Part shown: piece after piece, positions 1 to 64,000 of the stretch
Layout of the letters: every line of letters begins with the position of its first letter
How positions within the stretch are numbered: the first letter of the stretch is position 1
NCBI RefSeq assembly: GCF_039655865.1
Contig: NZ_JBBYXL010000004.1
Coordinates: forward strand, 124,001 to 188,000
DNA: 64,000 bases
Source: Prosthecobacter sp. SYSU 5D2
GTDB taxonomy: Bacteria > Verrucomicrobiota > Verrucomicrobiia > Verrucomicrobiales > Verrucomicrobiaceae
Direction: 5' to 3'
Program-made: the position numbers and the translations under genes
The notes under the pieces: generated by a model
The model's input: the letters and a program-made list of their open reading frames with translations, nothing else
Told to the model about the DNA's origin: nothing
Databases searched by the model: none

Positions 1-46
1 CAAGATCGCCGCCATCCAGTTTCACCGTTCCACCGATGGCCACTGA
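1..46 (+). CDS. 3' end of an upstream gene (partial)
   Basis: An open frame enters from the left edge and stops at TGA 44-46. Only about 14 residues are visible, ending in IAAIQFHRSTDGH. The next gene starts 39 bases later on the same strand, so the two may be co-transcribed. DUF1549/DUF1553 genes often follow another secreted protein gene in this group of bacteria, which fits, but this fragment is too short to assign to a family. It could also be chance. Confidence 0.3.
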   Translation, partial: KIAAIQFHRSTDGH

Positions 47-85
47 GAGGACGTAAGAAACCTTCTCCGCGAGCGTATTTTGCCA

Positions 86-2266
86 ATGCCACGCCTCTTG
101 CTGACCCTCGCCACCGCTCTTACCCTGGGCTCCCCTGCCCTGGCCGATGAGCGCCCGGTCAGCTTTGTCCACGATGTCATGCCACATCTGCAGAAAGCCG
201 GCTGCGCAGCGGGCAACTGCCATGCCAAACCCGAAGGGCAGAATAACTTCAAGCTCTCCGTCTTTGGCTACGATCCGGCTAACGACTACCATGAGATCAT
301 CCGCGATGACCGTGGCCGCCGCGTCTTCATGGCCGCGCCGGAAGAAAGCCTCCTGTTGAAAAAGGCCACCGGTGCCGTGCCCCATGAAGGTGGAGCCGTC
401 ATCGCCAAAGACAGCGAGCCTTATCAAATCCTCGTGCGCTGGCTCAAACAGGGCGCACCCGCCGCCTTGGAAAACGAAACCTCCCTCGTCAGCGTCGCCG
501 TGGAGCCCCGGGAGCAAAGCTACAAAAAAGGCGGCAAACAAAAGCTGACCGCCACCGCCACCTTCTCCGATGGGCAGACCAAGGACGTCAGTGAGCTAAC
601 CGAATTCCTCTCTCAGGATAAAGAGATCGCCCAGGTGGATGAGCACGGCACCGTCACCGTTGGCAGCACCAGTGGTGAAGGCGTCGTCCTCGTGCGTTAC
701 ATGGGTCACGTGGATGTCGCCCGCATCACCGTCCCGGCGGACAAGCTCCTGCCTGACGACCTGTATGCCAAACTCCCTGTCAACAACGAGATTGACCGGA
801 AGGTTTACGACCGCCATCAAAAGCTCGGCCTTCTCCCCTCCTCCACCTGCACGGATGAGGAGTTTATGCGCCGCGCCTCCCTGGATGCCATCGGCATCCT
901 GCCCACCGCTGAGCGTGCCAAAACCTTCCTCGCAGACACCCGTCCGGATAAACGCACTCTCTTCATCAACGAGCTTCTCGAACACCCTAATTATGCCGAC
1001 CATTGGGCCGTCAAATGGGGCGATTTGATCCGCCCAAACCCCTCCCGCGTCGGCGTGAAGCCCGTGTACCTTTTGGACCAGTGGCTGCGCGAAGCCTTCC
1101 GGCAAAACATGCCTTATGACCAGATGGTCAAAGAGCTCCTCACCGCCGAAGGCAGCAGCCATGAATACGGCCCCGTCGCCGTTTTCCGCGACAAGCGCGA
1201 TCCTATTGATACCAGCGCGTTCGTCAGCCAGATCTTCCTCGGCGTGCGCCTGGACTGCGCCAAATGCCACCATCACCCCAGCGAAAAATGGACGCAGGAG
1301 GACTACTACCAGCTCGCCGCCTTCTTCGGCCAGATGTCCCGCAAAGGCCAGGCCATCTCCGCCCCCATCTCGGGCGAGCCTGAATACTGGTGGTATGGCG
1401 GCAAGGGCTCCGTCCTCCACCCCATCACGGAGGCCGTCATGATGCCCAAACCTCCCGACGGCCCGGAGATGCCCTATGTCGAAGGCCAGGACCCGCGCAC
1501 CCGCCTAACCGATTGGATGGCAGGCAGCGACAACCCCTTCTTTGCCAAAGCCATCGTCAACCGTCTCTGGTCCGAATTCCTCGGCCGGGGCATAGTCGAG
1601 CCTGTGGATGACTTCCGCGTCTCCAATCCCGCCACTAACGAAGCCCTGCTCGACTGGCTCGCCGCCGACTTCATCGCCAGCGGCTACGACCTCAAGCACC
1701 TCATCCGCACCATCCTCAATTCCCGCACCTACCAGCTCAGCTCAGAACCCAACGAGCACAACCTCGCCGACACCAAAAACTTCTCCCGCGCCCAAAAGCG
1801 CCGCCTCAGTGCCGAAGTCCTCCTCGATGCCCTCGATGACCTCACCGGCGTGCGCGACACCTTCAGCGGCCTGCCGCCCAATTCACGCGCCGTGATGACC
1901 TGGAACCACAAGCTGGAAAGCAATTTCCTGGACGCCTTCGGCCGCCCCAATGCCAGCCAGGAATGCCCCTGCGAACGAGAAAGAAAGTCCAGCGTCATCC
2001 AGGCTCTGCACCTCATGAATTCCAATGACCTTCAGGCCAAGCTCAGCGCCAAAGAAGGCAAGATCACCACCCTGGTGAACAGCGACCTGCCCGAACCCCA
2101 GATCGTCAAAGAAATTTATCTCGCCGCCTACAACCGCCTCCCCGTCGCTGAAGAGTTGCAGACCGCCTTAAAGTTCTTCACCACCCCCGGCGCCACCCGC
2201 CAGACCGCCGTCGAAGACCTCGCCTGGGCCCTCATCAACTCAGCCGAGTTTGTTTTCAACCACTGA
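86..2266 (+). CDS. Secreted DUF1549/DUF1553 haem-motif protein with Big_2-like domain
   Basis: This is a protein of about 726 residues of the planctomycete/verrucomicrobial DUF1549-DUF1553 type. An N-terminal signal peptide (about residues 1-20) is followed by a cytochrome-like segment with a CAAGNCH motif (C40, C45, H46). A bacterial Ig-like (Big_2) region covers about 138-215, DUF1549 about 230-440 and DUF1553 about 470-715. A second haem-type motif, CAKCH, lies at 391-395 inside DUF1549. Family members are secreted, usually sit in sulfatase- and polysaccharide-rich genomes, and have no established biochemical role. A TTG two codons upstream (position 80) is in frame, but the ATG at 86 gives a clean signal peptide. 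The first haem motif has four residues between the cysteines, as is common in this subfamily. Confidence 0.9.
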   Translation: MPRLLLTLATALTLGSPALADERPVSFVHDVMPHLQKAGCAAGNCHAKPEGQNNFKLSVFGYDPANDYHEIIRDDRGRRVFMAAPEESLLLKKATGAVPHEGGAVIAKDSEPYQILVRWLKQGAPAALENETSLVSVAVEPREQSYKKGGKQKLTATATFSDGQTKDVSELTEFLSQDKEIAQVDEHGTVTVGSTSGEGVVLVRYMGHVDVARITVPADKLLPDDLYAKLPVNNEIDRKVYDRHQKLGLLPSSTCTDEEFMRRASLDAIGILPTAERAKTFLADTRPDKRTLFINELLEHPNYADHWAVKWGDLIRPNPSRVGVKPVYLLDQWLREAFRQNMPYDQMVKELLTAEGSSHEYGPVAVFRDKRDPIDTSAFVSQIFLGVRLDCAKCHHHPSEKWTQEDYYQLAAFFGQMSRKGQAISAPISGEPEYWWYGGKGSVLHPITEAVMMPKPPDGPEMPYVEGQDPRTRLTDWMAGSDNPFFAKAIVNRLWSEFLGRGIVEPVDDFRVSNPATNEALLDWLAADFIASGYDLKHLIRTILNSRTYQLSSEPNEHNLADTKNFSRAQKRRLSAEVLLDALDDLTGVRDTFSGLPPNSRAVMTWNHKLESNFLDAFGRPNASQECPCERERKSSVIQALHLMNSNDLQAKLSAKEGKITTLVNSDLPEPQIVKEIYLAAYNRLPVAEELQTALKFFTTPGATRQTAVEDLAWALINSAEFVFNH

Positions 2267-2305
2267 ACCCCCAGAAGCTCCCGGAGGCACGTGCTTGCAT
2301 AGATC

Positions 2306-2414
2306 GCTCCCACAGGGAGCACGAAAGATAGCCTGTGGTGAAGGGAGTGCAGCGACCGGGAACCACCGGATCAAGAATAACCAGCGATATAATTCAGCAC
2401 GTCCTGGAGGGACG
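2306..2414. repeat. Short palindromic repeat block (REP-like)
   Basis: Three small inverted repeats are packed into about 110 bases downstream of the DUF1549/1553 gene. GCTCCC-aca-GGGAGC lies at 2306-2320 and CGTCC-tggag-GGACG at 2400-2414. A looser GTGGT/ACCAC pairing lies between them at about 2334-2376. The block abuts and partly overlaps a decayed REP-associated tyrosine transposase on the minus strand. Such transposases mobilise palindromic REP sequences, so these are probably its substrate or relic copies. The stems also lie where a transcript of the upstream gene would end, so they could help terminate it. Copy number elsewhere in the genome cannot be seen from here. Confidence 0.5.
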
Positions 2415-2625
2415 CCGGAAAGGTTGTTTGCCCCCACCCAACGTAAACCGGATGATATTCAACGAGGCCCCGATCGAGCATCTCCACATACTTCTCCTGC
2501 TGCCACACGATCCCCGCCAGCTCCAGCTCCTCATGGATCCAGCGGGAAGATGCGCTCTTCAACCGCTGCATCACGTCAGCCAGGCGCATGGGCAGAAACA
2601 GCAGGTAACGATGACACCTTCATGA
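2371..2625 (-). pseudogene. Remnant of REP-associated tyrosine transposase (IS200/Y1_Tnp-like)
   Basis: The longest open piece (start 2589) reads DVMQRLKSASSRWIHEE followed by WQQEKYVEML and ends around VEYHPVYVGWG. This resembles the C-terminal half of REP-associated Y1 transposases: the 'lk..SSrWiHe' helix, the 'WQ' motif, and the terminal 'hGieyDpRYv' segment. Just upstream, LLFLPM continues in frame, but the conserved His-containing strand can only be reached by a one-base frame change. The N-terminal catalytic half is absent. About 30-35 residues normally found between the WQ motif and the C-terminal segment, including the tyrosine region, also appear to be deleted. The gene is therefore inactive. 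The family assignment is by recall of motif order. Confidence 0.6.
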
Positions 2626-2735
2626 GGATGAAAACATCCGGCGCGTATTAAACGTCAACCATTTACGTTTTTCGTAATATAAATCAATATCATCTCACAT
2701 TGCTGTGAGATGATATTCCTGGCCGTTGAAGTCCT

Positions 2736-3053
2736 TTAATGCTTGTCAACCTCCACCCCAAGCTCGCGCAACTGCTGGCGTACAAGCTTGAGCACCGAAC
2801 GTCCTTCCTTCGTAATCCGGTAGGCACGGGGAGCTTTCGGCCCCCGGCTTTCATCCACCGTTGAGACCAGCCAGCCATTCCTCTCCATCCGCTTCAGCAG
2901 CGGATAAAGCGTGCCCGGGCTGACATCGTAACCATGGTGACGCAGTTCCTTGATCATCCATTGGCCAACGACATCCTCCTCTGCGGCGTGGTGCAGGATG
3001 TGCACCTTCCAAAAGGAAAGCAGGATTTCGCGGTTGATCAGTTTCAGGTCCAT
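2736..3053 (-). CDS. PadR-family transcriptional regulator
   Basis: This is a 105-residue winged-helix protein of the PadR type. The core helix-turn-helix covers about residues 28-62 and contains the typical GTLYPLLKRMERNGWL recognition region. The wing (RAYRITKEGR) follows, and then a short C-terminal dimerisation helix. PadR proteins are small repressors, often of efflux or membrane-protein genes, and frequently repress themselves. The ATG at 3053 gives the usual family length; a TTG 17 codons upstream is in frame but adds no recognisable sequence. No obvious target gene lies beside it. The nearest neighbour is an ECF sigma factor gene on the same strand, upstream of it and 119 bases away. 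Confidence 0.88.
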   Translation of the reverse strand: MDLKLINREILLSFWKVHILHHAAEEDVVGQWMIKELRHHGYDVSPGTLYPLLKRMERNGWLVSTVDESRGPKAPRAYRITKEGRSVLKLVRQQLRELGVEVDKH

Positions 3054-3172
3054 GAGGGAAAGGGCTGGCAACCTAAGAATGGCTGACTTTTTAGACCCTG
3101 CCAAGCACAGAACGCATTAATTGCCTGCATGGGCAAGTTTCAATCAGGCCAGAGTTTCAGGCGAGCACACCC

Positions 3173-5857
3173 TCACTTGATCTCTGCTGATTTCTCCCGG
3201 TTCTGGCCCGCCTGATGAAACAAGCTCACTCGTTCGTGCTGTGAGATTGCGGCAGATCGAATCCATTGCTCCGCAGCGTTTCTCTGCTGCGCATCACTCA
3301 GATCTAGTCCGGCCATTGCTTCTGAGCGGACTTGCTGGGCAACAGCGCCTGGAAGCTTTAGAGTCCAGTCAAATGCTGCATGGATCTTCCCCTCATCTGC
3401 AACGCCCTGAACAAACAATCGAGCAGCTTTGACGACACTTTGAGGATCGACCAGGCTAAGCTCCAAGGTGGGCAGCAAGAGAGCGTAATCTTTTGCGCGA
3501 GAGTCATCCCGCTCCAGCCACCGAATCATGTCTTTGATGAGCGGCGTCTGCCAGCCGGGCTCCGCATATTTGGAGAGGAGCGCGAAGGCTTCTTTTGGAT
3601 GGCTGGGGCAGCGTACACTGACAAGACGGGTGACCAAAGTGTTGTATTGAGGATCTTGGCGAAGCTGTGCGAACATGGCCGCCAGCTTTTCCTCCGGCAA
3701 TGCTCGTGCTCCCCAGGCCAGGCCATCCGCCCATCCATGATCCAGACCTGCCCCCTGCTGGAGAGCAAAGGAAAAGGCCGCCTCAGGCTCGGTTTCCGCC
3801 CACTTGGATGTCACTGCGGCCAGGAGTTCCTCCCGACCGTCACTGGCAGGCAGAGCGGCCACCCACGCAGCGGCGTCAGGGGCTGACTTGATGACCCACA
3901 GATTCAGCACTTGTCGGGCGCTCTCGACTTCATCTTCCACATAGGTGGAATTCATGATGGCCTGCAATGCAACCTCGGGATCACCTCCCGCCTTCGCTTG
4001 ATAATAAGCAGCGAGCGCCCGGTCCCGGTTCTTGACACTGGAGAGTGATTCCACAATTAGCGCTTCATTGAACATCGCGGATTTGGCCCCTTGCTCCATG
4101 AACCTCTCAAAGAGTATTTCATTGCGTGACCGCTTGGCATGCTGAAGAGCTGACCGGGCATCCACCTGGAGCCACTGGGCATAAAAACGACCCACCATTT
4201 CTTCAGTCCGCTCAGCCAGTTGGGCTTCGTCACCACCGCCGGTCGCCGCCGTGGTCACCCAGGCGGCAGCCACGTTGAAGTCAGCATCCAGATCGCCTCC
4301 CATGGCACGCAGTGTGTTCACCAATCCGGCATCTTTAAACAATCCAGAGCCGGCTGCCTCAAGAAGCTGCTCATTGCTGAGCCTCGGAACCATGCCGACC
4401 AGAGACTCACTCCTCTCCTTAGCGTTTGGAGACCGCATGATCAGTTGGAAAACAGCGTCCTCAGGCCAGCTTCCTGTCATGACAAACAGGTCGAGATTGC
4501 CTTGAATCAGAACAGGATCCAGTCCTGCCTCTTCGGCCTTTGCCCAGATGGAGCCTGGATCCTCCAGATCCTCAATCCACAGTTTCGCATATTCTCCGAG
4601 ACGAGCATCGGGCCCGGCTTCAACAAGCGCAGCCCATTCGTCCGGATGGCTCCTCACCCAAGGCGCAATGATGGCCGGGAAAACTGGGTTCCCGCTCCGC
4701 AGCGATGTCCAAACGACCGCTTCCCTTGGTGATTTCAGAAACCACGTCGTCACAAGATCCTGATGCAGCTTGAGCTTGACCCGGAAAGCCCTCCGTTCAT
4801 CGAAGAGATGAACGTCCGCGTGACGTGCCACGACCCGGTCATACTCCGCGCGTGAAAGCAACACGCCTGCCGCACGCATGGTCGCGAACCTCTTCTCATC
4901 GTCTTTTTCATAGATGATCCCGCTCATGAGACGTTGCATCTCATCCTTCGTAAGGTTGGGTTTTCGAGCCCAGATGGCCTTGGCCTCCGCCAGCAGCTGC
5001 GCCTTCGTTGCGGCAGATTCAGTGGCTGAGGCTTTTTGCGCTGTACCTGTAAGCTTTTGTTCCTCCACAGTCTTCTCTTCAGTAAACCAGCCTGACAGCC
5101 ATGGATCTTTCGATGCAATGTCATAACTCACAAAGCAGGCCGCCAGCGCCGCCGCACAACCCGCGAGGACTTTGAGATTAAGCCCTGCCAGCACGCTCAG
5201 CATTGCTCCTCCCGTCACCCCAGCCGCAGCACTGCCAATGCTGCTAAGCCCGATTTTGTGCAGGGATGCCATCAGCGTGGCCGACACGGCGTGAGACGAA
5301 GAAGCGGTCATCATGCTGCCAAGTGCCACACCGCAAAACAGTCCCTTGATTTTCAGCTTGGACCTCAATTGCTCCATGCTGTGGTCCAGCAATCTGGAAA
5401 CCGAAGGCTGACTGAGGCCCATACGCCCGGCAATTTCCATCTGGGTGCGGCCTTCCAGGTAATGCTCCACAATCACGCATCTTTCTTTTGAGGCCAGTTC
5501 TGAAAGCGCCTCATCAAACACAGGCTCAAGCTCCTCCCAGGTACACTCACGGCCTTGCTGTAAAGCAACGGCAGCTGATTCATACAGCTGCCGCGTAGTC
5601 TCAGCCCTAACCACATCACAAGCCCGCCGCCACGCTACCCGATGTAACCACGCACCAACGGATTCCGTAATAGACCGACCTTTTCGCGCAAGTTCCAGAA
5701 AGGTTTCCTGGGCCACATCTTCAGCCAGCGCTGAATCCCGGGTCACCCTTCGTGCCGTGGAAAAGACCATGACCGCATGATGCTGGACGAGAGCTTTGAA
5801 CTCACCGGCATCACCGGATTCATAGTAGCGCTGGAGATGGAGGAGATCGGTATGCAT
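3173..5857 (-). CDS. ECF sigma factor fused to a membrane segment and large helical domain
   Basis: This 894-residue protein starts with a normal ECF sigma factor. Region 2 covers about residues 10-80 (DVAQETFLELAR) and region 4 about 118-168 (an HTH with MGLSQPSVSRLL). After residue 170 it departs from classical ECF proteins. A hydrophobic small-residue stretch (about 172-245) ends in a likely membrane helix around 218-242. A charged linker follows, then about 600 residues of alpha-helical, tryptophan-rich repeat-like sequence. Planctomycetes and Verrucomicrobia are known to carry ECF factors with C-terminal extensions. The tail probably senses a signal outside the membrane and takes the place of a separate anti-sigma factor, but this is inference. 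No anti-sigma gene is adjacent. Confidence 0.85.
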   Translation of the reverse strand: MHTDLLHLQRYYESGDAGEFKALVQHHAVMVFSTARRVTRDSALAEDVAQETFLELARKGRSITESVGAWLHRVAWRRACDVVRAETTRQLYESAAVALQQGRECTWEELEPVFDEALSELASKERCVIVEHYLEGRTQMEIAGRMGLSQPSVSRLLDHSMEQLRSKLKIKGLFCGVALGSMMTASSSHAVSATLMASLHKIGLSSIGSAAAGVTGGAMLSVLAGLNLKVLAGCAAALAACFVSYDIASKDPWLSGWFTEEKTVEEQKLTGTAQKASATESAATKAQLLAEAKAIWARKPNLTKDEMQRLMSGIIYEKDDEKRFATMRAAGVLLSRAEYDRVVARHADVHLFDERRAFRVKLKLHQDLVTTWFLKSPREAVVWTSLRSGNPVFPAIIAPWVRSHPDEWAALVEAGPDARLGEYAKLWIEDLEDPGSIWAKAEEAGLDPVLIQGNLDLFVMTGSWPEDAVFQLIMRSPNAKERSESLVGMVPRLSNEQLLEAAGSGLFKDAGLVNTLRAMGGDLDADFNVAAAWVTTAATGGGDEAQLAERTEEMVGRFYAQWLQVDARSALQHAKRSRNEILFERFMEQGAKSAMFNEALIVESLSSVKNRDRALAAYYQAKAGGDPEVALQAIMNSTYVEDEVESARQVLNLWVIKSAPDAAAWVAALPASDGREELLAAVTSKWAETEPEAAFSFALQQGAGLDHGWADGLAWGARALPEEKLAAMFAQLRQDPQYNTLVTRLVSVRCPSHPKEAFALLSKYAEPGWQTPLIKDMIRWLERDDSRAKDYALLLPTLELSLVDPQSVVKAARLFVQGVADEGKIHAAFDWTLKLPGAVAQQVRSEAMAGLDLSDAQQRNAAEQWIRSAAISQHERVSLFHQAGQNREKSAEIK

Positions 5858-5968
5858 GGTTACATCTCAAGGTCGCGTGCCATGGCATTATTATGCAAAA
5901 TTCATTCATGTCCCGCATTCGTTGTGCAGACTTGGCAAGACACCCCGGCAGCGTACCGTTGGCTTTCC

Positions 5969-6685
5969 ATGATCCGCAATCTCCTTGCCCCCCTTATGGC
6001 CCTCGCCATGACCTCGTCCCTTTCCGCCACCGAGCTGACGCCGCAATCTTTTGAAGGGGAAGTTTCGCTCAAAGTGGGTTATTCTTATTTCCTGGCGTTG
6101 CCGGAGGGCTATGAGGCAGACACTTCCAAAAAGTGGCCGTTGCTGATTTTTCTTCATGGCGCGGGAGAACGTGGATCGGATCTGGAACTGCTGAAAAAAC
6201 ATGGGCCGCCCAAGCTCATAGCGGCGGGCAAGAAGTTCGAGGCGATTGTGGTTTGTCCCCAGGTACCGCTGAAGAGTGTCTGGAATGAGCACGGGGTGAA
6301 GGCCCTGGCAGATGAGATCATCCGCACGCACCGGGTGGATACCTCCCGGCTCTACCTCACGGGCATCAGCATGGGCGGGTTTGGCACCTGGGACACGGCG
6401 CTGGCGTATCCGGACACCTTTGCGGCCATCGCGCCCATTTGCGGCGGCGCGGGGGTGGGGCATGTCATGGCGGAGCGCATCAAGGACCTGCCCTGCTGGA
6501 TCTTTCATGGCGACGCGGACAAAGCGGTCACGGTGGAGTTTTCCATCAAGATGCATGGGGCGCTCCAAAAAGCGGGCAGCCAGGCCAAGCTGACGGTTTA
6601 TCCCGGTGTGGGGCATGACTCCTGGACGCAGACCTATGACAACGAGCAATTCTGGACCTGGCTCTTCGCCCAGAAGCGGGGTTAA
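5969..6685 (+). CDS. Secreted alpha/beta hydrolase (phospholipase/carboxylesterase-like)
   Basis: This 238-residue secreted esterase-like protein belongs to the group annotated as predicted peptidase/polyhydroxybutyrate depolymerase-like. A signal peptide covers about residues 1-21. The oxyanion region HGAGERGSD precedes the nucleophile motif GISMGG (S134). The acid is likely D182 in HGDADKAV and the base H216 in GVGHDSW, giving a complete catalytic triad. The ATG at 5969 was chosen because it starts the signal peptide; the frame is open 64 codons further but that sequence is not protein-like. The gene is divergent from the ECF fusion gene, with about 110 bases between them. The substrate is unknown. 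Confidence 0.85.
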   Translation: MIRNLLAPLMALAMTSSLSATELTPQSFEGEVSLKVGYSYFLALPEGYEADTSKKWPLLIFLHGAGERGSDLELLKKHGPPKLIAAGKKFEAIVVCPQVPLKSVWNEHGVKALADEIIRTHRVDTSRLYLTGISMGGFGTWDTALAYPDTFAAIAPICGGAGVGHVMAERIKDLPCWIFHGDADKAVTVEFSIKMHGALQKAGSQAKLTVYPGVGHDSWTQTYDNEQFWTWLFAQKRG

Positions 6686-6702
6686 GTCTCATGGCATTCA
6701 TC

Positions 6703-6781
6703 GTTCGGAGTACCGCATTCATGCGGTGATTGGGATGGCTGCCAACCTGCATCATCACCGCATGAATGCGGCACTCCGAAC
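6703..6781. repeat. Long inverted repeat between convergent genes (REP-like, possible terminator)
   Basis: A 28-nt arm at 6703-6730 is repeated in inverse at 6754-6781 with one mismatch, leaving a 23-nt loop. Each arm is itself nearly palindromic (ccgcattcatgcgg). The pair fills the 104-base gap between the 3' ends of the esterase gene and the L,D-transpeptidase gene. It could act as a bidirectional terminator. The nested palindromes and position are typical of paired REP elements mobilised by REP-associated transposases. Confidence 0.8.
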
Positions 6782-6789
6782 GCCCTGAC

Positions 6790-7767
6790 TCACCTGACGA
6801 TGACCGGCGAGTCCGGCCGGATCAGGGTGGGCAGGCGGATGGCATCCCAGTTGGCCAGGCGCACGCAGCCGGCGCTCTGGCTGCGACCGATGGTTCGCGG
6901 CAGTGCAGTACCGTGCAGGCCGATGCCGGATTTGCTGAGCCCGCACCAGATGATGCCCACCGGGCTGTTGGGTCCCGGCGGGAGCTGGTAGGCCTCTTTG
7001 CCACGCACGCCTTCCTCCAGGAACTGCTTGTCATAACGGAAGCTCGGCGTCGTCATCATCACCTTCATGCTCCAGGTGCCCACCGGAATGAATTCCGGCT
7101 TGCCCGGCGTGATGGGGAAGGCCGCCAGCAGCCGCTCATCTGGGGAGTACACCGCCGCCATCCGCTCCGTGGTATCCACCACGATGGTGTTGGCGCTCAG
7201 CTTCGCATCTTTTGGAAAGCTCTGCATGGCCTTCACTTCCTCGATGCGAAAGGAGCGCACATTCGGCACCATCACCACATCCCCTGGTTGCAGGCGCTGG
7301 AGGTTCTTCTCCGGGTTGCACTTGGCCAGAAAACTCTCATCCGTATGGAACCGCTCCGCCACCAGCTCTGCGTAGCTGCGGTAGGCCATGTAGTCGTATT
7401 TTACCTGGTCTTCTGGCTTTTCAGGCAGCAGCGGGTTCACAAATTTGCCCAGTTCGGAACGGATTTGAAACGCGGCAAAGATGACCGGCACCTCCGCCTC
7501 CGCCGCATGCAGCACTGGAGCCCAGTCATAAATGTCACGGTGACCCATGGCGAAGTTGTAGTTCACCACCGCCTTGTACGTAAACTCCCCCACCGCGCCG
7601 TCCAGCTTTCCCGGACCGAAAAGATGCCGGTCCAGGAAGATCTGCACCTGCAGCACCGTGTTCAGGTCCCTCGGCACCCCATTCTCATCCGCCGCCGGTC
7701 CACGGTCCTGAGCCAGAGCTCCAGGCTGGGCACCGAGCAGCAGCAGGAAAATAACGATGGTTCGCAT
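6790..7767 (-). CDS. L,D-transpeptidase (YkuD domain)
   Basis: This 325-residue exported enzyme is expected to make 3-3 cross-links in peptidoglycan or to attach proteins to it. A signal peptide (about 1-20) is followed by a peptidoglycan-binding-like segment (about 35-75) and a LysM-like stretch around 165-190. The YkuD catalytic domain covers about 205-325. Its signature is HGT followed by SQSAGCVRL near the C-terminus, with C301 as the catalytic cysteine. The usual 'SHGCVRL' histidine is replaced (SAGC), which also occurs in some family members. The ATG at 7767 begins the signal peptide. The gene is divergent from terC, with 140 bases between. Confidence 0.88.
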   Translation of the reverse strand: MRTIVIFLLLLGAQPGALAQDRGPAADENGVPRDLNTVLQVQIFLDRHLFGPGKLDGAVGEFTYKAVVNYNFAMGHRDIYDWAPVLHAAEAEVPVIFAAFQIRSELGKFVNPLLPEKPEDQVKYDYMAYRSYAELVAERFHTDESFLAKCNPEKNLQRLQPGDVVMVPNVRSFRIEEVKAMQSFPKDAKLSANTIVVDTTERMAAVYSPDERLLAAFPITPGKPEFIPVGTWSMKVMMTTPSFRYDKQFLEEGVRGKEAYQLPPGPNSPVGIIWCGLSKSGIGLHGTALPRTIGRSQSAGCVRLANWDAIRLPTLIRPDSPVIVR

Positions 7768-7907
7768 CCCTTGATCATTCACCAAAAACCCATCTTTGGC
7801 CACAAAGACCTTCTGCAGCCCTGCTTTCCGCCAACAAAATTCCCCGGCTACAAAAAAACCATTGGCAAGCTGCACGCCCCCTGTAGTTAAGCGTTCCCGC
7901 TTCCGCC

Positions 7908-8801
7908 ATGCTTCAGCTTTTCGATGCCGTCCTAGCCTTCCTGCCCTCTTCGTCCGAACTTGTCTCGGCTGCACCGGCCATTTTGATGCTGATTGTCATT
8001 GAGGGACTGCTGAGCGTGGACAATGCCCTGGCCATCGCCGCCATGGCCAGCCACCTGCCAGGAAAGCAAAAGTACATGGCCTTGAAACTGGGCATCATCG
8101 GAGCCTACTTTTTCCGCGGCCTCTGCCTGTTCTTCGCGGCCTGGATCATCGAAAACCCGTGGTTGAAAATCTGCGGTGCGGCCTACCTCGTTTACCTGAT
8201 GAGCCAGCATTTCACCGGTGCGGGTGATGAAAACAATGACGGCAAGCCTGACAGCGCCAGGCAGCGCGGCTTCTGGGCCACCATCGCCGGCATCGAGCTG
8301 ATGGACCTGAGCCTGAGTGTGGACAATGTGGTCGCTGCCGTGGCCATTGACCCTCGGCTCTGGGTGGTCTGCACCGGGGTCTTCATCGGCATCCTGGCCC
8401 TCCGCTTCGTCGCCGGGGCATGCATCAAGCTGCTGGAAAAATTCCCCATTCTGGCTGACACCGCCTTTGTCCTCATCGGTTACGTCGGCGGCATCCTGGT
8501 CTTTGAGATTCTGAGCGATCCCGCCAGCGGCTTCCAGATCTTCCCCGGCCCCGTCCATGTCGGCTCCGGCCGCAAGTTCATCGGCATCGTCATCATCCTC
8601 GGCATCTCCATCCTGTATGCCCGCGTGCCCGCCGTCCAAACCGCCCTGCGCCCCCTCTTCAAGACTTTGCGCGTGCCGATGAAAATCGTCGCCATGACCG
8701 TTGGCCTGGTGCTGAAAATCATCCTGCTCCCTTTCACTCTCATCATCGGCCTTTTCAAAAGCAAAACGGCCACCGAACCGGTTCCGCCCCCGGCGATGTG
8801 A
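7908..8801 (+). CDS. TerC-family integral membrane protein
   Basis: This is a 297-residue membrane protein with about seven to eight hydrophobic helices. It shows the two family signatures SVDN: residues 36-39 (LLSVDNALAIA) and 138-141 (SLSVDNVVA). TerC/Alx-type proteins are implicated in metal ion handling, notably manganese efflux, and in tellurite resistance in other bacteria. The acidic SVDN residues lie in the membrane and are thought to bind metal. A cytoplasmic acidic loop (GAGDENNDGKPD, about residues 105-116) looks like a calcium-binding DxDxDG-type loop. No other ter genes are present, so a role in metal homeostasis is more likely than tellurite resistance. Confidence 0.85.
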   Translation: MLQLFDAVLAFLPSSSELVSAAPAILMLIVIEGLLSVDNALAIAAMASHLPGKQKYMALKLGIIGAYFFRGLCLFFAAWIIENPWLKICGAAYLVYLMSQHFTGAGDENNDGKPDSARQRGFWATIAGIELMDLSLSVDNVVAAVAIDPRLWVVCTGVFIGILALRFVAGACIKLLEKFPILADTAFVLIGYVGGILVFEILSDPASGFQIFPGPVHVGSGRKFIGIVIILGISILYARVPAVQTALRPLFKTLRVPMKIVAMTVGLVLKIILLPFTLIIGLFKSKTATEPVPPPAM

Positions 8802-8911
8802 TTGCGGCTGGTACCCGCTCTTGTCCCTGTATCCGCTCAGGCCTCTGAGAAACAACCTGCTGCTTAGCACTTCCCCTGCCGGGTATGCGGTGGACTTGAA
8901 CCTGCAAGTGA

Positions 8912-8931
8912 GTGCGCCCCGCCGGGCGCAC
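8912..8931. other. GC-rich hairpin between terC and galU
   Basis: GTGCGCCC-cgcc-GGGCGCAC forms an eight-base-pair stem with a four-base loop in the 224-base gap between two convergent genes. It is not followed by a T-run on either strand, so it is not a classical intrinsic terminator. It may still slow polymerase or be a REP-like unit. Nothing else recognisable lies in the gap. Confidence 0.5.
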
Positions 8932-9025
8932 CAAACAAAAGGCCGCATCTCAAAGCGCCCCTGACAGGTCCTGGCCGGCAGATCCTCCGCCGACCCGCGC
9001 AACTTCGTATCCAAATGCTAAAACC

Positions 9026-9898
9026 TCACCTCACTCCCATCACATACTCCCTTAACGCCGGGCCAATGTCCGCCCGCTGCAGGCCGAAGTGCAGGTTCGC
9101 CTTGATGAAATCCAGCTTGTTCCCAATGTCGTGCCGCTGCCCCTCGTAGCGCAGCCCGTACAGCGCCTCTTCCTTCATCAGGGAGGCCATCGCATCCGTC
9201 AGTTGCACCTCCCCGCCCTTCCCCTTCGGCGTCTTCTCCAGATGCGCGAAAATGGACGGCGAAAGCACATACCGAGCACTCACCGCCAGCCGGCCCGGCG
9301 ACTCCTCCGGCTTCGGCTTCTCCACAAACTGCGTCGCCCGGATCAGCCCTGGCGATATCTCCTCCCCGCCCAGGATGCCATACCGGCTCACCTTCTCCAG
9401 CGGCACCTCCTGCAGCGCCACCGCAGATCCCCCGTGCCGCTCCACCACATCCGCCAGCAGCCGCGTAACCGGCCGCGTCTCATCATCCGTCGTCACCACC
9501 GTGTCCCCCAGCAGCACCGCAAAGGGCTCATTCCCCACGTGCTCCCGCGCATACAGGATCGCATCCCCCAGCCCCCCCATCTTGGGCTGCCACACAAAAT
9601 GGATCCGCGCCATGGATTGCAGCTTCCGCAGTCCCTCCAGTTCCTCCGTCCGCCCCTTCCCCTCCAGCTCCGCCTCCAGGTCAAACGCCGGATGAAAATG
9701 CTCCTCAATCGCCCTTTTGCTCCGGCTGATCACCATCAAAATATCCGTGATCCCCGCCGCCACCGCCTCCTCCACCACATACTGGATCACCGGCTTGTCC
9801 ACCAGCGGCAGCATCTCCTTCGGGATCGCCTTGGAGATCGGTAAAAAACGCGTGCCATAACCGGCAGCAGGAATCACAGCTTTACGTACAGGAAGCAT
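9026..9898 (-). CDS. galU: UTP--glucose-1-phosphate uridylyltransferase
   Basis: This 290-residue cytoplasmic enzyme makes UDP-glucose from glucose-1-phosphate and UTP for envelope polysaccharides and galactose metabolism. The nucleotide-binding signature AAGYGTRFLP lies at residues 11-20, followed by the PKEMLPLVDKP motif with the catalytic lysine. The central VLLGDTVV strand carries the metal-binding aspartate, and FVEKPKPEESP follows. Length and motif order match bacterial GalU. The ATG at 9898 begins MLPVRKAVIPAAG, the usual family start; the frame continues upstream but reads through a repeat element. The gene is convergent with terC. Confidence 0.95.
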   Translation of the reverse strand: MLPVRKAVIPAAGYGTRFLPISKAIPKEMLPLVDKPVIQYVVEEAVAAGITDILMVISRSKRAIEEHFHPAFDLEAELEGKGRTEELEGLRKLQSMARIHFVWQPKMGGLGDAILYAREHVGNEPFAVLLGDTVVTTDDETRPVTRLLADVVERHGGSAVALQEVPLEKVSRYGILGGEEISPGLIRATQFVEKPKPEESPGRLAVSARYVLSPSIFAHLEKTPKGKGGEVQLTDAMASLMKEEALYGLRYEGQRHDIGNKLDFIKANLHFGLQRADIGPALREYVMGVR

Positions 9899-9939
9899 AG
9901 GTCCCCACCCATAATCCCATCCCCTCTCAACGCAACAAC

Positions 9940-9965
9940 CGGAGCGCGGACGCCCCGTCTGCATC
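9940..9965. repeat. GC-rich palindromic repeat, copy 1
   Basis: The sequence cggagcgcggacgccccg (from 9940) followed by tctgcatcc is a near-copy of an element at 55699-55726, which reads cggagcgcggacggccccg then tccgcagcc. The core GCGGACG-cccc-CGTCYGC is an imperfect palindrome. It lies just upstream of galU, outside any recognisable gene. Two sites 46 kb apart share it, so it is an interspersed repeat and not a chance stem. Confidence 0.65.
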
Positions 9966-10237
9966 CTTCTTTCCGAACCCCAACTGTTTTTCGTACCTGC
10001 ACCTCACCTGTTCTCCGGGGCGATGATCGGATGCTCTACCCCGTCGGCTAAACAGCAGGCTAACTTTCGAGGGTCGCAGCGACAAAAAGGTGGAGCCAGG
10101 AGGAGACAATGCGCAGGAGGATATTCAGATGCACACGTCATCATGGAGCACCCGCTCAGTGTTTCCAAATCTGGAGCGAGAACTGGAAATCCTGCACCAC
10201 CAAGGATAAGATATCCAACGTCAGCAACCGGCAAATC
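9966..10237. other. Non-coding interval between galU and hisI with repeat-like sequence
   Basis: This interval has no convincing gene. Around 10020-10085 it contains short palindromic pieces, including GTCGC-a-GCGAC at about 10074-10084 and GGGG...CCCC arms around 10017-10042. The arrangement resembles the repeat block at 2306-2414 and may be another relic of REP-type DNA. The remaining bases (about 10090-10237) show nothing I can assign. Short open frames here have no protein-like features. Confidence 0.4.
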
Positions 10238-10660
10238 TCACTCCACCATCGCCAGCTTTACCAGTCCGCCCTGCTTGGGGGCGACGACTTTGCGGTAAAA
10301 GCAGTTGCTGCGCTTGGTGTGACAGCAGCCGCCGCCGTGCTGGATCACGCGCAGGACGATGGCGTCCTGGTCGCAGTCGGTGCGGATTTCCACCACTTCC
10401 TGGAACTCGCCGCTGGTGGCGCCTTTGTGCCAGAGGGTCTTGCGGCTGCGGCTGTAATAAACAGCCTGGCCCAGCTCCAGAGTCATGCGCAGGGACTCCT
10501 CGTTCATGTAAGCCAGCATGAGGGCTTCATCCGTATGGGCATCCACGGCCATGGCGGCGATAAGGCCGTTTTCGTCAAACTTGGGGGCGAAGACCAGGTC
10601 TTCTTCGATGGCTTGCTTGGAGTCGCGAGGACCAAACTGATACGAGTTAATGGATGTCAT
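10238..10660 (-). CDS. hisI: Phosphoribosyl-AMP cyclohydrolase
   Basis: This 140-residue enzyme opens the ring of phosphoribosyl-AMP, the third step of histidine synthesis. The YYSRSRKTLWHKGATSGE motif lies at residues 68-85. The metal-binding TDCDQDA (D95, C96, D97, D99) follows, and then GCCHTKRSNCF, whose cysteines (C113, C120) complete the zinc site. The protein is the stand-alone cyclohydrolase without the HisE pyrophosphohydrolase domain, so hisE should lie elsewhere. It is not in a his operon here. The gene is divergent from tmk, 89 bases away. Confidence 0.96.
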   Translation of the reverse strand: MTSINSYQFGPRDSKQAIEEDLVFAPKFDENGLIAAMAVDAHTDEALMLAYMNEESLRMTLELGQAVYYSRSRKTLWHKGATSGEFQEVVEIRTDCDQDAIVLRVIQHGGGCCHTKRSNCFYRKVVAPKQGGLVKLAMVE

Positions 10661-10749
10661 TGAGGGGCGGAGAGATACGCCACAAATGGAAAACGAAAAC
10701 GCTTTTGTTCGACTTCTGGCCGCCTCACGCTAGGAAATGGAACAGCCGA

Positions 10750-11409
10750 ATGACGAATGCCGACCTTCTCAACTCCCCGCGCGGATTTTTTCTCTCTTTT
10801 GAGGGGTCCGAAGGCTGTGGAAAGTCCACCCAGATCCACCTGCTGCGGGAGCGGCTGGAGGCAGCCGGGAAGAGGGTGGAAGTGCTGCGCGAGCCCGGCG
10901 GCACAGCCGTGGGGGAGGAAATCCGCCACCTGCTGCAGCATGCGAAGGCTGGCGAGGGCATGACGCCGGAGGCGGAACTGCTGCTCTTCGCCGCCAGCCG
11001 GGCGCAGATCGTGAGGGAAAAGATACGCCCGCTGCTGGCCGGGGGAACTTTTGTTATCCTGGACCGGTTTTTGGATTCGACGACGGTTTACCAGGGCATG
11101 GCGCGCGGGCTGCCGCTGGAAAGCGTGCGGGCCATCAATGCCTTCGCCACCGGCGGGACGCTTCCGGAGCTGACCCTGGTTCTGGACATGGACCCGGCCT
11201 GCGCCTACCAGCGCATCCACGCCACCGGGCGGGAGCTGGACCGCATGGAAAGCCAGCCACTGGCTTTTTTTGAAAAAGTGCGCGCAGGCTACCGCCAGCT
11301 CGCCCAGGCAGAACCGGAGCGCCTGCGCCTGCTTGACGCCGCCCGCACGCCTGAGACTATTCACTCTGAAATCTGGGACCTCATCCAGAGCCGCCATCAT
11401 GCCGTTTAA
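10750..11409 (+). CDS. tmk: Thymidylate kinase
   Basis: This 219-residue enzyme phosphorylates dTMP to dTDP. The P-loop EGSEGCGKST covers residues 18-27, and the dTMP-binding LDRFLDSTTVYQG motif follows at about 98-110. REPGGT, the DRX-type loop and a lid region with arginines are all in family order. The ATG at 10750 gives the standard N-terminus; an open extension of 32 codons upstream lacks family sequence. The 3' end overlaps the next gene, holB, by 11 bases. This tmk-holB pairing occurs in many bacteria and suggests translational coupling. Confidence 0.96.
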   Translation: MTNADLLNSPRGFFLSFEGSEGCGKSTQIHLLRERLEAAGKRVEVLREPGGTAVGEEIRHLLQHAKAGEGMTPEAELLLFAASRAQIVREKIRPLLAGGTFVILDRFLDSTTVYQGMARGLPLESVRAINAFATGGTLPELTLVLDMDPACAYQRIHATGRELDRMESQPLAFFEKVRAGYRQLAQAEPERLRLLDAARTPETIHSEIWDLIQSRHHAV

Positions 11410-12394
11410 GCCCGAACACGCCCTGTCCCTCATCACCCGCGCGCAAAAGCTGGGCCGGCTGGCCCATGCCTACCTCATCACCGGACAGCGCGGTACGGAT
11501 TGTGAAGGATTTGCCGCGCAGGTCATGAGCCTGGTCACCGCCGCCCGTCATCATGACCTGGACGACTGGTCCCAGGAGGGAGCCATCATCCTGCGCCCGC
11601 AGAGCAAATCCCGCCGCATCAAGGTGGGCGACGATGCCGATGATGTGGGCACCATCCGCTACCTGGAGCGCATGATCCACCGCACCACCGGCCCCGGCGG
11701 ATACAAACTGGGCGTCATCGTGGATGCGGAGCGGATGAATGAGCAGGCGCAAAATGCCTTTCTAAAAACCCTGGAGGAACCGCCTCCGCGCACGCTTCTT
11801 CTTCTGCTGACCGCCCAACCCGGCCAGCTCCTGCCTACCATCCGCTCCCGTGTCATCGAGATCGCCCTTTTGCCACCCGGCGGCGCCCGGCATTACACGG
11901 AGCATGAGGAAAAATTGCTGGCCGTTTTGCATAAACTGACCACGCGAAAGGAAGGCAGCATCTCGGCCGCGCTCGGTTTAAAAGCTGATTTCCAGTCCAT
12001 CCTGGAAGAGCTTCACGGTGACATCAAAGAGGAGCAGGAAGACGAATTCGAAAAGGAGCAGGACCATTATAAACAAACGACAGACGGCACCTGGCTGAAG
12101 CAGCGGGAGGAACAGGTGACGGCGCAGATCGAGGCCACCTACCTCCAGCAGCGGGATGCCCTGATGGACCTCATGCTCGCCTGGATGGGCGATGTGGCCC
12201 GACAGCAGGTGGGCGCGGAGCATCTGGACCTGCCTGAATACGCCGAAGCCACCGCCGCCCTGGCCCAGCGCTGGGACCCGGCAGAGACAACCAAGCGCCT
12301 GCGCACCCTGCGCAAGCTGGAGTCTCATCTGCACACGAATGTCAACGAGGGCCTGGCGCTTGAGGTGGGTTTTATCCAGGCTTTCGGACGGTAA
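11399..12394 (+). CDS. holB: DNA polymerase III delta-prime subunit
   Basis: This 331-residue protein is the clamp-loader subunit. It shows the AAA+-type sensor region AQNAFLKTLEEPP followed by LLLLLTAQ and the TIRSRVIEI strand, as in HolB/DnaX proteins. The N-terminal HAYLITGQRGTD replaces the Walker A motif: the conserved GKT is missing, consistent with delta-prime not hydrolysing ATP. The cysteine pairs of the DnaX/HolB zinc module are also absent. A charged, glutamate/lysine-rich helix (about residues 200-240) is longer than usual. The start overlaps tmk by 11 bases, so the two are probably co-translated. Confidence 0.88.
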   Translation: MPFKPEHALSLITRAQKLGRLAHAYLITGQRGTDCEGFAAQVMSLVTAARHHDLDDWSQEGAIILRPQSKSRRIKVGDDADDVGTIRYLERMIHRTTGPGGYKLGVIVDAERMNEQAQNAFLKTLEEPPPRTLLLLLTAQPGQLLPTIRSRVIEIALLPPGGARHYTEHEEKLLAVLHKLTTRKEGSISAALGLKADFQSILEELHGDIKEEQEDEFEKEQDHYKQTTDGTWLKQREEQVTAQIEATYLQQRDALMDLMLAWMGDVARQQVGAEHLDLPEYAEATAALAQRWDPAETTKRLRTLRKLESHLHTNVNEGLALEVGFIQAFGR

Positions 12395-12429
12395 GATGGC
12401 AGTCCCGAATACAGCACACCTTTTTTCAA

Positions 12430-12446
12430 CCCGGTGCTAGACCGGG
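12430..12446. promoter_or_regulatory. Small inverted repeat upstream of the AraC-type gene
   Basis: CCCGGT-gctag-ACCGGG is a perfect six-base inverted repeat in the 80-base gap between holB and the AraC-family gene, ending 28 bases before the ATG. It could be part of a holB terminator, but no T-run follows. It could also be an operator for the downstream regulator. Function is inferred from position only. Confidence 0.4.
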
Positions 12447-12474
12447 AGGGCAGCCGTTCGTTACACTGGGCTGA

Positions 12475-13344
12475 ATGGTGACGCAGTCCCGAACCAAGTC
12501 GCAGTTTGAGCGGATCGAGATGCCTGGGGATTCCTCCTTTGCCTGGAAGGAAATCACCGGGCGGCATTTCACGGCCCCGTTTCATCATCATCCGGAGGTG
12601 GAGCTGACGCTGATCACGGCGGGACATGGGCAGCGGTTTGTGGGGGATACGGTGGAGCCGTTTCAAGCGGGGGATGTGGTGCTGCTGGGGTCGCACCTGC
12701 CGCATGCGTGGTTCAGCGAGGCACGCTGCCGGGTGTCATCGGCCATTGTGGTGCAGTTTCATCCGGAGACATTTGGCGGTGGCATCCTGAGGGCACAGGA
12801 GCTGGAGAGCATCCGTGGGCTGCTGGAGCTGGCGGCGCGGGGCGTGGTGATCCAGGGAGAGACGGCACGTGAAATGCAGCGCCGGTTTTCTGAACTCTCA
12901 GGGCTGACACCGGTGCAGCGGCTGACGCTGCTGCTGGAGATGCTGGAGCAGGTGGCTCTGACGCAAAACCTGCGCTGCCTGGAAGCCAAGGCACCGGAGG
13001 AGACGGTCTCGCCCGTGGACCGCAAGCGGCTGGATGAAGTGCTGCGCTACATCCATGCGCATCATCAGCGGGCGCTGGCGCTGCCAGAGATCGCGAGGGT
13101 GGCAGGCCTGGGGCCGGAATCTTTTAGCCGCTTCTTCCGCCGGGTGACAGGGCATACCTTCATTGAAACGCTGATCCAGATCCGCCTGGCGAGCGCGCTG
13201 GCGCTGCTGGGGGAAAGCACGGATACGATTGCGGCGGTGGCGTATGCGTGTGGGTTTGAGGATCTGTCGAATTTTAACCGCCAGTTCCGCCGCACGTATG
13301 GCATCACGCCGAGCGAGGCGCGGCGGCGGGCGCAAGTGCAGTAG
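12475..13344 (+). CDS. AraC-family transcriptional regulator with cupin sensor domain
   Basis: This is a 289-residue regulator. An N-terminal cupin domain (about 15-95, with FHHHPEVELTLI and the PHAWFSE strand) is followed by a linker and a C-terminal AraC DNA-binding domain (about 180-285). The DNA-binding part has two helix-turn-helix units, including LALPEIARVAGLGPESFSRF and the closing GFEDLSNFNRQFRRTYG. Cupin-AraC proteins usually activate genes for sugar or sugar-derivative use. The downstream co-directional sulfatase, 101 bases away, is a possible target, which would suit sulfated glycan use. That link is inference. Confidence 0.92.
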   Translation: MVTQSRTKSQFERIEMPGDSSFAWKEITGRHFTAPFHHHPEVELTLITAGHGQRFVGDTVEPFQAGDVVLLGSHLPHAWFSEARCRVSSAIVVQFHPETFGGGILRAQELESIRGLLELAARGVVIQGETAREMQRRFSELSGLTPVQRLTLLLEMLEQVALTQNLRCLEAKAPEETVSPVDRKRLDEVLRYIHAHHQRALALPEIARVAGLGPESFSRFFRRVTGHTFIETLIQIRLASALALLGESTDTIAAVAYACGFEDLSNFNRQFRRTYGITPSEARRRAQVQ

Positions 13345-13445
13345 AGCCCAGGATGAAGTGGGATGCGCCCTTTGTTCATCTTTATCGAAATGTGAGGGGC
13401 ATTGCTGCGTTCGTGATGGGCACAACCGTCAGCCTGTTCACAGCC

Positions 13446-14849
13446 ATGAAATTTATACTGCTTTCCCTCTCCTGCCTGTGTCTGTTTGCCTCTTCCACGC
13501 GTGCTGCACCGGATCTGCCGAACCTGATTGTGATCCTGGCGGATGATCTGGGCTGGTCGGATGTGGGCTGCTATGGCAACACGTATAACGAGACACCACA
13601 CATGGACCGCCTGGCGCGTGAGGGCATGCGCTTCACTCAGTTTTATGCAGGGCCGGTCTGCTCGCCCACACGGGCGAATTTGCAGAGCGGGCAGGACCAG
13701 GCGCGCTTTGGCATCACGCAGCACATTCCAGGGCATAAGCGGCCCTTTGCGAAGCTGGCGGATCCGGTGGTGCCGCTGCAACTGCCGCTGGAGGTGGAAA
13801 CCTATGCTGAGCGTCTCCGCACTTCTGGTTATGCCACCGGATACATTGGCAAGTGGCATCTTGGCGGCGAAGGCCACCTTCCACAGCACCAGGGCTGGGA
13901 GACCGTGACGGAGGCCAAGGGGCACACTCAGCCGCCCGAGGTGACCGGCACGGGGAAGGAACAGCGCACGGCGGAGTTCATGACCGACAAGGCGATCCGT
14001 TTTATCGAAGCCAACAAGGAGCGGCCTTTTGTGCTGCAAGTGTCGCACTATGCGGTGCACATTCCGCTGACCACGACACCGGAGCTGGAGAAAAAATACC
14101 GGGCCAAGAAGCCGATGGAGGGTTATCCCAGCAACCCGCTGTATGCCGGGCTGCTGGAGGAGCTGGACCAGAGCGTGGGGCGTATCGTGCAGGCAGTGGA
14201 CCAGGCGGGGCTGGGGGAAAAGACGCTGATTCTTTTTCTCTCCGACAATGGCGGCCTGGAGCATGAGCAAAACGGTACGGTGGTGACCTCCAACAAGCCG
14301 CTGAACGGTGAAAAGGGGACGCTATATGAAGGCGGCATCCGTGTTCCGGCCATCGCCCGCTGGACGGGGCGTGTACCCGCAGGCACCGAATGCCACACGC
14401 CGGCGATCACGATAGATGTGTATCCGACGCTGACGGAACTGGGGGCTGTGCAGGGCCGAGCCAACCAGCCACAAGATGGGGTGAGTTTGGCGGCACTACT
14501 ACGCGACCCGAAGGCGACCATCGCCCGGGACACGCTGTACTGGCATCTGCCGCATTATCATCATAGCACGCCGGCCAGTGCGATCCGGCACGGGGACATG
14601 AAGCTGATCCAGTTTTATGAAACGGATACGGTGGAGCTGTATGATCTGAATGATGACCTGGGCGAGACCAAAAACCTGGCCAAGGAACAGCCGGAGAATG
14701 CGCAAAAGCTGAAGGCCGCGCTGGCTGAATGGCGGCTTAAGGTGAATGCCCGGATGCCGGTGCCGAATCCTGAATACGATCCTGCACACGCCAGCGAACT
14801 GGCGGGCAAGTTAGGTGGCAAGAAGCGCGAAAAGAAAATCAAAGAGTAA
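13446..14849 (+). CDS. Secreted arylsulfatase-type sulfatase
   Basis: This 467-residue exported sulfatase removes sulfate esters, most likely from a carbohydrate or aryl substrate. A signal peptide covers about 1-20. The metal-binding LADDLGWSDVGCYG motif lies at 31-44 with D33 and D34. The formylglycine motif is CSPTR (C72-R76), so the enzyme needs maturation by a formylglycine-generating enzyme not found in this window. GKWHLGG and FLSDNGG supply further active-site residues. The start at 13446 was chosen for its signal peptide. Its last 11 bases overlap the 3' end of the convergent phosphatase gene. Confidence 0.94.
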   Translation: MKFILLSLSCLCLFASSTRAAPDLPNLIVILADDLGWSDVGCYGNTYNETPHMDRLAREGMRFTQFYAGPVCSPTRANLQSGQDQARFGITQHIPGHKRPFAKLADPVVPLQLPLEVETYAERLRTSGYATGYIGKWHLGGEGHLPQHQGWETVTEAKGHTQPPEVTGTGKEQRTAEFMTDKAIRFIEANKERPFVLQVSHYAVHIPLTTTPELEKKYRAKKPMEGYPSNPLYAGLLEELDQSVGRIVQAVDQAGLGEKTLILFLSDNGGLEHEQNGTVVTSNKPLNGEKGTLYEGGIRVPAIARWTGRVPAGTECHTPAITIDVYPTLTELGAVQGRANQPQDGVSLAALLRDPKATIARDTLYWHLPHYHHSTPASAIRHGDMKLIQFYETDTVELYDLNDDLGETKNLAKEQPENAQKLKAALAEWRLKVNARMPVPNPEYDPAHASELAGKLGGKKREKKIKE

Positions 14850-16758
14850 TGCTTTTTTGACCGGCTTTCTCGGCATCTGTTTCTGCGGTGGCGGTGAGGG
14901 TGCTGCCTTCCGGTTTGTCGCGGCCCACTTTGACCGTGTAGCTGCCGGGGGCATAGACCTTGGGCTGGAAGCTGCTGCCCTGGACGCGCACGGTGTACAG
15001 GATGTCGCCGGTGCTGTCTTCGATGACCTGGACGACGGGGTTGGCAGCACCTTCAAACTTCAGTTCGGGCAGGTAACCGGCGACCTTGCGGCCGTCGTTG
15101 GCGGCCATGTCCACGGTGATGGGCCAGCCGGGAAACTGGGCTTTATCACCTTCCTTCGCATCGGAAAAGCGCGGCCAGCATTCGAAGGTTATCTTGCGAT
15201 CCTTTTTGTTAAACTTCACCACACCGTAACCGTCGGCACGTTGCTTTTCATCCTGGATGTCTGGCGGGTTGGCATAGGCCATCATGGAAATTTTGTTGCC
15301 CAGGCCGTCATGGAAATCACCAGTCCACGGCAGCGGACTGCCGGGGAGCGGATTGGGGCCTGGCTTCTCATCCAGGGGATGCCACCAGCGGCCATAGATG
15401 GTGTTGACCAATGCCGGGCTGGTGAAGGCATAAGGGCCGTCGCCAAATTCATCAATCCCATTTTTGACAGTAACGGCCAGGTGCTGGTCGCCACAGAGAT
15501 GCACGGCCCAGGCGCGGCGGATTTCCTTTAGGGCATTGTTGCGCGGTGTTTGCGGCCAGCCGTTGCAGTCGAGATCAGCCAGCAGACGCTCTTTGTCCTT
15601 GCCATGCAGATGCACGGCACCGCAGAAGGCGGTCTGGGAAAGCACAGCCTTCATCTCGGCACCGGTCCAGTCCTGGCCCCATTCGTGAAGGAATTTTTCC
15701 TGGCGTTCGCCCAGCAGTTGCAGGCCGGGCAGGTCTATGGTCTTCGGATCGTAATTGGGATCGTTGATGTGGTCCGGGCGTGGTCCCATCTGCGGGATCT
15801 TGCCGGAAGGGCCGCTCTTAAATTTGCGGTCTTCAAGAATCGCGAAGTCCACCCCGCCGACGCGCATGCTGGTGAAATAGACGGTGATGCCACGCTCGAC
15901 GGGTGCCGGATCCGGGGAATCAGGCAGATGCCAGGACTGCTGCCGCTGCACCTGGTTGACGTATTCCGGCGGGAACATGTAGCCACCGTCCGCATTGCCG
16001 GGAATAGCGGAGTGCTTGCCGTTTTCACCCCACAGATTGGGATGGCCGACGTCATGGTCATCCGGAATGGCGATGGTGGGGCGGTCGCGCATGAGATCGC
16101 GAAACTGGAGGCCGAACTCGATCCATCCGGCAGTGTGCTCGGTGTGGCGATACGTCTGGTCACCGGCAAAGAAAAGCAGGTCGGGGTCCTGGGCCTTGAG
16201 GTTGTCAATGATCTCCGGGCGCAGACCGGTGGTGCGGCTGGAATTGCAGGACATGTTGGCCACGGTGATGACCTCCTTTTCTACCGGGTCATGGCGGATG
16301 AGCCCCTCAAACAGGGCCTTTTCTCCATGGCGGACCCGATAAGGAACGTCCTGGCTGGCGTCCCATTGTTCGATGCGGAAGTGTGCGCTCCAGCCGGGGA
16401 AGACGACGGCGACTTTGGCAGCCTCGGTCCAGGCGCCATCGCGCTGGAATTCCAATCTGGCTTCGCGGGGTTCGCCGGGTTTCAGGGGATAAAGCTGGGC
16501 GCTCATTTTCAGCACGCCCCGGTCATGGGTATAAAGGGCAAAGGCGACGACATCCTCACGCGGCACATCCATTGGCGGCGGCGCGACATTGCCTTTGGGT
16601 TTCTTGGTCCACCAGTCGCCAACGGCCAGGGAATCAAGCTGCGGGAAATCTGCGCCAAAGGGCAAAGGAACTTCTGCGGGAGAGGCGGCAGCATAGGAGG
16701 AGCCCCGCCAAAAGAGAAAGGGCGAGACTTTGAGAAGGAGACGTCGGGTGAATTTCAT
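14839..16758 (-). CDS. PhoD-like exported phosphatase
   Basis: This 639-residue protein of the PhoD-like metallophosphatase group starts with MKFTRRLLLK, a twin-arginine-like signal. Metal-ligand motifs are in family order: NMSCNSSR, FFAGDQTYRH, IPDDHDVGH (a typical PhoD 'DDHE'-type site), LEDRKFK, and CGDQHLAV near residue 450. The N-terminal 170 residues form a separate beta-rich domain. Family members release phosphate from phosphodiesters outside the cytoplasm, but the substrate here is unknown. The ATG at 16758 follows from the signal peptide. The gene ends inside the 3' end of the sulfatase gene (11-base tail-to-tail overlap). Confidence 0.88.
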   Translation of the reverse strand: MKFTRRLLLKVSPFLFWRGSSYAAASPAEVPLPFGADFPQLDSLAVGDWWTKKPKGNVAPPPMDVPREDVVAFALYTHDRGVLKMSAQLYPLKPGEPREARLEFQRDGAWTEAAKVAVVFPGWSAHFRIEQWDASQDVPYRVRHGEKALFEGLIRHDPVEKEVITVANMSCNSSRTTGLRPEIIDNLKAQDPDLLFFAGDQTYRHTEHTAGWIEFGLQFRDLMRDRPTIAIPDDHDVGHPNLWGENGKHSAIPGNADGGYMFPPEYVNQVQRQQSWHLPDSPDPAPVERGITVYFTSMRVGGVDFAILEDRKFKSGPSGKIPQMGPRPDHINDPNYDPKTIDLPGLQLLGERQEKFLHEWGQDWTGAEMKAVLSQTAFCGAVHLHGKDKERLLADLDCNGWPQTPRNNALKEIRRAWAVHLCGDQHLAVTVKNGIDEFGDGPYAFTSPALVNTIYGRWWHPLDEKPGPNPLPGSPLPWTGDFHDGLGNKISMMAYANPPDIQDEKQRADGYGVVKFNKKDRKITFECWPRFSDAKEGDKAQFPGWPITVDMAANDGRKVAGYLPELKFEGAANPVVQVIEDSTGDILYTVRVQGSSFQPKVYAPGSYTVKVGRDKPEGSTLTATAETDAEKAGQKSITL

Positions 16759-16823
16759 GTAGAAGAACGATCCCTGGCAACGAAGCCGCAGGGGATGAAA
16801 TTGCAGCATGATAAGAAACGCGG

Positions 16824-17579
16824 ATGACGGCGTTGAAGAGGCCTATGCTCCGTTCTGTCCTTTTGGTTTCTTTTTTACATGTCGCCACCGTCTGTGTTTC
16901 AGCTCAGGATGATAACTCTCTGGTGGAGAAGCAGGGCCGCCTGCTTTTCAGCGATGATTTTAACCGGGATGAAACCACGCCGGACAAAGAGGAAATCGGC
17001 AACGGCTGGACAACCAACAGCGCCTGGCGGGCGAAGGGAAAAAAGCAGGTGGATCTCAAAGATGGTGCGATGGCCATCACCCGCGTGCCGGAGGCGGATC
17101 ATGGCGTGGCCATCTTTCATGACGTGGCCTTTCAGGATGGAGCGGTGAAGTTGAAATTCAAATTGGGCGAGAATGGTGATCTGGGCGTGGACTTTGTGGA
17201 CCGGGGAGACAAGACGGTTCACGCAGGCCATCTCTGTGTGGCGCAGGTGACCCCGAAGAATGTGACGCTGAAGGATTCCAAAACGGGGATGATGAATCTT
17301 GAAATCCGTGAGCGCCGGCTGAAAGAGGGTAACAACCCGGAACTGGCCAAGTTGCTGAAGGGCAAGTCTGCGGGGTTTCCGCTGAGCCTGGATGCCGAGG
17401 CGTGGCATGAGATGCTCATTGTGGTGCAGGGAGATGTGATGCGCTTCACGCTGAACGGAACATTTATCGGCCAGTTGCAGTCGGAAGGCATCGCGCACCC
17501 GACCAAACGCATGATTACCCTGGCCGTGAACAAGACGGCGATGGTGGATGATGTGCAGGTGTGGTCCTTGAAGGATTGA
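16824..17579 (+). CDS. Secreted DUF1080/LamG-like protein
   Basis: This is a 251-residue exported protein. After a signal peptide (about 1-27) it has a single concanavalin-like beta-sandwich pattern: [11 protein letters not shown] at the start, then [15 protein letters not shown], and the closing [22 protein letters not shown]. This layout is that of DUF1080-like (3-keto-disaccharide hydrolase-like) or LamG-like domains, which bind or cleave glycans. I cannot tell binding from catalysis. The ATG at 16824 is used; a second ATG at 16845 would also keep a signal peptide. The gene is divergent from the PhoD-like gene. Confidence 0.8.
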
Positions 17580-17606
17580 GCGTGAGCAGTGAGAAACAGC
17601 TCACGC
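17580..17606 (+). terminator. Hairpin after the DUF1080-like gene
   Basis: GCGTGAGC-(11 nt)-GCTCACGC is a perfect eight-base stem immediately after the stop codon at 17577-17579. A C-run and not a T-run follows, so it is at best a weak intrinsic terminator or an mRNA 3'-end stabiliser. Confidence 0.45.
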
Positions 17607-17691
17607 CCCCTTGCTAGAGATCTCTTTATTGGATGCGAATCACAAAAAAAGTACGAATAATCTTTCCAAGACGATCTCTAATCTGCCTCAC

Positions 17692-19143
17692 ATGCTTTCC
17701 TGTTCATCCCCCCAGACTGCTTTCCCCTCTCTCATCTCCCGATGGGCACTGGCCGGCACGGCCTTTCTCTCCATGGCCGCCTGCACAGTCGGGCCCGACT
17801 TCGAAAGCCCGGACCTGAAGCTGACCAAACGCTGGCGCCAGACCACGGACATCTCCGACCTGCCTGTCCCGGATCAATGGTGGACCCTGTTCAAAGACCG
17901 CACCCTCAACGGTCTTGTGGACCGCGCCCTGGCCAACAATCAGGACCTCAAAGCCGCCCTCGCCCGCGTCGAAACCGCCCGTGCCCTCTCAGGCGTCGAG
18001 CGTGCAGACTTCTTCCCCCAGCTCAACCTTCAGAACAACGCCACCTACGAGCACCTTTCCGCCAACAGCGTCGGGGCCAACCTTCCCCCAGGAGCTGGAC
18101 TCCCACCTCTGGAGCGTGACCGCCACAGCGCCATGCTGGGCCTCAATTGGGAGGTGGACCTGTGGGGCCGCGTCCGCCGCCGGGTCGAAGGAGCCCGCGC
18201 CCGCGAAGATGCCACTGTGGACAACCTCGCCGCCCAGCGCCTCATCATCGCCGCCGAAGTCGCCCGCAGCTACTTCCTCGGAGCCTCCCTGGACGCCCAG
18301 GAGCAGATCCTCCAGGAAACCATCGGCCTTCGTGACGAAGCCCGCCAGCTCCAGCAGTCCAGGTTTGAAGGCGGGCTCGCCAACGAGATGGACGTCGCCC
18401 GCGCCCGCACCGAACTCGAACTCGCCCGCAACGACATAGCGGCGATTGAGCGCCAGCGCGGTGCTGTGGAGCATTCCCTGGCTGTTCTCTGCGGCGAGCT
18501 GCCCTCCGAATTTCGTCTCGGCAAAAATCGCCGTCTGCCCACTCCTCCCCGTGTGCCTGCCGGACTGCCCAGCAGTCTTCTTCAGCGCCGCCCAGACATC
18601 CGCGCCGCCGAGCAAAACCTGCGTGCCGCCAATGCCGACATCGGTGTCGCCAAGGCCAACTTCTATCCTGTCTTCAGCCTCACAGGTGCTGGCGGCATCG
18701 AGAGCATCGGCGCGGAAGATTTCTTTGAATACCGCAGCCGAACTGCGAACATCGGCCCCCAGCTCACCATCCCCATCTTCCAGGGCGGCCGTCTGCGCGG
18801 CAACCTGCGCGCCAGCTATGGTCGCTACGAGGAAAGCCTGGCCAGCTACAAACAGACCATCCTCACCTCCTTGCGCGAGGTCGAAGACGCCATGCTCGAC
18901 CTCAAAGGATTCAGCAAACAACGCGCTGCCGTGGCTGCCGCCGTCGCCTCCTCCCAGGAGACCAGCCGCCTCTCCCGTCTGAGATACGACAAAGGCCTGG
19001 CCAGCTACTTTGAAGTCGTGGACGCCGACCGCGTCGTCCTCACAACCCGCCTCACCCTCGCCCAGCTCGATGGCCAGCGCCTCACCGCCACCGTCCAGAT
19101 GCTTCGTGCCATCGGCGGTGGCTGGGCCGGAGTCAGCAAGTAA
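17692..19143 (+). CDS. Outer-membrane efflux lipoprotein (NodT/OprM type)
   Basis: This 483-residue lipoprotein is of the TolC-like outer membrane factor family. The signal peptide ends in a lipobox with C31, followed by the family hallmark CTVGPDF. Two tandem OEP repeats with long helices follow; RRPDIRAAEQNLRAANADIGVAKA around residue 300 is highly typical. Such proteins form the outer channel of RND or MacAB-type pumps. No inner-membrane pump or adaptor gene lies next to it, so it is an orphan here and may serve a pump encoded elsewhere. The start at 17692 follows from the signal peptide. Confidence 0.93.
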   Translation: MLSCSSPQTAFPSLISRWALAGTAFLSMAACTVGPDFESPDLKLTKRWRQTTDISDLPVPDQWWTLFKDRTLNGLVDRALANNQDLKAALARVETARALSGVERADFFPQLNLQNNATYEHLSANSVGANLPPGAGLPPLERDRHSAMLGLNWEVDLWGRVRRRVEGARAREDATVDNLAAQRLIIAAEVARSYFLGASLDAQEQILQETIGLRDEARQLQQSRFEGGLANEMDVARARTELELARNDIAAIERQRGAVEHSLAVLCGELPSEFRLGKNRRLPTPPRVPAGLPSSLLQRRPDIRAAEQNLRAANADIGVAKANFYPVFSLTGAGGIESIGAEDFFEYRSRTANIGPQLTIPIFQGGRLRGNLRASYGRYEESLASYKQTILTSLREVEDAMLDLKGFSKQRAAVAAAVASSQETSRLSRLRYDKGLASYFEVVDADRVVLTTRLTLAQLDGQRLTATVQMLRAIGGGWAGVSK

Positions 19144-19149
19144 AGTACT

Positions 19150-19188
19150 CATCACTCCCTGTCCCGAGAATGCGGGATCTGAGTGATG
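19150..19188. terminator. Nested hairpin between convergent genes
   Basis: The outer stem CATCACTC/GAGTGATG (19150-19157 with 19181-19188) encloses an inner stem TCCCG/CGGGA (19162-19166 with 19173-19177). The structure fills most of the 64-base gap between the 3' ends of the efflux lipoprotein gene and the TIM-barrel-like gene. It is a likely bidirectional termination or RNA-end structure, although no clear T-run follows. Confidence 0.55.
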
Positions 19189-19207
19189 CGATGCCCCTGG
19201 CGGCCTC

Positions 19208-20839
19208 TCAAGGCATGACCCCGATCTCCGCCTCCACCACTTGCAGAGGCAGTTCCGGCTTGCCTTCGGTGAGCGTCACCTCCAGCTCATTCCACCCCGC
19301 ACGCAGCAGGCTTCTGTCAGCCACAGCCCATTGCACATAAGCCTCCGTCGGTGGTGCATGGGAGCCATTGCCATGGCGCTTCCCACGCGTCACCTGAAGC
19401 AGGCTGGCCGCAGGCCCGATGTGCAACTGGCGGCCGTTCACTGCCACGGTCATCGCCACATCCTCATAAGCCTTGTTGGCCCCATGCAGCCCTAACCTCA
19501 GTCCCACATAACCCGGTTCAGGCATCGCCTTGCTTAAATCCTCCCCCACCAGCAACTTCAACCGCAGCGTCTGCCCAAGAAGCAATGCTGCCGGAATCTG
19601 CTTGCGATACTCATAGTTATCCTCCTTGTCGAGATAATAGCCCTGGGTGATCTGGTATCGCCTGGCACCCTTTTGAATTATGGCAGGCTTCAGCAACCCG
19701 GCCGTCACCCCCTCCATCATGTCCTGCCCGGCATTGAAGAAGTTAAAGTTATACAACTGGATCCCGCTGGCCCCGAGGTGGAGCTGGTTCATCCCTGCTC
19801 CCAGAACTTGCGCCGCATCCGGAGTCCGGGTCACTTCTTGCGCATAGGCGCCTTCATCGTGCACGGAACTGAAGGGCCACTGATATCCACTCCGGCCGTA
19901 CAAGGAACCATACACCTGAACTCCATACGGTTGGGCCACCTGCACAAACTCATCCACCGGCATGTCATGGGAGACGGTCATCACCTGCGCCGGGATGACC
20001 ACATCCACCAGCCGTTCTTCACACCAGCGCGCCACCTCCAGCCCCGCCCAGCGGCAGTTGGCCAGGGCGGGCGGCACACGCACAATGAGCCTGAGCTCAC
20101 GCCCCTCCCGGGCGCTGATGGCTTTCAATCGGTCTCTCACCTGCCGCACCAGCTCCGTCATCAACGGTGCATGTTGTTCCGCCTGCCCGGACGGAAAGAA
20201 GATCTGAAAGCGGTTAAAGTCCAGTTCAAAACCGTCCATCAGGTCTGCATAGCGATCGCAGGCTTCCATGATGACTCCCAGACGGTAGGCCCGCACGTCC
20301 TCGCGGGCATAATTCAGCAGGTATTGATACATGGGATTTCCAGCCACCGGACTTATGCCAATGATAGCGTCCTGATGCTCCATCCAGAATCGCCCGGTCA
20401 GCGGATACTCCAGCGGATCGCTGCAGTAGTGGGCATCGTTCATCCGGTAGGAGGGGATGAACTTCATTCCCAGTGCACGAGCCTGCTCACCTGCGATGCG
20501 CGGGGCGTCCATGCCTGCGTCCGTCGCGGCGCGGCAGCGTTCAATGCGGGTCTTCCAGGACGGCATGCTGCTGTACTTGGTCTCCCGCCAGCCCCAGGTG
20601 CTGGCTACCTGCGTGGGATAATACAGGATGTCCGAACCTGCGCCGATGCTGTAAACCAGGGTCTGGATGGAATGGTCGTTCACCTGCCGGACCAGGGTTT
20701 GAAGTTTGGTCCGGGACAGCTCCGGGGTGGCACCTGTAAAAGAGAGGTCCCCGTCCATGTTGAGCATCAACTCAGGATCAGCCGCATTCAAAGTGGCCGA
20801 GAGGAGCAGGAGCGGGAGCAGGGCGTGGCAGGGTTTCAT
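19208..20839 (-). CDS. Secreted TIM-barrel (glycosidase-like) protein
   Basis: This 543-residue exported protein has a signal peptide of about 1-20. The main part (about 25-400) has the features of a glycosidase-type TIM barrel: IQTLVYSIGAGS at strand 1, MKFIPSYRMNDAHY, then the acidic motif DGFELDFNRF near residue 205. RLIVRVPPALANCRWAGL and VDVVIPAQ follow. A C-terminal beta-rich part (about 410-543) resembles a carbohydrate-binding sandwich. I do not recognise a named GH family. Divergent transcription from a GntR/LacI-type regulator suggests it is induced by a sugar or glycan fragment. The catalytic assignment is inference. Confidence 0.72.
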   Translation of the reverse strand: MKPCHALLPLLLLSATLNAADPELMLNMDGDLSFTGATPELSRTKLQTLVRQVNDHSIQTLVYSIGAGSDILYYPTQVASTWGWRETKYSSMPSWKTRIERCRAATDAGMDAPRIAGEQARALGMKFIPSYRMNDAHYCSDPLEYPLTGRFWMEHQDAIIGISPVAGNPMYQYLLNYAREDVRAYRLGVIMEACDRYADLMDGFELDFNRFQIFFPSGQAEQHAPLMTELVRQVRDRLKAISAREGRELRLIVRVPPALANCRWAGLEVARWCEERLVDVVIPAQVMTVSHDMPVDEFVQVAQPYGVQVYGSLYGRSGYQWPFSSVHDEGAYAQEVTRTPDAAQVLGAGMNQLHLGASGIQLYNFNFFNAGQDMMEGVTAGLLKPAIIQKGARRYQITQGYYLDKEDNYEYRKQIPAALLLGQTLRLKLLVGEDLSKAMPEPGYVGLRLGLHGANKAYEDVAMTVAVNGRQLHIGPAASLLQVTRGKRHGNGSHAPPTEAYVQWAVADRSLLRAGWNELEVTLTEGKPELPLQVVEAEIGVMP

Positions 20840-20870
20840 GTCTGAAAAGCGATACGGAATCAGGCAGACA

Positions 20871-20915
20871 AGCCTCTCGAAAGAGTGATGACAGGTTGAA
20901 CTTTAAAGAGAGGCT
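20871..20915. promoter_or_regulatory. Inverted repeat in a divergent promoter region
   Basis: AGCCTCTC (20871-20878) and its exact complement GAGAGGCT (20908-20915) flank 29 bases in the 83-base gap between the secreted barrel gene and the divergent regulator. The right arm overlaps the purine-rich stretch that serves as the regulator's likely ribosome binding site. The position is as expected for an operator used by the regulator on both genes. Binding is inferred. Confidence 0.5.
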
Positions 20916-20922
20916 GTGTGTA

Positions 20923-22026
20923 ATGGACGGTATGAGTCTGAACCCCTCCCCTGCCCTGCCACGCCGTGCCTCACGGGCGGTGGAAGCGGCAGCTTTCCTG
21001 CGGGAGAAGATGCTGGCAGGGGCCTGGACGCGACTGCTACCTGGAGAGGCTGAGCTGGCACGGCAACTCCAGGTGGGCCGCAATACGATCCGCGCAGCGC
21101 TGGCCCAGCTTGAGGTCGAAGGACTGCTGAAGACTCAAACGGGTCGCAGGCGGGAAGTGACGGTGCTTTTATCCGCCCACCCCAAAGAGGATGACCGCAG
21201 CCAGGTGGCAGTGCTGCTGCTGGGCATGCCATATCATGCGCTGGCCTCCTCGACCCTGCTGTGGATGGAAGCGCTGAGACTGCGGCTGCAGGGGTCTGGC
21301 TGGACGTTGCGTATCCAGGTGGAAAGCGCGGCTTACCGGCGGGCACCCGGACGCGTGCTGGAAAGGCTGGCTGCGGAGCAACCGGGGGCGGTGTGGGTGC
21401 TCTACAGGTCCACGGCGACGATGCAGCAATGGTTTGAAAAGCAGGGGCTGCGGGCGGTGATCGCCGGCACGCGCCATCCGGGCAGCTGCCTTCCGCAGGT
21501 GGATACGGACTACCGCGCCGCTTCCCGCCATGCGGCGGCGCGGCTGGCAGCGCTGGGGCACAGGCACCTGGTCATTCTGACTCCGAAAGCACAACTGGCG
21601 GGCGACTCTGAAAGCATCGCGGGCTTTCGCGAAGGAGCCGGACAGGCCAGTGTCGGGTTGGCGACACACAATGACACGGTGGAGGGGGTCATTGCCAGCC
21701 TCCGGCAGGTGATGAATCTACGTTCCGCCCCGACCGGGCTGCTGGTGCTGAGGGCGGAACACTTTGCCACCTGCCTGACCTGGCTTCTCCAGCAGGGTAT
21801 CAACATTCCCGGTCAAGTGTCGCTGATCTCCCGCGATGACGAACCGTTTCTCCAGCACTTGCATCCCGAGCCCACACGCTACCGGCGCAGCGCCGAAACC
21901 TTTGCCAAAAAGCTGGCGCGGCTGATCACCACCTGCGGGGACGGCAGCCCAGGACGGGCGGCGGCACCGCTGCTCATGCCTGACTTTGTCAAAGGCGGAA
22001 CACTGGGCGCAGTGGCAAAGAGATAA
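20923..22026 (+). CDS. GntR/LacI-type regulator with periplasmic-binding-like sensor domain
   Basis: This is a 367-residue regulator with an unusual domain pairing. The N-terminus (about 15-75) is a GntR-type winged helix (LPGEAELARQLQVGRNTIRAAL split by the turn). The C-terminus (about 85-360) is a LacI-type sugar-binding domain with VAVLLLGMPYHA, VIAGTRHPG, a 'D.R...R.AA.RLA.LGHRH' helix and ISRDDEPFLQHL. This hybrid class is common in Verrucomicrobia and Planctomycetes. It probably represses the divergent secreted barrel gene until a sugar binds. The ATG at 20923 has AAAGAGAGG about ten bases upstream; a TTG at 20896 and an ATG at 20932 are also in frame. Confidence 0.85.
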   Translation: MDGMSLNPSPALPRRASRAVEAAAFLREKMLAGAWTRLLPGEAELARQLQVGRNTIRAALAQLEVEGLLKTQTGRRREVTVLLSAHPKEDDRSQVAVLLLGMPYHALASSTLLWMEALRLRLQGSGWTLRIQVESAAYRRAPGRVLERLAAEQPGAVWVLYRSTATMQQWFEKQGLRAVIAGTRHPGSCLPQVDTDYRAASRHAAARLAALGHRHLVILTPKAQLAGDSESIAGFREGAGQASVGLATHNDTVEGVIASLRQVMNLRSAPTGLLVLRAEHFATCLTWLLQQGINIPGQVSLISRDDEPFLQHLHPEPTRYRRSAETFAKKLARLITTCGDGSPGRAAAPLLMPDFVKGGTLGAVAKR

Positions 22027-22052
22027 TTTTACATCCTTTATGTTAGTCCGAA

Positions 22053-23024
22053 CTACTGAACACGTGTGTTCAGCCAGTTGGTCAGATCCTGGGTGACCTC
22101 GGCCCTCTGCACATCATGCAGCAGCAGGTGGTAGCTGCGGGTGTACCAGAGCAGGCGTTTGCGCGGAGAGCGCACCTGGCTGAAGAGCGTCTGGACCTGG
22201 TCGGGTGACGATAAAATATCATTGGGCGAGGCCAGGAACAGCACCGGCATGCGCAGTCTTTTGGCGGCATTCGGATTCGCATCCAGAAGGCCGCCAATCT
22301 CGGTGAGCAGACGCAGGGTGAAGCTGCTGATGTGATGCTCCGTCACGGCCATCTGATCCCCATGGGTGGTCTCGCTGGTCACCTGGATGTTCTTTTCATC
22401 CACCCCGGCCAGATCACCTAACGAATAACGTGACCGTGGCGACAAAGCGGCTGCAGCTTGCAAAAGGAACTTCTTAAAGCCGGAGACGGTGACGCGAAGG
22501 CCAGCGACGGGTGAGGCCAGGACAATCCCATCCGGATCACGACGGTCATTGAGACGGCTGGCAGCGGTGTGCAGACAGATGAGGCTGCCAAGGCTCTCCC
22601 CATACCAGAAGACGGGCACGCCCGGATGCTTGCGGCGCACGAGCAGATGAAAGGTCTCCAGGTCCTTCTGCCACTGGCGGGCGGACTGAATGTCGCCGCG
22701 CTCATCCTTGACGGGGTCCATGCCCTGGCCCCGGATATTGTAGGCATAGACGGTATAACCAGAGGAAGGCAGCTTGTCTCCGATGAACCAGAAGTCCGAC
22801 GTTGCCCCACTGAGGCCATGAACGGCAATAACGATGCCACGCGGCTTCGTTCCGCCAGGCACCGCCCAGGTCTGCGTGGGCATGACCTTGCCATCATAGC
22901 TCACCCATTCCTGCTGACGCAGCTCCGGGCGCGGGGATGCCTTGGGCATGGAGGCACAGGCACCCAAAAGGATGGCGAGCGGCGGCAGACTGAGACGCAG
23001 CATGCGGCAGACAGGGTTGGTCAT
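22053..23024 (-). CDS. Lipoprotein alpha/beta hydrolase (monoglyceride lipase-like)
   Basis: This 323-residue hydrolase of the lysophospholipase/monoacylglycerol lipase type (Hydrolase_4) is exported as a lipoprotein: a hydrophobic stretch ends in LLGAC, lipidated at C23. The oxyanion region is VHGLSG and the nucleophile motif is WYGESLGSL. The expected acid and base lie near FLASPNDILSS and TRSYHLLLHD. It is the last gene of a four-gene minus-strand operon and starts eight bases after the peptidase stop. The ATG at 23024 gives a proper lipoprotein signal. A GAACAC/GTGTTC inverted repeat lies at its 3' end (about 22059-22074). Confidence 0.85.
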   Translation of the reverse strand: MTNPVCRMLRLSLPPLAILLGACASMPKASPRPELRQQEWVSYDGKVMPTQTWAVPGGTKPRGIVIAVHGLSGATSDFWFIGDKLPSSGYTVYAYNIRGQGMDPVKDERGDIQSARQWQKDLETFHLLVRRKHPGVPVFWYGESLGSLICLHTAASRLNDRRDPDGIVLASPVAGLRVTVSGFKKFLLQAAAALSPRSRYSLGDLAGVDEKNIQVTSETTHGDQMAVTEHHISSFTLRLLTEIGGLLDANPNAAKRLRMPVLFLASPNDILSSPDQVQTLFSQVRSPRKRLLWYTRSYHLLLHDVQRAEVTQDLTNWLNTRVQ

Positions 23025-23031
23025 GCCGTCA

Positions 23032-23793
23032 TTATTCAGGGATATCCACGGCTGACAAGACGGCATTCATAAACTCCACCTGGGCACGGATACGGTCATC
23101 AAAGCTGAACTCAGATGGCGTCTCAAAAGTCAGGGTGAGCTTGCAGCCAAGCTGATGCAAGACAATGGCCTCGGGAAGGCCTGGAAGGTTGGGTACGCGC
23201 TTGCGGCGGATGACACCCAGCTGAGCGCGGCTGCCGTCTATGCTTTTACGTGGATCCGGCGGCAGGCTGCGCAGCCCGGCCATGATGTTCTGGCTCACCG
23301 GCTCGCGGAAGTGGCTCAGCTCATAGACATAACAGCCCTGTCCATCATAGTCCTCATGAAGACAAAAACCGAGGCGGATGGCACGGCCCCGCATGAGCCT
23401 GCGCCAGGGGCCGCAGATGTCGTCATCCTCCACATGAAAACGGCGGTTGATGTCCAGCCCGCGATGGTCCGCACGGGTGTTGAGCATGAGGCCAAACGGG
23501 TTAAGACACGGGAAGATGAGGAAACGCTGACTGCGCAGGCGGGCTTCGTTTTCCTCCGCCCAGATGAGCAGGCCCCACGCGGCAGCCGCTTCATCGCCGT
23601 GGATACCTGAGGAAAGATAGATGACCGGTTCATCGCCGCTGCCAGTTTCCAGCCAGTGGACTTTCACGTTCTGAATCTCACTTTGAAGCACGGTTAGAGT
23701 GTGCAGCTTCACCTTCAACCGCCCGGCCAGCGACCGCCAGCGGGCCATGAGCGCCCGGTAGTCGTGAGCTTGGTGAAGAGGCAAAAGCGGCAT
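23032..23793 (-). CDS. M14-family zinc carboxypeptidase / succinylglutamate desuccinylase-like enzyme
   Basis: This 253-residue metalloenzyme has the M14 zinc site: H65 and E68 in SSGIHGDEA, with H146 in GFCLHEDYDG as the third ligand. E224 in TLTFETPSEF is the likely catalytic glutamate. The substrate-binding 'N.R' region is represented by LDINRRF. M14 members of this size act on small peptides, peptidoglycan fragments or N-acyl amino acids. No signal peptide is evident, so it is probably cytoplasmic. It is tightly packed between the rhodanese gene (9 bases upstream) and the lipoprotein hydrolase gene (7 bases downstream). Confidence 0.88.
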   Translation of the reverse strand: MPLLPLHQAHDYRALMARWRSLAGRLKVKLHTLTVLQSEIQNVKVHWLETGSGDEPVIYLSSGIHGDEAAAAWGLLIWAEENEARLRSQRFLIFPCLNPFGLMLNTRADHRGLDINRRFHVEDDDICGPWRRLMRGRAIRLGFCLHEDYDGQGCYVYELSHFREPVSQNIMAGLRSLPPDPRKSIDGSRAQLGVIRRKRVPNLPGLPEAIVLHQLGCKLTLTFETPSEFSFDDRIRAQVEFMNAVLSAVDIPE

Positions 23794-23802
23794 ACAGGCA
23801 AG

Positions 23803-24240
23803 TTACTTTTGCGCAGCTTTCCAGGCCGGGTAACCGCCTTTGAGGATGTAACACTCCTCGATTGGAATGATGGGCAGGAGCTTTTCGCGGATCGTGCGGC
23901 TGGCTTCGCATTTCTCCCCGTCGCAATAGAGAATCACCGCTTTGTCCGTGGTTTGAAGGACGTCCAGCAGCTCCAGAAGCTGCTCCTGAAAACCCTGTTC
24001 ATTCAGCAAACGGGCACCCGGAATGTGGCCTTTTTCATACACCTCCTGTGGCCTCGCATCCAGCCAGACGACATCGCCCTGCCAGCGCTCCTGGATCTGC
24101 TGGAGATTGACTTCATCCTTGCCCACAGGTGCCTCGCTCAGATACAGCGCCGGGGCACGCGGATGGACGGCATGGGTCAGAGCAGCCGCCCCTGCGGCCA
24201 GGGCGATGAGCAAAGCTGCCTGGAAAACGTGTGCAATCAT
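23803..24240 (-). CDS. Membrane-anchored rhodanese-like protein
   Basis: This 145-residue protein has an N-terminal membrane helix (about 5-25) and one rhodanese domain. VWLDARPQEVYEKGHIPGA lies at 58-76. The active loop begins at C106 (LYCDGEKCEAS, with a second cysteine at C111). Rhodaneses carry sulfur as a cysteine persulfide; the domain here probably faces the periplasm. The start codon overlaps the DUF1573 stop by four bases (ATGA), so translation is coupled. Pairing with a DUF1573 protein suggests a shared envelope redox or sulfur role, which is inference. Confidence 0.9.
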   Translation of the reverse strand: MIAHVFQAALLIALAAGAAALTHAVHPRAPALYLSEAPVGKDEVNLQQIQERWQGDVVWLDARPQEVYEKGHIPGARLLNEQGFQEQLLELLDVLQTTDKAVILYCDGEKCEASRTIREKLLPIIPIEECYILKGGYPAWKAAQK

Positions 24241-24911
24241 GGCTGGGAGGCCGGTTTTCTATACACGGAGAAAAAGGCCATCTGCCTCTGGTATTTGGGG
24301 ATGCTGCTGTCAGTCTCGATGCGAAGGGCGCCAAGCATCACATCAGTGGTGTTTTTGGGCTTCACGGTGACTTCGTATTCACGGCCAGGAGTGATCTCTT
24401 TCCAGCTAAATTCAACATTTTCCCGGGTGGAGGTGATGTCTTTGATGCTCATGGGCGCATCACCGGTCATGGTGACCTTGGCGGTTTTGGCCTGGGCTTC
24501 ATCACCGATCCACCATTGCAGCGTCTTGGGCTCGATCTTGATGACTTCGGGCACTTCCAATATGAACGGGATAACCCATTCTGGCTGAGACGGGTCATCG
24601 GTCTGGACATGAACGGATTTTTCATGGCGACCGACGAAGCTGGAGACTTTGAACTCCGCCTTGCCGGTGCCTTTTTCACCCGGGGCATAAACAGCTTTGT
24701 CCAGATCCGCGCTCAGGCAGGAGCAGGCGCTGTCAATGGAAAGGACCTTTACGGGCTTGGTGCCTTTGTTGTGGAAAACAAAGGTGGTGGTGACGGATTC
24801 ATCCTCCGGCCTGGGTTTGAGTTCGATGAGAGGCACCTCCAAAGCCAGCTCTGCCAGGGAGGCAAAAGGCATCAGACAGGTGAGCAAGGCCAGGATGGAG
24901 AGGGATTTCAT
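24237..24911 (-). CDS. DUF1573 secreted protein
   Basis: This 224-residue exported protein has a signal peptide of about 1-20. The Ig-like DUF1573 domain has the family's cysteine motif just after the first strands (IDSACSCLSADL, C63 and C65). A second beta-sandwich follows (about 120-215), ending in TTDVMLGALRIETDSS. DUF1573 proteins are widespread in Bacteroidetes, Planctomycetes and Verrucomicrobia and have no proven function. This is the first gene of the minus-strand operon leading to rhodanese, peptidase and hydrolase. It is divergent from the VWA gene, with a 243-base gap in which I see no clear motif. Confidence 0.9.
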   Translation of the reverse strand: MKSLSILALLTCLMPFASLAELALEVPLIELKPRPEDESVTTTFVFHNKGTKPVKVLSIDSACSCLSADLDKAVYAPGEKGTGKAEFKVSSFVGRHEKSVHVQTDDPSQPEWVIPFILEVPEVIKIEPKTLQWWIGDEAQAKTAKVTMTGDAPMSIKDITSTRENVEFSWKEITPGREYEVTVKPKNTTDVMLGALRIETDSSIPKYQRQMAFFSVYRKPASQP

Positions 24912-25154
24912 AACAAGACTGTGTTAAATGAACGTCTCCCGCGGGATTCCGTCAACCTTTTCACGGGCGCTGGCGGAGGGTTCTCAAATCGAAGAGTGAT
25001 CTGAATTCGCCTTTATCAATCATGTACCGCTTTTTCCGCTAGGTTTAAGCTTGTAACACTGTTCTTTGATTCCCTTTTTCTTTTAGCAGATTAAGGCTCA
25101 CTGGCGTGCATTCCTGCGAATGCCTGGAATTTTAGTTTTTTCATCATATCATCT

Positions 25155-27494
25155 GTGAATCCAACCACTGAAACCACTCTCCGCTTCACCGGCGACTATC
25201 CTGCCATGGGGGTGTGGGCGCTGGCGCTTGGGCTGGCGGTGGCCATGTGGTATCTTTACCGGCGGGAGTCCCGCCATCACAGCGGCCTGGGCAGGTGGCT
25301 GCCAGCGGGTTTAAGATCTCTGGCGGTATTCATCCTGGTGCTGGCCCTGTCTGGCCCGGTGCTGCGGCGGGAAACGACGCAGCGGCAGCTTGGCCGGGTG
25401 ATCCTGGCCGTGGACACCTCCGCCAGCATGAAGCTGGAAGATGAGGTCCTGTCAGATGTTGCGGACGATGACAGCACCGCCGCCAACAGCGACTCCCGCC
25501 TGACCCGTGCGGAAAAGATGCTGCTGGGCGGCAGCCTGCCACTGGTGAAAAAGCTGGCGGAAACCCAGGATGTGGAGCTGGTGCTGCTGCGTGGGCAGCA
25601 GACGCAGCGGCTGTGGTGGAACCGCCAAAAGGGCAAAGATACTTCTGGGGACATGCCGCTGCGATTTGACGTGCAGGCGGATGCGCCCATTACGAACCTG
25701 GACACGGCCCTGCGGGATGCCCTGGGCACAGTGACGCCGGGCACGGCGCTGGTGGTGCTGACGGACGGACAGCACAATGGACCAGGGTCACCGGAAGAAT
25801 TTGCGGCGACGATGAAGCAGAGCGGGACACCGGTCTTCACCGTCGGTTTTGGCAGCGAGGTGCCGCCCCCGGACCTGAGCGTGCTGAATGTACAAACAGC
25901 GGAGTCTGTATTTAGCGAAGAGAACCTGCAAGGCCGTGTGCTCATCAGCGATTCCCTGCCGCCCGGCGTCCCTGCCCAGATCCGCATCAGCAGCGGCGGG
26001 AAAACGATGTGGGAGCAAAATTTCAATGGCGAAGGCAAAGGCGAGCGCCGGTTTGACTTCACCTTTCCTGTCAAGCAACTGCCTGAAGCTCCCGCCCAGG
26101 AGCGGGATAAAACGCTGCGCCTGCTCCAGGTGCAAGTCGCCGTGCTTGGGGAGCGGTCCGGCATCGAAAAAACCCGCGCCAACAACAGCCGCGAGGTGGC
26201 GCTGCATCTCCTGACCAAGAAACGCAAGGTGCTCATCCTGGACGGACGGCCACGCTGGGAGACCCGCTACATTCACAACCACTTCGACCGCGATGACCGC
26301 TGGGAGGTCAAAATGGTGCTGGATGACTATGTGGCAGAGCCGCAAAACGGCACCCTGCAAAAGGATTTCCCCCGGACGCTGGAGGACCTGCTCAGCTACG
26401 ACCTCGTCCTGCTCGGAGATGTTTCCCCTGCCCGGTTCAGCCGCATGCAGACGGACTGGCTGACAGAGTTTGTGGAGAAGCGCGGTGGCGGCCTCATCCT
26501 CATTGACGGGCTGCGCGGCCATTTGCAAAAGTGGGCCCAAGGAAAGACGGCATCACTCATGCCGGTACGCTGGGTTTCCGCCGCTAGTGCACCGAATGCC
26601 CGTATCACCTGGGCGCTCAGCACGGATGGCGAGCGGCAATCTGCCTTGCGCCTGAGTGACAGCCCTACCGCCAACAGCAGCCTGTGGCCCACCCTGCCGG
26701 AGATGCGCTGGGCCTCCAGTGTACAGGCGCAGCCGGGTGCGACGACGCTGGCCCATTTTCAGACTGGGGCCGATGGAGCCGCAGGAAAACCGGCGGCGGT
26801 TTTCCGCCCAGTCGGCGCGGGGGCGGTACTGTATCTGGGCACGGACGACCTGTGGCGCTGGCGCTACCAGGTGGGGGACCTCTACCACCAGCGGCTGTGG
26901 ATGCAGATGGCGGCCTGGATCGCCGCCCCGCCCTTCCAGGCGGAGGATGCGAAGGTTTCCATCGGCACCGACCGGCTGCGATACACGCCCGGTGAGCAGT
27001 CGGAAATCCGTGTGCGCCTTCGCAATCCAGCCGGTGAAATAGTCAGCGGGGCGGAGCCCCGCGCTTTTCTCCTCCTGGACGGCAAAGAAGTGGCGACGCT
27101 GCAACTGGAACCTGACCCAACCCACTTTGGCATCTACCGCACGCTCACTCCGCCTCTGAAGGCCGGTGCCTATGAGATCGCCGTGGCAGAAAGCCCGGCG
27201 GCGATGCGCAGCGACCTGCGGCTGTCTCTGCGCGTGGCGGATGCAGGCAATCCCGAGTGGGCCACATTGACCATGAACCGCCCCCTCCTGGAGGCCATGG
27301 CCACCTCTTCCGGCGGACGCTTTTTGCGAGAAGAACAGGCCGCCACGGAACTGCCGAATCTGCTCCAGTCCATTGACCGCAAGCAGACCACGGTGGCGGA
27401 GACGATCCTGTGGTCGAGCTGGTGGTGGTTTGGAGCAGTGATCGTGCTGCTGAGCTCAGAGTGGCTGCTGAGGAAAAGACTGCGACTGGTGTAA
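25155..27494 (+). CDS. VWA-domain membrane protein with glutamine-amidotransferase-like domain
   Basis: This 779-residue membrane protein has two N-terminal helices (about 18-36 and 52-70) and a C-terminal helix (about 748-768). Between them lies a von Willebrand A domain with the metal site DTSAS (D87, S89, S91) and VVLTDGQ. Later comes a class-I glutamine-amidotransferase-like region (about 355-470, VLILDGRPRWETRY to GGGLILIDGLRG) that lacks a catalytic cysteine. This layout is common in Planctomycetes/Verrucomicrobia next to BatA/MoxR operons, but no moxR gene is adjacent. The start is a GTG at 25155, the only start that leaves the N-terminal helix whole. Confidence 0.85.
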   Translation: MNPTTETTLRFTGDYPAMGVWALALGLAVAMWYLYRRESRHHSGLGRWLPAGLRSLAVFILVLALSGPVLRRETTQRQLGRVILAVDTSASMKLEDEVLSDVADDDSTAANSDSRLTRAEKMLLGGSLPLVKKLAETQDVELVLLRGQQTQRLWWNRQKGKDTSGDMPLRFDVQADAPITNLDTALRDALGTVTPGTALVVLTDGQHNGPGSPEEFAATMKQSGTPVFTVGFGSEVPPPDLSVLNVQTAESVFSEENLQGRVLISDSLPPGVPAQIRISSGGKTMWEQNFNGEGKGERRFDFTFPVKQLPEAPAQERDKTLRLLQVQVAVLGERSGIEKTRANNSREVALHLLTKKRKVLILDGRPRWETRYIHNHFDRDDRWEVKMVLDDYVAEPQNGTLQKDFPRTLEDLLSYDLVLLGDVSPARFSRMQTDWLTEFVEKRGGGLILIDGLRGHLQKWAQGKTASLMPVRWVSAASAPNARITWALSTDGERQSALRLSDSPTANSSLWPTLPEMRWASSVQAQPGATTLAHFQTGADGAAGKPAAVFRPVGAGAVLYLGTDDLWRWRYQVGDLYHQRLWMQMAAWIAAPPFQAEDAKVSIGTDRLRYTPGEQSEIRVRLRNPAGEIVSGAEPRAFLLLDGKEVATLQLEPDPTHFGIYRTLTPPLKAGAYEIAVAESPAAMRSDLRLSLRVADAGNPEWATLTMNRPLLEAMATSSGGRFLREEQAATELPNLLQSIDRKQTTVAETILWSSWWWFGAVIVLLSSEWLLRKRLRLV

Positions 27495-27629
27495 CGACTA
27501 CCAGACACCAGGAATTTGAGGCTAATTCGAAACTGCACCTTAAGTTCTCACACCGTGCCAGGTTGTCTTTTGCCCATAAGGACAAATCCGAAGGTGCGTT
27601 CAGGTTCGAATACGAATTGAGATCAACAC

Positions 27630-27652
27630 TGTCAGATGAGCTTGTCAGATGA
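27630..27652 (+). promoter_or_regulatory. Direct repeat upstream of the hybrid kinase gene
   Basis: TGTCAGATGA occurs twice, 13 bases apart (27630-27639 and 27643-27652), about 45 bases before the start of the hybrid histidine kinase. Tandem direct repeats of this spacing can be response-regulator sites. Here it could equally be chance duplication. The rest of the 203-base gap shows nothing clear. Confidence 0.35.
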
Positions 27653-27697
27653 CCGTACATCGGCCTCAATTGTTTCTATCATCTGTCCGCTGTTCCC

Positions 27698-30600
27698 ATG
27701 TCTGAGCCCCGTTCTAAAACCTATGCTGAGGATCCGCCAATAAGAAATGAGCCATTTTCAGCAGGCAGGGAAAGGGCGGAGAGCATTCTGCAAAGCATCA
27801 CGGACGGTTACCATGTCACCGATGCCCAAGGCAGGCTGACGGAGATCAATGCGGCGGCGAGGGAGATGCTGGAGGACCAGGGGATGGATTCGGAGTCCCT
27901 GCTGGGAAGGCGGATTTTTGGTGAGGTGCTGACGGAGGCACGGGAAACTGAGGCGGCGAAAGCCTTCGAGCGCACTCTGGCAAAGCGGGTGCCGACCGAG
28001 GTGGAGCACTTTTACGAGCCCTGGCAGCGCTGGCACTTCGTCCGGCATTTTCCCCTTCCTGACGGAGGGGTGGCGACGTTTTTCCTGGACTTTACGGAGC
28101 GTAAGCTGCTGACGGCGGCGCATGAAACCTTTCGGCATCTGGTGGAGAATGCTCCCTTCGGCGTTTATGTGGTGGATGGTGACTTCCGGCTGATGCACAT
28201 CAGCAGAGGAGCCCAGAAGGTTTTTCAAAATGTGGCCGAACCCCTGGGCCGCGACTTTGGCGAGGTTCTGAGGATGATCTGGGAGGAACCCTTCGCCAGC
28301 GAGGCCATCTCCATCTTCCGTCATACTCAGGTCACGGGGGAAGCCTATCATTCGAAACGGACGGTGGAAAAGCGGCATGACATCGGGGATGTGGAGTCCT
28401 ACGACTGGAAGGTGGAGCGGATCGTGCTGCCGGACGGGCGGCATGGCGTAGTGTGCCATTTTTATGATCTGTCTGAACGGCAGGCTGCGGAAGCCCGCGC
28501 CACTTTCCTGAGCCAGCTCAGCCAGAAATTGGCCACGGTGAATGATGCGATGGAAATCAACCGCATCGCGACGCGGGAGGTGGGGACGTTTTTCAATGTC
28601 CACCGATGCTACTTTTTCGAGGTTGCAGAGGATGCAGAGGAAATAACCGTGCTGCCGGACTGGAGACAAGGAGGCGAGGATCTGGCGGGGGTGTATCTGA
28701 CCCGGGATTTTGGCCGGGCCGAGTGGTGGCATACAGCGGCCCGTGTGCCACTGGGAATTGATGATGTGAGCTGCCACGAGTGGACTCGTGACTATGCAGA
28801 AAACTACCTGCCGGTGGACATTCAGGCGTATGCATTGGCGCCGTTTTTACGCAATGGACGCTGGGTGGCCAGCATCGGTATTAGCAGCCCGGCACCCCGG
28901 TTGTGGACGAGTGAGGAACTGGCGCTGCTGGAAAACGTGGTGGCGCGCGTATGGCCGCTGATTGACCGGGCGCGGGCGGAGGCGGCCCGGCGGGAGAGCG
29001 AGACACGGCTGCAACTGGCGCTGAATGCCTCCGGCATGGGGACCTTCATCTGGCATGTTCAGGAAGACCGGGCGGAGGCGGATGAGCGCTTCCTGGAACT
29101 TTTTGGCGTGCCGGGCGGGGAGATCAACCACAAGACCGCGCTCGCAAAGCGGGTACACCCCGATGACCTGCAGCACTATGCCTCCGCTGTGGCGAATGCG
29201 GTGGCTGCGGGTGGAAAGGGAGTGCTGCGTGTGGAGGCGCGGATTTTACAACCGGACGGCTCCTACCGCTGGCTGATTGTGACGGGGCAGACTTCCTTCG
29301 ATGCGCAGAGCGGTGCGGCTGTCAGGATGGCTGGAGCAGCGATGGACATCACGGATAGCAAGCTGGCGGAGGAGCAACTCAGGCAGAGCGAGGAGCGCTT
29401 TCGTGCCGTCTTCGAACAGACCACTACAGGCATCGCCCAGACGGACCTGACGGGCCGGTTTGTACAGATGAACGACCGCTACTGTGAGATGGTAGGCCGC
29501 TCACGGGAAGAGCTGCTGCAATTGCGGATGCATGACATTACGCATCCGGAAGATTTGAAGTCGAATGCCCCCCTGTTCAAAGCGCTGGCGGAGGGCAGCG
29601 GATCTAATTTTGTGATCGAGAAACGGTATGTCCGGCCGGATGGATCCATCCTATGGACGCACAATGATGTGGTGGCCATCCGCTCCGCCAGCGGACAGCC
29701 TCGATTCATTGCCGCCACGGTGACGGACATCACGGAGAACCGGCGGGCTCAGGAGCAGCTAAGGCAGAGCGAGGAGAGGTTTCGCGCCTTTGTGACGACC
29801 AGCTCCGACAGCATGTACCGCATGAATGCGGACTGGACTGTGATGCATCAATTGCAGGGGAAGGAATTCATTACGAACACGGATCACGCCATCCGGGACT
29901 GGCTGCAAAAATACATCCCGCCGGAAGACCAGAAGCTGGTGACTGACACGGTGAGAAAAGCGATCGAGAGCAAAGGCTCGTTTAATCTGGAGCACCGCAT
30001 CATCCGGGCAGACGGGTCCCTGGGGTGGACTTTTTCACATGCGGTACCCCTACTGGATGAACGGGGGGAGATCGTGGAATGGTTCGGTACGGCGAGCGAT
30101 TTCACAGAGCGCAAGATGGCGGAGGTGGCCCTGAGGGAAAGCGAGACGCGCTTTCGCCACATGGCCAATAACGCGCCGGTGATGGTGTGGATCACGGAGG
30201 CGGACGGGCGGTGTACTTTTCTGAGCGAATCTTGGTATGAATTCACCGGCCAGACACCGGAAACCGGGATGGGGTATGGATGGGTGGATGCCACGCATCC
30301 TGATGATCATGACATGGTGGAGGCGGACTTTATCAGTGCGAATGAAAGGCGGGCACCGTTCAAGGTAGAATACCGCCTGCGCAGGCGGGATGGCGAGTAC
30401 CGCTGGGCCATTGATGCAGCCACGCCCCGGTTTGATTCTAACGGTGAGTTTCTCGGCTACATCGGCTCCGTCATTGACATCACGGAAAGAAAGCTGGCGG
30501 AGGAAGCGCTGCGGACGAGTGAGCGGCGGAAGACGGCCTTGATCGAGCTGGCGGACCTTTTGCGGGAGCTGCGGGATCCGGCGGATCTGGCCTATTCAGC

Positions 30601-32167
30601 CGCCGAGCTGCTGGGCCGGGCGCTGAACGTGAGCCGGTGCGGCTATGGCACGATCAACACCAAGGAGGAAACCATCACCATCGAGCGTGACTGGAATGCG
30701 CCGGGCATCCAAAGCCTCGCAGGCGTGCTGCATTTCCGCGACTATGGCTCCTACATTGAAGACTTGAAAAGGGGGCACGCAGTCATCTTCTCCGATGCAT
30801 ACAAGGATCCACGCACAGCGGACAATGCCGATGCGCTAAAGGCCATCAGCGCCCAGGCGGTGGTGAACCTGCCAGTGACGGAGGACGGGGGTTTTGTGGC
30901 CATCCTTTACCTGAACCATGAGGATGCGCGGGAATGGACGGAGGATGAGGTTTCCTTTATCCGGGAGGTGGCTGAGCGTACGCGCATCGCCACTGAGCGG
31001 CGGCGCACGGAGCAGGCGCTAAGAGCCAGCATGGAGGAAGCGGCCCGGGGCCATGAAAAAGCAGAGATGGCCTCACGCGCCAAAGATGACTTTCTGGCCG
31101 CGCTGAGCCATGAACTGCGCACTCCTCTGAACCCGGTGCTGATGGTCGCTTCTGAGCTGGCAAATAACGACACCCTCCCGGAAAAGGTGCGGGAGGATCT
31201 GCGCATGATCCAGCGCAACATCGGCCTGGAGGCCCGCCTTATTGATGATCTGCTGGACCTGACGCGCATCAGCCGGGGCATGCTCCACATCCATGCGGAA
31301 AAGGTGGACACGCATGCATTGCTGCGCCACACGGAGGAGATCGTCCGCGCGGATTTGCACGGCAGAAAGCTGGATCTGCAAATGCATTTGGAAGCCGCTG
31401 AATCCTTTGTCCAGGCAGACCCGGCACGGCTTCAACAGGTGTTTTGGAACCTGTTGAAAAATGCGGTGAAATTCACTCCGGATGGAGGACGCATCAAGGT
31501 CCGCACGGCCAATCCTGAACCAGGCCGGCTGTTGATTTCAATTGAGGATTCTGGTCGCGGCATTCCCTCTGAAGCACTGGACCGTATTTTCCTGCCCTTT
31601 GAACAGGGCGACCTGGGCGGAAGACATGCCTTTGGCGGTCTGGGGCTGGGGTTGTCCATCTCCAAAGCACTGGTGGACCTGCACGAAGGCAGTCTGCAGG
31701 CCACCAGTGCGGGCCAGGACCAGGGATCCACCTTTACGGTGGACCTGGCCACCACCCAGCGCGCTCTGCCGGAGACGGCACCGAAGGATCTTTCATCTGC
31801 GGATGTCCGGCCGCTGCGCCTGCTCATTGTCGAGGATGATGTCACGTCTCTGAACGTGCTGGTGAAGCTGATGCAGCGCAGGGGTCATGCCGTTTACTCC
31901 GCCTCCACGGTTGCTGCGGCGCTGGAGCTTGCGGCTTCGCATTCTTTTGATCTGGTCATCAGCGACCTGGGACTGCCAGACGGTACCGGGCAGGAACTGA
32001 TGAAGGAAATCCGCCAGCGCTACGGCTGGCCGGGCATCGCCCTGAGCGGTTTTGGCATGGAGGCAGACCTGCAAGCCAGCAAAGATGCGGGATTTGCCAT
32101 CCATTTGGTTAAACCGGTGGCAGCGGCAGACCTGACACGGGCGATTGCCTCGATTCAGGAGAACTGA
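27698..32167 (+). CDS. Hybrid sensor histidine kinase with six PAS and two GAF domains
   Basis: This 1489-residue cytoplasmic hybrid kinase has, in approximate order: PAS (25-135), PAS (140-262), GAF (270-435), then PAS domains at about 440-555, 565-685, 690-805 and 815-935. A second GAF follows (945-1105), then the HisKA box LSHELRTPLNP with phospho-acceptor H1138. The ATPase domain has an N box at LLKNAVKF and G boxes DSGRGIP and GGLGLGLSI. A C-terminal receiver has phospho-acceptor D1423 in ISDLGLPDG. There is no membrane helix, so the signals are intracellular (redox, small ligand or light). No DNA-binding response regulator is adjacent, so the output partner is elsewhere. Confidence 0.93.
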   Translation: MSEPRSKTYAEDPPIRNEPFSAGRERAESILQSITDGYHVTDAQGRLTEINAAAREMLEDQGMDSESLLGRRIFGEVLTEARETEAAKAFERTLAKRVPTEVEHFYEPWQRWHFVRHFPLPDGGVATFFLDFTERKLLTAAHETFRHLVENAPFGVYVVDGDFRLMHISRGAQKVFQNVAEPLGRDFGEVLRMIWEEPFASEAISIFRHTQVTGEAYHSKRTVEKRHDIGDVESYDWKVERIVLPDGRHGVVCHFYDLSERQAAEARATFLSQLSQKLATVNDAMEINRIATREVGTFFNVHRCYFFEVAEDAEEITVLPDWRQGGEDLAGVYLTRDFGRAEWWHTAARVPLGIDDVSCHEWTRDYAENYLPVDIQAYALAPFLRNGRWVASIGISSPAPRLWTSEELALLENVVARVWPLIDRARAEAARRESETRLQLALNASGMGTFIWHVQEDRAEADERFLELFGVPGGEINHKTALAKRVHPDDLQHYASAVANAVAAGGKGVLRVEARILQPDGSYRWLIVTGQTSFDAQSGAAVRMAGAAMDITDSKLAEEQLRQSEERFRAVFEQTTTGIAQTDLTGRFVQMNDRYCEMVGRSREELLQLRMHDITHPEDLKSNAPLFKALAEGSGSNFVIEKRYVRPDGSILWTHNDVVAIRSASGQPRFIAATVTDITENRRAQEQLRQSEERFRAFVTTSSDSMYRMNADWTVMHQLQGKEFITNTDHAIRDWLQKYIPPEDQKLVTDTVRKAIESKGSFNLEHRIIRADGSLGWTFSHAVPLLDERGEIVEWFGTASDFTERKMAEVALRESETRFRHMANNAPVMVWITEADGRCTFLSESWYEFTGQTPETGMGYGWVDATHPDDHDMVEADFISANERRAPFKVEYRLRRRDGEYRWAIDAATPRFDSNGEFLGYIGSVIDITERKLAEEALRTSERRKTALIELADLLRELRDPADLAYSAAELLGRALNVSRCGYGTINTKEETITIERDWNAPGIQSLAGVLHFRDYGSYIEDLKRGHAVIFSDAYKDPRTADNADALKAISAQAVVNLPVTEDGGFVAILYLNHEDAREWTEDEVSFIREVAERTRIATERRRTEQALRASMEEAARGHEKAEMASRAKDDFLAALSHELRTPLNPVLMVASELANNDTLPEKVREDLRMIQRNIGLEARLIDDLLDLTRISRGMLHIHAEKVDTHALLRHTEEIVRADLHGRKLDLQMHLEAAESFVQADPARLQQVFWNLLKNAVKFTPDGGRIKVRTANPEPGRLLISIEDSGRGIPSEALDRIFLPFEQGDLGGRHAFGGLGLGLSISKALVDLHEGSLQATSAGQDQGSTFTVDLATTQRALPETAPKDLSSADVRPLRLLIVEDDVTSLNVLVKLMQRRGHAVYSASTVAAALELAASHSFDLVISDLGLPDGTGQELMKEIRQRYGWPGIALSGFGMEADLQASKDAGFAIHLVKPVAAADLTRAIASIQEN

Positions 32168-32277
32168 CCGGGCAGTGATTCGCGACGGATGTGGATCCTT
32201 CGATGACGGCCGCCTTGGCGACGTGTATTCATCTGGCACAATGGTCAGCCGCAGCCAGGACACCTATAAATCCCTCA

Positions 32278-32332
32278 TTGACACCACCTCTTTATTCAGG
32301 AACATATCAACGCATCTTGATGCGATGATTTG
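32278..32332 (+). promoter_or_regulatory. ahcY promoter with 30-nt palindromic operator candidate
   Basis: A perfect TTGACA (32278-32283) is followed after 19 bases by a 30-nt palindrome at 32303-32332, with arms CATATCAACGCATC and GATGCGATGATTTG around a TT centre. Twelve of 14 arm positions pair. The palindrome covers the expected -10 and start region and ends 36 bases before the ahcY ATG, the classic place for a repressor. It can also fold as an RNA hairpin (CGCATC-tt-GATGCG). No SAH-riboswitch consensus is seen. The regulator is unknown; ArsR-family SAM/SAH sensors are a candidate by analogy. Confidence 0.6.
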
Positions 32333-32368
32333 TTATTTTCATCACAAACTGAACCACGACACAAACAC

Positions 32369-33772
32369 ATGTCCGACTATAAAGTAAAAGACATCGGCCT
32401 TGCCGATTTTGGCCGCAAGGAACTCGATATCGCCGAGGCTGAAATGCCAGGGCTCATGGCCACCCGCGAAAAATACGGCCCGAAGAAGCCCCTCGCGGGC
32501 GTCCGCATCACCGGCTCCCTCCACATGACCATCCAGACCGGCGTGCTCATCGAGACGCTGAAGGAACTGGGTGCTGACGTGCGCTGGGCCTCCTGCAACA
32601 TTTTCTCCACCCAGGACCACGCTGCCGCAGGCATCGCCGCTACTGGCACCCCTGTTTTCGCCTGGAAGGGCGAGACTCTGGAAGAATACTGGTGGTGCAC
32701 CTGGAAGGCCATCATCTTCCCAGGGGACAAAGGTCCAGAACTGATCGTGGACGACGGCGGCGACGTGACGCTGCTGATCCACAAGGGTTATGAAATGGAA
32801 AACGGTGACGACTGGGTCAACACCCCTTCAGACAACCACGAAGTGAAGGTCATCAAGGACCTGCTGAAGGACATCGCCAAAAACCAGCCCGGCATCTTCC
32901 ACACGATCGTCAAAGATCTCAAAGGCGTCTCCGAAGAGACCACCACGGGTGTGCACCGCCTCTATGAAATGGCCAAGGCAGGCAAGCTGCTTTTCCCGGC
33001 CATCAACGTCAACGACAGCGTCACCAAGTCCAAGTTCGACAACCTCTACGGCTGCCGCGAGTCCCTCCTGGACGGCATCAAGCGCGCCACAGATGTGATG
33101 ATCGCCGGCAAGGTCGGCGTCGTCTGCGGTTATGGCGACGTGGGCAAAGGCTGTGCAGCGGCTCTCCGCGGCATGGGCGCCCAGGTCATCGTCACGGAAA
33201 TCGACCCTGTGTGTGCCCTTCAGGCCGCCATGGAAGGTCATCGCGTGATGCCGATCGAAGACACCCTCGGCTACGGCGACATCTACGTCACCACCACGGG
33301 AAACAAGGACATCATCACCCTGGAGCACATGGAGAAGATGAAGGACCAGGCCATCGTCTGTAACATCGGCCACTTCGACAACGAAATCCAGGTGGACCGC
33401 CTGAACGCCCGCACGGACGTCAAGCGCCTGAACATCAAGCCCCAGGTGGACAAGTACACCTTCCCGGCCGGCAACAGCATCTTCATGCTGGCTGAAGGCC
33501 GCCTCGTGAACCTCGGCTGCGCCACCGGCCACCCGAGCTTCGTGATGAGCAACAGCTTCACCAACCAGACCCTGGCCCAGATCGAGCTTTGGGAAACCAA
33601 GGACACCCGCCCCATCGGCGTGACCGTCCTGCCCAAGAAACTGGACGAAGAAGTCGCCCGCCTGCACCTGGCCAAGATCGGCGTCAAACTGACCGTTCTT
33701 TCCAAAGACCAAGCCGACTACATCGGCGTGCCGGTTGAAGGCCCGTACAAGACGGACCACTACCGGTACTAA
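32369..33772 (+). CDS. ahcY: Adenosylhomocysteinase
   Basis: This 467-residue enzyme cleaves S-adenosylhomocysteine to adenosine and homocysteine, keeping methylation running. The substrate-binding signatures are all present: [18 protein letters not shown] split over residues 46-63, [12 protein letters not shown], and [11 protein letters not shown] with the NAD-linked lysine. The NAD-binding [12 protein letters not shown] and the C-terminal YKTDHYRY are also present. The length and the insert near residue 150 fit the long bacterial form. The ATG at 32369 yields [18 protein letters not shown], the family start. A strong terminator follows at 33808-33840. Confidence 0.97.
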
Positions 33773-33807
33773 GAGGTAACCGGGTTTTCAAACTCGTTGA
33801 TTCATGA

Positions 33808-33840
33808 ACGCGGATGGCTGAAAGGCCATCCGCGTTTTTG
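33808..33840 (+). terminator. Rho-independent terminator after ahcY
   Basis: ACGCGGATGGC (33808-33818) pairs with GCCATCCGCGT (33825-33835) in a perfect 11-base stem with a six-base loop, followed by a T-run. It lies 36 bases after the ahcY stop and 53 bases before the small downstream gene, which is therefore probably transcribed separately. Confidence 0.92.
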
Positions 33841-33892
33841 CTTTGGCAGCTTCGACTGGCGATTGAGTGACTTTCGTGCCTGAATTGCAACC

Positions 33893-34090
33893 ATGAGCAT
33901 TGAGGAAATCAAACGCGAGATCACTGTCCTTTCGCACGCTGAACTCAATGAAGTGACCGCATTCCTCTTTCATCTTCGCCACCGGAACGATCCTGACTTC
34001 CAGCAAACCGTTGAGGCAAGGTCCAATGACCTCGACAAGTCGAACTGGCTGACTCCAGAGGAGTTTGAGTGCGAGCTGAAAAAGCGGTAA
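33893..34090 (+). CDS. Small antitoxin-like protein, solitary
   Basis: This is a 65-residue charged helical protein (MSIEEIKREITVLSHAELNE at the start, WLTPEEFECELKKR at the end). Its size and the 'LS..EL.E....L..L' first helix followed by a 'D....W.TPEEFE' tail resemble small addiction-module antitoxins. These usually precede a RelE/ParE-type toxin gene. Here the next gene is a convergent GH130 gene 12 bases away, and no toxin is present on either side. It is either an orphan antitoxin, a fragment of a lost module, or an unrelated small protein. The family call is tentative. Confidence 0.6.
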   Translation: MSIEEIKREITVLSHAELNEVTAFLFHLRHRNDPDFQQTVEARSNDLDKSNWLTPEEFECELKKR

Positions 34091-34102
34091 AAACCTTCGT
34101 CA

Positions 34103-35569
34103 TTATTCGCTCGCCAGCAAGGCCGCTATAAGTTCATCCAAAGACAGGCTGACGATGGCGGTGACTTTGTCGCTCATGGCGTAGGGGAGGATGAGGGAAC
34201 CGCCGTGCAGGAGGGCGCCGCAGCTATAGACGACGTTGGGGACGTAGCCTTCGCGGCCGCTGCCTTCGGGGCAGAGCAAGGGCTGGCGGAGGCGGCCGAT
34301 GACGCGGGTGGGATCCTCCAAATCCAGCAGGGCTGCGCCGATGCAGTACTGGCGCATGGGGCCGACGCCGTGGGTGATGACGAGCCAGCCGGCCTCGGTC
34401 TCGATGGGGGAGCCGCAGTTGCCGATCTTCACGGATTCCCACATCTCCTCCGGGCGCATGAGTAACTGGGGTTCGCTCCAATAGTGGGGGTTATCGGAAA
34501 ACATAATGAAGAGATTTTCATCATCCTGGCGGGAGAGCATGACATAACGCCCGCCAATGCGGCGCGGGAAGAGGGCCATGCCTTTATTTTGAACGGCGCT
34601 GCCATTGAGAGTCAGGACGCGAAAGTGGAGGAAGTCCTCGGTTTCGATCAATTGCGGCAGGATAGCGCGACCGTTATAGGCGGTGTAGGTCGCATAATAC
34701 ATTTTGGAGCCATCATCTTCAGTGAAGAGCACAAAACGCGCATCCTCTATGCCATTGCTTTCATTGTTGGAGACCGGGAAGATGATGCGCTCGCTCATGG
34801 CAAGCTTCTCGGAAAATTGAAGCTCGTAATTGGAATCGGCCAGCCATTGGATGCAATCGAGAGTGGGGTTCAGGTCCTGGAGGGCGGATTCGGCACCTTC
34901 GCGCACGTTGGTGAGGCTTTGATTGAGATCGCTGCGCGTGAAGTTTTCTGCCAGAGGCGACAGAACTGCCTGGGTATGGGCATTCTCGAATCCCATTTCA
35001 TGCAGCTTGCTGAGGAAATTTGGTTTTCGATACTTTGGGTTAGGCACCACCAGGGGCAGGGTGACGAAACGGGAAACGGGGTCCAGGGTGATGACGCCAT
35101 CCTGGGCGATGATTCCGGAGCGAAACTCGATGGAAGAAATGTGTCCTTCGCCGGTGGCGCGCAGGCTCATGATGAAACGCAGAGCTCCGTCTGGCACACC
35201 GCTCTGGTCTGGATGCGGGACCATGGAGGGATTGAACAAGGCGGCGGATTCCAGCGCATATTCGCCGGAAAAAATGGCTCCGATCAGCAGCTGCCGGTCC
35301 AGTGACAAAGGCTGCTCACTGGGGATGTGATGGCGCACTTTTTCAAAATGGGCATGCAGGGCGGAGACGAGGTCATGATGGCGGGCTTCGAACCCGATGC
35401 GCAGCTCTGCCAGCTGCAATGCCACATCATCCTCCGTGAGGGCGAGCGCACGGCCAATGATGGTGGCGACGAGATGCACATTCGAAGGGATGAAAGGACG
35501 GATGATGACACGTGCGCTCTCAGGCAACAAAGTCACCTCATGATGGCAGAGGTGGATTTGCTGATTCAT
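34103..35569 (-). CDS. GH130-family glycoside phosphorylase/hydrolase
   Basis: This 488-residue cytoplasmic enzyme has a five-bladed beta-propeller of the GH130 type (about residues 100-485). It is preceded by a helical N-terminal extension of about 100 residues. The signature NGIEDARFVLF (about residue 270) carries the catalytic aspartate region, and YATYTAYNG, NKGMALFPRRIGGRYVMLSRQD and NCGSPIETEAGWLVITHG follow in family order. GH130 enzymes act on beta-mannosides, usually by phosphorolysis. The stop codon of the upstream glycosyltransferase gene overlaps the start by four bases, so the two are co-translated. A mannose-based glycan cycle is the likely context. Confidence 0.88.
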   Translation of the reverse strand: MNQQIHLCHHEVTLLPESARVIIRPFIPSNVHLVATIIGRALALTEDDVALQLAELRIGFEARHHDLVSALHAHFEKVRHHIPSEQPLSLDRQLLIGAIFSGEYALESAALFNPSMVPHPDQSGVPDGALRFIMSLRATGEGHISSIEFRSGIIAQDGVITLDPVSRFVTLPLVVPNPKYRKPNFLSKLHEMGFENAHTQAVLSPLAENFTRSDLNQSLTNVREGAESALQDLNPTLDCIQWLADSNYELQFSEKLAMSERIIFPVSNNESNGIEDARFVLFTEDDGSKMYYATYTAYNGRAILPQLIETEDFLHFRVLTLNGSAVQNKGMALFPRRIGGRYVMLSRQDDENLFIMFSDNPHYWSEPQLLMRPEEMWESVKIGNCGSPIETEAGWLVITHGVGPMRQYCIGAALLDLEDPTRVIGRLRQPLLCPEGSGREGYVPNVVYSCGALLHGGSLILPYAMSDKVTAIVSLSLDELIAALLASE

Positions 35570-37857
35570 AGGGGTGGGGCTGGAGGTGGCAAGATCAACT
35601 GTTCGGCATGGTGCATTTCTGCGAGAGCCAGATGAAAGGCGAGGGTGGACTCAGCGCCCTGGTTTTCATTGACACGGTCGGCATGGAGACCGTCGCTGCA
35701 GCCGCCGGTGCTGGAGTCATACAAGGGCAGGCCGAGATCGTTCCGGCCAAGGAACCACTCGAAGGCGCGCTTGGCCTCGCGCGGCCACAGGGGGTCCTGG
35801 GTGGCGCGGAAGGCTTCGTGGCAGGCGCAGACCATGGCCTGTGCTTCCACCGGCTGCTGGTCGAAGTCAGCCCGTTCACCGTCACGCTGGTAAAAGCCGT
35901 TGCTACCAATGGGGCGGAAGTGACCCGCCTGGGTCTTTTGGATGGATACCAGCCAGCGGAGGGATTTGAGACCGATTTCCAGGGCTTCCGGATCCGGCAT
36001 CCACTGGCCACTGAGGATGAGCGCCTGGCAGATGCGGGCATTGTCGTACGTCGCTCCGGGCTCAAACCAGGGCCAGTCTTCCGTAGCGTAGTCGTTCCAC
36101 AGCTTGACGAGCTTTGCCGTCAAGAGGGCCCGCATGGCTTTGACATTCGTTTTCGGATCATCCGGATAATGGCGGAGATACTCGTGAATGCCCAGCAAGG
36201 TGAAAGTCCAGGCACGCGGGGAGGTGAAGGAAGCCACCGCGGGCAGGCCGCGCTGAAAAAGCTGGGCTGATAGTTTGCGATGCCCTTCATTTCGCGACCG
36301 TCCGGCACCGGTGCCCACAGCCCAAAGGGCGCGGCCATGGCTGTCCTCGCTGCCGGCTTCTTCAAGCCACTGGCGGCCATGGCTCATGAAGTTGCGAAAG
36401 CGGCCGGTCTCGTAATTCAATGCGGCCGCGAGAAAGGCTAGGTAGCTGGTCGCCAGGCCGTCCAGGCTCTGCGTGGCGGGCAGGCTGCCGGATTCATCCA
36501 GCAGATTGCAGAGGATGAAGGAGCGCGCATTGTCATCGGTGCAGTAGCCTTCATGAAAATTAGGCACGTTAAAAATGGCGTGCTGGTAGATGCCGGTGCT
36601 GTCGCTCATCCGCACGACGTGATCCAGCCGCAGTGGCGGCAGGGCATACGGGCGGCTGCTCAGCGTCCATCCCGCGAAGGCCGCACGGGACTGCGCCTTG
36701 CGGTCCGCGCGTGCGTGCTGAAAGGATTCCAGGAATCTCCGACCTACCGCAGGCCAGATCATCTCACGGCCAATGGCATACGCATCCTGACAGATTTTCT
36801 GCTTGCGAGCAGGATCATCGAGCAGAGCGCAAACGGCGGTAGAGATGGCCGGGGCATTACGGAATGGGACGAGGGCTCCGCGCCCGTCCGCCAGCAGCTC
36901 CTGAGCATGCCAGTAGGGGGTGGAGACGACCGCTTTGCCAGCGCCAAATACATAGGCCAGCGTGCCGGAGGTGACCTGCGCCTCATTTAAATAAGGAGTC
37001 AGATAAATGTCCGTCGCGCCGATGAATTCCTTCAGGTCTTCCTGCGAGACAAACTGGTTGTAAAAGATGACGTGATCCTTGACCCCACGGTCCTCCGCCA
37101 GGCGCTGAAGGCTGAGGCGATAACGCTCCCCCTCCCGGGCGATGAGATGCGGATGTGTGGCACCGAGTACGAGATAAACGACATTGGGATGCTGCCGCAC
37201 GATCTCAGGCAGTGCCTCGATGACGTATTCAATCCCCTTCCCTGGACCGAGCAGGCCGAAGGTGAGCAGGACATGACGGCCCTCCACGCCGAACTGGGCC
37301 TTGTAAACATCGGACCCGGCAAAGGGCATATCAGGAATGCCATGGGGAATAATGTCCACCTTGGCATCCGGCACCTGGTAGGTTTCGCGGAGGATTTCCG
37401 CGCCTTTGCGGGCCATGACGATGAGGCGGTCGCTGCGGGAGACGAGTTCATCCATCACCTTGCGCTGGGCCGCATTCGGCTCACGCAAAATGGTGTGCAA
37501 TGTGGTGACCACGGGCATCCGGACTTCCTTCAGCAAAGCCAGCAGATGGCTTCCAGCCGGGCCTCCATAGATGCCAAACTCATGCTGCACGCAGAGCACG
37601 TCCACGTTGTTAAAGTTCAAAAAATCCGCAGCCCGTCGATAGGAGTGCAGGTCTTTTTCCTGGAGCTCAAAACGCACTCGTGGAGGATAGTCATAACCCT
37701 CTGGCCGGTCATTGACGGCCCCCACAAAACACTCGATCTCAGGGGCGGCCTGGGCGACGGATTCACAGGCATCGTGGGTGAAGGTCGCGATTCCACAAAG
37801 CCGTGGAAGATAATCCCCCAGAAATGCGATCCGTTGGGTGGAGGTGGTCCTGTTCAG
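35566..37857 (-). CDS. GT4 glycosyltransferase fused to an alpha/alpha-barrel-like domain
   Basis: The N-terminal half (about 1-395) is a family-4 glycosyltransferase with two Rossmann folds (VVTTLHTILREP, HGIPDM, LLTFGLLGPGKGIEYVIEAL, SGTLAYVFGAGKAVVSTPYWH). The C-terminal half (about 410-760) is helical, with GYCTDDNARSF, WPWFEPGATYDNARI and RDGERADFDQQPVEAQA, like an (alpha/alpha)6 glycan-processing domain. The first in-frame ATG/GTG/TTG is the GTG at 37725. However, 44 codons before it encode a typical GT4 N-terminus (RIAFLGDYLPRLCGIATFTHD). I place the start at CTG 37857-37855, six bases after GAAAGG. The gene is translationally coupled to the GH130 gene. Confidence 0.8.
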   Translation of the reverse strand: MNRTTSTQRIAFLGDYLPRLCGIATFTHDACESVAQAAPEIECFVGAVNDRPEGYDYPPRVRFELQEKDLHSYRRAADFLNFNNVDVLCVQHEFGIYGGPAGSHLLALLKEVRMPVVTTLHTILREPNAAQRKVMDELVSRSDRLIVMARKGAEILRETYQVPDAKVDIIPHGIPDMPFAGSDVYKAQFGVEGRHVLLTFGLLGPGKGIEYVIEALPEIVRQHPNVVYLVLGATHPHLIAREGERYRLSLQRLAEDRGVKDHVIFYNQFVSQEDLKEFIGATDIYLTPYLNEAQVTSGTLAYVFGAGKAVVSTPYWHAQELLADGRGALVPFRNAPAISTAVCALLDDPARKQKICQDAYAIGREMIWPAVGRRFLESFQHARADRKAQSRAAFAGWTLSSRPYALPPLRLDHVVRMSDSTGIYQHAIFNVPNFHEGYCTDDNARSFILCNLLDESGSLPATQSLDGLATSYLAFLAAALNYETGRFRNFMSHGRQWLEEAGSEDSHGRALWAVGTGAGRSRNEGHRKLSAQLFQRGLPAVASFTSPRAWTFTLLGIHEYLRHYPDDPKTNVKAMRALLTAKLVKLWNDYATEDWPWFEPGATYDNARICQALILSGQWMPDPEALEIGLKSLRWLVSIQKTQAGHFRPIGSNGFYQRDGERADFDQQPVEAQAMVCACHEAFRATQDPLWPREAKRAFEWFLGRNDLGLPLYDSSTGGCSDGLHADRVNENQGAESTLAFHLALAEMHHAEQLILPPPAPPL

Positions 37858-37939
37858 GACCAGCCTTTCATATTCGTAAACATGGTTAAGCAGACACCCT
37901 GCACAGTGTTAAGCAACACCTGCTTTTACGGTCCATCTC

Positions 37940-39505
37940 TCACACCATCGTGCCTTTTACAGATTTTCGTGCATCTTTCGGTTTTGCAGCCATAGCAGCC
38001 AAGCTGCTGAGGAAACTGAGGGTGACCTGGTCTCCTTCAAACTTGCAGGTGAGGGTGTCGTGATGGGGCGTTTCGTAATAACGGAGAGTGATGGAGAGGC
38101 TGCTTTCATCCTTCCAGCAGGCGCTGGCGGCGATTTTTGAATCCACCGGCTTGACCGGCTTGCCGCCTGAGATCAGGCGCGGCGGAGTGTCGGGAATCGC
38201 AGCGGTGCCGAGGTGCCAGCGGCCCAGGCCACAAGTGATTTCATGGGATTGCCCGGCGGCTTTGAGGGTCAGCAGACAGGCATCATTCTGAAAGCTGAAA
38301 CTGGCTGAGGTGAAACCGGCATCGTTTGGTTCAAGCGCAAAGACTTTACCATCAATACGCTTTTTGTTAGGCGAGCCGGCGATGCCTGCTGGTGGAGTGA
38401 GTTTCAGTTTGTCCAGTCGCGTGGCCAGGACTCCATCTTCTGACTTGGTGGGCTGGTGGAAAGCGGAAAGCAGGTGCTGCCAGACGAGGTCTAGCTGGCC
38501 CTGCATGTTCTTGTTTTCACTCGTCATCACGATGACCGCATCATGCTCTGGCAGGACGATGGTGAACTGGCCAAAGGCGCCGTCGCCCCGGTAATGACCA
38601 TGCTGGCAGCGCCAGAACTGGTAACCGTAGCCTTGCAGCCAGTCGGGGCGGCCAGTGGCCGGATCTCCGGGCTGCTGGATGTGAAAGGAGGTGGCTTCCT
38701 CCACCCAGGCGGCGGGCAGGATCTGTGCTCCATGCCACTGGCCTTTCTGCAGATAAAGCTGGCCAAACTTGGCCATGCCTTCCGTCTGGATGCTCAGCCC
38801 CCAGCCGCCAGTATTGATGCCGCGCGGACAAGACTCCCACTTCATGCCGCTGATGCCAAGCGGGGTAAACAGGCGCGGAGTGAGGTAGTCCAAAATCGTC
38901 TGGCCGGTGACCTTCTGCACAATGGCGGAGCACATGTAGGTGGCGGCGCTGTTATACATGAAAACCGTGCCCGGTTTGTGAGCCAGCTTCTGCGCCAGGA
39001 AAGTGCGCACCCAGTTTTCAGACTTCACCACGGGCTGGGTGGGTTCTTTTTCATTGCCCACGGACATGGTGAGCAGGTCCTTCACGCGAAGGGCGGCGAG
39101 GTTCTCGCTGATCGTCTCCGGCAGGTCATCCGGGAAAAAGGAAACCACTTTGTCCTCCACCGTCAGCTTGCCTTCGGCAATGGCGAGGCCCACTGCTGTG
39201 GAGGTGAAGCTCTTGCTCATGGAGTACATGGTGTGAACAAACTCCGGGCCATACGGATCCCACCAGCCTTCGGCAACGACCTGACCGTGCCGCAGCATCA
39301 TGAAGCTGTGCAGCTCAAAGCTGTTTTCCTCCACCGCATCGAGAAAAGACAGGATGGCTTTGGAGGCGATGCCCTGCGCCTCAGGCGTGCTGCGCGGCAG
39401 GCTGGAGGATACAGGGTCCAGACTTTTCGCATCCGTGCGTGGAAGACACAGACCGAGCGTGCCAAGGCTGATGTGTTTGAGAAAAGTTCGGCGCTGGAAA
39501 TGCAT
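37940..39505 (-). CDS. Serine beta-lactamase-like hydrolase (class C / esterase family)
   Basis: This 521-residue exported protein begins MHFQRRTFLKH, a twin-arginine signal. The beta-lactamase-fold domain (about 35-385) has the SxxK motif S95-M-S-K98, the tyrosine motif Y184-N-S and a likely third box near HYRGDGAFGQ. These are the class C/penicillin-binding-protein-like features shared with esterases (for example EstB). The C-terminal 130 residues form an extra beta-rich domain. The substrate may be a cell-wall peptide or an ester; a drug-resistance role is not implied by the sequence. The gene stands alone, upstream of the glycosyltransferase gene on the same strand. Confidence 0.87.
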   Translation of the reverse strand: MHFQRRTFLKHISLGTLGLCLPRTDAKSLDPVSSSLPRSTPEAQGIASKAILSFLDAVEENSFELHSFMMLRHGQVVAEGWWDPYGPEFVHTMYSMSKSFTSTAVGLAIAEGKLTVEDKVVSFFPDDLPETISENLAALRVKDLLTMSVGNEKEPTQPVVKSENWVRTFLAQKLAHKPGTVFMYNSAATYMCSAIVQKVTGQTILDYLTPRLFTPLGISGMKWESCPRGINTGGWGLSIQTEGMAKFGQLYLQKGQWHGAQILPAAWVEEATSFHIQQPGDPATGRPDWLQGYGYQFWRCQHGHYRGDGAFGQFTIVLPEHDAVIVMTSENKNMQGQLDLVWQHLLSAFHQPTKSEDGVLATRLDKLKLTPPAGIAGSPNKKRIDGKVFALEPNDAGFTSASFSFQNDACLLTLKAAGQSHEITCGLGRWHLGTAAIPDTPPRLISGGKPVKPVDSKIAASACWKDESSLSITLRYYETPHHDTLTCKFEGDQVTLSFLSSLAAMAAKPKDARKSVKGTMV

Positions 39506-39582
39506 CCACCGACGCTACAAGAGCCGCCCCTGCGGTGACAAGCGTGAACAATCGGCCCCGCCCAATTCATCCCCTCCCCTCT

Positions 39583-40266
39583 TCAGCCTTCTTCCAGCTT
39601 GCCCTGGCGGATGATCATGCGGCGGTCACCGCGTTTGGCCATCTGCTGGTCATGAGTGACGACGACCAGCGTTTTTTTGGATTCATCCACCACGCTGATG
39701 AGCATGTCCATGACGCCGGTGCCAGTGCTGGCATCCAGGTTGCCGGTGGGTTCATCGGCATAGAGAATGCCGGGGTCATTGATCAAAGCGCGGGCGATGG
39801 CCACACGCTGCTGCTCCCCGCCGGAGAGCTCCGTGGGCAGGTGGTCAATACGCGGGGTGAGGCCGACGCGGTCCAGAAGCTCGCGGGCCCGGCCTTCGGC
39901 TTTGCGGCCACCGATCATGGCAGGCAGCAGGACGTTTTCCAGCGCGGTCAGCTCCGGCAGGAGAAAGTAGTGCTGGAAAACGAAACCCATGGTCTGGTTG
40001 CGCATCCGGGCGCGGGCTTTGGCAGCACCATGGTAGAGGGACTTGCCGTGGACCAGGACATCTCCCTGCGTGGGTTTTTCCAGGCCGCCCAAAACATAAA
40101 GAAGGGTCGTCTTGCCCGCGCCAGACTGGCCGCAAAGGAAGACTTTTTCACCGGCGGCCACCTCCAGATCCACCCCCTGGAGCACTGGAAGCTGGTGACC
40201 GCCCAGGGTGTAGGTGCGGTGTACATCGGTGGCGACGAGGGGAACGGCGCTGGCGGGGGCATTCAT
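39583..40266 (-). CDS. LolD-like ABC transporter ATP-binding protein
   Basis: This 227-residue ATPase is of the MacB/LolD class. Walker A is GQSGAGKTT, the Q-loop FVFQHYFLLPELTALEN, the signature LSGGEQQRVAIARAL and Walker B ILYADEPTGNLD. The H-loop is VVVTHD. Members power lipoprotein release (LolCDE) or efflux of peptides and drugs. No FtsX-type permease gene (lolC/lolE or macB) is adjacent, so the partner must be elsewhere. The ATG at 40266 begins MNAPASAVPLVATDV; the open frame continues 20 codons upstream without family sequence. The gene is divergent from the antiporter gene. Confidence 0.88.
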   Translation of the reverse strand: MNAPASAVPLVATDVHRTYTLGGHQLPVLQGVDLEVAAGEKVFLCGQSGAGKTTLLYVLGGLEKPTQGDVLVHGKSLYHGAAKARARMRNQTMGFVFQHYFLLPELTALENVLLPAMIGGRKAEGRARELLDRVGLTPRIDHLPTELSGGEQQRVAIARALINDPGILYADEPTGNLDASTGTGVMDMLISVVDESKKTLVVVTHDQQMAKRGDRRMIIRQGKLEEG

Positions 40267-40424
40267 CAGGTGCCTATTGGGGCATCCGATGGGCAGTTTG
40301 TCATTCTGATTCTTCGTCCCTGGCACAGTCTGTGCACTTTGCGTGCCGGCAATTTCACTTCTCCGCTTTTGTCACGCACAGATCGCTTGCAGAACCCCGC
40401 AGACTGATTCCATATCCCACCCCG

Positions 40425-41756
40425 ATGCTCCCATTCCTCGCCGCCGCTACCGAAGCCCACGCCTCATTGCCCCCGTACTGGACCGTTGCGCCCTTTGCCC
40501 TGCTGCTGCTGTGCATTGCGCTGATGCCGCTGTTCGCCCTGCATTTTTGGGAGCACCACTACCCGAAGGTGGCCGTCGGCCTGGGCCTGGTCACCGCTGC
40601 TTATTATTTAGGCGTGAGGGGAGACTGGCATCCGCTGCAGCATGCCGGGCATGAATACATCAGCTTCATGGCCCTCGTGGGATCGCTCTTTGTCATCTCA
40701 GGTGGCATCAATATTCGTGTCAAGGGGGAGGCGACTCCTTTTCGTAACACCGTCTTCCTGGCCATCGGTGCGGTCCTGGCCAATTTCATCGGCACCACCG
40801 GTGCCTCCATGCTGATGATCCGCCCCTGGATCAAGATGAACAAATACCGCATCACGGGCTTTCATGTGGTGTTTTTCATCTTCATCGTCAGCAACGTTGG
40901 CGGCTGCCTGACGCCGATTGGCGACCCTCCGCTGTTCCTCGGTTTCCTGCGCGGGGTGCCCTTTGGCTGGGTGCTGGAACATTGCTGGAGCGGCTGGGCG
41001 ATGGCCTGCGCCATGCTGCTGGCTGTGTTTTTTGTGGTGGACACCCTTAACTTCCGCAAAGCCCCCAAAGACGTCCGGGACAAAGAAACGGCCCATGAGA
41101 CATTTAATATCACCGGCCTGCCTAATCTGTTTTTCCTTGGCCTCGTTTTGGTGGCCGTCTTCTTGCCAAAAAACCTCCAGGAAACCCTCATCGGTGGCGT
41201 GCTCAGCGTTCCCGCCATTGTCATGATCCTGGCTGCAGCAGGCTCTTATTTCACCACCAAACCGGCGGTGCATGAATCCAATGACTTCAACTTTGGGCCG
41301 GTCAAAGAAGTGGGTTATCTTTTCATCGGCATCTTCCTAACGATGATCCCGGCTCTACAAATCCTGCAAAGCGGCGAGGCGGTGCAGATCAGCACACCCA
41401 TTGGCTACTATTTCGCCACCGGTGCCCTCTCTGCTTTCCTGGACAATGCGCCTACTTACCTGAGCTTCCTGGCAGCCGCCATGGGCAGCGAGGGACTATC
41501 CGTGGATTCACCTGTGGACGTGCTGGCCTTTGCGGGCAGCCATGCACACATTCTCATGGCCATTTCGATGGGCGCGGTCTTCTTCGGTGCAGGCAGCTAC
41601 ATCGGCAACGGTCCCAACTTCATGGTCAAGGCCATTGCGGAGAAAGCCAAGGTCAACACCCCGGACTTCCTCCGCTACATGTGGCAGTTTTCCATCCCGG
41701 TGCTGCTGCCCATCCTGGTGGTGGTGGGTTATGTCCTGCTGCGCGGCGGGCACTGA
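40425..41756 (+). CDS. Sodium:proton antiporter / citrate-transporter-like membrane protein
   Basis: This 443-residue membrane protein of the ion transporter superfamily has about eleven hydrophobic helices. Typical motifs are ISGGINIRVKGEATPFRN near residue 95, NFIGTTGASMLMIRP, and the conserved GGCLTPIGDPPLFLGFL near residue 160. The symmetrical second-half motif SAFLDNAPTYLSF lies near 340. These are the features of NhaD-like/CitMHS_2 transporters, most of which are annotated as Na+/H+ antiporters. The start at 40425 gives the first membrane helix. A strong bidirectional terminator follows. The transported ion is inferred from family membership. Confidence 0.85.
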   Translation: MLPFLAAATEAHASLPPYWTVAPFALLLLCIALMPLFALHFWEHHYPKVAVGLGLVTAAYYLGVRGDWHPLQHAGHEYISFMALVGSLFVISGGINIRVKGEATPFRNTVFLAIGAVLANFIGTTGASMLMIRPWIKMNKYRITGFHVVFFIFIVSNVGGCLTPIGDPPLFLGFLRGVPFGWVLEHCWSGWAMACAMLLAVFFVVDTLNFRKAPKDVRDKETAHETFNITGLPNLFFLGLVLVAVFLPKNLQETLIGGVLSVPAIVMILAAAGSYFTTKPAVHESNDFNFGPVKEVGYLFIGIFLTMIPALQILQSGEAVQISTPIGYYFATGALSAFLDNAPTYLSFLAAAMGSEGLSVDSPVDVLAFAGSHAHILMAISMGAVFFGAGSYIGNGPNFMVKAIAEKAKVNTPDFLRYMWQFSIPVLLPILVVVGYVLLRGGH

Positions 41757-41764
41757 ATTCATCA

Positions 41765-41794
41765 AAAAGGCCCGTCGGAAACGACGGGCCTTTT
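41765..41794. terminator. Bidirectional Rho-independent terminator
   Basis: AAAAGGCCCGTC (41765-41776) pairs with GACGGGCCTTTT (41783-41794) in a perfect 12-base stem with loop ggaaac. A T-rich run follows on the plus strand and the A-run mirrors it for the minus strand. It sits between the convergent antiporter and esterase genes. Confidence 0.92.
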
Positions 41795-41826
41795 ATTTTT
41801 AAGAGGTCGGGAGAGGCCGGGCTTGT

Positions 41827-42705
41827 TCACTTGTTCTTTGTCAATGTCGGCAGCCATTCGGCCACGCGCAGCAGCCAGTCATTGGCAGGATCGCCGTTTT
41901 TCTTCATGCCGAAACCGTGGCCACCTGTGCTGTAAATGTGCAGCTCGCAGGGGATGTTCAGCTTTTTATACTCCAGGTAAATGAGGGCGCTGCCAGCCGC
42001 GCTGTGGGGGTCATTATTCGCATGAATCAAGCACATCGGCGGGGCCTTGTCGGTGACTTTGATTTCAGGCACAAGCTTGAAGGCGTTCTCTTTTTCCACC
42101 AGATAGGCCGGATAAACCGGCACCGCGAAGTTTGGCGTGGCATCGGGCACATCCAGGGCGGGGTCCTGCTCATAGGTGCGCTCATTGGCATGAAGTGCGG
42201 TCATAATGCTGAGGTGGCCGCCTGCGGAGAAGCCCAGGATGCCGATGCGGTCAGCTTTGATGCCAAACTCCGCCGCGCGGTTGCGGAGGATGCCCATGGC
42301 CCGCTGGGTGTCCTGCAATGGCACGCGGCTGGGATCTTCATTGTCGCGACGCGGCACGCGGTATTTCAGCAGCACCGGCGTCACGCCAATCGTGCGCAGG
42401 TAATCACAGACCTGCGTGCCCTCATGTTCGATGGCCAGGATGCCGTAACCGCCGCCAGGGCAAACGAGAACGGCAGTGCCGTTGGGATTTTCCACCGAAT
42501 AAATGGTGATGCTCGGGTCGCTGACGTTGCCCAGGCGTTTCACGCCATCGTCCTTTTCTTTGATGATGTAGGCTTCGGGTTCCGGTTTGAACCCTTCCGC
42601 TTCCGGCGCGCCTTTGGGCCAGAGTTTGATGACTACGGGCTCCGCAGCCAGGGTCAGGGAGGTGAGACTGAGCAGGAGGAGGGAGACAAGAGGCAGCCGT
42701 TTCAT
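41827..42705 (-). CDS. Secreted acetyl-esterase-like alpha/beta hydrolase
   Basis: This 292-residue exported hydrolase is of the BD-FAE/acetylxylan-esterase-like type common in polysaccharide-degrading bacteria. A signal peptide covers about 1-21. VLVCPGGGYG provides the oxyanion region, GILGFSAGGHLS the nucleophile serine, HANNDPHS the likely acid, and STGGHGFG the histidine. Members remove acetyl groups from xylan or related sugars, but the substrate here is not determined. The ATG at 42705 begins the signal peptide. It lies downstream of a bidirectional terminator and is not in an operon. Confidence 0.87.
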   Translation of the reverse strand: MKRLPLVSLLLLSLTSLTLAAEPVVIKLWPKGAPEAEGFKPEPEAYIIKEKDDGVKRLGNVSDPSITIYSVENPNGTAVLVCPGGGYGILAIEHEGTQVCDYLRTIGVTPVLLKYRVPRRDNEDPSRVPLQDTQRAMGILRNRAAEFGIKADRIGILGFSAGGHLSIMTALHANERTYEQDPALDVPDATPNFAVPVYPAYLVEKENAFKLVPEIKVTDKAPPMCLIHANNDPHSAAGSALIYLEYKKLNIPCELHIYSTGGHGFGMKKNGDPANDWLLRVAEWLPTLTKNK

Positions 42706-42843
42706 AGTTGGAAAGAGGCAAACGAAGCATGGAAACCGCTTCACGCGCAAATTCATTGGCTGTCTGCATCATTTATGTTGCACTCCTTCCAAGGTGAACC
42801 ATTATCTCGACCCGCTCGCAGCCGTTTTTGGCAGCGCAGCACA

Positions 42844-42920
42844 CGGGGCGTAGCTCAGCCTGGTAGAGCGCTTGCTTTGGGAGCAAGAAGTCGTCAGTTC
42901 GAATCTGGCCGCCCCGACCA
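42844..42920 (+). tRNA. tRNA-Pro (anticodon TGG)
   Basis: The acceptor stem CGGGGCG (42844-42850) pairs with CGCCCCG (42910-42916), followed by discriminator A and an encoded CCA. The D arm is GTAGCTCAGCCTGGTAGAGC-like. The anticodon stem CTTGC/GCAAG holds the loop TTTGGGA, giving anticodon TGG (proline). The T loop is GTTCGAATC. The first pair is C1-G72, as expected for proline tRNA. Confidence 0.97.
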
Positions 42921-42962
42921 TCCCAAGTGGATGGTTTTGCATTTGAAGTTTTTGGTCCCCGG

Positions 42963-43460
42963 ATGTCCGCCCTTTACGCCTCCACACTCACCACCTTCAA
43001 AGCTCAAGGCTGGCATTATCGCGAAGTCGCCGGCATGGAGGTCATTGAGGCCGATTTTGAAGCCCATCATACCAAGGTTCCTCTGCATGTACAGGTCTAT
43101 GGGGAGGCGCACATCGCCAGCGTGGTGGCCACATCTTCCATTCAGGTGCCCCGCAGCCATCGCCTGCAAGTGGCGGAGCTGCTGATGCGCACGAACAAGG
43201 AGCTGAACCTGGGCAATTTTGAATTCGACTGGGACAGCGGCGCTGTGATGTTCCGCATCTCCAACATCTTCCCGCCGCATCGCTACGATGAGCGCATCCT
43301 GGCCAGCCTGGTCCACAGCACCATTGCCGAAATGGACCGCGTGACACCCTTCCTGGGGGAAATCTGCCAGACGCCCAAAGGCGAGCTTTTGCTGCTGAGC
43401 GTGCGCGATCTGATGAAGCGCGAGGATCTGCTGCCACCGCCGCCGCCAGAGCAGGCTTGA
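42963..43460 (+). CDS. YbjN-domain-like protein
   Basis: This 165-residue soluble protein has no signal peptide. The pattern resembles YbjN/type III secretion chaperone-like folds: a helix, then ADFEAHHTKVPLHVQVYGE, a helix RLQVAELLMRTNKELNLGNFEF, then strands VMFRISNIFP. The C-terminal helix carries SLVHSTIAEMDRVTPFLGEI, and the end is proline-rich (PPPPPEQA). YbjN-like proteins are linked to stress and motility in enterobacteria, but no mechanism is established. The gene lies 42 bases after tRNA-Pro and 40 bases before gluQ on the same strand. The ATG at 42963 was chosen because the upstream codons run into the tRNA flank. Confidence 0.75.
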   Translation: MSALYASTLTTFKAQGWHYREVAGMEVIEADFEAHHTKVPLHVQVYGEAHIASVVATSSIQVPRSHRLQVAELLMRTNKELNLGNFEFDWDSGAVMFRISNIFPPHRYDERILASLVHSTIAEMDRVTPFLGEICQTPKGELLLLSVRDLMKREDLLPPPPPEQA

Positions 43461-43500
43461 GCGGCAGGGACAGCGCGTTTATTTTTGCGTTTCCCCGCCC

Positions 43501-44340
43501 ATGCCAACCGTCACCCGCTTTGCCCCCAGCCCCACCGGCTGGCTGCATTTGGGCCATGCCTATGCCGCCCTATTTGCTGCCAAGCAGGCACGTCAAAACG
43601 ATGGCCACTTTCTCATCCGGCTGGAGGACATTGACGGCACCCGCTCCCGGCCGGAGTATGAAACGGCGCTGTTTGAAGACCTCGCCTGGCTGGGCCTGAG
43701 CTGGGAAAAACCCGTGCGCCGGCAGTCGGATCACACTCAGGATTATCGGGGGGCACTGGATCAACTCGAGGCCCTCGGCCTGCTGTATCCCTGCTTCTGC
43801 ACCCGCCGCGAAATCCAGGAGGAAATCGCCCGCGCCGGGCAGGCTCCGCATGGACCGGACGGGGCGCTGTATCCCGGCACCTGCCGCCATCGCAGCATTG
43901 CTGAAAGGAAGGATCTCATCGCCAGCGGACAGGCCTATGCCTTGCGGCTGGATGTGGGAAAAGCTGCCGCACTGGCTGGCCGGGAACTCCATTGGGAAGA
44001 CGCCGCCCGTGGCCCCCAGGTGGCCACACCGGCCATCTTTGGCGATGTCGTCCTGGCTCGTAAAGACACCCCCGCCAGCTATCATCTGGCAGTAGTGGTA
44101 GATGATGCCCGGCAAGGCATCACCCTCGTCACGCGCGGGGAGGATCTCTTTGAAGCCACCCACCTGCACCGGCTTTTGCAGGAGCTGCTAAAACTCCCCG
44201 TGCCGCGCTGGCATCACCACCGTCTCATCACCGATGAGAACGGCAAACGCCTGGCCAAACGTGATGATGCCCGCTCCCTCCGCACGTTGCGGGATGAAGG
44301 CTGGAGCGTGGACGATGTTCTGCAGAAGTTGGAGCTTTGA
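43501..44340 (+). CDS. gluQ: Glutamyl-Q tRNA(Asp) synthetase
   Basis: This 279-residue paralogue of the GluRS catalytic core attaches glutamate to queuosine in tRNA-Asp. The HIGH-like motif is HLGH (residues 16-19), preceded by TRFAPSPTGWL. The zinc region shows YPCFCTRREIQEE followed by YPGTCRHR, with three cysteines. The KMSKS counterpart is GKRLAKRDDA near residue 250. The protein lacks the anticodon-binding domain of GluRS, which explains its short length. In proteobacteria this gene often follows dksA; here it follows a YbjN-like gene. Confidence 0.92.
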   Translation: MPTVTRFAPSPTGWLHLGHAYAALFAAKQARQNDGHFLIRLEDIDGTRSRPEYETALFEDLAWLGLSWEKPVRRQSDHTQDYRGALDQLEALGLLYPCFCTRREIQEEIARAGQAPHGPDGALYPGTCRHRSIAERKDLIASGQAYALRLDVGKAAALAGRELHWEDAARGPQVATPAIFGDVVLARKDTPASYHLAVVVDDARQGITLVTRGEDLFEATHLHRLLQELLKLPVPRWHHHRLITDENGKRLAKRDDARSLRTLRDEGWSVDDVLQKLEL

Positions 44341-44348
44341 GGCCTCCA

Positions 44349-46589
44349 TTATGGCTTTGAAGGCCCTAACCAACGATTCAGAAATTCAAACGTGCCAATG
44401 CCGTTGATGGTATGGGGCCCGTCAAAGTGCTCAATGGTGGTGCGATCCATGATGCCTAACTGATTGTAGAGCTGGCGGATCTTGGCATACTCATAGTTCA
44501 CCCATTCATCCACACCCACACCGTCCTTGTGGCCGCGCTCCACCATGAAAGGACGCGGCGCGATGAGCGCCCCCATTTCCGCATAATTGAATGTGCCTCC
44601 CAGGTTCCATTCCCAGATCTCATACTCATGAGTGAAGACATAGCTGAAACGCTCGTCCGTCGTCGCGCACTTGCGCACCCATTCATTGAAGTCGCCTGAG
44701 CAGATGCTGAGGCAGTAGCCGGGCAGCACGGCGGGTGTGCGCATGGCGCTTTTGCCGCCATAGCTGAGCCCGTAAAAGGCGATCTTGTCAACCTGGACAA
44801 AAGTCTGCGCCTGCAACCATTCCAGGATGCGCTGATGCTGTCCGTTGATGACTGAATAAAGCGTCTTGCCCAGCGGGTTCAGCTTTCGCTGGAGCGAGCG
44901 GAAAGCGTGCATGCCGCGATACGGATTGTGCGGGGCAAAGACGATGTATCCCTGCTCCGCCAGCCGCAGCGCAAAGGCCTTGTAGGCATTCCACGCCCGC
45001 ACGGTCTGATCCGTTTCAAAACAATGTTCCGGCAGCCCCTCAAGCCCATGCTGGCACACCACGGCGGGCCGCTTTTCACCGGGTTTCAGGTCCTTGGGCA
45101 GCGCCAGCCAGCCCCAGGCAAAGACATCCTGCCAGACATCCAGGGTGACTTCATGGATGACCACCTTTTCCGTCTCCTTGAGCACGCGGCTGCGTGGGTT
45201 CATCGGCACATCCGGATCAGGAAAACGTCCAATGACTTCCGTCCAAAAACGCTCCCGTTCCGTGGCCGTGTGTTTCTCAAAATCCGCCACCGATGTCAGC
45301 GGCAGTTTCTTCCAGAACTCCGCCTTTCTTTGGGCCTCCGTCGTCACCAGAAGGCGCTGGGTGAACTGCCCCAGTTCACGCACCTGGTCACGCTGGGCCA
45401 TTGGTCTCTCCGGCGGAGCATTGACCGGCTGCTTTTCCTGTCGCGCAGCCGCCATCGCTTTCAGCATGGAGCCAGCCGTTTCACCAGGGAAAAGATGGCT
45501 GACGATGTCCCGTGTGGAGGACTTTTTATCGAAGACCTGCGCCCAGTCCTTGAAGGCCGGGACCAGGTCGCGTGCCCGCTGCATCTCCGACTGCACGGCT
45601 TCCGCTGACGGCATGGTGATGACACCCGGTGCGGCAACCTCGCGCTGGCCCTTTAAGGCGATGGGCGGACCCGTCACATTCGGAAAACCCGCATGCTGTA
45701 CCGCCAGGCGCCGGGGCGCGATGAGCGAGGCCAGCTCCGCCTCCCCAAACTCCCGCAGCAGACCGAAGACATTACGATACAGCGGCTCCTGCCAAAGGCC
45801 TTCACGCGGGCCGAAGTGCCCCCACACATACACCGAATCAATGCGCGCATCCAGCGCCCCCGCATGTATCGCCAGCATGCCCCCTTCCCCCAGCCCGGCC
45901 ACACAGACGGGCAGCTTTTCCGGCTGTGCGGCAAACCAGTCCACCAGGCCCAGCACCTTGTGCAGTTCATAGCCAATGATGTGTCTTCCCAGGATGTAAG
46001 ACTGCCGGTAGATCCATTCGCGATGTGGAACATTGGTGTGCAGCCCCAGACGGTCACTACCGGAATACGTCGAATCTCGGGAGATCAGCATCGGAATAAC
46101 AATCTGCGCACCGGCATAAGCCAGGGTGGCATCCAGCAGTTTCTCCGGCGTGGTATCGGCATCCGGCAGGTACACAATGCGTGCCAGCACCGGCCCCTTC
46201 GGCTGGATCAGCAGCCCCTCCCCATGCACCCCATCCAGCACCTGCCAGCGCACCCGCTGCACCGTCGCAGCCGCCGTTTCCAGCAGAAGCGAAGGAGTTT
46301 GCGTATCCCCCACCAGCTCCAGAGCCGTCACGGGAAGCCGCTCATCCGCCATTCCCAGGATCTCTTTGAGACGCTTCCTGTTAGGCTCCACCGACTTCTC
46401 ATAAGCCTCCGGCGAACTCAAGTCACGGTTCCAAAACGAGGCCCGTTTCCCCTTCGCCGTCTCAATTTCGCGCAGCAAAAAGCGGTCAATGCCCGCCACC
46501 ATCGTGGCCGAAAAATCCGCATTCGGTTCCAGCGGTGCCGTGCCGGGAAGCTGCATGGCCAGGGCGGCAAGAAGGGAGAGAGAGTTCAC
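44349..46589 (-). CDS. Tandem alpha/beta hydrolase, first module degenerate
   Basis: This 746-residue exported protein (signal peptide about 1-18) has two hydrolase modules of the acetylxylan-esterase/dienelactone-hydrolase kind. The C-terminal module (about 420-746) is complete in appearance: CQHGLEGLPE oxyanion region, AFYGLSYGGKS with nucleophile S609, and a final HFDGPHTING for the histidine. In the N-terminal module (about 80-310) the matching motif reads AGLGEGGML, so glycine (G234) replaces the serine. That module is probably not catalytic. The gene lies 65 bases downstream of the FecR-LamG gene, likely in one operon with it and the sigma factor. Confidence 0.8.
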   Translation of the reverse strand: MNSLSLLAALAMQLPGTAPLEPNADFSATMVAGIDRFLLREIETAKGKRASFWNRDLSSPEAYEKSVEPNRKRLKEILGMADERLPVTALELVGDTQTPSLLLETAAATVQRVRWQVLDGVHGEGLLIQPKGPVLARIVYLPDADTTPEKLLDATLAYAGAQIVIPMLISRDSTYSGSDRLGLHTNVPHREWIYRQSYILGRHIIGYELHKVLGLVDWFAAQPEKLPVCVAGLGEGGMLAIHAGALDARIDSVYVWGHFGPREGLWQEPLYRNVFGLLREFGEAELASLIAPRRLAVQHAGFPNVTGPPIALKGQREVAAPGVITMPSAEAVQSEMQRARDLVPAFKDWAQVFDKKSSTRDIVSHLFPGETAGSMLKAMAAARQEKQPVNAPPERPMAQRDQVRELGQFTQRLLVTTEAQRKAEFWKKLPLTSVADFEKHTATERERFWTEVIGRFPDPDVPMNPRSRVLKETEKVVIHEVTLDVWQDVFAWGWLALPKDLKPGEKRPAVVCQHGLEGLPEHCFETDQTVRAWNAYKAFALRLAEQGYIVFAPHNPYRGMHAFRSLQRKLNPLGKTLYSVINGQHQRILEWLQAQTFVQVDKIAFYGLSYGGKSAMRTPAVLPGYCLSICSGDFNEWVRKCATTDERFSYVFTHEYEIWEWNLGGTFNYAEMGALIAPRPFMVERGHKDGVGVDEWVNYEYAKIRQLYNQLGIMDRTTIEHFDGPHTINGIGTFEFLNRWLGPSKP

Positions 46590-46654
46590 AGGCGTCGGTG
46601 GTGCAATGAGTTGGATTTAACATACGCACTTGCCGCCTCCCGCCTCGCAGCCAA

Positions 46655-48226
46655 TCACCGCGCCAGCTTCGCAATCTCCGTCTCTGTCAGTACCCGCGAG
46701 AACAGCATAAACTCATCCATGGTCCCGCTGAAGTGGCGGATGGCCACACGATCCTTGCGTCCGTTGTCGCTCCAGTTACCCAGATCGGCCACGCCGATGC
46801 GCACGGGAAACACATTCACAATCGGCACCTTGGCAGTCAGCTCGCCGTTCACGTAATGCCGGACTTCTTTGGACACCGGATCAATGACCGTGGCCAGATG
46901 CATCCACTGGCCGAACCGCTCCGGCGTGAACAGCGCAGGCGTATCATGGTCACGCGAGACATGGCCATCCCGTCCGGCAATGCCCAGGCGCAGCTTGCCA
47001 TCGCGCATGATCTGCCAGTGGACGGCCCCGTTTTCATAACCTTCCACCATGAAGAGCGAATTGAACGCCCGGTCCAGGCCATGTACCCGCACCCAGGCAC
47101 TGAGTGTCAGCGCATCGTGATCTCCCGGCACGCTCACACGCACGCGGTCGCTCACATTGCGAAATTCCAGCGCCCGTTTGCCGGGCCAGCGCCCCTCGGT
47201 CCAGTCGCAGCCCACGATGCTCCCGGCGGGCACCTGGGGGGCATTGGCCGCATGGTTACGCAGCGACCGGGTGCCGGCGGCATCTTGAAAGTCTAACCGC
47301 ATTTGCAATGACGGATCCGCATTCCAAACGGAACTTTGCACCAGCCAGTTTTCAAAAGCCAGCCGCTGGGATTCTGCCGTGCGCTCATCCACGCTGCCCA
47401 GCGAGGCAAAGGCGGCCAGGTTGGCGCGAATGGCCTGGGTATCGCTTCCCAGCGTCATCCCCTCCCCTTCCCGCAGCGGCTTCATGGCAGCACCGGCCGC
47501 ATACAATTCCACCTCACCTTTGAAAACATGCAGCTCACCGGCCGCATCGTTCAAGTCCAGGCCAAAATCCGTGCCCAGGTCCACAATCGTCCCCTTCGGC
47601 GTCTCAATGCGGAAGCCCACGGCCTGCGGCGGCACATGCGCACTCAGTTTTCCAGAGGCGCAATAAGCCTCGCTGGAAGAAATCAGCCGGAACTGCGCCG
47701 GTCCCTCCAGCGTCACCCGCGCCCCCTGGTAAAACTCAATCTGCGCCAGGCCGGATTTCAGCCTCAGCCAGCCGGGGCTCAGCGGGCTGCCCGGCGCATG
47801 AGATTCCCCTTCCCACTCCACATTCACCCCGCGTGCCAGCACGGCCACTGCCGCCGTCGTGGCCTCTGCATCGGCATAGGTCACGTTTGGCTCTGGCCGG
47901 GTCACATCCACCAGCCACGTCACCGCAAACGTGATGCAGGCCGCCAGCGCCGCCACGGAGGTCAGCGTCACGAAGCTAAAACGCGCTTTCCCCTTTGGCC
48001 TCGCCACCGCCGGCAAAACCACGGGCGAAGATGGCAAGGCCGCCGCCCTGGACTCCTGCAGCATGGCATCCATGGAAAGCTGATTCAACAGCCTGTCATG
48101 CAGTGCCCCGGCCTCGGCACCGGGCTTTTGTAGAAGCTCCAGCAGACAGGCCGCCTCGTCCTCGGACAGATTATCCTCCAAATAACGCTGGATCAGCACC
48201 TCCGGGTCGTGGCTCGTTTCAGACAT
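46655..48226 (-). CDS. FecR-domain / LamG-domain anti-sigma-like membrane protein
   Basis: This 523-residue protein has an N-terminal cytoplasmic region (about 1-80) with LIQRYLEDNLSEDEAACLLELL, typical of these sigma partners. One membrane helix covers about 85-107. A FecR domain (about 125-250, GTIVDLGTDFGLDL) and a LamG/concanavalin-like domain (about 335-520, HDALTLSAWVRVHGLDRAF) lie outside. It starts inside the sigma factor stop (ATGTCTGA), preceded by AGGAGGTG, an unusually good ribosome site here. This ATG is preferred over the GTG three codons upstream. It probably restrains the sigma factor until a glycan-like ligand binds outside. That mechanism is inference. Confidence 0.9.
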   Translation of the reverse strand: MSETSHDPEVLIQRYLEDNLSEDEAACLLELLQKPGAEAGALHDRLLNQLSMDAMLQESRAAALPSSPVVLPAVARPKGKARFSFVTLTSVAALAACITFAVTWLVDVTRPEPNVTYADAEATTAAVAVLARGVNVEWEGESHAPGSPLSPGWLRLKSGLAQIEFYQGARVTLEGPAQFRLISSSEAYCASGKLSAHVPPQAVGFRIETPKGTIVDLGTDFGLDLNDAAGELHVFKGEVELYAAGAAMKPLREGEGMTLGSDTQAIRANLAAFASLGSVDERTAESQRLAFENWLVQSSVWNADPSLQMRLDFQDAAGTRSLRNHAANAPQVPAGSIVGCDWTEGRWPGKRALEFRNVSDRVRVSVPGDHDALTLSAWVRVHGLDRAFNSLFMVEGYENGAVHWQIMRDGKLRLGIAGRDGHVSRDHDTPALFTPERFGQWMHLATVIDPVSKEVRHYVNGELTAKVPIVNVFPVRIGVADLGNWSDNGRKDRVAIRHFSGTMDEFMLFSRVLTETEIAKLAR

Positions 48227-48752
48227 GGGCGGCACCTCCTTGCTGAATCTGGCGCTGGATGCACTCGCGCAGCTTTTCCCGCACCCGCGAGAGTGCCCGG
48301 CAGACGGTATCGGCTTTCATGTCCAGTTGGTCAGCGATCTGCGGGGTGCCGATGTCGCTGTAATAATAAAGCTGGATGAGCTCGCGGCTTTTTTCCGGCA
48401 GCTTTTGCAGGCAGCCGCGCAGCAGGCCCACCTCCTCCTCATAGCGCGGCGGCAGCTCGCTCTCCTCCGCCAGCAGGCGGATGTGGTCGGCCAGTTTCTG
48501 CACCACTTCCGGCCTGGATTTGGTGCGGTCACGCCACAGGCGCATGGCCACATGGCGGGTCATGGTGGCCAGCAGCGGGCGCAGATCCTTTTCCAGATCC
48601 CACCGGTCCTCCTTGGCCATGAATTCCAAAAACACCTGCTGGGCGATGTCCTCCATCAGCCCCGGCCACGGGGCATACTTCAACGCCACCCCTTTCACAA
48701 AGTCGTGGTGGGTGAGGAAAAGCCCGGCGGCCCGTGTCTCATGAGTGTTCAT
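48219..48752 (-). CDS. ECF sigma factor (Rhodopirellula/Verrucomicrobium type)
   Basis: This 177-residue ECF sigma factor is of the short type seen in Rhodopirellula, Verrucomicrobium and relatives (the TIGR02989 kind). Region 2 includes FVKGVALKYAPWPGLMEDIAQQVF split around residue 35, with ATMTRHVAMRLWRDRTK. Region 4 has LPEKSRELIQLYYY and the helix-turn-helix IADQLDMKADTVCRALSRVR. It directly precedes, and overlaps by eight bases, a FecR-LamG gene, the standard partner for this class. The ATG at 48752 is used; a TTG two codons before is in frame. It is divergent from the VWA gene. Confidence 0.94.
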   Translation of the reverse strand: MNTHETRAAGLFLTHHDFVKGVALKYAPWPGLMEDIAQQVFLEFMAKEDRWDLEKDLRPLLATMTRHVAMRLWRDRTKSRPEVVQKLADHIRLLAEESELPPRYEEEVGLLRGCLQKLPEKSRELIQLYYYSDIGTPQIADQLDMKADTVCRALSRVREKLRECIQRQIQQGGAAHV

Positions 48753-48794
48753 TCCCAACTATCTCACACCGCCCTGCAAAACCGGACAATAAAA

Positions 48795-48832
48795 TGCCTT
48801 TTCAGCCGTTCGATTTAGACTGCTGAAAGGCA
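48795..48832. promoter_or_regulatory. Inverted repeat in the sigma/VWA divergent region
   Basis: TGCCTTTTCAGC (48795-48806) is matched in inverse by GCTGAAAGGCA (48822-48832), with one bulged T and a 15-base spacer. It lies between two divergent start codons (48752 and 48913). It could be a regulator site or a sigma-responsive element acting on either gene. There is no T-run, so a terminator is unlikely. Confidence 0.4.
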
Positions 48833-48912
48833 AAGATCATGAAAAGCTTGCGGGCCGGGATTCGATCCGTCATTTCTTGAGCGGCTGTATTCCATCTATT
48901 TTCAAAGTCCCC

Positions 48913-50646
48913 ATGCCCCCTCCTGATCCATCCGATGACTTCAGCCAGCTGCCCACCGCTGACGGGGCCGTGAATGAGGGGCCTCTGCCTCACGATTTTT
49001 CCCGCCAGCCGCCCCCGCGCCGCAAGCAGACGCGCATCGGCCCCCGTGCCACTCAGGAAGCAGCACCGCCTGAGCCGCAGGAAACCGCAGACCCATCTCC
49101 AGCTCAAGCTCCGGAATCCCAAGAAGCGCCGTCCATGTCTGACGAATGGCAGGAACTTTTTCACAGCCCTGAAATCGCCCAGTCCCTCGCCTCCGACTGG
49201 GACCAAGTCCCCGCTGGGCCAGAATCGGAATCACCCGCCAGCGCCCCCTCCCCCCCACCGCTCCCCCAGCCAAAGCCCCGGCGTACCGTGGTCGGCCGTC
49301 GTGCACCTGCCCCCGAATCCGCCCCCCTGCCCCGAGAGGAAATCAGCCCACCAGAAGAAGAGGCCAGTACTCCGTCATCGGAGCCCCCACCCGCTGCCAA
49401 AGAACCGCCACCGGTTCCGAAAGCTCCGCCCGTTCCTCCGCAAACACCGCCCGCCAGCTCCCCCAACAAAACGGCTGATAAACAGCTCACAGACACATCG
49501 AAGGATCCAGCCAGTCCTTCCACGTCATCCACCCCTCCATCAACGGACAGCACTCCGCCCAAGGACGAATCCGGCAGCCAGGACACGCCAGCCACTCCGC
49601 CTCCTGTCCCCTCAGCCCCCCCTGGACCGTGGCAAGAAAAATGGAACCGCTGGGGTGGCAAAGCTCTCAGTCTCAGCGTAGCCATCCATGTTCTATTGCT
49701 CATCGGCGGGGCCACTTTTGTGGTGACCCAGGTCCGGGAAGATCAGGTGGATTTCCTGCCAGGTGGCGGCACCCAGCAGTCCGCCGCCGCCTCACAGGCC
49801 CTGGAGCACAAGATCCAGCAGAAGAAAACACCCTGGCTGAAAAAAGCCATGCCCGCACGCAAGATCGCCGCCGTGGGCTCCATCTCAGACATCATCCTCC
49901 CGGATGATGTACCTGACCTGATGGACCTGCCCCAGGCCAAAGACCTCCTTTCTGACAGCCGTCTCACCGCAGGCATGGGGCTGGGCGGTGCAGGCGGCGG
50001 CTTTGGCAAAGGCATGGGCATGGGCGGCATGAGCGGCATCGCCTTTCAGCCCTTCTCCATGTTTGGCATGCAGATCAAAGCCAAAAAACTTGCCCTCATT
50101 CTGGATGTCTCCACCTCCATGCTCCCCCACCTTCCGCGCGTCATTGAGGAAGTGGACAAGGTGGCCAAGGGCAGCGTCGTCATCCTGTTCTTCGGCTGCG
50201 GCCTGGAACCTCCGCCCCCTGGCGGGGTGGATGGAGATGACACCTATTCGACCTCCAGCGTGGACTTTGAAAAATTCTGGCGCATGGGCGGTGCATCCCA
50301 GGCTGAAACCCGCAAGTTCCGCATTGACCCCAAAAAGGAGATTCAGAATGAAGCCATCTTCAGGATGCTCTCCAGGCGCCCGCAAACCTACTTCATCCAC
50401 CTCACCGGCCTGGGCTACACCTGGCAGGCCCTGTTGAGCGACAAAGTCCGCACCGCCGACGGCATCTACTGGTTCTCAGACTTCCAGGACCGGGTGGACT
50501 TCAAACAGATCAACATCGTCCGCGAAAACCTGCAGCAGCGGAAGCAGCGCCTCTACATGCACGCTTACATGCAGGGCGGTTCCTATGATCTGGTTAAGAC
50601 CCAATTGGTGGAAAAGACCGGCGGAGATGTCTTCCTGGAGGAATAA
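48913..50646 (+). CDS. Proline-rich membrane protein with VWA-like domain
   Basis: This is a 577-residue protein. The first 245 residues are disordered and very rich in proline, serine and glutamate (PPPPLPQPKPRR, PPVPKAPPVPPQTPP). One membrane helix follows (about 252-275, SLSVAIHVLLLIGG). Next come a short glycine/methionine-rich stretch (GMGLGGAGGGFGKGMGMGG, about 357-375) and a VWA-like domain from about 390 with the metal site LDVSTSM. The acid- and proline-rich N-terminus with one helix recalls TonB-like energy-coupling proteins, but no TonB box is seen. Similar 'VWA domain-containing' proteins occur in Verrucomicrobia without known function. It is convergent with lepB, 11 bases away. 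Confidence 0.75.
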   Translation: MPPPDPSDDFSQLPTADGAVNEGPLPHDFSRQPPPRRKQTRIGPRATQEAAPPEPQETADPSPAQAPESQEAPSMSDEWQELFHSPEIAQSLASDWDQVPAGPESESPASAPSPPPLPQPKPRRTVVGRRAPAPESAPLPREEISPPEEEASTPSSEPPPAAKEPPPVPKAPPVPPQTPPASSPNKTADKQLTDTSKDPASPSTSSTPPSTDSTPPKDESGSQDTPATPPPVPSAPPGPWQEKWNRWGGKALSLSVAIHVLLLIGGATFVVTQVREDQVDFLPGGGTQQSAAASQALEHKIQQKKTPWLKKAMPARKIAAVGSISDIILPDDVPDLMDLPQAKDLLSDSRLTAGMGLGGAGGGFGKGMGMGGMSGIAFQPFSMFGMQIKAKKLALILDVSTSMLPHLPRVIEEVDKVAKGSVVILFFGCGLEPPPPGGVDGDDTYSTSSVDFEKFWRMGGASQAETRKFRIDPKKEIQNEAIFRMLSRRPQTYFIHLTGLGYTWQALLSDKVRTADGIYWFSDFQDRVDFKQINIVRENLQQRKQRLYMHAYMQGGSYDLVKTQLVEKTGGDVFLEE

Positions 50647-50657
50647 AACCGGCGGAG

Positions 50658-51851
50658 TTACTTGATCCGTCCCCAATGACTGGTCAGCGGCCAGTAGCAA
50701 AACAGCGCCGGACCGACCAGGTTGCGCTCAGGCACCGCCCCCCAGGCCCGTGAATCACTGCTGTTGTAACTGTTGTCACCCATGGCGAAGTACTGCTCTT
50801 CACCCAGTTCTATTCTTGAAATGTAGCCGCCCACCATGCGCGGATCTGAATAGCCGCGATAGCCATTGACAGGTGCCACCCCGGTGCCTTGCATCACCTT
50901 CTGAAAACCCGGCTCCTGAGCCTCTGCGCCGTTGATGAAAAGCTTGGGAGCTTTCACCTCCAGAACGTCGTGAGGCACGCCGGCCAGGCGCTTGATGTAA
51001 TGTTGTGAGCCCTGCTCCGCAGGCACATTGATGCCCCGGATATGCTTGGTGGTGAAAACAAACACCTCGCCACGGGTCGGAGTCCGAAAGTGATACGAAA
51101 ATTTGTCCACCAGCACATGGTCGCCATTGCGCACGATGCCGCTGGCCAGAAGCTGTCCTTCCTTGATTTCTTCCCCCCCGCGCAGGCGGTAGTCCCGGCG
51201 TAAATCTGGCGTGTCCGTCCCCACTGTGATGGGTTGTGAGTTAAGATGCTCATTGAGCTGAAGCTCATCCAGCAACTGCCGCATCGGCGCATTGATCTTG
51301 ATTGTATGCCCATCTTCAAAATGCAGTTTGCAGTAGGGCATAAAGATCAGGAATTTATGCTCTGTGACGGGTTCCTCCCTCCGTAACCGCCCTGTGTGAT
51401 CAGACACCACATGAATGTGCCGGGTGCTTGTGAGAAACGATTTCAGATACCCGCCGATCCCCGGCCTCGGATCCTCCGCCGTCGCCTCCGCTGTGATTCC
51501 ATTCAGCGTCGGCTGCATGGAGCCGGTGGGAATCTGGAACGGCTGCGCAATGTAGCCGCGAATGCCCAGCGCGATGACGATGGCCACAAAAAACACTTCC
51601 ACGTTGTCTCCGATCTCGCTCGGGGCCGCCTCCGGCAGCGCGCGCTCGCAGACCTTGTTGATCTCTTCGTTCAGCTCTTTCAGACGCTCCTTGTCCCGCG
51701 CTTTCATGGCCTGCTCCAGGCTACTCCTCAGCCCGCAGATCTCTTCCAGCTTCGCCGCAGGCAGCAGATCACGCTTGTAATCAATGAAGCGGGTGACGCC
51801 TTTGTGCAGCAATTTTGCGTGCTTCAGATAACGTGGGGTGAGGAAAAACAT
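50658..51851 (-). CDS. lepB: Signal peptidase I
   Basis: This 397-residue membrane serine protease removes signal peptides. The catalytic serine is S111 in QIPTGSMQPTL and the lysine K287 in HYIKRLAGVP. The C-terminal box GDNSYNSSDSRAWG is also present. The protein is much longer than most bacterial LepB proteins. It has about 80 residues before the single membrane helix (about 85-105), including a lysine/glutamate-rich coiled-coil-like stretch (44-68). It also has an insert of about 110 residues between the serine and lysine boxes. Such inserts are typical of Verrucomicrobia/Bacteroidetes forms. It is divergent from the kinase gene. Confidence 0.93.
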   Translation of the reverse strand: MFFLTPRYLKHAKLLHKGVTRFIDYKRDLLPAAKLEEICGLRSSLEQAMKARDKERLKELNEEINKVCERALPEAAPSEIGDNVEVFFVAIVIALGIRGYIAQPFQIPTGSMQPTLNGITAEATAEDPRPGIGGYLKSFLTSTRHIHVVSDHTGRLRREEPVTEHKFLIFMPYCKLHFEDGHTIKINAPMRQLLDELQLNEHLNSQPITVGTDTPDLRRDYRLRGGEEIKEGQLLASGIVRNGDHVLVDKFSYHFRTPTRGEVFVFTTKHIRGINVPAEQGSQHYIKRLAGVPHDVLEVKAPKLFINGAEAQEPGFQKVMQGTGVAPVNGYRGYSDPRMVGGYISRIELGEEQYFAMGDNSYNSSDSRAWGAVPERNLVGPALFCYWPLTSHWGRIK

Positions 51852-51968
51852 GCGCCCGGATGGTCGGAGACCTGCTGCTTACGTCAAGGACGAGCTGACT
51901 TGCTGACCAAAGAATGTCTCAAGACGCTCATTTTCTGCCTTTCGGACGTATTTTAATAAACATCGCTC

Positions 51969-54221
51969 TTGCCAAACCCTGTGGCTTTGGATTCTCCTAG
52001 TGGCAAGCTCAGCACACCCCAAAAACTCTGGATGGCGGAACGATATAAAATTTACGACAAACTCGCCGCAGGTGGCGTGGGTGCAGTTTTCCGTGCCTAC
52101 GACAACGAGTTGAAACGATGGGTGGCCATCAAGCGCCTCATGTCCGCCAAGGATGCCACAGGCGACCAGGGTCTGGCAGCCGAGCTGCGCCGGGAGGCAG
52201 ACGCCCTGGCCTCCCTGCGCAATCCCAACATTGTCACCATCTTCGACGTCGCCAGCGATACCGAAGGCCTGTTCATGGTCATGGAGCTGCTGGAGGGGGA
52301 GGATCTGGCGGATGTCGTCTCCCGCGGCCCTTTGCATTACGACGATTTCAAGGAACTTGCCTCGCAGAGCCTCGAAGGCCTTTTGGCGGCCCATCAGCGC
52401 CACATCCTGCACCGCGACATCAAGCCGGAGAATATCAAAGTGGAGCGTCTGCCCGGTGGGCGCATGCAGTCCAAGATCATAGATTTCGGCCTGGCCCGCG
52501 CAGGGATGAGAGCCCGCAAACAGACGGAGGACCAGGCAGGCACCGTCATGGGTTCCATTTTCTACATGGCCCCGGAGCAGCTCACCCGCGCTCCTGTGGA
52601 TGTCCGCACGGACCTTTACTCTCTGGGCTGTGTCTTTTACGAAGCGCTCTCCGGTCGCAAGGCCTTTGATGGCGAGACCCTCAATGAGGTCATTGATAAA
52701 CACATCAACCACGACATCATCCCGCTCAACCTGGTGGCCCCGCATGTGCCCCCCTGGCTCGGTGCCTGGGTGCTGCGGCTCATGGCATTGAATCCTGAGG
52801 ACCGCCCCACGGATGCCCAACAGGCCATTGAAGAATTCCGTGCCTGGGAAAAAATGTCCGCCGCGCCACCCATGATGCCATGGATGCCCCCCGGCTATGC
52901 CCAGCAGGGAGGAGCCTATACTCAGCCCATGTATCCGGGGAATGCCACCACCGGCACCATCCCGGTTCAGACGGGTTATTATCAGCAGCCCCAGGAGGAG
53001 GAGGTCTATGCCCAGCCCGTCCTGGAGGTCTATCCGGATCCTGAGCCCATTTTGGAAATGGCGGCTTATACCACGCCTCTGGCCAGGCCCAGTCCTGCCA
53101 CCGGCAGCCGCCCCGTCAGCCGTCGCACCGGCGGCGTCAGCAGGACACCTTCATCCCGTCTGCATGCACCGGTAGAATTGGAAACCAGCCCCGCAGCCAA
53201 GAACAAACTCATTGCCATCATCGGTGCCTCCGTCGTGCTGATACTGGTAGCCGCCTGGTTCATTTTTGGCCGCCAGGGAGACCCCGCCAGCGGTGGTGCC
53301 GCCACCTCAGGCCTCCTCGGATCCAGCGGCCCCCAGCCTGTCACCCATGAGCTGCCGAAAGACCGCATCTTCCCCCCGGCTGATGGCGATATCTGCGTCC
53401 ATCTGGTCGCCGGTGTCGGCGGCACGGATGACGAGGGCAAAATCACCGGCCCCGCCGGCAGCGTCATCGAGTGGCATGACCTTTCCCCACTCGGCAACGA
53501 CAACCTGATGCGTGCCTATGACAAGAGCGCTGATTTTGCCCCCAAGCGTGCCTTCTGGCCCACTCCAAAAGATGGCCTCATCGGTGCCAAAGCCAACCGC
53601 AGCGTGCTGGATTTCCGCCCTCGCGACGGTAACCCTGTTGCGATGGCCCTGGTGGATGCTGCCGATGAAAAGGGCAAATTCCCTTTTGGTGACATCCCTG
53701 CCAAGGGTGAGGCAGGCATGACACTCGCCGTGGTTTTTCAGGCAGATGAATCCCGCCTCCCCATGCGGCTCCTCACGCTGACCTCTGAAGATGGAGCCAC
53801 TGTTTTTCTGCGTCTGGACAAAACCAAAAAACTCATCGCTGAATTCAAAAACGGCACCTCCCAAATCTCCATCACCAGCCGCTCGGTGGACCCCACCCTG
53901 CCCTGCACCGCAGTCATTACATGGCAGGCCAGCACCGGCACCGTTGAACTCCGCGCCCGCGACGCCCCAGGAAGAACCTTTGCCTCCAAGGCCAAAGCGA
54001 GGCCCCCCACCAGCCCCCTGACCCGGCTGCAACTGGGCAAAGTCGTCACTGACGACAAGGAGAACGCACCCACCGCAGAGCAGTTTTCCGGTTTCATTGC
54101 GGAAGTTGTCCTTTATTCCTCCCTGATCAAGGTGGACCAGATCCAGCTGCTCGAAACCAAGGTGCTGCGAGATCATTACATCCAGGGCCCGCCCACAGCC
54201 ACGAAGTCATCCAAGAAGTGA
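51969..54221 (+). CDS. Ser/Thr protein kinase with membrane helix and LamG-like outside domain
   Basis: This 750-residue transmembrane kinase is of the PknB kind. The kinase domain (about 26-295) has GGVGAVFRAYD, VAIKRL with K55, HRDIKPEN with D150, DFGLA with D172, and a normal APE motif, so it should be active. A proline/tyrosine-rich linker (about 300-410) leads to one membrane helix (about 413-433). The outer part (about 460-745) looks like a LamG/concanavalin sandwich. The start is a TTG at 51969; the first ATG (52032) would begin right at the kinase core. It may sense a glycan or wall component, which is inference. Confidence 0.88.
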   Translation: MPNPVALDSPSGKLSTPQKLWMAERYKIYDKLAAGGVGAVFRAYDNELKRWVAIKRLMSAKDATGDQGLAAELRREADALASLRNPNIVTIFDVASDTEGLFMVMELLEGEDLADVVSRGPLHYDDFKELASQSLEGLLAAHQRHILHRDIKPENIKVERLPGGRMQSKIIDFGLARAGMRARKQTEDQAGTVMGSIFYMAPEQLTRAPVDVRTDLYSLGCVFYEALSGRKAFDGETLNEVIDKHINHDIIPLNLVAPHVPPWLGAWVLRLMALNPEDRPTDAQQAIEEFRAWEKMSAAPPMMPWMPPGYAQQGGAYTQPMYPGNATTGTIPVQTGYYQQPQEEEVYAQPVLEVYPDPEPILEMAAYTTPLARPSPATGSRPVSRRTGGVSRTPSSRLHAPVELETSPAAKNKLIAIIGASVVLILVAAWFIFGRQGDPASGGAATSGLLGSSGPQPVTHELPKDRIFPPADGDICVHLVAGVGGTDDEGKITGPAGSVIEWHDLSPLGNDNLMRAYDKSADFAPKRAFWPTPKDGLIGAKANRSVLDFRPRDGNPVAMALVDAADEKGKFPFGDIPAKGEAGMTLAVVFQADESRLPMRLLTLTSEDGATVFLRLDKTKKLIAEFKNGTSQISITSRSVDPTLPCTAVITWQASTGTVELRARDAPGRTFASKAKARPPTSPLTRLQLGKVVTDDKENAPTAEQFSGFIAEVVLYSSLIKVDQIQLLETKVLRDHYIQGPPTATKSSKK

Positions 54222-54309
54222 CTGCCTCCTTCAAAGCGTTTGCGGTTTTATGAAATCACGGCTTTGTTATTCTTGAATTTTCTTACCTCACTGCGCCGTC
54301 TCACCGCCC

Positions 54310-55134
54310 ATGAACCGATCCCCATTTTACAGTTTGTTTGCCGCCACTGCCCTGACCGCCCTGGCCTCAGCCAGCAACGTCTCCGCGCAGGCTGCCAGTT
54401 CCGGCGCACAGGAGTTTGACCCGCGCGCCTTCCCAGGCCAAGTCGTGGAAGACGTTGTCGTCCCGGTCCCCAGTGAGGTTTTTTCCGTGCTGGACAAGCT
54501 GGGCGAGCCGAACTGGCGCCAGGAAATCCGGACGATTGACTTTCAAAAAACCGCTGATCGCACCAAGCTTTCCCTGATGTTTGGCCTCGTCGTCGCCGAA
54601 GGCTTCGTCGCCGTCCAGGCTGAGGACAAGGAAGCGGTCAAGGACATCGGCCGCGAAGTCATTGACCTCGCCACGGCTCTCGGCCTCATCAAGTCCGTCC
54701 GGCCTCATGCCCAGGCCATCCTGGATGCCGCAGACAAATCCGACTGGTCCAGCATCCGCAGGGAGTTTGACCAGACGCAAAAGACCGTCCGTGACTCCAT
54801 GATCCAGATGAAGGACAACGATCTTTCCCAGTGCGTCAGCATGGGCGGCTGGCTGCGCGGCACCGCATCTGTGACTTCCGTCATTGCCAAAAGCTTCTCC
54901 GCCGACCGCGCGGAGTTGCTCAACCAGCCCATGCTTGTTGAGCACTTCATCAATTCCATCAACAAAATGTCGAAGGACAAGAAGGACCACAACAATGTGG
55001 CCGACATTTCCAAGGGTCTCAAGACCATCCTCGCCAAGATGGAAGGTGCCGTGGACGGCTTCACCAAAGACGGCGTCCGTGAAATCGGCAAGACCTGCGA
55101 CAGCCTGCTGAAAGATATTCAGGCGGCACGGTAA
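54310..55134 (+). CDS. Secreted helical protein of unknown function
   Basis: This is a 274-residue exported protein with a signal peptide of about 1-26. The rest is mostly alpha-helical and charged, without cysteine pairs or a catalytic motif I recognise; LMFGLVVAEGFVAVQAED and WLRGTASVTSVIAKSFSA are its most conserved-looking stretches. It follows the kinase gene by 88 bases and precedes another small secreted protein gene by 45 bases, all on the same strand, so a shared transcript is possible. It could be a substrate or partner of the kinase's outside domain. No function can be given. Confidence 0.7.
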   Translation: MNRSPFYSLFAATALTALASASNVSAQAASSGAQEFDPRAFPGQVVEDVVVPVPSEVFSVLDKLGEPNWRQEIRTIDFQKTADRTKLSLMFGLVVAEGFVAVQAEDKEAVKDIGREVIDLATALGLIKSVRPHAQAILDAADKSDWSSIRREFDQTQKTVRDSMIQMKDNDLSQCVSMGGWLRGTASVTSVIAKSFSADRAELLNQPMLVEHFINSINKMSKDKKDHNNVADISKGLKTILAKMEGAVDGFTKDGVREIGKTCDSLLKDIQAAR

Positions 55135-55179
55135 GCCCGGCTTCACGCCTTCCCCCAACCCTCTTCCCTGGCCAAGCTC

Positions 55180-55635
55180 ATGCTTTTTTCACCCTCACGT
55201 CTTTTTCACCGCGCCACCGCCCTGCTCACTGCCGCAGTCCTGCTTGCCAGCGCCCCCCTGAGCCATGCCACCATTGACGATGCCCACAGCTTCGCCATGG
55301 AAGCGGCTGTTCCCTTTGTGGAACAAGGCTTCATCGTCCGTGAAGACTACTGGAACGGCGAGGTCAAAAGCGGTCAGAAACTCATGGTCCGCCACCAGAT
55401 GTTCAAAGGAAACGAGTATGCCTTCTGGCTGGGCTGCGCCCAGGAAGAAGTCACCTTTGAACTCCAGGTCCTGGATGAAAAAGGCAACGAAATCGAGCTC
55501 GATTTCAAAGCCAGCGGCATGTTCGCCACCGTCCGCGTGAACCCGCCCAAGACCGGCACCTACAGCGTCGTCTTTTCCTTAACTTCCAAGAAGGAAAAAG
55601 GTCTCTACTGGGCACTGGCCTACGGCTACCGTTGA
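55180..55635 (+). CDS. Small secreted beta-sandwich-like protein
   Basis: This 151-residue exported protein has a signal peptide of about 1-30. The mature part is beta-rich: KLMVRHQMFKGNEYAFWLG, then VTFELQVLDEKGNEIELDF, FATVRVNPPKTGTYSVVF and a C-terminal WALAYGYR. This resembles pre-peptidase C-terminal (PPC)-like or small Ig-like folds that help secreted proteins fold or bind. It has no catalytic motif. It lies downstream of the kinase and the helical secreted protein genes, likely in the same unit. The following gap (55636-55880) contains repeats. Confidence 0.7.
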   Translation: MLFSPSRLFHRATALLTAAVLLASAPLSHATIDDAHSFAMEAAVPFVEQGFIVREDYWNGEVKSGQKLMVRHQMFKGNEYAFWLGCAQEEVTFELQVLDEKGNEIELDFKASGMFATVRVNPPKTGTYSVVFSLTSKKEKGLYWALAYGYR

Positions 55636-55698
55636 TCTCACGATTCACGGCTTAACCGCCCACGCGAATGCTTTCCATTGATTTCCGCTGCCCGCTAC

Positions 55699-55793
55699 CG
55701 GAGCGCGGACGGCCCCGTCCGCAGCCAAGCAGATAAACGGAGTGCATATACATTTATCCGCAAGCCAGACTGCGGACGCCCTCGTTCGCAGCC
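55699..55793. repeat. GC-rich palindromic repeat, copies 2 and 3
   Basis: The unit cggagcgcggacggccccg, continuing tccgcagcc (55699-55726), is followed by a diverged copy, gactgcggacgccctcg then ttcgcagcc (55769-55793). The first is nearly identical to the element at 9940-9965. Each unit has a GCGGACG...CGTCCGC-type stem. The pair lies in the 245-base gap between the small secreted protein and phoH, where no gene is visible. The arrangement of two related units about 70 bases apart is typical of REP doublets. Confidence 0.75.
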
Positions 55794-55880
55794 AGGCGCA
55801 CATCAAGATGCATCTGGCCTGAACCCTCGATGGCAAAATGACTTTCTGTCCCACCTTTCTTTCTACCTGCCTCTTTTTCC

Positions 55881-56855
55881 ATGTCAGTCGAAACCCTCAC
55901 CTATGAGTCGCCCCAGTTTCTTCAAAAACTGATCGGCCACGACCTTGCCGGCTTACGCATCATTGCCGATGCTCTCCATGTTCAAATCACCAGCCGCGAT
56001 GGCTGGGTACGCCTTGAAGGGGAAGAGCCCGCCATCGCAGCCACCAAGGAAGTCTTCGCCCAGCTTGAGCGAGTGCGGCGCCAGGGTGGTGAGGTCACGC
56101 CCACCCTTCTCCGCCTCATCACTGAAAGCGTGCTGACTGAACATGGCGATGCCGACCCTGCAGATGCCATTATGAACCTGCGCCTGCAGGGCTCCTCCAA
56201 AAAGCCTCCGGTCCTCGTCAAGACCCGGGGCCAGATCGCTTATGTACAGGCCATGAGAGAGCATGAAGTCGTCTTTGGCATCGGCCCCGCAGGCACGGGC
56301 AAGACCTATCTTGCCATGGCTCAAGGCCTCCATTTCCTCAGAGAAAAAGCCGTCCAGCGCCTCGTCCTCACCCGCCCTGCTGTGGAGGCTGGGGAGGCCC
56401 TTGGCTTCCTCCCGGGCGACCTCAAGGAGAAAATCTTCCCTTACCTCCGCCCCCTCTACGATGCTCTCTATGACATGATGGACCCGGACGAGGCAGAACG
56501 CATGATCGAGCGCGGGGCCATCGAAATCGCCCCCCTCGCTTACATGCGCGGCCGCACCCTGAAAAATGCCTTCATCATTCTCGATGAAGCCCAGAACACC
56601 ACTACCGAACAGATGCTCATGTTTCTCACCCGCTTGGGAGAAGGTGCCCGCTGCGTCATCACTGGTGACCCGTCCCAGGTGGACCTTCGCCGTCATGTCC
56701 GCTCCGGTCTTCGTGAGGCTGTTGAGGTCCTCCAGGGCGTCGAAGGCGTCAAGTTCGTCAGCTTCCTCTCCAAGGACATTGTGCGTCTGCCAGTCGTCCA
56801 AAGGATCATTGAGGCTTACGACAGACATCGGGAGGCCAAAAATGCTCAAAATTAA
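55881..56855 (+). CDS. phoH: PhoH-family ATPase
   Basis: This is a 324-residue cytoplasmic ATPase of the PhoH/YbeZ type. A short KH-like N-terminal region (about 10-65) is followed by the P-loop GPAGTGKT (residues 135-142), the LTRPAVEAGEALGFLPGDL stretch, the Walker B FIILDEAQN and the sensor VITGDPSQVDL. It is thought to act with the RNase YbeY in ribosome and RNA metabolism. The gene order phoH, HD-hydrolase, ybeY in this window matches the conserved cluster of many bacteria. A 94-base gap with a LexA-type palindrome separates it from the HD gene. Confidence 0.95.
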   Translation: MSVETLTYESPQFLQKLIGHDLAGLRIIADALHVQITSRDGWVRLEGEEPAIAATKEVFAQLERVRRQGGEVTPTLLRLITESVLTEHGDADPADAIMNLRLQGSSKKPPVLVKTRGQIAYVQAMREHEVVFGIGPAGTGKTYLAMAQGLHFLREKAVQRLVLTRPAVEAGEALGFLPGDLKEKIFPYLRPLYDALYDMMDPDEAERMIERGAIEIAPLAYMRGRTLKNAFIILDEAQNTTTEQMLMFLTRLGEGARCVITGDPSQVDLRRHVRSGLREAVEVLQGVEGVKFVSFLSKDIVRLPVVQRIIEAYDRHREAKNAQN

Positions 56856-56857
56856 AC

Positions 56858-56871
56858 TGTTCTTAAGAACA
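56858..56871. promoter_or_regulatory. LexA-type palindrome (SOS box) upstream of the HD-hydrolase gene
   Basis: TGTTCTTAAGAACA is a perfect 14-bp palindrome starting three bases after the phoH stop and ending 78 bases before the next ATG. It is an exact match to TGTTC-N4-GAACA, which I recall as the LexA consensus defined for Verrucomicrobia with the Verrucomicrobium spinosum recA promoter. I saw no second exact match when reading the window for it. A role as terminator is unlikely, because only a five-base stem with a four-base loop and no T-run could form. Confidence 0.65.
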
Positions 56872-56949
56872 CATTTTCTTGCAAAAGCTTGCTTGTCGCA
56901 GTCGTAGTATGTGTTAGGCTCCTTCTAATATTTCTCGAAAAATCTACTC

Positions 56950-58641
56950 ATGTTCGATTCCATTCGCCGGGCAAAACTGCAAAGAGCTGGGCTCTCTTGT
57001 GGTAAAAAGCGCCTGAAGCATCAAGAAGGCGATTTGATGGATGAACTGCGGACCCACCCCGCAGCTACCGTGGCGGTTTATGGGACCTTTTTCATAGCAC
57101 TTGGTCTTCTCATGAAGCTGGGTGCCTCAGTCATCCCTGGTACCGTCACTCCCCAGCCCATTGCCTATCTTTGCATGGCGGCCATCGCCTCAGCCATGGT
57201 CGTCCACCTGCGCGTCGCCTTGCGGGAGGAGGTGGAGGACAATGCCGAGCTCTCGCTCGTTCTTGGCACCCTGCTGCTGCAAATGGGGGCCAATGTCGCC
57301 ATGCTGGATTACGGCAATCAGCAGAGCTGGTCCGGGGCTCTTCTCGTTGTGGCCATGCCACACGCCTTTGCTCCGTTGGTGCTGTCTGTCATTCTCGGGC
57401 GTAAAATGGGCCTGTTCGCCGCCATTTATTCCACTCTCCTGGGTTCCATGGTCTGCGTGGCGGTGAATCCCATCACCTTCCTTGCCAGTTCCTCCCTTAT
57501 TGGGTTCCTGGTCGTGCTGTTCACCAAACGCGTGCGTCGGCGCAACCGCCTCTTCATGGCGGGTCTGTACATCGGTGGCGTCGCCGCTGTTTTTTCCCTT
57601 CTTCTCTATGAGGCCTCCGGCACCGGCTCCGCCAGCGTTTCCCTGGGCCGCATTCTCGCCGTCCCTTTCATCATGGGCATCGTCACCGGCCTCCTTGTCG
57701 GCGGGTTGCTGCCTGTGATTGAGTCGCTTTTCGGCGTCACCACTGAAGTCTCGTGGCTGGAACTTTCCGACCTGAATCACCCCTTGATGAAGCGCCTCAG
57801 CATTGAGGCTCCCGGCACCTACCATCATAGCCTCGTCGTCGCCAACCTCTCCGAGGCTGCCGCCGAATCCATCGGTGCCAATGCCGCCATGACCCGCGTC
57901 TGCGCGTATTTCCACGATATCGGCAAACTGACCAAGCCCGAGTATTTCATCGAGAACATGGATCCTGCGGACAATCCGCACGATGACCTCACCGCGCGCA
58001 TGAGTGCTCTCATCCTCATCGCCCATGTCAAAGACGGCGTGGACCTGGCCATCAAGCACAAGCTCAATGTCAGCATCATTGACGTCATCGAGCAGCACCA
58101 CGGCACCTCCCTCGCCTGGTATTTCTACAAGCGTGCCCTCGACCAGAAGGCCGAAATGATCCGCCTCGTCGAGCAGGGAAAATCCAAGGAGGACGACATT
58201 CCCCAGGTCAGCGAGGGTGTCTTCCGTTACCCTGGCCCCACGCCCCAGTTTAAGGAGGCAGCTATCATCTCCCTCGCGGATGCCGTCGAAAGCGCCTCGC
58301 GTGCCATGGAAAAACCCAATGCCTCCCGCATTGAAGCCCTGGTGGATGAACTCGTCTTTGATCGCATGAAAGATGGCCAGCTGGATGAGTGCGACCTCAC
58401 CATTGCCGACCTCGCCAAGGTCAAAGCCAGCTTCGTCAAGACCCTGCTTAGCATGATGCACAGCCGCATCAAATACCAGAAGGCCTCTGAAACGGCCTCC
58501 ACATCCGTCATCGCCAAGGACTCCACCCCCGCCGCCACTCCTGTTCATGACGGCATGACCCTGGCCATGGACAATCCTTATGCCACCGGCGCAGGCAGTG
58601 AGAAAAAGCGGCCCGCCCGCAAGCCCCCCTCTGCCGCTTAA
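56950..58641 (+). CDS. PgpH/7TMR-HD-like membrane HD phosphohydrolase
   Basis: This 563-residue membrane protein has six to seven hydrophobic helices (about residues 40-260) followed by a cytoplasmic HD domain. The HD motif is YFHDIGK with H322 and D323; TYHHSLVVANLSEAA precedes it and IEQHHGTSLAWYFY follows. C-terminal acidic helices complete the fold. PgpH-type relatives hydrolyse cyclic di-AMP. This form lacks the large extracellular 7TMR-HDED domain of Listeria PgpH, so its ligand and activity may differ. The first ATG (56950) is used; a second ATG (57037) also precedes the first helix. The stop is four bases before ybeY. Confidence 0.88.
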   Translation: MFDSIRRAKLQRAGLSCGKKRLKHQEGDLMDELRTHPAATVAVYGTFFIALGLLMKLGASVIPGTVTPQPIAYLCMAAIASAMVVHLRVALREEVEDNAELSLVLGTLLLQMGANVAMLDYGNQQSWSGALLVVAMPHAFAPLVLSVILGRKMGLFAAIYSTLLGSMVCVAVNPITFLASSSLIGFLVVLFTKRVRRRNRLFMAGLYIGGVAAVFSLLLYEASGTGSASVSLGRILAVPFIMGIVTGLLVGGLLPVIESLFGVTTEVSWLELSDLNHPLMKRLSIEAPGTYHHSLVVANLSEAAAESIGANAAMTRVCAYFHDIGKLTKPEYFIENMDPADNPHDDLTARMSALILIAHVKDGVDLAIKHKLNVSIIDVIEQHHGTSLAWYFYKRALDQKAEMIRLVEQGKSKEDDIPQVSEGVFRYPGPTPQFKEAAIISLADAVESASRAMEKPNASRIEALVDELVFDRMKDGQLDECDLTIADLAKVKASFVKTLLSMMHSRIKYQKASETASTSVIAKDSTPAATPVHDGMTLAMDNPYATGAGSEKKRPARKPPSAA

Positions 58642-58645
58642 AGTA

Positions 58646-59077
58646 ATGGCCAAGCTGTTCCTTTATAACCGTCAGAAGACCCGCCGTCCCGACCTTCCCC
58701 TCCTGCGCCGCCTCGTCAAAGCTGCCCTGCCCCACTGTCTGGCCGCTGCCAAATCCCCTGACGCTCCGCTGCACGAACTGGAGGAGATCGAGTTTACCGT
58801 GGTTTCTGATGATGAAATCGAGGCCGTCCATGCCGAGTTTCTCGATGACCCGACCCCTACCGACGTCATCACCTTCCACCACGGGGAGATCCTTGTCAGT
58901 GCCGATACAGCCCTCCGCCAAGGGGCCGACCACGGCATGCCCTTTGATCACGAGCTCGCCCTGTATATGATTCACGGCCTCATGCACCTTGCCGGCTGGG
59001 ATGACCACGAAGAAACGGAAGCCGCAGAAATGACCCGCCTCCAGGAAGCCATCCTGCAAAAAGTGCTGGCTATCTAA
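58646..59077 (+). CDS. ybeY: Endoribonuclease YbeY
   Basis: This 143-residue metal-dependent RNase takes part in 16S rRNA 3'-end maturation and ribosome quality control. The metal site is HGLMHLAGWDDH (H110, H114, H121), slightly longer than the usual 'HGxLHLxGyDH' by one residue. TPTDVITFHHGEILVS precedes it and is typical of the family. The ATG at 58646, four bases after the HD-hydrolase stop, gives the common MAKLFLYNRQ start. The open frame extends into the preceding gene without family sequence. It is the last gene of the phoH-HD-ybeY cluster. Confidence 0.94.
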   Translation: MAKLFLYNRQKTRRPDLPLLRRLVKAALPHCLAAAKSPDAPLHELEEIEFTVVSDDEIEAVHAEFLDDPTPTDVITFHHGEILVSADTALRQGADHGMPFDHELALYMIHGLMHLAGWDDHEETEAAEMTRLQEAILQKVLAI

Positions 59078-59133
59078 AGACGCTCCAAGGAGAGGGACTT
59101 GCCCAGTCCCTGCGTGCTTCCCCAGGTTTGCCC

Positions 59134-60456
59134 TTATTGCATCCGGTAATAACCGTCCGGATTGTACATCCAATAGGCATCCATCGGATTTAACCGGGGC
59201 AGAAGGCCCATTGGACGTCCGCGCTCATCTTTGCTCTCTACCACCCCGCTCTCCACCTCTCCTGCGGAGAGCATCCGTGAGGTGGATTCTGCCTTCGGCT
59301 CCAGATCCGGGTGTCTTAGCAGTGCCGTTTCTTCGATCTCCTCCACGATAGTGTCCACCCACCCCAGCTTCTGGGCATCATCGGCAAATTCATTCCAGTC
59401 CCCCGTGGAGGACTTCTTGTACATCGCCGCGATGAATTCATCCCGGCTCAACCCCATCTTCTGCGCCACCGGATCCGCCAGGCGTCTCCACCATTCCTCC
59501 AGTTCATTCACACTTTCCCGGTGCTGCGTCAAATTGCCCATCACACCGGCGGAGAGCTGATGGTGCATGATCACCGCATTCGGATACGCGAAGGACTTCT
59601 TGGAGACCGTCGTGATGCAGGCCGCCATGCTCGCCGCAAAGGACTTCACCACCGTATAAACCGGTGCCCGTGATCCATGCATCGCCTTGATGATCTTGTA
59701 CCCCGCCATCACACTGCCGCCCGGGCAGTCATCAATCACAATGAAGATCGGTGCCTCCGCATCGCGATTGTTAAAATACGCGATCCGGTTCGCCATGCTG
59801 TCCGCTGTTTTGGAAGTGATCACCCCATTGAGCGCAATCGTCCGGTCAGAAAGGATCAGCTTCTTGCCCTGCAGCGGATTCTCCAAATAAGACGGGGCCT
59901 TCCCGCTCGCATACGTGCGCGCCTCGGATTCCTTCTCCTGCAGTTCCATCTGCAGCGCCAGCGCACTCGTCTTCCGGCGGATGGCATTCTCCTCCTTCCT
60001 CATCAGGAAGCCCTCCGTATCCACCTCGTTTTTGGCGATGGCATATTGCATCATCAGCACTTCATTCTTCCGTCGCAGTTCGGCCATTGTCTCATAGCTC
60101 GCCGCCTGCTCGGCAGCCGCCGCCACGTCGGTCTTCATGCGCATCTCTTCAATCTGCATCTTGCTCTCCGCCAGCGCCCGTTTGCGTGCAGCCAACTGCT
60201 CATCCAGCTTCGCCTGTTCCAGCGCCATCCGCGCCTCGATCTGCTCCCTCTCCACCACCAGCTTCGCCGTCTCCTCTTTCATGCTTACCAGCGGATCACA
60301 GCGTGGACTGGCTGGCGCTTTACCAGTCACCGAGATTTCGATTTTCTGTCCTTCCGACAGAACTTTGGTCTTTTCAGAAGCTGGCTTTTGAGGTGTTTCC
60401 CCGGCCACCAGACCGGACAGCAAAACCGATGAAGAGAGAAGGATGATCCGGTACAT
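59134..60456 (-). CDS. Secreted ClpP-like serine protease with coiled coil
   Basis: This 440-residue protein has a signal peptide (about 1-19), so it is exported, unlike true ClpP. Residues 60-180 form a long charged coiled coil. The C-terminal part (about 195-385) is a ClpP/crotonase-like serine protease. IVIDDCPGGSVMAGYKI is followed by the nucleophile in VKSFAASMAA (S276), and IMHHQLS carries the likely histidine (H299). An ELEEWWRRLADPVAQ region follows. No ATPase partner is nearby. It may process or clear proteins in the envelope, like SppA-type peptidases. The ATG at 60456 is used; an in-frame TTG lies five codons before. Confidence 0.82.
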   Translation of the reverse strand: MYRIILLSSSVLLSGLVAGETPQKPASEKTKVLSEGQKIEISVTGKAPASPRCDPLVSMKEETAKLVVEREQIEARMALEQAKLDEQLAARKRALAESKMQIEEMRMKTDVAAAAEQAASYETMAELRRKNEVLMMQYAIAKNEVDTEGFLMRKEENAIRRKTSALALQMELQEKESEARTYASGKAPSYLENPLQGKKLILSDRTIALNGVITSKTADSMANRIAYFNNRDAEAPIFIVIDDCPGGSVMAGYKIIKAMHGSRAPVYTVVKSFAASMAACITTVSKKSFAYPNAVIMHHQLSAGVMGNLTQHRESVNELEEWWRRLADPVAQKMGLSRDEFIAAMYKKSSTGDWNEFADDAQKLGWVDTIVEEIEETALLRHPDLEPKAESTSRMLSAGEVESGVVESKDERGRPMGLLPRLNPMDAYWMYNPDGYYRMQ

Positions 60457-60612
60457 AATTTTATAATGCAACGGCCTCCATCAAAGGCAGGAACCATGCC
60501 AAGTCACCCACCACCATTTTCAGTCTAACAAAAAGCATTCAAGCAAATTGCAATACTGCCCCATCCAAAAAACAAAATTTTTCTACCCTGAATCTTTTTA
60601 CCCTGTCCTGCC

Positions 60613-61512
60613 TCACTCCCCCTTCCCCGCCACCAAAAACCGCTCCATCTCTGCGAACAAAAACTCCGGTTCATCCATCTGGATAAAATGCCTCGCCTTG
60701 GACGCAAAAGTCACCTCATGCTCCGGGATGCTCGCTACTTGCACGCGGTAGTGCTCCTCCATCTGTTTGCGCTGTTCGGGCGTCGTTGCCATTGCCGTCG
60801 CCCCCAGCAACAACACCCGCGACCGGATCTTGCCCACCAGTGGCCGCAGGTCCGTGGTCATCAGTTCATACAGCGCCTGCCCCACCGCCTTGGGGTCTGA
60901 TTTCACACTCGATTCCGCGATCTCTTCAAAGTCCTTTTCATCTGTCACCATCGGCCGCAAAAACAACCGCAGCCCAAAAGCCGCCTGGGCCGGTGTCTGC
61001 GACTTCCGCATGGATCGCATCCCATCCGCCAGCCCCTTTACCGATTCCGGCGTCGCTTTCGGGTCCGCCAAACCGGGGAAATAAGGCACCCCGTCCACCG
61101 CAATGATCGGCCCCAGCTTGTCTGGAAAAGCCGCCCCCAGCCAGAAGGACATAAAAGCCCCCAGGCTGTGCCCAACAATCACCGGCCTCTCCAGTCTCTT
61201 GTTCTGTATATACTGCCCCAGCCCGTCGCGAATCCTCTCCAGCATCGGACCCTGGATCGCCGGCTGCCCGGCAAACCCCGCCAGCGTCACCACATGGCAC
61301 TCATAGCGGTCTTGAAAATGCGCCACCGTCCCGTCCCAAACATGCCCTCCGCAGCTTAGCCCCGGAATCAGGATCATCGCCGGTCCCTGCCCTGTCACTT
61401 TCACCGAAAACAGTTCCGCCTCCCCGGTCTCCTCGGCTCTTGCTTCAACCGCACAAATCCCTAACAAAAGGGCCAAACCCCACCCCATAGACATTTTCAA
61501 AGCGATATCCAT
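60613..61512 (-). CDS. Secreted alpha/beta hydrolase
   Basis: This is a 299-residue exported hydrolase with a signal peptide of about 1-26. It has the typical order of motifs: MILIPGLSCGGHVWDG (oxyanion), VIVGHSLGAFMSFWLG (nucleophile serine) and ASKARHFIQMDEPEF (histidine) near the C-terminus. This is the fold of small esterases and haloperoxidase-like hydrolases; the substrate cannot be inferred. The ATG at 61512 starts the signal peptide; the longer open frame upstream is not family-like. The gene is divergent from kdsB, with about 200 bases between in which I see only AT-rich short repeats (about 61618-61650). Confidence 0.82.
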   Translation of the reverse strand: MDIALKMSMGWGLALLLGICAVEARAEETGEAELFSVKVTGQGPAMILIPGLSCGGHVWDGTVAHFQDRYECHVVTLAGFAGQPAIQGPMLERIRDGLGQYIQNKRLERPVIVGHSLGAFMSFWLGAAFPDKLGPIIAVDGVPYFPGLADPKATPESVKGLADGMRSMRKSQTPAQAAFGLRLFLRPMVTDEKDFEEIAESSVKSDPKAVGQALYELMTTDLRPLVGKIRSRVLLLGATAMATTPEQRKQMEEHYRVQVASIPEHEVTFASKARHFIQMDEPEFLFAEMERFLVAGKGE

Positions 61513-61714
61513 GACTGAAGACTCAGCCAGGAAGCCAGTAAGAAAACAAACTTTTTTTCGCCATTTCACTACGCTTGCTCTCACCTCCACCTCTCCAGGG
61601 CCCAGCCCCCCTTCACCACCCAAATCATCAATCACAAATCATAAGTCATAAATCCTTTCTCTTGCACCCCCGACCGCTCCGCGCCATCTCAATTGAACCG
61701 CCCTGTCACCCACC

Positions 61715-62470
61715 TTGCCTGATCCAGAGAACCAACGCACTCTTGTAGCCATACCTGCCCGCTGGGGATCCACCCGATTCCCAGGCAAGCCGCTCCACCT
61801 CATCGCCGGGAAGCCCCTGGTGCAGCACGTCTGGGAGCGCTGCCAGGACTGCCGCCAGGTGGATGACATCATCATCGCCACCGATGACGAGCGCATCGCC
61901 GAAGCCGCCGCCGCTTTTGGCGCCCGCGCCGTACTCACCTCGCCCGACCACCCCAGCGGCACTGACCGCATTGCCGAGGCCGCCCGTTCGTTTCCAGACC
62001 ACCGCACCATCATCAATGTCCAGGGGGACGAACCCCTCATTTCCCCTGCACTCATTGATGAACTGGCCGTCGTCCTTCGCCGTGAGCCCCAAGTGCGCAT
62101 GATCACCGCCGCCGCACCCATTCATGACGAGACCCAGGTCACCGATCCGAACGTCGTCAAAGTCGTCTTTGATGTGAAAGGCGACTCCCTTTACTTTTCC
62201 CGCTCCCCCCTGCCCTTCGTGCGCAACCCCAGCCCCGGCGTGCGCCATTACCGGCATTTGGGGATTTATGGCTTTCAGCGCAGTTTTCTCTTTCAATTCG
62301 TCGCCTGGCCTCCATCTCGTCTGGAGCAGACCGAATCGCTTGAGCAACTTCGCGCCGTCGAAAACGGCGTCCCGCTCCGCATCGTCCTCACCGACGACCT
62401 CTCCCCCGGCGTTGACACGCCTGAACAGGCTGCCGCCATCGAAAAACAACTTCTTTCCCCCTCCCTCTGA
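61715..62470 (+). CDS. kdsB: 3-deoxy-manno-octulosonate cytidylyltransferase
   Basis: This 251-residue enzyme makes CMP-Kdo, the activated inner-core sugar of lipopolysaccharide. The N-terminal nucleotide motif is AIPARWGSTRFPGKPL and the metal site is INVQGDEPLI. YFSRSPLPFVR and YRHLGIYGF follow, and LEQTESLEQLR closes the active site. Its presence indicates that the organism makes Kdo-containing LPS. The start is a TTG at 61715; no ATG or GTG lies before the conserved core. The stop is three or 30 bases before pyrG, depending on the pyrG start, so the two form an operon. Confidence 0.95.
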   Translation: MPDPENQRTLVAIPARWGSTRFPGKPLHLIAGKPLVQHVWERCQDCRQVDDIIIATDDERIAEAAAAFGARAVLTSPDHPSGTDRIAEAARSFPDHRTIINVQGDEPLISPALIDELAVVLRREPQVRMITAAAPIHDETQVTDPNVVKVVFDVKGDSLYFSRSPLPFVRNPSPGVRHYRHLGIYGFQRSFLFQFVAWPPSRLEQTESLEQLRAVENGVPLRIVLTDDLSPGVDTPEQAAAIEKQLLSPSL

Positions 62471-62500
62471 CCCATGCCTACCTCCCAGCAGCACCAGCCC

Positions 62501-64000
62501 ATGAAATACATCTTCGTCACCGGCGGAGTCGTCAGTTCACTTGGCAAAGGGCTGGCCGCATCCGCCCTCGGCACCCTGCTCGAACTCCGTGGCCTCAAGG
62601 TCATCATGCAGAAGTTCGACCCCTATCTGAACATTGACCCCGGCACGATGAACCCCTACGAGCACGGGGAAGTTTACGTCCTGGATGACGGTGCTGAAAC
62701 CGACCTCGACCTCGGCCATTACGAGCGCTTCACCCATACCAACCTCTCCCGACTGAACAACCTGACCAGCGGCCAGGTGTACCAGAGCGTGCTGAACAAG
62801 GAGCGCGCGGGCAAATACCAGGGACGCACCGTCCAGGTCATCCCGCACGTGACCAACGAAATCAAGGACCGCATCAAGGAAGTGGCCACCAAGATGACGG
62901 CCGATGTCATCATTACCGAAATCGGCGGCACCGTCGGTGACATTGAGGGCCTGCCTTTCCTGGAAGCCATCCGCCAGTTTGGTCACGAGACCGGCCAGGG
63001 CAATGTCCTGTTCATCCACGCCACCCTGGTCCCTTACATCAAGGCCGCCCAGGAGCTGAAGACCAAGCCCACCCAGCAATCCATCGCCAAGCTGCGGGAA
63101 ATCGGTATCGCCCCGCACATCATCCTCTGCCGGACTGAGCATCCTCTGGATCAGGACGTGCGCGAAAAAATCTCCCTCTTCGGCAACGTCCCCATTGAGG
63201 ACGTCATCGAGGTCCGCGACGTCAAGCATAGCATTTATGAAGTCCCCCTGAAGCTCCACGAAGAGCGCCTGGACGACGTCGTCTGCAAGCAGCTCAACCT
63301 CACCACCCACCAGCCTGACCTGGGCAAATGGCGCCATTTTGTCCAGCGCGTCATTCACCCCACCCACCACGTCCGCATCGGCGTCGTCGGCAAATACATT
63401 GAGCTTCAGGATGCCTACAAAAGCATCTACGAAGCCCTTACTCACGCCGGTGCCGCCAATGACTGCAAAGTGGACATCGTCCGCGTGGATGCAGAGGCCA
63501 TCGAAAAAGGCGGCCCCGACATCTACCTCAGCGGCCTCCAGGGCATCCTCATCCCCGGCGGTTTTGGCGACCGTGGCACCGAAGGCAAGATCCTCGCCAC
63601 GGGTTATGCCCGCCGCTGCGGCATCCCCTTCTTTGGCATCTGTCTCGGCATGCAGATTGCCGTCATCGAATTTGCTCGCAATGTCTGCGAGCTGAAAGAC
63701 GCCAACAGTACCGAGTTTGACAAAGCCACCCCCGCCCCCGTCATCAGCATGATGGAGGAGCAGAAAAAAGTGAAACAGCTCGGCGGCACCATGCGCCTGG
63801 GCAACTGGGTCACCCAGCTCACCCCTGGCTCCAAGGTCCACGACCTTTACAAGGAAACCGTCATCAACGAGCGCCACCGCCATCGTTACGAGGTCAATGA
63901 CGAGTACAAGGAGCAGCTCGAATCCCACGGCATGGTCATCAGCGGCATCTCCCAGAAGGGCGAGCTGGCTGAAACCATCGAGCTGCCAGACCATCCTTTC
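62501..64000 (+). CDS. pyrG: CTP synthase (partial, runs off the window)
   Basis: The N-terminal 500 residues of CTP synthase are present; the enzyme aminates UTP to CTP with glutamine. The amidoligase domain begins [17 protein letters not shown] and includes [34 protein letters not shown] and [12 protein letters not shown]. The glutaminase domain has GGFGDRG and the nucleophile C381 in FFGICLGMQ. The frame is open at the right edge, so the catalytic His/Glu of the glutaminase and the C-terminus (about 40 residues) lie outside. An in-frame ATG at 62474 is an alternative start; 62501 matches the family N-terminus. It supplies CTP also needed by KdsB just upstream. Confidence 0.96.

What the first reader, a model, noticed from the sequence alone, without database searches (positions are those of the whole stretch)
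56858..56950. Exact Verrucomicrobia-type LexA box between phoH and the PgpH-like/ybeY pair
TGTTC-TTAA-GAACA is a perfect 14-bp palindrome matching TGTTC-N4-GAACA, which I recall as the LexA consensus defined with the Verrucomicrobium spinosum recA promoter. It splits the conserved phoH-HD-ybeY cluster. If functional, cyclic-dinucleotide-type turnover and rRNA maturation would come under DNA-damage control, a link I do not know from classical SOS regulons.
Basis: partly seen in the sequence, partly recalled or inferred. Interest (0 to 1): 0.7.

Follow-up and report, generated by a model that had tools for sequence, protein, structure and literature searches.

The report
LexA box before c-di-AMP hydrolase gene
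A conserved binding site for LexA, the switch of the bacterial DNA-damage response, lies just upstream of a gene that probably destroys the signal molecule cyclic di-AMP, which suggests that these bacteria connect DNA damage to that second messenger; no experiment has tested it yet.

Summary
The palindrome TGTTC-TTAA-GAACA is at 56858-56871. The genome (Prosthecobacter relatives) has 7 exact TGTTC-N4-GAACA sites against 1 for the reversed control; others precede lexA, recA and a dinB-type gene, so this is very probably its own LexA motif. At the same place before pgpH the box occurs in 15 of 44 same-genus genomes with a readable start region: 7 exact, 7 with one mismatch, 1 with two. Arms are conserved (0.89 pairwise identity), spacer and upstream flank near random (0.33, 0.29, genomes chosen for having the box). 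It ends exactly 20 bp before a conserved promoter-like CTTGT. A genus of another family has it before pgpH too (20 of 22 within two mismatches, 3 exact), with queA where read, not phoH, upstream. One MAG of a third family has an exact box. The protein is PgpH-like; a CdaA-type cyclase is encoded. This is very probably a real LexA operator on pgpH-ybeY. Its position, near -62 by inference, differs from the lexA and recA sites, so repression or activation is open. Binding and induction are untested.

The parts
55881..56855 (+). phoH, upstream neighbour
   Evidence: PF02562, E 2.7e-91
56858..56871 (.). LexA box TGTTC-TTAA-GAACA (palindrome)
   Evidence: exact match; same pattern before lexA, recA and dinB-type gene in this genome; conserved at this place in 15 of 44 relatives
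56883..56886 (+). conserved A run between box and -35-like element
   Evidence: two of its A columns invariant in 15 box-bearing genomes
56892..56897 (+). -35-like element CTTGTC
   Evidence: CTTGT in 15 of 15 box-bearing genomes, box end to CTTGT always 20 bp; CTTGT in 41 of 43 genomes listed; not found by the strict sigma-70 scan
56910..56920 (+). extended -10-like element TGTGTTAGGCT
   Evidence: conservation only
56950..58641 (+). pgpH-like gene, 563 aa, 7TM plus HD phosphodiesterase
   Evidence: PF07698 and PF01966; Lmo1466 HD domain 4s1b, E 8.9e-59
58646..59077 (+). ybeY, 143 aa, 4 nt after pgpH
   Evidence: PF02130, TIGR00043

Best explanation
The palindrome is a real LexA operator that puts pgpH, and probably ybeY behind it, under SOS control. 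LexA binds 20 bp upstream of the -35-like element of the pgpH promoter, centred near -62. When RecA filaments form on damaged DNA, LexA cleaves itself and leaves the operator, and pgpH transcription changes, most likely rising by derepression; more PgpH would lower c-di-AMP. Shown by sequence: motif identity, footprint, fixed spacing, recurrence in other lineages, family of the encoded enzyme. Inferred: LexA binding, transcription start, direction of the effect, enzyme activity, effect on c-di-AMP. My estimates: LexA binds, about 0.85; LexA affects pgpH expression, about 0.7; repression, about 0.55 given binding.
For: Own-genome motif: 7 exact sites against 1 control, among them lexA, recA and a dinB-type gene; LexA present. 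Exact box before lexA in 27 of 28 same-genus lexA loci read by script. Box before pgpH in 15 of 44 same-genus genomes; arms 0.89, spacer 0.33, upstream flank 0.29 identity. In seven genomes pgpH has an exact box in 5 and one mismatch in the other 2. Second lineage g12: 20 of 22 within two mismatches, spacing to TTGT 20 in 19 of these 20, different upstream gene. An architecture pattern hits 13 of 33 g12 genomes, control 0; 10 hits are mapped pgpH genes. LJ.3 exact. SQTAAxSHLRALE segment of LexA shared by 16 LexA proteins compared, with and without the pgpH box.
Against: No binding or expression data. The box lies upstream of the inferred promoter, unlike lexA and recA. It is missing at this place in 29 of 44 same-genus genomes and not within one mismatch in 26 other upstream regions of the order. 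The footprint genomes were chosen for having the box. In much of g12 the left arm overlaps the queA end, so coding may explain part of its conservation. The strict promoter scan finds nothing. NCBIfam names the protein only as an HDIG-domain protein.
Confidence: 0.6

Rival explanations
1. LexA is an activator here. Bound near -62 on the polymerase face of the helix, it helps the pgpH promoter in undamaged cells; LexA cleavage then lowers pgpH and raises c-di-AMP.
For: Box upstream of the -35-like element at a fixed 20 bp in 15 of 15 Prosthecobacter genomes and nearly the same in g12; in LJ.3 the distance to CTTG is 29, close to one helical turn more. LexA proteins have been reported as activators (PMC8565304, passage citing Tapias 2002).
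Against: LexA is mostly a repressor; the start site is inferred; the helical-phase argument rests on one MAG.
Confidence: 0.2
2. LexA is a roadblock: it stops transcription that reads through from the upstream gene into pgpH-ybeY, and damage opens the way.
For: The box lies directly behind the stop of a co-directional gene, phoH in the window and queA in the g12 loci read.
Against: A roadblock needs no fixed spacing to the promoter, yet the spacing is kept; conserved promoter-like elements lie downstream of the box.
Confidence: 0.12
3. Another DNA-binding protein with the same palindrome, not LexA, uses the site.
For: No binding data; G007 and relatives keep LexA without this site.
Against: The pattern equals the sites before lexA, recA and dinB-type genes in 7 of 7 genomes.
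Confidence: 0.05
4. It is an RNA hairpin or terminator of the upstream gene.
For: In G002 it lies in a palindrome with 15-bp arms that folds at -25.5 kcal/mol (z -6.9); in LJ.3 in a 30-bp palindrome.
Against: In the window the hairpin is weak (z 0.38) and no terminator-like site is found; all 8 mismatched sites lose at least one pair.
Confidence: 0.02
5. Chance palindrome.
For: Matches with up to one mismatch are expected about 1.5 times in a window of this size.
Against: Same place in 15 of 44 relatives, and in a second family with another upstream gene.
Confidence: 0.01

Closest known systems
Verrucomicrobia LexA regulon, TGTTC-N4-GAACA (Erill et al. 2016, Front Mol Biosci 3:33; content recalled, paper not held; cited in PMC8565304, passages)
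   Same: Same motif; sites before lexA, recA and a polymerase gene.
   Different: Here the box is before a PgpH-type gene and upstream of the inferred -35. Whether that paper lists this gene I could not check. Two Verrucomicrobium sp. genomes (BvORR106, BvORR034) lack the box before pgpH.
PgpH (Lmo1466 of Listeria), c-di-AMP phosphodiesterase
   Same: 7TM plus HD architecture; HD domain match E 8.9e-59.
   Different: No match to the extracellular 7TMR-HDED domain in Pfam (that the Listeria protein has it is recalled); SOS control of PgpH is not known to me.
c-di-AMP and DNA damage in Mycobacterium and Bacillus (DisA, RecA)
   Same: Connects c-di-AMP to the damage response; in M. smegmatis c-di-AMP inhibits RecA-mediated LexA cleavage and disA is induced by SOS (PMC11653572, passages); DisA activity is suppressed at damage sites (PMC6547438, abstract).
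   Different: There the synthase side; here the hydrolase side, through an operator.
Rhodobacter sphaeroides LexA at recA (Tapias 2002; title seen in the reference list of PMC8565304; paper not held)
   Same: Precedent for LexA that is not only a repressor.
   Different: Other LexA motif and promoter; no activation is shown here.

Membership tests
LexA (SOS) regulon | site matches the LexA motif of the same organism | tested here: met
   exact match; same pattern before lexA, recA, dinB-type gene
LexA (SOS) regulon | LexA and RecA present | tested here: met
   LexA PF01726 and TIGR00498; recA identified by its sequence and by its ORF in the seven genomes, not by a family search
LexA (SOS) regulon | site conserved before orthologues | tested here: met
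   15 of 44 same-genus genomes, 20 of 22 g12 genomes within two mismatches, LJ.3; absent in the others read
LexA (SOS) regulon | site overlaps the promoter or lies just after it | tested here: inconclusive
   box is 20 bp upstream of the inferred -35; promoter inferred from conservation only
LexA (SOS) regulon | LexA binds, expression changes on damage | not testable with these tools
   needs gel shift and RNA data
PgpH c-di-AMP phosphodiesterases | 7TM and HD domains | tested here: met
   PF07698, PF01966; 4s1b E 8.9e-59
PgpH c-di-AMP phosphodiesterases | extracellular 7TMR-HDED domain | tested here: not met
   no Pfam match at E 0.001; so I call it PgpH-like
PgpH c-di-AMP phosphodiesterases | c-di-AMP made in the cell | tested here: met
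   one DAC-domain protein with CdaA_N; synthesis itself not tested
PgpH c-di-AMP phosphodiesterases | hydrolysis of c-di-AMP | not testable with these tools
   needs an enzyme assay
Intrinsic terminator | G+C-rich stem followed by a T run | tested here: not met
   none found; hairpin z 0.38

The most novel reading that the evidence does not exclude
The LexA site at pgpH forms a feedback loop between DNA damage and c-di-AMP in Verrucomicrobiales. LexA cleavage changes PgpH and thereby c-di-AMP, which in turn tunes RecA-driven LexA cleavage, as c-di-AMP does in Mycobacterium. The operator near -62, on the polymerase face, would make LexA an activator or an upstream modulator here and not a steric repressor. 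The wiring has arisen, or been kept, in at least two families.
Probability: 0.2. Interest if true: 0.82.

Novelty: new variant of a known kind. Interest (0 to 1): 0.6.

Why it matters
A c-di-AMP hydrolase under LexA would tie a second messenger of osmotic and cell-wall control to the SOS switch by transcription. The links I saw in print run through the synthase DisA and through c-di-AMP acting on RecA and LexA cleavage (PMC11653572, passages; PMC6547438, abstract). The same box at nearly the same distance from a promoter-like element in two families, with different upstream genes, makes a testable prediction: measure pgpH mRNA and c-di-AMP after mitomycin C. It also offers a natural case of a LexA operator upstream of a -35 region.

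Tried and rejected
RNA hairpin or terminator: rejected for the window; a strong hairpin in G002 and a long palindrome in LJ.3 stay unexplained. Chance: rejected by conservation. A second promoter with the box just after its -10, as at lexA: by eye I saw no conserved CTTG-like element at that distance upstream of the box; not tested by computation. Link to phoH: rejected, because the g12 loci read have queA there and three relatives have phoH without the box (L083, L085, L086). I first took site L002 for one beside an insertion-sequence remnant; one search shows that the ORF on its other side is shared by 4 genomes.

Papers: searches for LexA with PgpH (10 papers), yqfF (2), 7TMR-HD (0), c-di-AMP and SOS (32, 15 listed), Prosthecobacter (0), c-di-AMP with SOS regulon (0) and a loose search (310, 5 listed) show no report of LexA control of this gene, judged from titles and abstract starts only. 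The key 2016 paper is not held, so absence from print is not established.

Limits: 187 of 191 order-level genomes have PgpH, but outside Prosthecobacter and g12 I read only 22 upstream regions and 4, plus LJ.3; one search read 19 named loci, some the same genomes (best besides LJ.3: two mismatches). demands a start codon context and so misses other start sequences. G105 was dropped (contig end); G021, G024, G038 and G040 have no readable pgpH start. G041 and G033 have a two-mismatch match elsewhere upstream, not counted. The lexA box was not found by script in L178 and L188; by coordinates G008 (L188) has an exact site before lexA. G007 has only a two-mismatch site before lexA. Start codons are mechanical. 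Five rows were dropped from the tree by my motif filter (L216, L217, L220, L230, L063), so G027 is not in it; the tree is a quick one and warns of long branches, G086 among them.

Full report
What is there. The palindrome TGTTC-TTAA-GAACA lies at 56858-56871, 2 nt after the phoH stop and 78 nt before the ATG of a 563-aa gene. Pfam gives PhoH (E 2.7e-91), 7TM-7TMR_HD plus HD for the middle gene, and YbeY. The HD domain matches Listeria Lmo1466 (PgpH; the name is recalled) with E 8.9e-59 over residues 275-509. No match to the extracellular 7TMR-HDED domain was found, and NCBIfam gives only the HDIG domain above its cut-off. The genome encodes one DAC-domain protein, of CdaA type, so c-di-AMP is probably made. 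Named relatives of the gene are Prosthecobacter and other Verrucomicrobiaceae.

Is it the LexA motif of this genome? The genome holds 7 exact TGTTC-N4-GAACA sites; the reversed control pattern occurs once. Apart from pgpH they lie by lexA (11 nt before its start), recA, a Y-family polymerase gene, a PA0069-family radical SAM gene, a cpYpsA gene and a small membrane-like protein without Pfam match. LexA itself is confirmed. In 48 same-genus genomes the pattern occurs 276 times against 35 control matches; in G007 and G016 the control is not lower. An exact box stands before lexA in 27 of 28 same-genus lexA loci that the scripts read, G007 having two mismatches. That the consensus was defined with Verrucomicrobium spinosum recA is recalled; the paper is not held.

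Regulon in seven genomes. I took all 71 exact sites of G000-G006 and clustered the flanking ORFs. lexA, recA and the dinB-type gene have an exact box in 7 of 7. pgpH has it in 5 of 7, and with one mismatch in the other two, G001 and G003. A LexA-like S24 peptidase gene also has it in 5 of 7 (G001, G003, G004, G005, G006). The radical SAM gene, the membrane-like protein and a helix-turn-helix protein have it in 4 each. So pgpH ranks right after the three core genes, level with the S24 peptidase. Genes on the other side of the lexA and recA sites recur too (6 and 5 genomes), as expected of neighbours.

Footprint before pgpH. PgpH is found in 47 of 48 same-genus genomes; 44 have a readable start region. 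At one fixed place 7 have the exact box, 7 one mismatch and 1 two mismatches; 29 have none there. All 15 are among the 18 genomes whose PgpH is at least 74% identical to the window's; G037, G045 and G017 of these lack it. Over 14 box-bearing genomes (one near-duplicate dropped) pairwise identity is 0.89 in the arms, 0.33 in the spacer, 0.29 in the 30 nt upstream, 0.46 in the 20 nt downstream and 1.0 in CTTGT. These genomes were chosen for the box, so the arm value is inflated; spacer and flank show how far the region has diverged. All 8 mismatched sites lose at least one base pair of the palindrome, which suits a protein site better than a hairpin.

Position. Box end to CTTGT is 20 bp in 15 of 15. 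CTTGT is kept in 41 of 43 genomes listed, box or no box, mostly followed by a TGnnnTAG-type element (39 of 43 met my spacing rule). I read this as the pgpH promoter, although a strict sigma-70 scan finds none. The box centre is then near -62 (inference). At lexA and recA the box lies about 9 to 21 nt before the likely start codon, so the geometry differs.

Other lineages. An order-level search found PgpH in 187 of 191 genomes. In genus g12 of another family 22 upstream regions were readable: 3 exact, 10 with one, 7 with two, 1 with three mismatches, and 1 without (G093). Of the 20 within two mismatches, 19 have TTGT at offset 20 and one at 19; in Prosthecobacter it is at 21. The upstream gene is queA-like in the 3 g12 loci read (PF02547, E 2.3e-80, tested for one of them); phoH was not found in the 7 g12 loci tested and ybeY was found in all 7. 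In many g12 genomes the left arm overlaps the queA end, so coding constraint contributes; in G137 and G113, where the upstream frame stops just before the box, the box is perfect. A pattern built on this architecture hits 13 of 33 g12 genomes, control 0; 10 hits are at pgpH genes mapped, an eleventh (G129) resembles one by sequence, 2 are elsewhere. Ten of 10 genomes tested (9 of g12, plus G086) encode LexA, with an exact box before lexA in 7 and one mismatch in 3. MAG LJ.3 (G086, a third family) has an exact box inside a 30-bp palindrome, 29 bp before CTTG. None of 26 other upstream regions of the order is within one mismatch. The exact architecture occurs in 7 of 48 genus members and 0 of 20 other family members. 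On a quick PgpH tree of 59 rows the box needs 6 changes, against a mean of 18 for shuffled labels: clustered, in separate lineages, gained more than once or lost often.

How it may work. LexA binding is very likely on motif grounds. The usual outcome would be derepression of pgpH-ybeY after damage. The upstream position and fixed spacing leave activation or a roadblock open. In Mycobacterium smegmatis c-di-AMP inhibits RecA-mediated LexA cleavage (PMC11653572, passages); if this held here, SOS-driven PgpH would feed back on the switch. This last step is speculation.

Verdict. The physiological claim is untested. I file it as a new variant within a known kind, the SOS regulon.

Noticed in passing
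L034, L035, L037, L038, just upstream of pgpH: Prosthecobacter genomes without the LexA box carry an inverted repeat of the TGAGCC-N5-GGCTCA type (imperfect in L038 and L035) near the phoH end, at about the same place.
   Followed up: no
L014:1390-1450 (G002) and L096, upstream of pgpH: In these two genomes the LexA box is the centre of a much longer palindrome (15-bp arms in G002; 30 bp in LJ.3); reason unknown.
   Followed up: partly
L002:921-1421 (-), box at L002:1501-1514: A small membrane-like protein without Pfam match has a LexA box far upstream and a conserved AT-rich leader with a TTGGCA-16-TATTAT-like promoter in 4 genomes: a second case of a box upstream of a promoter.
   Followed up: partly
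L118, L138, L144, L161: A helix-turn-helix protein that looks RodZ-like to me (not searched) has an exact box upstream in G001, G002, G005 and G006.
   Followed up: no
L114, L127, L150, L151, L158, L167: LexA-like S24 peptidase genes, UmuD-like by my reading, have an exact box upstream in 5 of 7 genomes, two copies in G005.
   Followed up: no
L272-L279 and L281, lexA promoters of genus g12: The LexA box is followed directly by a further TGTTC half-site, like the tandem sites that I recall from the 2016 paper.
   Followed up: no
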